12,092 nt of DNA from an uncultured Oscillospiraceae bacterium (GTDB taxonomy: Bacteria > Bacillota > Clostridia > Oscillospirales > Oscillospiraceae), in the NCBI GenBank assembly GCA_934565775.1, contig CAKTIN010000058.1:1-12092 (forward strand), read 5' to 3'. This document shows positions 1 through 12,092 of this stretch, in pieces. The position numbers and the translations under genes were made by a program. The notes beneath the pieces were generated by a model that worked only from the letters and a program-made list of their open reading frames with translations, made no database searches and had not been told where the DNA came from. How positions within the stretch are numbered: position 1 is the stretch's first letter; the number at the start of each line of letters is the position of its first letter.

Positions 1-613
1 TCATCTCGCCGCCGTACCAGGTGTTGATGATGACCTGCTCACGGGAGGTGATGTTGAAGGCCACGCAGGTCTCGGAATTGAGGCCCAGCTCCTTGTAGTT
101 CTCAACCTTTGCCTTGGAGGCGTTGTACACCACGAAATCGGGCTTGAAGTCCTTCAGCTCTTCGGCGGTGGGCTTAATGAACATATTGGTCACAAAGTGA
201 GCCTGCCAGGCCACTTCCACGATGAAGCGGATGGCCATGCGGGTGTCCTTGTTGGCGCCGCAGAACGCATCGACCACGAACAGCCGCTTATTGCACAGCT
301 CCTTCTTGGCGATGTCCTTCACGGCCTTCCAGGTCTCCTGGGGCATGGGATGGTTGTCGTTCTTGTAAGCATCGGAGGTCCACCACACGGTGTCCTTGGA
401 GTTCTCGTCCACAACAATGTACTTGTCTTTGGGAGAACGGCCGGTGTAAATGCCGGTCATGACATTCACGGCGCCCAGCTCGCTGACCTGGCCCTTTTCA
501 TAGCCGGTAAGGCCGGGCTTGGTCTCTTCTTCGAAGAGCATCTCGTAAGAAGGATTATGCACGATTTCGGTGGTGCCGGTGATCCCGTACTGCTTCAGAT
601 CAATTTCAGCCAT
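1..613 (-). CDS. pckA: Phosphoenolpyruvate carboxykinase (ATP), N-terminal part
   Basis: ATP-dependent PEP carboxykinase interconverts oxaloacetate plus ATP with PEP, CO2 and ADP in the cytosol; in gut anaerobes it often runs in the carboxylating direction. The visible 204 residues start [10 protein letters not shown] and include [15 protein letters not shown] near residues 53-67, the substrate-binding arginine motif typical of the ATP-type family (R59 here, equivalent to E. coli R65). The nucleotide-binding and metal-binding motifs lie beyond the left edge, so the gene is truncated only by the window; the family is usually about 520-540 aa. The start ATG at 613-611 is preceded by AGAGG about 11 bases upstream. 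It has its own promoter at 709-737 and appears to be transcribed separately from the downstream-facing jag operon, with a repeat-filled gap between them. Identification is firm from the motif; direction of flux is inference. Confidence 0.95.
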
Positions 614-680
614 TTGGATATAACCTCTTTCTTCGATCAGTTCAGGCCGCAGGGGGGCAGCCTGGTAAATATGGTATTTC

Positions 681-702
681 GCAGCTACACTCCTTGTAGT
701 GC
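681..702 (-). promoter_or_regulatory. Hairpin at the predicted 5' end of the pckA mRNA
   Basis: On the minus strand a CTACA/TGTAG stem (695-699 and 685-689) encloses an AGGAG loop, and GCA/TGC extends it across a one-base bulge. The predicted transcription start, about 7 bases after the -10 box, falls near 702, so the hairpin would begin almost at the first nucleotide. Such 5' stem-loops can protect mRNA, and the SD-like loop could be a protein-binding site; both roles are inference. Confidence 0.4.
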
Positions 703-708
703 AATTAT

Positions 709-737
709 ATAATACGACATTTCGGGGACAAAATCAA
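709..737 (-). promoter_or_regulatory. Sigma-A type promoter of pckA
   Basis: The minus strand reads TTGATT (737-732), a 17-base spacer, then TATTAT (714-709). Both hexamers are close to consensus with ideal spacing. It lies about 100 bases upstream of the pckA start, giving a leader of roughly 90 nt. Confidence 0.75.
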
Positions 738-814
738 TAGGTTTTTACTTATTCAAGGAAAGTTCATAAATCCCCCGCCGGGAGCAAGCGCAGATTGCAG
801 TGACTGAGTGCCGG

Positions 815-960
815 TTCAAAACGGGAAAAGCCCTTGATTGCAAGCCTTCTCAAAATGGGCAAGCTTACAATCCCTCAGTCAAAAATCAAAGATTTTTGTG
901 TGGTGCGCTTGCCACCGGCAAGCGTCCTATTTTGATCCGCAGTGGGTTGCACCCGCCCTT
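815..960 (-). repeat. Arm copy 1 of element L
   Basis: This is a direct repeat of 1332-1475 at roughly 90% identity, with a 40-bp block identical in both (841-880 and 1357-1396). It carries a perfect hairpin, CGCTTGCC-ACC-GGCAAGCG (906-924). The end facing the core reads CCCTTTCCACAAGGGAGCC, half of the hairpin present complete in the element R arms. Confidence 0.8.
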
Positions 961-1331
961 TCCACAAGGGAGCCTTTGGCCTTCTGAAATTTCCGAACGT
1001 TTATGCACTCGCCTTGCCATATACTACACCATCGGCTATCTTCTGCACCATCTTGTTATGTCTGGCACCATCGGGCGGCATGATGCACATCTTTTAACGC
1101 AACTGCTGTCAAATTCTGCCCGGTGCATTTCGGGCGTGTGCGCGGCCAAGCGCTGCCGCGTGTCGAAGCGGATACAGAGCGACGCAGCGGCTTACAAAGC
1201 TTGCCGGACAATTCCAGCGTACCGCCGCCTGGGCCCTGGGTCCGGGCCGCAGCCCGGTGGGCTTTCGGCCCTTTCCCCCAGAGGAAAGGGCCCCGCCGGG
1301 GGCAGCGCAGGTAGCCTCGCTCAAGCGTCGA

Positions 1332-1475
1332 TTCAAAATAGGAAAGGCCTTGATTGCAAGCCTTCTCAAAATGGGCAAGCTTACAATCCCTCAGTCTAAA
1401 ATTAAAGATTTTTGTGTGGTGCGCTTGCCACCGGCAAGCGTCCTATTTCGATCCGCTGCGGGTTGCGCCGCCCTT
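1332..1475 (-). repeat. Arm copy 2 of element L
   Basis: This is a direct repeat of 815-960. It contains the same CGCTTGCC-ACC-GGCAAGCG hairpin (1422-1440) and the same TTACAATCCCTCAGTC block. Its core-side part (1332-1396) overlaps the segment alignable with element R; the outer part (about 1397-1475) is specific to element L. Confidence 0.8.
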
Positions 1476-1487
1476 GTGGAAGTCGGA

Positions 1488-1521
1488 ATACAAAGGTCCC
1501 CGGCAATTGCTTGCCGGGGAC
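1488..1521 (-). terminator. Hairpin terminator downstream of jag
   Basis: On the minus strand a perfect 11-bp stem, GTCCCCGGCAA/TTGCCGGGGAC (1521-1496), closes a GCAA tetraloop and is followed by CTTTGTATT. It begins only 6 bases after the jag stop codon. The U-tract is weak, so termination may be partial. The plus strand also has a pyrimidine-rich run after it, but no gene there needs it. Confidence 0.65.
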
Positions 1522-1527
1522 TCTTCC

Positions 1528-2472
1528 TTATCTTACATACTCGATGACGACCCGGCGGTTGGGCTCGGTGCCGGTGGAGTAGGTGGTGATATTCTCCATA
1601 TCCTGGAGGCTGGCGTGGATCACATGGCGCTCATAGGCGTTCATGGGCTCCAGGGTGGTGCGGCGGCGGAGCTTCAGCACCTGCTGGGCCTTCTTCTTGG
1701 CGTACCGGTCCAGGGATTCCTCCCGCTTCAGCCGGTAATCCTCCGCGTCCACGGTGATGCGGATCCGCTGCTCCAGGCCCCGGTTCACCGCATAATTGGT
1801 CAGATGCTGGATGGCGTCCAGGGTCTCGCCCCGGCGGCCGATCAGCGCGCCCAGGCCCTTGCCCGTGAACTCCACCTTATAGCCGCCCTCCACCGCAAAG
1901 GCATGGGGCACGGCCTCGGAGCCCATCTGCTCCACCAGGCCCTTCAGGAACTGCTCGATCTTCTCCTCCGTGGAGCCGGGCTCCGCAGGGGCATAGGTCT
2001 TTTCCACATAGGGCTTGGGCTCCCGGACCTCTCTGGGCTCTCTGGGCGCCTTGGGAGCGGCGGGGCGGGGGGCCTTCGGGGCGGCAGGAGCCTTTTCCGC
2101 TGCGGGAGCGGCGGGTGCCTTCGGCGCTGCGGGAACCGCCGGCGCCTTGGGGGCCACGGGAGCCGCCGGAATCTCCACTGCCGGGGCAGCCTTCTTGGGC
2201 TTGGACCGGGAGGCGGAGGACAGGGCGGTCTTGGGGGCGGCAGAAACGGCAGGGGCCTCGGGGGCAGGCGCCGCCGCCTTGGGGGCGGGCTCGTCCGGCA
2301 CCTCATAGCTCACCTGGACCTTATAGGGCCGCGCGCCGATGCCGAACACGCCGGACTTGGCGTTTTCCAGCAGCTGGACGGATACGCTCTCCCGATCCAT
2401 TCCCAGCTGCTCCAGAGCCGCCTGGACAGCGGCGTCAAAGGTCTTACCGGTAGTAATGATCGATTTTTCCAT
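1528..2472 (-). CDS. jag: Jag/KhpB (EloR-type) RNA-binding protein
   Basis: This is a cytoplasmic RNA-binding protein of the Jag/KhpB family, linked in other Firmicutes to cell elongation, sporulation and mRNA control, and normally encoded after yidC. Of 314 residues, about 1-58 form a Jag_N domain (TGKTFDAAVQAALEQLG, then KSGVFGIGARPYKVQV). A KH domain spans about 170-245 with GxxG in IGRRG (211-215). The C-terminal R3H domain carries RxxxH (R282, H286). Between them, residues 60-160 form an unusually long Ala/Pro/Lys linker with repeated APKAPA-like units, probably disordered and basic. The gene starts 2 bases after the yidC stop, so translation is likely coupled. Domain assignment is firm; the RNA targets are unknown. 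Confidence 0.95.
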   Translation of the reverse strand: MEKSIITTGKTFDAAVQAALEQLGMDRESVSVQLLENAKSGVFGIGARPYKVQVSYEVPDEPAPKAAAPAPEAPAVSAAPKTALSSASRSKPKKAAPAVEIPAAPVAPKAPAVPAAPKAPAAPAAEKAPAAPKAPRPAAPKAPREPREVREPKPYVEKTYAPAEPGSTEEKIEQFLKGLVEQMGSEAVPHAFAVEGGYKVEFTGKGLGALIGRRGETLDAIQHLTNYAVNRGLEQRIRITVDAEDYRLKREESLDRYAKKKAQQVLKLRRRTTLEPMNAYERHVIHASLQDMENITTYSTGTEPNRRVVIEYVR

Positions 2473-2474
2473 GC

Positions 2475-3671
2475 TTACTCCTCTTTATTCTCCTGGGCGG
2501 TATGGTAGCGGTCCGGATCATAGTTCCGGCCGCGGCTGTTGGGCCGCTGCTCGGGGACCGGGCGGCTTTCGCCTTTCTGCGCAGCGCGGCGGGCGGCGTC
2601 GGCCTGCTCCTGCTGGCGCTGCATCTTCTTCTTACTGGTATTTTCCGTAATGCCGTCGGGGTTCTCCGCCCGGCGCTGGGCGCGGATGCGCTCCCGCTCC
2701 GCCTCCTCCGCCGCCTTCAGAGCGGCCTGAGCCCGGAGCTGGGCGTCCTCGGCGTCATAGCCCTTGCGGTAGTGCTTGGTCAGGATCACGTCGATCACCA
2801 CGCCCACAACGCCCTGCACCAGCCAGTACAGGGACATGGCCGCAGGCATACTGAAGCCGATCCACAGGGTCATGATGGGGCTGAGCCACATCATCATTTT
2901 CGTCGTAGACTGGGAGGCGTTCTGGGCCGCGTCCTCATCCCGCTCGCCCTTGGAGTCGGAGATGACGGTGTTGTTCATCTTCTGGGAGATAAACATACTC
3001 AGAATACCGCTGGCCGCAGACAGGAGCACCAGCAGCAGGCCGCCGAACTGGTTCCAGCTGAAGCCGGTCCAGGTCCAGACCTTCCACTGGGGGATCTCGC
3101 CCAGGTTGATCCCCAGGAAGTTGAAATTCATAACGGGGATCTTGGTCAGATCCAGGTCGGGCAGCACCGCCTTGATCTCGGCGGCAAATTCGTGGATATG
3201 GGGCGCGGCGACCAGCTGATCGTAATAGGTGTTCTTGCTGAAGCTGGCGGGCAGGGCCTCCTTCACCACCCCCACAATGGCGGTGATCTGATCCGCCGTC
3301 AGGTGCAGGAGATAGTTCATGGGCTGGCGCACCATGGCATACAGCGGGAACAGCAGCAGCAGCGGCAGCAGGCTCCACAGGCAGCCGCCGGAGGTGCTTA
3401 CGCCTTCGCTCTTATACAGATCACTCAGGGCCTGCTGGGCCTTGACCTTATCGTCGCCATATTTGTCCTGGATGGTCTTGGCCAGGGGCGCCAGGCGGCT
3501 CATGGCCATCATGCTCTTCTTGCTCTTCATGGTAGCGGGCAGGAGGATGAGCTTGACGATCACGGCAAACAAAAGCAGCGACAGGCCGTAATTCGCGGTA
3601 AGCTGATACAGCACCTGCATCAGATACCCGAAGGGGACGGCGATGATATCAACGGGACTAGCTAAAAACAT
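2475..3671 (-). CDS. yidC: YidC/Oxa1/SpoIIIJ-family membrane protein insertase
   Basis: This integral membrane protein inserts newly made proteins into the cytoplasmic membrane, alone or with SecYEG. The 398-residue product has the five-segment Oxa1 core. TM1 is about 27-47, followed by a cytosolic helical hairpin (48-95), TM2 about 97-118, and TM3-TM5 between about 209 and 298. K40 in VIVKLILLP sits where the groove arginine of B. subtilis SpoIIIJ lies, a conservative change. The loop between TM2 and TM3 is long, about 90 residues. No lipobox signal peptide is seen. The last 100 residues (about 300-398) are a highly charged tail, in keeping with ribosome-binding tails in the family. GGAGG lies 7 bases before the ATG. 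Placement between yidD and jag supports the call. Confidence 0.96.
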   Translation of the reverse strand: MFLASPVDIIAVPFGYLMQVLYQLTANYGLSLLLFAVIVKLILLPATMKSKKSMMAMSRLAPLAKTIQDKYGDDKVKAQQALSDLYKSEGVSTSGGCLWSLLPLLLLFPLYAMVRQPMNYLLHLTADQITAIVGVVKEALPASFSKNTYYDQLVAAPHIHEFAAEIKAVLPDLDLTKIPVMNFNFLGINLGEIPQWKVWTWTGFSWNQFGGLLLVLLSAASGILSMFISQKMNNTVISDSKGERDEDAAQNASQSTTKMMMWLSPIMTLWIGFSMPAAMSLYWLVQGVVGVVIDVILTKHYRKGYDAEDAQLRAQAALKAAEEAERERIRAQRRAENPDGITENTSKKKMQRQQEQADAARRAAQKGESRPVPEQRPNSRGRNYDPDRYHTAQENKEE

Positions 3672-3696
3672 CTGTTTCCTCCATTAAAAGGTAGCG

Positions 3697-3909
3697 TTAG
3701 GGCACCGGGTCATACCAGTCGCCCTTGTAGAAGGGTTGGCAGCGCAGGAGCCGCCGCAGAGCCAGCCAGCCGCCCTTCCAGGCGCCGTATTTGGAGATGG
3801 CCTCCAGGGCGTACTGAGAGCAGGTGGGAGAAAAGCGGCAGCGTGGGGGAAAGGCCGGGGAAATGCGCTTTTGGTAGAAGCGAATGAGCCCGAGAAGAAG
3901 GCGCTTCAT
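3697..3909 (-). CDS. yidD: Membrane protein insertion efficiency factor YidD
   Basis: This 70-residue peripheral membrane protein helps YidC-dependent insertion. It has an N-terminal amphipathic basic helix ([18 protein letters not shown]) and the family signature [15 protein letters not shown] (24-38), with a third cysteine at 57 in [14 protein letters not shown]. Length and motif order match the family. Its ATG overlaps the rnpA stop by 4 bases (ATGA), so the two are probably translationally coupled, and yidC follows after 25 bases. Confidence 0.96.
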
Positions 3910-4250
3910 TTTCCGTCCTCCCGCAGGAGGCCCAGCTTGCCCGCCATGGCCAGATAGGCGCTCTGGAGCTGGAGGAAGGAGGCGTTCACCGCCTGGGACC
4001 GGGCGACCACCACCAGGTCATACCCCGGGCGGAAGGCGGTCTCATTGAGCCGGTAAATCTCCCGGAGGCGGCGGCGAACCCGGTTGCGCGTCACGGCGCA
4101 GCCCAATTTTTTGCTCACGGTGATCCCCACCCGGTTTTCCCGGGTGTGATTCGGGCGGCAGTACAGCACCAGATAGCGGCTGGCTGCCGGGCCGGTCTTA
4201 TACAGACGGCGAAAGATATGGTTGAGCTTTAGGGCTTTGGAGTATTTCAT
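3906..4250 (-). CDS. rnpA: Ribonuclease P protein component
   Basis: This is the basic protein subunit of RNase P, which with the catalytic RNA trims the 5' leader of pre-tRNA. The 114-residue product has the conserved [10 protein letters not shown] strand and the RNR signature [11 protein letters not shown] (54-64), plus the N-terminal aromatic region ([10 protein letters not shown]). I chose the ATG at 4250: it gives [10 protein letters not shown], typical of the family, with GGAAGGTG just upstream. A longer frame from 4301 would add 17 mostly proline residues with no family support. It lies downstream of rpmH behind a large hairpin at 4321-4359, which probably lowers its expression relative to L34, and overlaps yidD by 4 bases. 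Confidence 0.96.
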
Positions 4251-4320
4251 GGACGCACCTTCCGGCATAGGGTTCAAGGGGGGAATCGGCGGCGGGGGCA
4301 AAGCTGCCCAAATATGGAAA

Positions 4321-4359
4321 TCAGCTTGCTAAAAAGCCCCCGGCTTTTTAGCAAGCTGA
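4321..4359 (-). terminator. 18-bp hairpin attenuator between rpmH and rnpA
   Basis: A perfect 18-bp inverted repeat (4321-4338 and 4342-4359) encloses a 3-base loop. On the minus strand its inner part reads AAAAAGCC-GGG-GGCTTTTT, the layout of an intrinsic terminator whose T-run is built into the stem. It lies in the 224-bp gap between rpmH and rnpA. A partial terminator here would let L34 be made in excess over RnpA, as the different needs for the two proteins suggest. Confidence 0.75.
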
Positions 4360-4474
4360 GGACAGCAAACCGGCAACAGCCGCTTTGCGCCGCCTGCGGC
4401 GGGATCGTTCAAAAAGAAAGCCCGCAAAAGTCTGCGGATTCCCAGGGCAGAGATGCCCGGCCTTTCAAGAGAGC

Positions 4475-4609
4475 TTAGGCGGACAGGGTCTTGCGGCCCT
4501 TCGCGCGGCGGCGGGCCAGGACCTTACGACCATTGGAAGTCGCCATTCTCTGACGGAAGCCGTGCACTTTGGATCTGTGACGCTTTCTGGGCTGATAGGT
4601 ACGCAGCAT
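4475..4609 (-). CDS. rpmH: 50S ribosomal protein L34
   Basis: This is a 44-residue, extremely basic ribosomal protein of the large subunit. The translation [18 protein letters not shown]... ending [12 protein letters not shown] is the full canonical L34, including the [16 protein letters not shown] block. It starts at ATG 4609-4607 with a strong AGGAGG 9 bases upstream and ends with TAA at 4477-4475. Transcription starts from the promoter at 4712-4740. It heads the rnpA-yidD-yidC-jag cluster, but the usual neighbour on the other side, dnaA, is absent; an SLH-domain surface protein is there instead. Confidence 0.98.
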
Positions 4610-4711
4610 GGGGATACACCTCCTGTAAAAATGATGCTCAACAGCCGCGAAACGCGGCCGCAGCGAGTCGAAACCATGCGGCCCACCGGCGGCGGGCCAC
4701 AGTTACTGCTT

Positions 4712-4740
4712 ATTATAGCTGAAAATCGGTTCCGGGTCAA
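4712..4740 (-). promoter_or_regulatory. Strong sigma-A promoter of the rpmH cluster
   Basis: The minus strand has TTGACC (4740-4735), a 17-base spacer and a perfect TATAAT (4717-4712). Upstream are A and T runs, including GGAAAAA/TTTTTCC (4752-4758 with 4765-4771), which could act as an UP element. The leader to rpmH is about 95 nt and holds a GCCGCG-AAA-CGCGGC hairpin (4644-4658). Confidence 0.85.
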
Positions 4741-4796
4741 CACTTTTTTCGGGAAAAACCGCTCTTTTTCCGATCCGGGGCCGGAGTTTGGGGATA

Positions 4797-4830
4797 TGCA
4801 CCAAGTTTGCCCATGCACTTTTGTGCACCA
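4797..4830. promoter_or_regulatory. Possible operator: repeated TGCACCA and TGCAC hairpin
   Basis: TGCACCA occurs at 4797-4803 and 4824-4830, and TGCAC-TTTT-GTGCA (4814-4827) forms a 5-bp inverted repeat between them. The cluster sits about 28 bases upstream of the SLH gene's -35 box, in the 335-bp gap between two divergent genes. A regulator site is plausible but unproven; short GC-rich repeats also arise by chance. Confidence 0.25.
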
Positions 4831-4857
4831 TTTCTCCGGAACGTCCCGCTCCCCTTC

Positions 4858-4886
4858 TTGCTATTCAAACATAGGTATGTTACACT
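4858..4886 (+). promoter_or_regulatory. Promoter of the SLH-domain protein gene
   Basis: TTGCTA (4858-4863), a 17-base spacer and TACACT (4881-4886) fit a moderate sigma-A promoter. A TATAAG four bases on (4887-4892) with TTCAAA as -35 is an alternative reading. Either leaves a leader of about 50 nt to the ATG at 4945. Confidence 0.6.
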
Positions 4887-4944
4887 ATAAGCACTAACCT
4901 TGGCGAAATTGCCACGGAAAGAGAAATATGGAGGTTATCAAGAG

Positions 4945-6810
4945 ATGAAATTCCGCAAAGCAATCGCTCTGCTGCTGGCCCTGGCACTGACGGTCTGTCT
5001 GTCCTCGGTGGGCTTCGCCGCAGAGGACCATACCGCACCGCTCCGCTCCGCCGGGGACAAGCTCCGCCAGAGCGCCCGTCCGGCCGAAGCGCTCTCCCCT
5101 CTGCCCGGAGAAAGCGAGCCCATGGCCGCGAAAAACTGCACGGTGCAGCCCAATCTGACGGATCTTGACCGGGGCATTTTGCAGAATGCCGCCGCATCCT
5201 TCGTCTGCTTCTTCGCCGCCGAGGACTGCGGCGTGCGGGACACGGTGCTGGGCATTGAAATTTACCCCGAATCCGGCCTGGACGACGACCCCGCTTATTC
5301 GGAGTACTATTATTTCAACTCCGGCGACCAGGCCGGCACCCAGCGCTTCGACGTGCCCGCCGGGGTGTTCAGTACCCTGGGCACCTACCGGGTCTACTTC
5401 AGCATTGTGGCCCTGGACGATAACGACGACATGGCCGAGATTCTCCAGAGCGTATACCTCAATGTAAACGTGGTGGACCATGAGATCCCCCTGGAAAGCC
5501 TGAGCCTGAAAACCGTCGATACCCACGAATCCGTGACGTGCTTCGTCGCGTGCATCGGGCAGCCGCTGACCTTCTACATCGCCCTCAATCCTGCGGCCTA
5601 CACCGGCGGGCACTCGGTCTCTGTGTACAATCCCGACCCCCACATTGTGGACGTGCAGAACAGCTTGGGCTATATCCAGTTCCAGCCCAAGCTGGCCGGG
5701 GAGACGGACGTTACATTTGAATGCGGCAGCGTGCAGCTGGTCGTCCATGTGACGGTCCGCTCCCGCATTACCGGCATCAGCACCGACGACGCCGTCGGCC
5801 TTTGCGTCGGTACGACCAAGGAGCTTTACTACAGCGCCGGCAGCGGCATTGTCAATTCCTATATCCAGACCCAGTCCGAGGACGAGACCATCGCCTCCAT
5901 CGTCGGCCGGGACAGCGCCAACGGCGTGCTCTGGCTGAAAGGCGTGGCCCCCGGCACCACGAGCCTGGTTTTCTCCGGGGACGACTACACGAAGAAGGTA
6001 CCCGTTACCGTCTACGCGGAGCATGAGCTGGTAGAGGTCAGCCGCACCGAGGGCACCTGCACGGAGCCCGGCACCGTGGAGAAAAAGTGCGTCCACTGCG
6101 GCGCGGTAGTGACGGAGCCGCTCCCCGCCCTGGGCCACAAGGTGGACCCGGCGTCCGCGACGGAGACCCAGGCCCCCACCGCCACCCAGCCCGGCTATGT
6201 GACCGGCACCTGCACCCGCTGCGGCCAGGAGGCCCGGATGGAGCTCCCGCCTGTGTTTCTCGACACCGTGGCGGACAGCTTCTACGCCCGGGAGCTGGAC
6301 TATCTCTACGCCCACGGTATCATCAAGGGCATGACGGAGAATACCTTCGGCCCCGGCAACCCCATTAACCGCGGTCAGCTGGTGGTGCTGCTGTACCGCC
6401 TGTCCGGCGAGACCGCCGGGGAGGGCGAGAATCCCTTCCGGGATGTGAGCGAGGACAGCTTCGTCTATGACGCCGTGCGCTGGGCCTCCGCCAACGGCAT
6501 CGCCCAGGGCTATGGCGACGGGACCTTCCTTCCCGGCCAGCCGGTCACCCGGGCGGAGATGGTCACCTTCATCTACCGCTTTGCCGCCCACATGGGCGCA
6601 GACATGAGTGCCGCCGCCGACCTGTCCGGTTACACGGACGCAGGTCAGATGCTGCCCTATGCCAAGGCGCCCTTCGCCTGGGCCGTGGCCTCCGGTCTGA
6701 TCAAGGGGACCTCCGAGGTCACCCTGGGCCCCGGCGAGACTGCCAACCGCGCCCAGTGCGCCGTGATCCTGTACCGCTACGTCCAGAGCTTCCCCTCTGC
6801 GGCAAACTAA
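4945..6810 (+). CDS. Secreted SLH-domain surface protein with Ig-like and CxxC segments
   Basis: This is a cell-surface protein of 621 residues, probably held to pyruvylated secondary wall polymer by its SLH domains. I chose ATG 4945 because it opens a clean signal peptide (MKFRKAIALLLALALTVCL..., cleavage near GFAAED, about residue 26) and has GGAGG 10 bases upstream; a start at 4900 would put 15 extra residues before it. The N-terminal part (about 28-180) matches no family I recognise. Two Ig-like or Big2-like stretches follow, about 183-270 and 272-358. A linker then holds two cysteine knuckles (C372, C382-C385 and C423-C426), possibly metal-binding. Three SLH domains end the protein (about 438-486, 496-545, 561-612), with the family's DGTFLPGQPVTRAEM-like signature clearest in the second. 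It is flanked by its own promoter and terminator, so it is probably monocistronic. Its ligand is unknown. Confidence 0.88.
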   Translation: MKFRKAIALLLALALTVCLSSVGFAAEDHTAPLRSAGDKLRQSARPAEALSPLPGESEPMAAKNCTVQPNLTDLDRGILQNAAASFVCFFAAEDCGVRDTVLGIEIYPESGLDDDPAYSEYYYFNSGDQAGTQRFDVPAGVFSTLGTYRVYFSIVALDDNDDMAEILQSVYLNVNVVDHEIPLESLSLKTVDTHESVTCFVACIGQPLTFYIALNPAAYTGGHSVSVYNPDPHIVDVQNSLGYIQFQPKLAGETDVTFECGSVQLVVHVTVRSRITGISTDDAVGLCVGTTKELYYSAGSGIVNSYIQTQSEDETIASIVGRDSANGVLWLKGVAPGTTSLVFSGDDYTKKVPVTVYAEHELVEVSRTEGTCTEPGTVEKKCVHCGAVVTEPLPALGHKVDPASATETQAPTATQPGYVTGTCTRCGQEARMELPPVFLDTVADSFYARELDYLYAHGIIKGMTENTFGPGNPINRGQLVVLLYRLSGETAGEGENPFRDVSEDSFVYDAVRWASANGIAQGYGDGTFLPGQPVTRAEMVTFIYRFAAHMGADMSAAADLSGYTDAGQMLPYAKAPFAWAVASGLIKGTSEVTLGPGETANRAQCAVILYRYVQSFPSAAN

Positions 6811-6820
6811 GTGCATGGGC

Positions 6821-6846
6821 CCCATCCCGCCGGACGGCGGGATGGG
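6821..6846 (+). terminator. First hairpin after the SLH gene
   Basis: A perfect 11-bp stem, CCCATCCCGCC/GGCGGGATGGG, encloses a GGAC loop 10 bases after the stop codon. No T-run follows, so alone it is more likely an RNA-stabilising or pausing structure than a terminator. It could also block read-through from the opposing chorismate mutase unit. Confidence 0.5.
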
Positions 6847-6862
6847 GGATCAGCTGAACAGA

Positions 6863-6898
6863 GGCCCGCCTCCCGAAAGGAAGGCGGGCCCGTTTTTT
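6863..6898 (+). terminator. Intrinsic terminator of the SLH gene
   Basis: GGCCCGCCT (6863-6871) pairs with AGGCGGGCC (6882-6890); the stem continues with CC/GG beyond one mismatch and closes on a GAAA tetraloop. CG and six T residues (6893-6898) follow. The T-run overlaps the stop codon of the convergent chorismate mutase gene. On the minus strand the same hairpin lacks a T-run. Confidence 0.85.
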
Positions 6899-7166
6899 AT
6901 TCCCGGTCCAGCAGGCGGTTCTGATAGCCCTTACTCAGGGCGAACAGAGTCTCAAACAGCGCCCGCACATCCCCGGCAAAGGCCGCCGGGACCTGGGCCT
7001 CCGCCCAATCCAGCTTCCGGGCCTCCCGGGCCGGGTCATACACCGGCAGCTGCTTTGCCTTTTTATAGGCGGCCACCTCCGCAGACAGCTCCATCCGCCG
7101 GACAAAGGCGGCGATCAGCGCTCGGTCGGCCTCGTCAATTTTTTCCCGATAATCGGACAGTTCCAT
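6897..7166 (-). CDS. Stand-alone chorismate mutase, AroQ class
   Basis: This small cytosolic enzyme converts chorismate to prephenate, the first committed step to phenylalanine and tyrosine. The 89-residue all-helical product aligns with the E. coli AroQ mutase domain at every active-site position I can check: R7, R23, K35, D44, R47, E48, S78 and Q82. It lacks fused dehydratase, dehydrogenase or DAHP synthase domains and has no signal peptide. It lies 12 bases after the phosphopantetheinyl transferase gene, with AAAGGAG overlapping that gene's stop region, so the two are co-transcribed. Why it is paired with a carrier-protein activating enzyme is unclear; a role in a specialised aromatic pathway is possible but not shown. 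Confidence 0.9.
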   Translation of the reverse strand: MELSDYREKIDEADRALIAAFVRRMELSAEVAAYKKAKQLPVYDPAREARKLDWAEAQVPAAFAGDVRALFETLFALSKGYQNRLLDRE

Positions 7167-7178
7167 GGGGATTCTCCT

Positions 7179-7709
7179 TTATAACTCTAAGATTTCTTCT
7201 TTTTTCAGGGAAATCGGGGCGTCCATACACAGGGCGGCCAGGCAGCCCCAGGCCTCCAGCTGGGCAAAATGCAGCCCGCTGCCCGCCAGCCGGGGCTCCG
7301 GCTCCAGGGTAAAGGTCAGGCTCCGCATATCCCGGTGGAGGCCCTGGCCGGTATATTTGAGGTAGGCCTCCTTCAGAGTCCAGTAGCGCAGCAGAGACCG
7401 CCGCTCCTGCCCGGGGATCAGCGCCTCCTCCGCAGAGAGCACCCGCCGGGCCACCTCCAGCCGCAAAGGGCGGCTCAGATCCTCCGCATCCAGCCCCACC
7501 GGCCTGTCCGCCAGGGCCACAAACACATGGCCCCGGGTGTGGGTAATACCGCAGTGGAGCCCCGCCTCCTCAAAGCAGGGCTTCTCGTCCGGCCCCCGGC
7601 GCAGCGGCGGCGCAGGCCGGCCCAGGGTCCTGCGGCACAGCAGGTCCAGCAGCTCCCGGGCAGCGGCGCTCTCCTGGGGGCACAGCCCCCGATGGGCAAC
7701 GGCAAGCAT
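7179..7709 (-). CDS. 4'-phosphopantetheinyl transferase, Sfp type
   Basis: This enzyme moves the phosphopantetheine arm of CoA onto a serine of a carrier protein (ACP, PCP or similar). The 176-residue product shows the family motifs in order: ITHTRGHVFVAL (55-66), VGLDAED with D74 and E76 for magnesium, and WTLKEAYLKYTGQG with E114 and K118. It is shorter than Sfp (about 224 aa), mainly at the N-terminus. I chose ATG 7709 because AGGAG lies just upstream, merged with the stop codon of the permease gene. The same open frame runs upstream to 7904, but that stretch overlaps the permease and gives a Gly/His/Arg-rich shadow. No PKS or NRPS is in the window, so the target, perhaps the fatty-acid ACP, is unknown. 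Confidence 0.92.
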   Translation of the reverse strand: MLAVAHRGLCPQESAAARELLDLLCRRTLGRPAPPLRRGPDEKPCFEEAGLHCGITHTRGHVFVALADRPVGLDAEDLSRPLRLEVARRVLSAEEALIPGQERRSLLRYWTLKEAYLKYTGQGLHRDMRSLTFTLEPEPRLAGSGLHFAQLEAWGCLAALCMDAPISLKKEEILEL

Positions 7710-7717
7710 CGGGCTCC

Positions 7718-8986
7718 TCACAGGCCGAACACCAGCCAGATGTACACATAGCCCGGCAGGATCGCCGCCAGGGTGAAGGGCACGCCGATGCGCATAAAGT
7801 CCCGGCTGCTGACCTCCCGCCCCTCCCGGCGCAGAATGCCGATGCCCGCAATATTGGCCGAGGCTCCCACCGGAGTCAGGTTGCCCCCCAGGGTCGCCCC
7901 GCACAGCAGGCCGAAATACAGCACCGTGGGCTCGATCCCCATCTTCCCGGCCAGGCCCTGGACCACGGGCAGCATGGTGGCCACATAGGGAATATTATCC
8001 ACAAAGGCGGAGCAGGCCACGCTGGCCCAGGCGATGACGGTATAAGTCACAAAGACGCTCTGCCCGCCGACCTTGGCCAGGGCCCCGGCCATGGCGTCGA
8101 TCACCCCCTGCTCCTGGATCCCCGCGATCACCAGAAACAGACCCAGCAGCAGGCCGATGGTCTCAAAATCGATCTCCTTCAGAGGCTTTATCACCGCCTC
8201 CCGGCTCTTTTTCGTCAGGGCGGTGTACACGAGACCCACAGCCAGCAGGCTCATGCAGATGATCCCGTTGATGGTCTCCGGCATTCCGGGCAGGAAGGAG
8301 GCCACGATCAGCAGCACCACGGTCCCGGCCAGCAGCACCGTGGGTACATAGTCCGTCACCTCCGTCCGGGGGAAACGGGGCACCGGGGCGGTCTCCTTCC
8401 GGAACATCCGCAGGAGGATCACCGCCGAGCACAGGGCCCCCAGCTCCACGGCGAAAAACATGCCCGGCCGGCCATGGTAAAAGAAGAAATCCAGGAAATT
8501 CATTTTGGCATAGGAGCCCATCATAATGGCGGTGGTATCTCCCACCAGGGTAGCGGCTCCCTGCAAATTGGAGGACACGGCGATGGAGACGATCATGGGC
8601 ACCGGGTCCGTTTTCAGCTTCCGGGAGATCTCCAGGGCCACCGGGGCGACCATGAGCACCGTGGCCACATTGTCCACAAAGGCGGAGATCACTCCTGCGA
8701 ACAGGGCCAGGCTCACCACGGCCCACTTCACATTGGGCACCTTCTCCAGAATGAGGTCCGCCAGAAGGGAGGGCATTTTAGAGGTAATAAACAGGGAGAC
8801 CACGCCCATGGTCCCAGCAATCATCATGAGCACGTTCCAGTCAATGGCACCCAGAATCTTCCCCAGAGGGAGCATCCCCGTCACGATAAACAGGGCGGCG
8901 GAGCCCAGGGCGATATAGGGCCGGTACTTGCCAAACAGCAGCATCAGCACATAGGTTGCGGCAAAGAGCAGGATCGCAGGAAGCAT
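7718..8986 (-). CDS. Ion transporter (IT) superfamily permease, ArsB/NhaD/SLC13-like
   Basis: This is a polytopic membrane transporter of 422 residues with roughly 10-12 hydrophobic segments. It shows the two-fold internal repeat of the IT superfamily: FVDN at 103-106 and at 328-331, and the matching hairpin signatures SSNLQGAATLVGDTTAIMM (138-156) and GATLGGNLTPVGASANIAG (363-381). These would bind cation and anion at the centre. ArsB/NhaD-like, CitMHS-like and divalent-anion permeases all share this pattern, so the substrate (carboxylate, sulfate, arsenite or Na+/H+) cannot be fixed. No arsR or arsC neighbour supports arsenic. AAAGGAG precedes the ATG. It is first in a unit with the transferase gene, which starts 8 bases after its stop. 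Confidence 0.88.
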   Translation of the reverse strand: MLPAILLFAATYVLMLLFGKYRPYIALGSAALFIVTGMLPLGKILGAIDWNVLMMIAGTMGVVSLFITSKMPSLLADLILEKVPNVKWAVVSLALFAGVISAFVDNVATVLMVAPVALEISRKLKTDPVPMIVSIAVSSNLQGAATLVGDTTAIMMGSYAKMNFLDFFFYHGRPGMFFAVELGALCSAVILLRMFRKETAPVPRFPRTEVTDYVPTVLLAGTVVLLIVASFLPGMPETINGIICMSLLAVGLVYTALTKKSREAVIKPLKEIDFETIGLLLGLFLVIAGIQEQGVIDAMAGALAKVGGQSVFVTYTVIAWASVACSAFVDNIPYVATMLPVVQGLAGKMGIEPTVLYFGLLCGATLGGNLTPVGASANIAGIGILRREGREVSSRDFMRIGVPFTLAAILPGYVYIWLVFGL

Positions 8987-9015
8987 AGTCGGTTCTCCTT
9001 TTGAAATTTGGCATC

Positions 9016-9024
9016 ATTATAACA
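9016..9024 (-). promoter_or_regulatory. Extended -10 promoter of the permease operon
   Basis: The minus strand reads TGTTATAAT, a TGn-extended perfect -10 box, about 30 bases upstream of the permease ATG. The -35 position (TCCCGC at 17-base spacing) is poor, so the TG extension probably carries recognition. The transcript leader would be only about 20-25 nt. Confidence 0.6.
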
Positions 9025-9084
9025 CAGATTTTTCTCTCGCGGGAGATTTTACAAAAATTTTACCTGGGAAAATTCGAACGGATG

Positions 9085-9093
9085 TGTTATAAT
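9085..9093 (+). promoter_or_regulatory. Outward extended -10 promoter motif, plus strand
   Basis: TGTTATAAT recurs here on the plus strand within TGTGTTATAATG, the same 12 bases as the minus-strand promoter at 9013-9024. No good -35 is seen (TGGGAA at 17-base spacing). The next plausible gene on this strand starts at 9826, beyond element R. It may be the original promoter of that operon or drive transcription of the repeat itself. Confidence 0.5.
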
Positions 9094-9185
9094 GGGTCTG
9101 TATAGGGTATGCGGCCCCTCCGCCCCGCAGACCAAGGGCCCCGGCAAGGGCGTCGATTCTGCGGAAGGGTCCGGAGATTTTGGAG

Positions 9186-9264
9186 AGTCAAAGGCTCCCT
9201 TGTGGAAAGGGAGCTGTCAGCCGCAGGCTGACTGAGGGATTGTAAGCTTTCCCATTTTGAGAAG
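9186..9264 (+). repeat. Arm copy 1 of element R
   Basis: This is a direct repeat of 9677-9755. It holds two adjacent hairpins: GCTCCCTT/AAGGGAGC (9194-9201 with 9207-9214) and GTCAGCC-GCA-GGCTGAC (9216-9232). It ends with GAGGGATTGTAAGC and a TTTTGAGAAG block, both also present in the element L arms. Confidence 0.8.
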
Positions 9265-9676
9265 ATTCGCAATCAAGGGCTTTCCCGTTTTGCATCAGCG
9301 CTCAGTTGAGGCGACCTGCGCTGCCCCCGGCGGGGCCCTTTCCACTGGGGGAAAGGGCCGAAAGCCCACCGGGCTGCGGCCCGGACCCGGGGCCCAGGCG
9401 GCGGTACGGGTCAAGCGCCCGGCAAAACTTGTGAACCGTTACGTCGCACCGGCACTGTTTCGACACGCGGCAGCGCTTGGCCGCGCCCGCGCCCGAAATG
9501 CACCGGGCAAAGCCGGGGAGCAGCTGCACCGGGAGAAGTGCATCATGCCGCCCGATGGTGCCGGATATGACAAGATGGCGCAGTTTAGAACGAAAAATTC
9601 GCACAAATATGTGGAAATCTAAAGATTGTAATTCGTACGCACTCAAATCATTGCTGAAAAGTTCAAAATTTCAGAA

Positions 9677-9755
9677 AGTCAAAGGCTCCTTGTGGAATGG
9701 GAGCTGTCAGCCGTCAGGCTGACTGAGGGATTGAACGCTCCCCCTCTTTGAGAAG
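9677..9755 (+). repeat. Arm copy 2 of element R
   Basis: This is a diverged direct repeat of 9186-9264. The first hairpin is weakened (GCTCC/GGAGC), while the second is kept as GTCAGCC-GTCA-GGCTGAC with a longer loop. It lies about 70 bases before the small membrane-protein gene that leads the ruv operon. Confidence 0.75.
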
Positions 9756-9825
9756 CATTCCAGTGATTGGTACTTATGTGCCATTCGCATTTTTACAAAA
9801 TCCCCTTCTTTTGAGGTGAACTCTT

Positions 9826-10032
9826 ATGGACGAACAAACCAAATATTCCGAAGAGACCGCGCAGCAGCCCGCCGGGCAGCCCATCGCCCCGGACCCGGCG
9901 CCAGACCAGGAACCCCCGCTGGAGCACTACATCCCCCGCCCCCGGTGGCAGCTGGTGTGCGCCTGGGTTGCTCTGGTGCTGTTTCTGATCTTTGTAGCGA
10001 TGTGGTATTACGGCATCGCCCACAAATATTGA
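9826..10032 (+). CDS. Small single-pass membrane protein, function unknown
   Basis: I do not recognise a family. The 68-residue product has a hydrophilic, Pro/Gln/Ala-rich acidic N-terminus (1-38), then basic residues (RPRWQ, 38-42), then one hydrophobic helix (about 43-62) and a short tail ending GIAHKY. By the positive-inside rule the N-terminus is probably cytosolic. GAGGTG lies 7 bases before the ATG. Its stop is 3 bases before the ruvC start, so it is translationally linked to the ruv genes. The tight link suggests the frame is real; a connection to recombination is only guilt by position. Confidence 0.7.
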   Translation: MDEQTKYSEETAQQPAGQPIAPDPAPDQEPPLEHYIPRPRWQLVCAWVALVLFLIFVAMWYYGIAHKY

Positions 10033-10035
10033 GCC

Positions 10036-10533
10036 ATGCGCATTCTGGGCATCGACCCCGGCTATGGCACCACAGGCTTCGCCCTGCTGGAGGCCAACCG
10101 GGGCAATTTGCAGCTTTTGCAGTGCGGGGTCATTACCACGCCCCCGGGGCTGGACTTTCCCCTGCGCCTGGAGATGCTCCACCGGGACATGACGGAGCTG
10201 TTTGACACCGGAAAGCCCCGGGTCATGGCCATTGAGGAGCTGTTTTTCGGGCAGAATGTAACCACGGGCATCGGCGTGGCCCAGGCCCGGGGGGTCATCC
10301 TCCTGGCGGCGGCCCAGGCCGGGGTCCCGGTGTATGAGTACAAGCCCATGCAGGTCAAGCAGGCCCTGGTGGGCTACGGCAGCGCCACAAAGCACCAGAT
10401 GATGGACATGACCAAGCGGCTGCTCCATCTGGAGAAGCTGCCCCGGCCGGACGACGCGGCGGACGCCATTGCCATCGCCCTGTGCCACGGCCGGAGCGCC
10501 ACGTCCCTCCTGGCCCAGGCGCAGAACCAATAA
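10036..10533 (+). CDS. ruvC: Holliday junction resolvase RuvC
   Basis: This metal-dependent endonuclease cuts Holliday junctions symmetrically as part of RuvABC. Of 165 residues, it starts MRILGIDPGYGTTGFA and keeps all four catalytic acids: D7, E67, D140 and D143, in GIDPG, AIEELFF and PDDAADAIAIALCH. Length and motif spacing fit the family (E. coli uses D7, E66, D138, D141). No classical SD is seen upstream, in line with coupling to the preceding small gene, whose stop is 3 bases away. ruvA follows after 12 bases. Confidence 0.97.
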   Translation: MRILGIDPGYGTTGFALLEANRGNLQLLQCGVITTPPGLDFPLRLEMLHRDMTELFDTGKPRVMAIEELFFGQNVTTGIGVAQARGVILLAAAQAGVPVYEYKPMQVKQALVGYGSATKHQMMDMTKRLLHLEKLPRPDDAADAIAIALCHGRSATSLLAQAQNQ

Positions 10534-10545
10534 GGGAGGATCGCC

Positions 10546-11142
10546 ATGTTTTCCTATTTGCAGGGAACCATTTCTATTCTGGAGCCCGGAGCCGCCGTGG
10601 TGGACTGCGGCGGAGTGGGGTATGCGTGCGCCATTACGGCCTATACCGCCTCTCAGCTGAAGCTCAACCAGTCTGCCCGGCTCTACATTCATGAAAATAT
10701 CAAGGAGGACGCCTTCGACCTCTTCGGCTTCATCACCCGGGAGGAGCTGCGGTGTTTCCGCCTCCTGCTGGGGGTAAACGGCGTGGGTCCCAAGGCGGCC
10801 CTGGCCATTTTGTCCGCCGGCGGGCCCCAGAATTTCACCCTGGCCGTTATGACCGGGGACGAAAAAATGCTCACCGCCGCCCAGGGAGTGGGCAAAAAGC
10901 TGGCCCAGCGGATCATTCTGGAGCTGAAGGACAAGGTGGGCGGCGCCGCCGAGCTGGACTTCTCCGTCCCCACCGTCTCCGCCGCCCCTGCCGGGGACAG
11001 CCGCGCCCTGGCAGCCGCCGCGCTCCAGGAGCTGGGCTATACCCCCGGGGAGGTGGCCCTGGCCCTGAAGGGCTGCGACCCCGCCTCCTCCACCGAGGAA
11101 ATGATCCGTCACGCCCTCCGGGCCATGGTTATGAAAGGGTAA
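10546..11142 (+). CDS. ruvA: Holliday junction branch migration protein RuvA
   Basis: This DNA-binding tetramer holds the four-way junction and loads RuvB. The 198-residue product has the N-terminal OB fold (about 1-62) and the acidic pin E54-D55 in KEDAFDLFGF. Two helix-hairpin-helix motifs follow (about 71-90, GVNGVGPKAALAIL; and 111-130, GVGKKLAQRI). A flexible Ala/Pro linker (140-150) precedes domain III (152-198), which contacts RuvB. GGGAGG lies 7 bases before ATG. Gene order ruvC-ruvA-ruvB with short gaps indicates one operon. Confidence 0.97.
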   Translation: MFSYLQGTISILEPGAAVVDCGGVGYACAITAYTASQLKLNQSARLYIHENIKEDAFDLFGFITREELRCFRLLLGVNGVGPKAALAILSAGGPQNFTLAVMTGDEKMLTAAQGVGKKLAQRIILELKDKVGGAAELDFSVPTVSAAPAGDSRALAAAALQELGYTPGEVALALKGCDPASSTEEMIRHALRAMVMKG

Positions 11143-11154
11143 GGTACGCCGGAT

Positions 11155-12092
11155 ATGAGCATTGAATTTTCCGAGGAGCTGGACGCTCCCATCATCACCC
11201 CCAGCCTCACCCCCCAGGACGCCGGGGAGGTCAGCCTCCGGCCCAAGCTGCTGGCGGACTACACCGGCCAGGAGAAGGCCAAAAGCAACCTGTCGGTTTA
11301 TATCGAGGCGGCCCGCCGCCGGGGAGAGCCCCTGGATCACACCCTGCTGTACGGCCCTCCGGGCCTGGGCAAGACCACCCTGGCCGGGGTCATTGCCAAC
11401 GAAATGGGGGCGGGCATCCGGGTGACCTCCGGCCCCGCCATTGAGAAGCCCGGCGATCTGGCGGCGCTGCTGACCAATCTGAATCCGGGGGACATCCTCT
11501 TTATCGACGAGATCCACCGGCTGAACCGGGTGGTGGAGGAGATTCTGTACCCCGCCATGGAGGACTTTGCCATCGACATCATTGTGGGCAAAGGCCCCAG
11601 CGCCAACTCCATTCGCCTGGATCTGCCGAAATTCACCCTGGTGGGCGCGACCACCCGGGCCGGGCAGCTCTCCGCCCCCCTGCGGGACCGGTTCGGCGTC
11701 AGCCTGCGCCTGGAGCTGTACACCCCCGAGGAGCTGGCCCGGATCGTCACCCGGTCCGCCACCCTTCTGGGCATGGACATCGACCCGGCGGGCGCCCGGG
11801 AGATCGCCTCCCGGAGCCGGGGCACCCCCCGGATCGCCAACCGCTTTCTCCGCCGGGTGCGGGATTTCGCCCAGGTCTGCGCCGACGGCGTGATCACCAA
11901 GGAGGCCGCAGACCTGGCGCTGCGCCGCCTGGAGGTGGACCAGCTGGGGCTGGACGCCATCGACCGGCGGATGCTCACCGCCATCATCCAGAATTACGCC
12001 GGGGGCCCCGTGGGTCTGGAGACCCTGGCTGCCACCATCGGCGAGGAGGCCGTGACCCTGGAGGATGTGTACGAGCCCTATCTGATGCAGCT
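11155..12092 (+). CDS. ruvB: Holliday junction ATP-dependent helicase RuvB, 3' end missing
   Basis: This AAA+ hexameric motor drives branch migration with RuvA. The 312 residues in view include Walker A GPPGLGKT (67-74), Walker B LFIDEIHR (115-122), sensor 1 GATTR (164-168), the arginine-finger region LRDRFG (176-181) and sensor 2 GTPRIANR (223-230). The C-terminal winged helix is underway at [17 protein letters not shown]. The frame is open at the window edge, with about 20-30 residues missing compared with the usual 330-345. The start ATG is 12 bases after the ruvA stop; the SD (AAGG) is weak, so coupling to ruvA is likely. Confidence 0.97.

Follow-up and report, generated by a model that had tools for sequence, protein, structure and literature searches.

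A dispersed intergenic repeat of Oscillospiraceae with a covarying end hairpin, probably mobile DNA

A stretch of 354 bp occurs twice, in inverted orientation and 8 kb apart, in 12,092 nucleotides of DNA from an uncultured Oscillospiraceae bacterium (contig CAKTIN010000058.1; this whole stretch is called the window below). What kind of element is it? A sequence-only reading had proposed a structured RNA or a recombinase-recognised element, with selection on paired segments and their spacing. As that reading had claimed, the minus strand of 1043-1396 aligns to 9230-9583 over 354 nt without a gap and with 60 mismatches (83% identity; 40 transitions and 20 transversions); BLAST between the two flanking regions gave E = 6e-106. 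The reported clustering of the mismatches is real: the variance of their counts in 20-nt windows was unmatched in 10,000 permutations. The longest identical run is 44 nt (p about 0.01), and the reported stretch with two differences in about 90 bases lies at about 9313-9407.

The 354 bp mark the limits of the ungapped alignment and not the edge of an element. They join the edge of one repeat, here called F, to about 250 bp of another, here called H (Table 1). The 9230 (1396) end of the alignment falls inside the F repeat, and homology continues past either end, in segments that are disjoint or gapped. The locus holds more than one pair, in that F-type repeats in direct orientation lie on both sides of each H copy; both H copies of the window thus lie beside F, as the same composite. 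Genomes and loci outside the window are given by our handles (G and L numbers, respectively).

Table 1. Repeats and paired segments at the two sites in the window. Coordinates are those of the window.
Feature	Position	Strand	Remarks
H repeat, left copy	1052..1303	+	252 bp, 5' edge by eye; homologous to copies in G373, G407, G125 (2), G345 and G399
H repeat, right copy	9323..9574	-	252 bp, inverted relative to left copy
P1 long-range stem, 5' arm (CCA...GGCGGC), left copy	1068..1079	+	RNAalifold
P1 long-range stem, 3' arm (GCCGCCTGG), left copy	1224..1232	+	RNAalifold
Hairpin A (CCGGGC-CGCA-GCCCGG), left copy	1242..1257	+	inverted repeat seen in sequence
Hairpin A, right copy	9369..9384	-	mirrored from left copy via alignment
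Hairpin B, left copy	1253..1300	+	inner stem about 1267-1276/1283-1292, outer about 1253-1261/1292-1300; most covarying part
Hairpin B, right copy	9326..9373	-	inner stem in 9334-9359; mirrored from left copy
F repeat (CTCCCTTGTGGAAAGGGAG...CTGACTGAGGGATTG)	9191..9247	+	separate interspersed repeat, 57-bp core; the reported 354 bp begin with its end
Second F repeat, beyond right H copy	9668..9761	+	86% to 9177-9269; same orientation as 9191..9247
F-type flank adjoining left H copy	1343..1469	-	direct repeat with 827-953, 94%
Second F-type flank, beyond left H copy	774..1007	-	ends in apparent truncated H 3' arm (CCCGCCGGGAGC)

Pfam searches with ten proteins placed part of a PEP carboxykinase, Jag, YidC, RNase P protein, an SLH-domain protein, an ACPS-family transferase, a CitMHS-type transporter and RuvC-RuvA-RuvB in the window; a tRNA and tmRNA search returned none. 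The nearest named relatives of its YidC are from Oscillospiraceae and related Clostridia MAGs (47-51% identity), and the best-scoring genome found for this protein is G202, at 56% identity. The left H copy has the PEP carboxykinase gene and jag as its neighbours. The right one lies between divergent genes, with the transporter gene (8986, minus) on one side and, on the other, a short ORF at 9826 and then ruvC at 10036 (plus). We translated the 354 bp in all six frames and noted two overlapping long ORFs (800-1399, plus, and 9302-9646, minus). The ungapped frame does not mean that the stretch is coding, because the differences between the copies fall 22/18/20 on the three codon positions, a flat distribution without a third-position excess; we rejected a protein-coding element on this ground.

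No full-length match to the 354 bp was seen outside the window. It had no match in eight related genomes; among 400 genomes, nine had partial matches (two candidates scored per genome), and among 101 genomes, six had short matches (at most seven scored); for the full length these are weak negatives. Plasmids and phages gave no match, nor did viral contigs (two exact patterns) or GTDB r220 contigs (one exact 21-mer). In the search of the 400 genomes, a BLAST of the left copy against genomes of the family, three of the nine matches extend over 83-91 bp at 79-87% identity. On reading the matched loci, the similarity continued weakly across about 250 bp, and the copies at L075, L154, L160, L157 and L159 agree in length and islands.

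Eight H copies (two each from the window and G125, one each from G373, G407, G345 and G399) measure 242-256 bp, with 5' edges set by eye, and align end to end. They amount to seven independent copies, because those of G373 and G407 are near-identical and apparently occupy the same place; the five genomes outside the window belong to one genus. Consensus H sequences cut likewise are 250 bp for G086 and 272 bp for G224. The same architecture recurs, with long-range pairing between a 5' island and GCCGCC, then a GC-rich hairpin region, hairpin B, and the end CGCCGGAGGC. In the RNAalifold prediction from the eight copies, the long-range stem P1 joins the 5' island to GCCGCC, where the 3' module starts; pairs 27-32/183-188 are unchanged in all eight sequences, and pairs 21-23/190-192 vary yet remain paired in all eight. 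Hairpin A is one pair longer in G125, G345 and G399, with both arms extended together. The fold predicted for the G086 consensus contains it, but prediction from the window copies alone favours a competing pairing. A natural deletion variant of H occurs in G086 at L214: the middle domain is missing, the 5' island is retained, and hairpin B is present with different pairs.

A covariance model of the 87-nt 3' module of H (R1) matched the window at 1221-1303 (85.6 bits) and at 9323-9405 on the minus strand (86.0 bits). At E <= 1e-4 it matched at least 15 of 400 family genomes, a lower bound because 11 candidates were scored per genome. With 150 candidates scored in each, G224 had 46 matches, G086 29, G250 15 and G097 8; two weak antisense matches (E 0.005 and 0.0099) were left out of the counts. 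By eye, the G097 loci L175 and L186 seem to hold the hairpin end only. The complete 4.3-Mb chromosome of G086 carries at least 40 distinct copies of H: a DNA search in which 40 of 429 candidates were scored matched all 40, at 84-92% identity apart from the query's own place. For G086 we used a de-duplicated set of 40 rows, because a first alignment of 27 rows held at least two loci twice (L205/L212 and L208/L213). Seventeen of the 40 rows carry names from the DNA search only; the remaining rows were first found through R1, a model that selects for hairpin B in advance. H is thus short, non-coding, interspersed and present in many copies, as a miniature inverted-repeat element (MITE) is.

The sequence-only reading had looked to compensatory changes in gathered copies, scored with a covariance model; so tested, hairpin B shows them strongly. 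In the first set of eight sequences, four of the ten inner pairs showed two-sided changes. In a wider set (22 distinct sequences from 23 matches), all ten inner pairs had changed on both sides, all 220 inner-pair cells form standard pairs (two of them G.U), and no cell departs from the commonest pair on one side only. Over the 17-pair structure, 97.3% of cells were paired, against 41.5-60.5% in slid controls; the outer helix is weaker, at 93.4%. The wider alignment leans towards structure because it was fitted to the model; the slid controls and the raw sequences show that the pairing effect does not come from the fit. Within G086, 471 of 480 hairpin B cells were unchanged, three had two-sided and six one-sided changes, and none was unpaired; four of the six one-sided changes mend a consensus G.T pair. 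G224 holds three compensated variants of the hairpin B stem inside one genome, and its 28 copies, picked from the 46 R1 matches and hence pre-selected for hairpin B, gave 283 unchanged, 16 two-sided, two one-sided and seven unpaired cells out of 308. Among the single changes in hairpin B, four produced G.U, seven other mismatches and none A.C; the four G.U against no A.C are the one RNA-like sign. Hairpin B has been rewritten between and within genomes with pairing retained, and a palindrome with compensatory changes, such as characterizes REP and REPIN elements, is therefore present in H.

RNA stems tolerate G.U pairs, and selection on an RNA from a fixed strand would leave G.U well above A.C. 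Outside hairpin B, the pairs predicted on both strands in the 40 G086 copies had 61 G.U, 63 A.C, 101 other and 12 two-sided changes. The corresponding counts of G.U and A.C were 124 and 119 for pairs of the forward fold, 101 and 84 for pairs of the reverse fold, and 34 and 32 in the 17 rows from the DNA search alone. Mean divergence in G086 outside hairpin B was 0.098 at paired and 0.101 at unpaired sites. The divergence of H in this genome does fall into islands: blocks of 25 nt range from about 5% to 18% and the two hairpin B blocks stand at 2%, with an exact alternation that varies with the start position of the blocks. Inserted copies may not drift freely everywhere, because singletons are distributed non-uniformly along H (p = 0.006; p = 0.013 for shared variants). 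These results bear out part of the suggested selection on paired segments and spacing, in that the islands include the hairpins and the long-range stem, total length is similar among copies, and the compensatory changes of hairpin B are strong.

Genes around the G086 copies were called with a simple codon-usage script. All of the 20 copies examined (from at least 40) are intergenic, one of them overlapping a predicted start by 6 nt. Eight lie between convergent genes, 12 between tandem genes and none between divergent genes; of the tandem cases, six are oriented with and six against the genes. Each of the 20 adjoins the 3' end of at least one gene. Avoidance of divergent regions is not absolute, because the right copy of the window lies in one. 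At L154, the H copy shares about 105 nt with a predicted ORF that has no Pfam family. Pfam-named neighbours differ at all seven loci examined, that is, the two window pairs, a threonyl-type tRNA synthetase (L075), a phage-integrase-family recombinase (L154), PrmA and a FakA-like protein (L160), DnaB_2 and ZapA (L157), and a class I tRNA synthetase and an MCP (L159).

H keeps company with other repeats. Stretches of 55-57 bp that are 82-98% identical to F occur at several G105 loci and in G224, with partial or weaker matches in G172 and G265. The F motif AAGGCTCCCTTGTG..AAGGGAGCTGTCAGCC..GGCTGACTGAGGGATTGTAAGC was seen at 9191-9247 and 9668-9761 of the window and at L095, L097, L098, L102 and L126. 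By eye, the G105 and G172 loci have F followed by an apparent inverted partner (GATCCCCTCCGTCA...CCTCCCCTTGG); the sequence of F with its partner suggests a MITE of about 110 bp or more. In the window, 9177-9262 and 9668-9753 form a direct repeat at 86% identity, and the second F-type flank beyond the left H copy is supported by a match of 86-270 against 601-788 at 86.7%. The 94% match of the left F-type flanks points to a fairly recent local duplication; in both of them (1343-1469 and 827-953) the middle of F appears by eye to be replaced by about 75 bp (CGGGTGCAACCC...AAATCTTT). A second class of element has the hairpin B end (CTTTCGCCCCTTTC...GAAAGGGGCCCGCCGGAGGC) and another body, with hairpins around CCAATAGGGGGG...CCCCCCTGATTGG (by eye). 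It was seen at L143, L145, L147, L149-L153, L158 and L161, and several of these resemble long inverted repeats. A REP-like hairpin of the GTAG type (...CGCCCCTACG; loci L154, L160, L174, L185, L187, L197, L198 and L200) was noted by eye immediately upstream of many H copies in G125, G224 and G086. GTAG-type REP and MITE serve here as names for repeats seen in these loci.

Some G086 copies, among them those at L208, L277 and L306, lie within outer inverted repeats of about 40 bp (AGATGCAATCAT...CTTAGGCGGATAAGGCG), in units of 419-541 bp. Of the 40 copies, 14 have the 5' end, 18 the 3' end and five both, each scoring above the best of 120 shuffles; no clear target-site duplication was visible by eye at the five with both ends. 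With the G086 repeat as query, the surroundings of the window copies gave no such inverted end (best score 10, against a null maximum of 14), and scores stayed below the null maximum at nine other loci (in G373, G125, G345, G399, G250 and G224). We also considered Y1 transposases (RAYT, the REP type) as the mobiliser of H. The Y1 family PF01797 is present in three of seven H-bearing genomes and had no match in the other four as assembled. Neither the model nor BLAST found H within about 1.5 kb of the 11 PF01797 loci in those three, a result that gives the Y1 candidate no support. At one locus (L154:1824-2873), a gene of the phage-integrase family (tyrosine recombinase) ends 58 bp from a G125 copy of H, which is a lead.

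We consider H to be a non-coding, non-autonomous mobile DNA repeat of about 250 bp, MITE- or REP-like, that spreads between genes in Oscillospiraceae and whose end hairpin works as DNA; we put the probability of this reading at roughly 70%. Its dispersal in many copies, its clustering with other repeats and its balanced orientation fit a mobile element. That the pair instead arose by segmental duplication of a single intergenic region and is now decaying, its composition making it patchy by chance, is highly improbable. Two copies do lie within one window, with flanking repeats common to both sides; yet the islands recur with their order kept in five genomes of another genus, so that copies in other genomes already contradict a duplication, and both the clustering beyond 10,000 permutations and the covariation in hairpin B speak against it. 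The sequence-only reading had held that this is not a simple decaying duplicate, naming uniform divergence, random indels and no covariation as the contrary outcome; its view holds, as divergence is not uniform and covariation is present.

A multi-copy structured RNA, either trans-acting or a 3'-UTR element, whose fold is selected and whose copies are paralogous RNA genes, would account for the covariation of hairpin B, its G.U changes without A.C, the retention of the long-range stem in all eight sequences and the similar length of the copies. With none of the 20 G086 copies in a divergent region, read-through from a gene end is possible for each. We nevertheless regard this explanation as unlikely. 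Outside hairpin B there is no excess of G.U over A.C and paired sites diverge like unpaired ones, orientation to the tandem genes is even, and neighbouring genes differ between loci. Folding z-scores are only -1.2 to -2.1 over both strands of both copies, the minus strand of the right copy (-2.1) folding no worse than the plus strand (-1.2). A promoter-like site was found just outside H, at 1014-1042, and none within it. Against Rfam 15, no family reached the gathering threshold in the window, and none matched up to E = 1 in 700-1540. Below threshold, 11 related loci gave CsrC in L149 (E 3e-5), Atu_C7 in L142 (0.024) and MicX in L140 (0.083), the last two overlapping H. Less probable still is that H and F are elements of mobile origin now kept at gene 3' ends as transcript-end stabilisers or terminators, as proposed for some BIME and SPRITE copies. 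The 3' end of a gene adjoins every one of the 20 G086 copies, but no T run follows hairpin B, orientation is balanced and the right window copy lies between divergent genes. A terminator scan of 8990-9830 was empty, and in 700-1560 it gave five sites, of which the one inside H is a weak hairpin of five pairs on the minus strand (1290-1303). Of the two kinds of element originally suggested, the structured RNA is thus disfavoured as the thing itself; a recombinase-recognised element comes closer, but the search for Y1 transposases tied none to H.

If H is mobile DNA, it would be copied or cut in trans by a recombinase or transposase of the host, and this enzyme would recognise hairpin B with its CGCCGGAGGC foot as a DNA hairpin. 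Active copies would have to retain the hairpin and the islands, and the body of an inserted copy would drift under less constraint; in this proposal, conserved islands would therefore be left between diverged spacers. The inverted arrangement over 8 kb would be two insertions or duplicated composites, without a function of its own. Pairing in hairpin B persists with few intermediates, perhaps because a cognate enzyme selects for it or because replication switches template from one arm to the other; such switching may keep part of the pairing. In excerpts of one study, template switching is reported to create and maintain hairpins (PMC8794818).

The comparison with known systems draws on excerpts of the papers cited. 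Spacers of REPINs are described there as keeping their length and hairpin capacity, with compensatory changes common (PMC3116915). H resembles REPIN and REP sequences in being intergenic, multi-copy and palindromic, and in keeping length and hairpin capacity with compensatory changes (PMC3116915, same excerpts). It differs in structure, measuring about 250 bp and having a long-range stem besides several hairpins where a REPIN is a short doublet, and with respect to the Y1 (RAYT) partner, given the 11 PF01797 loci without H and the four of seven H-bearing genomes in which PF01797 was unmatched. ERIC sequences, thought to be a MITE, are intergenic and reach tens to hundreds of copies per genome in the excerpted descriptions (PMC10969869, PMC3116915). 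By description they are like H as intergenic repeats of high copy number, and are set apart by occurring in other bacteria and by a shorter length of 127 bp (PMC2759123, in excerpt). In excerpts of PMC3049150, BOX is modular, and pneumococcal repeats are described as clustering, as inserting into each other and as favouring sites between convergent genes. H clusters similarly with F and the GTAG-type hairpins, as BOX, RUP and SPRITE do in those excerpts; the terminal inverted repeats and target duplications given there for BOX and RUP (PMC3049150) were seen for neither window copy. With MITEs, H shares its shortness, lack of coding and high copy number, and some G086 copies sit in the 419-541 bp units with inverted ends; it differs in that neither the window copies nor the nine other loci showed the G086 inverted end. 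H need not be a REPIN or a MITE despite working alike, because the Y1 partner test fails and inverted ends occur in only part of the G086 copies.

Intergenic repeats of the same sort as H occur in many of the gut Clostridia loci that we read, and in titles and abstracts of the literature we found no earlier description of an H repeat in Oscillospiraceae. Tentatively, H may represent a new class of bacterial mobile repeat, in which the recognition hairpin is rewritten per lineage, both arms together, while the surrounding scaffold is kept. If this is true, either a recombinase diversifies together with the hairpin that it recognises, as a lock does with its key, or template switching from arm to arm holds the palindrome close to perfection; either way, the mobilising enzyme would be one not yet tied to any such repeat. 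Palindromic candidates in structured-RNA discovery are known to be ambiguous, according to excerpts of PMC8040213. Covariation such as that of hairpin B usually counts as proof of a functional RNA, but the remainder of H drifts as mobile DNA does. H thus calls for caution when structured RNAs are sought automatically in gut metagenomes, and it offers a test case for the way in which DNA palindromes keep their pairing.
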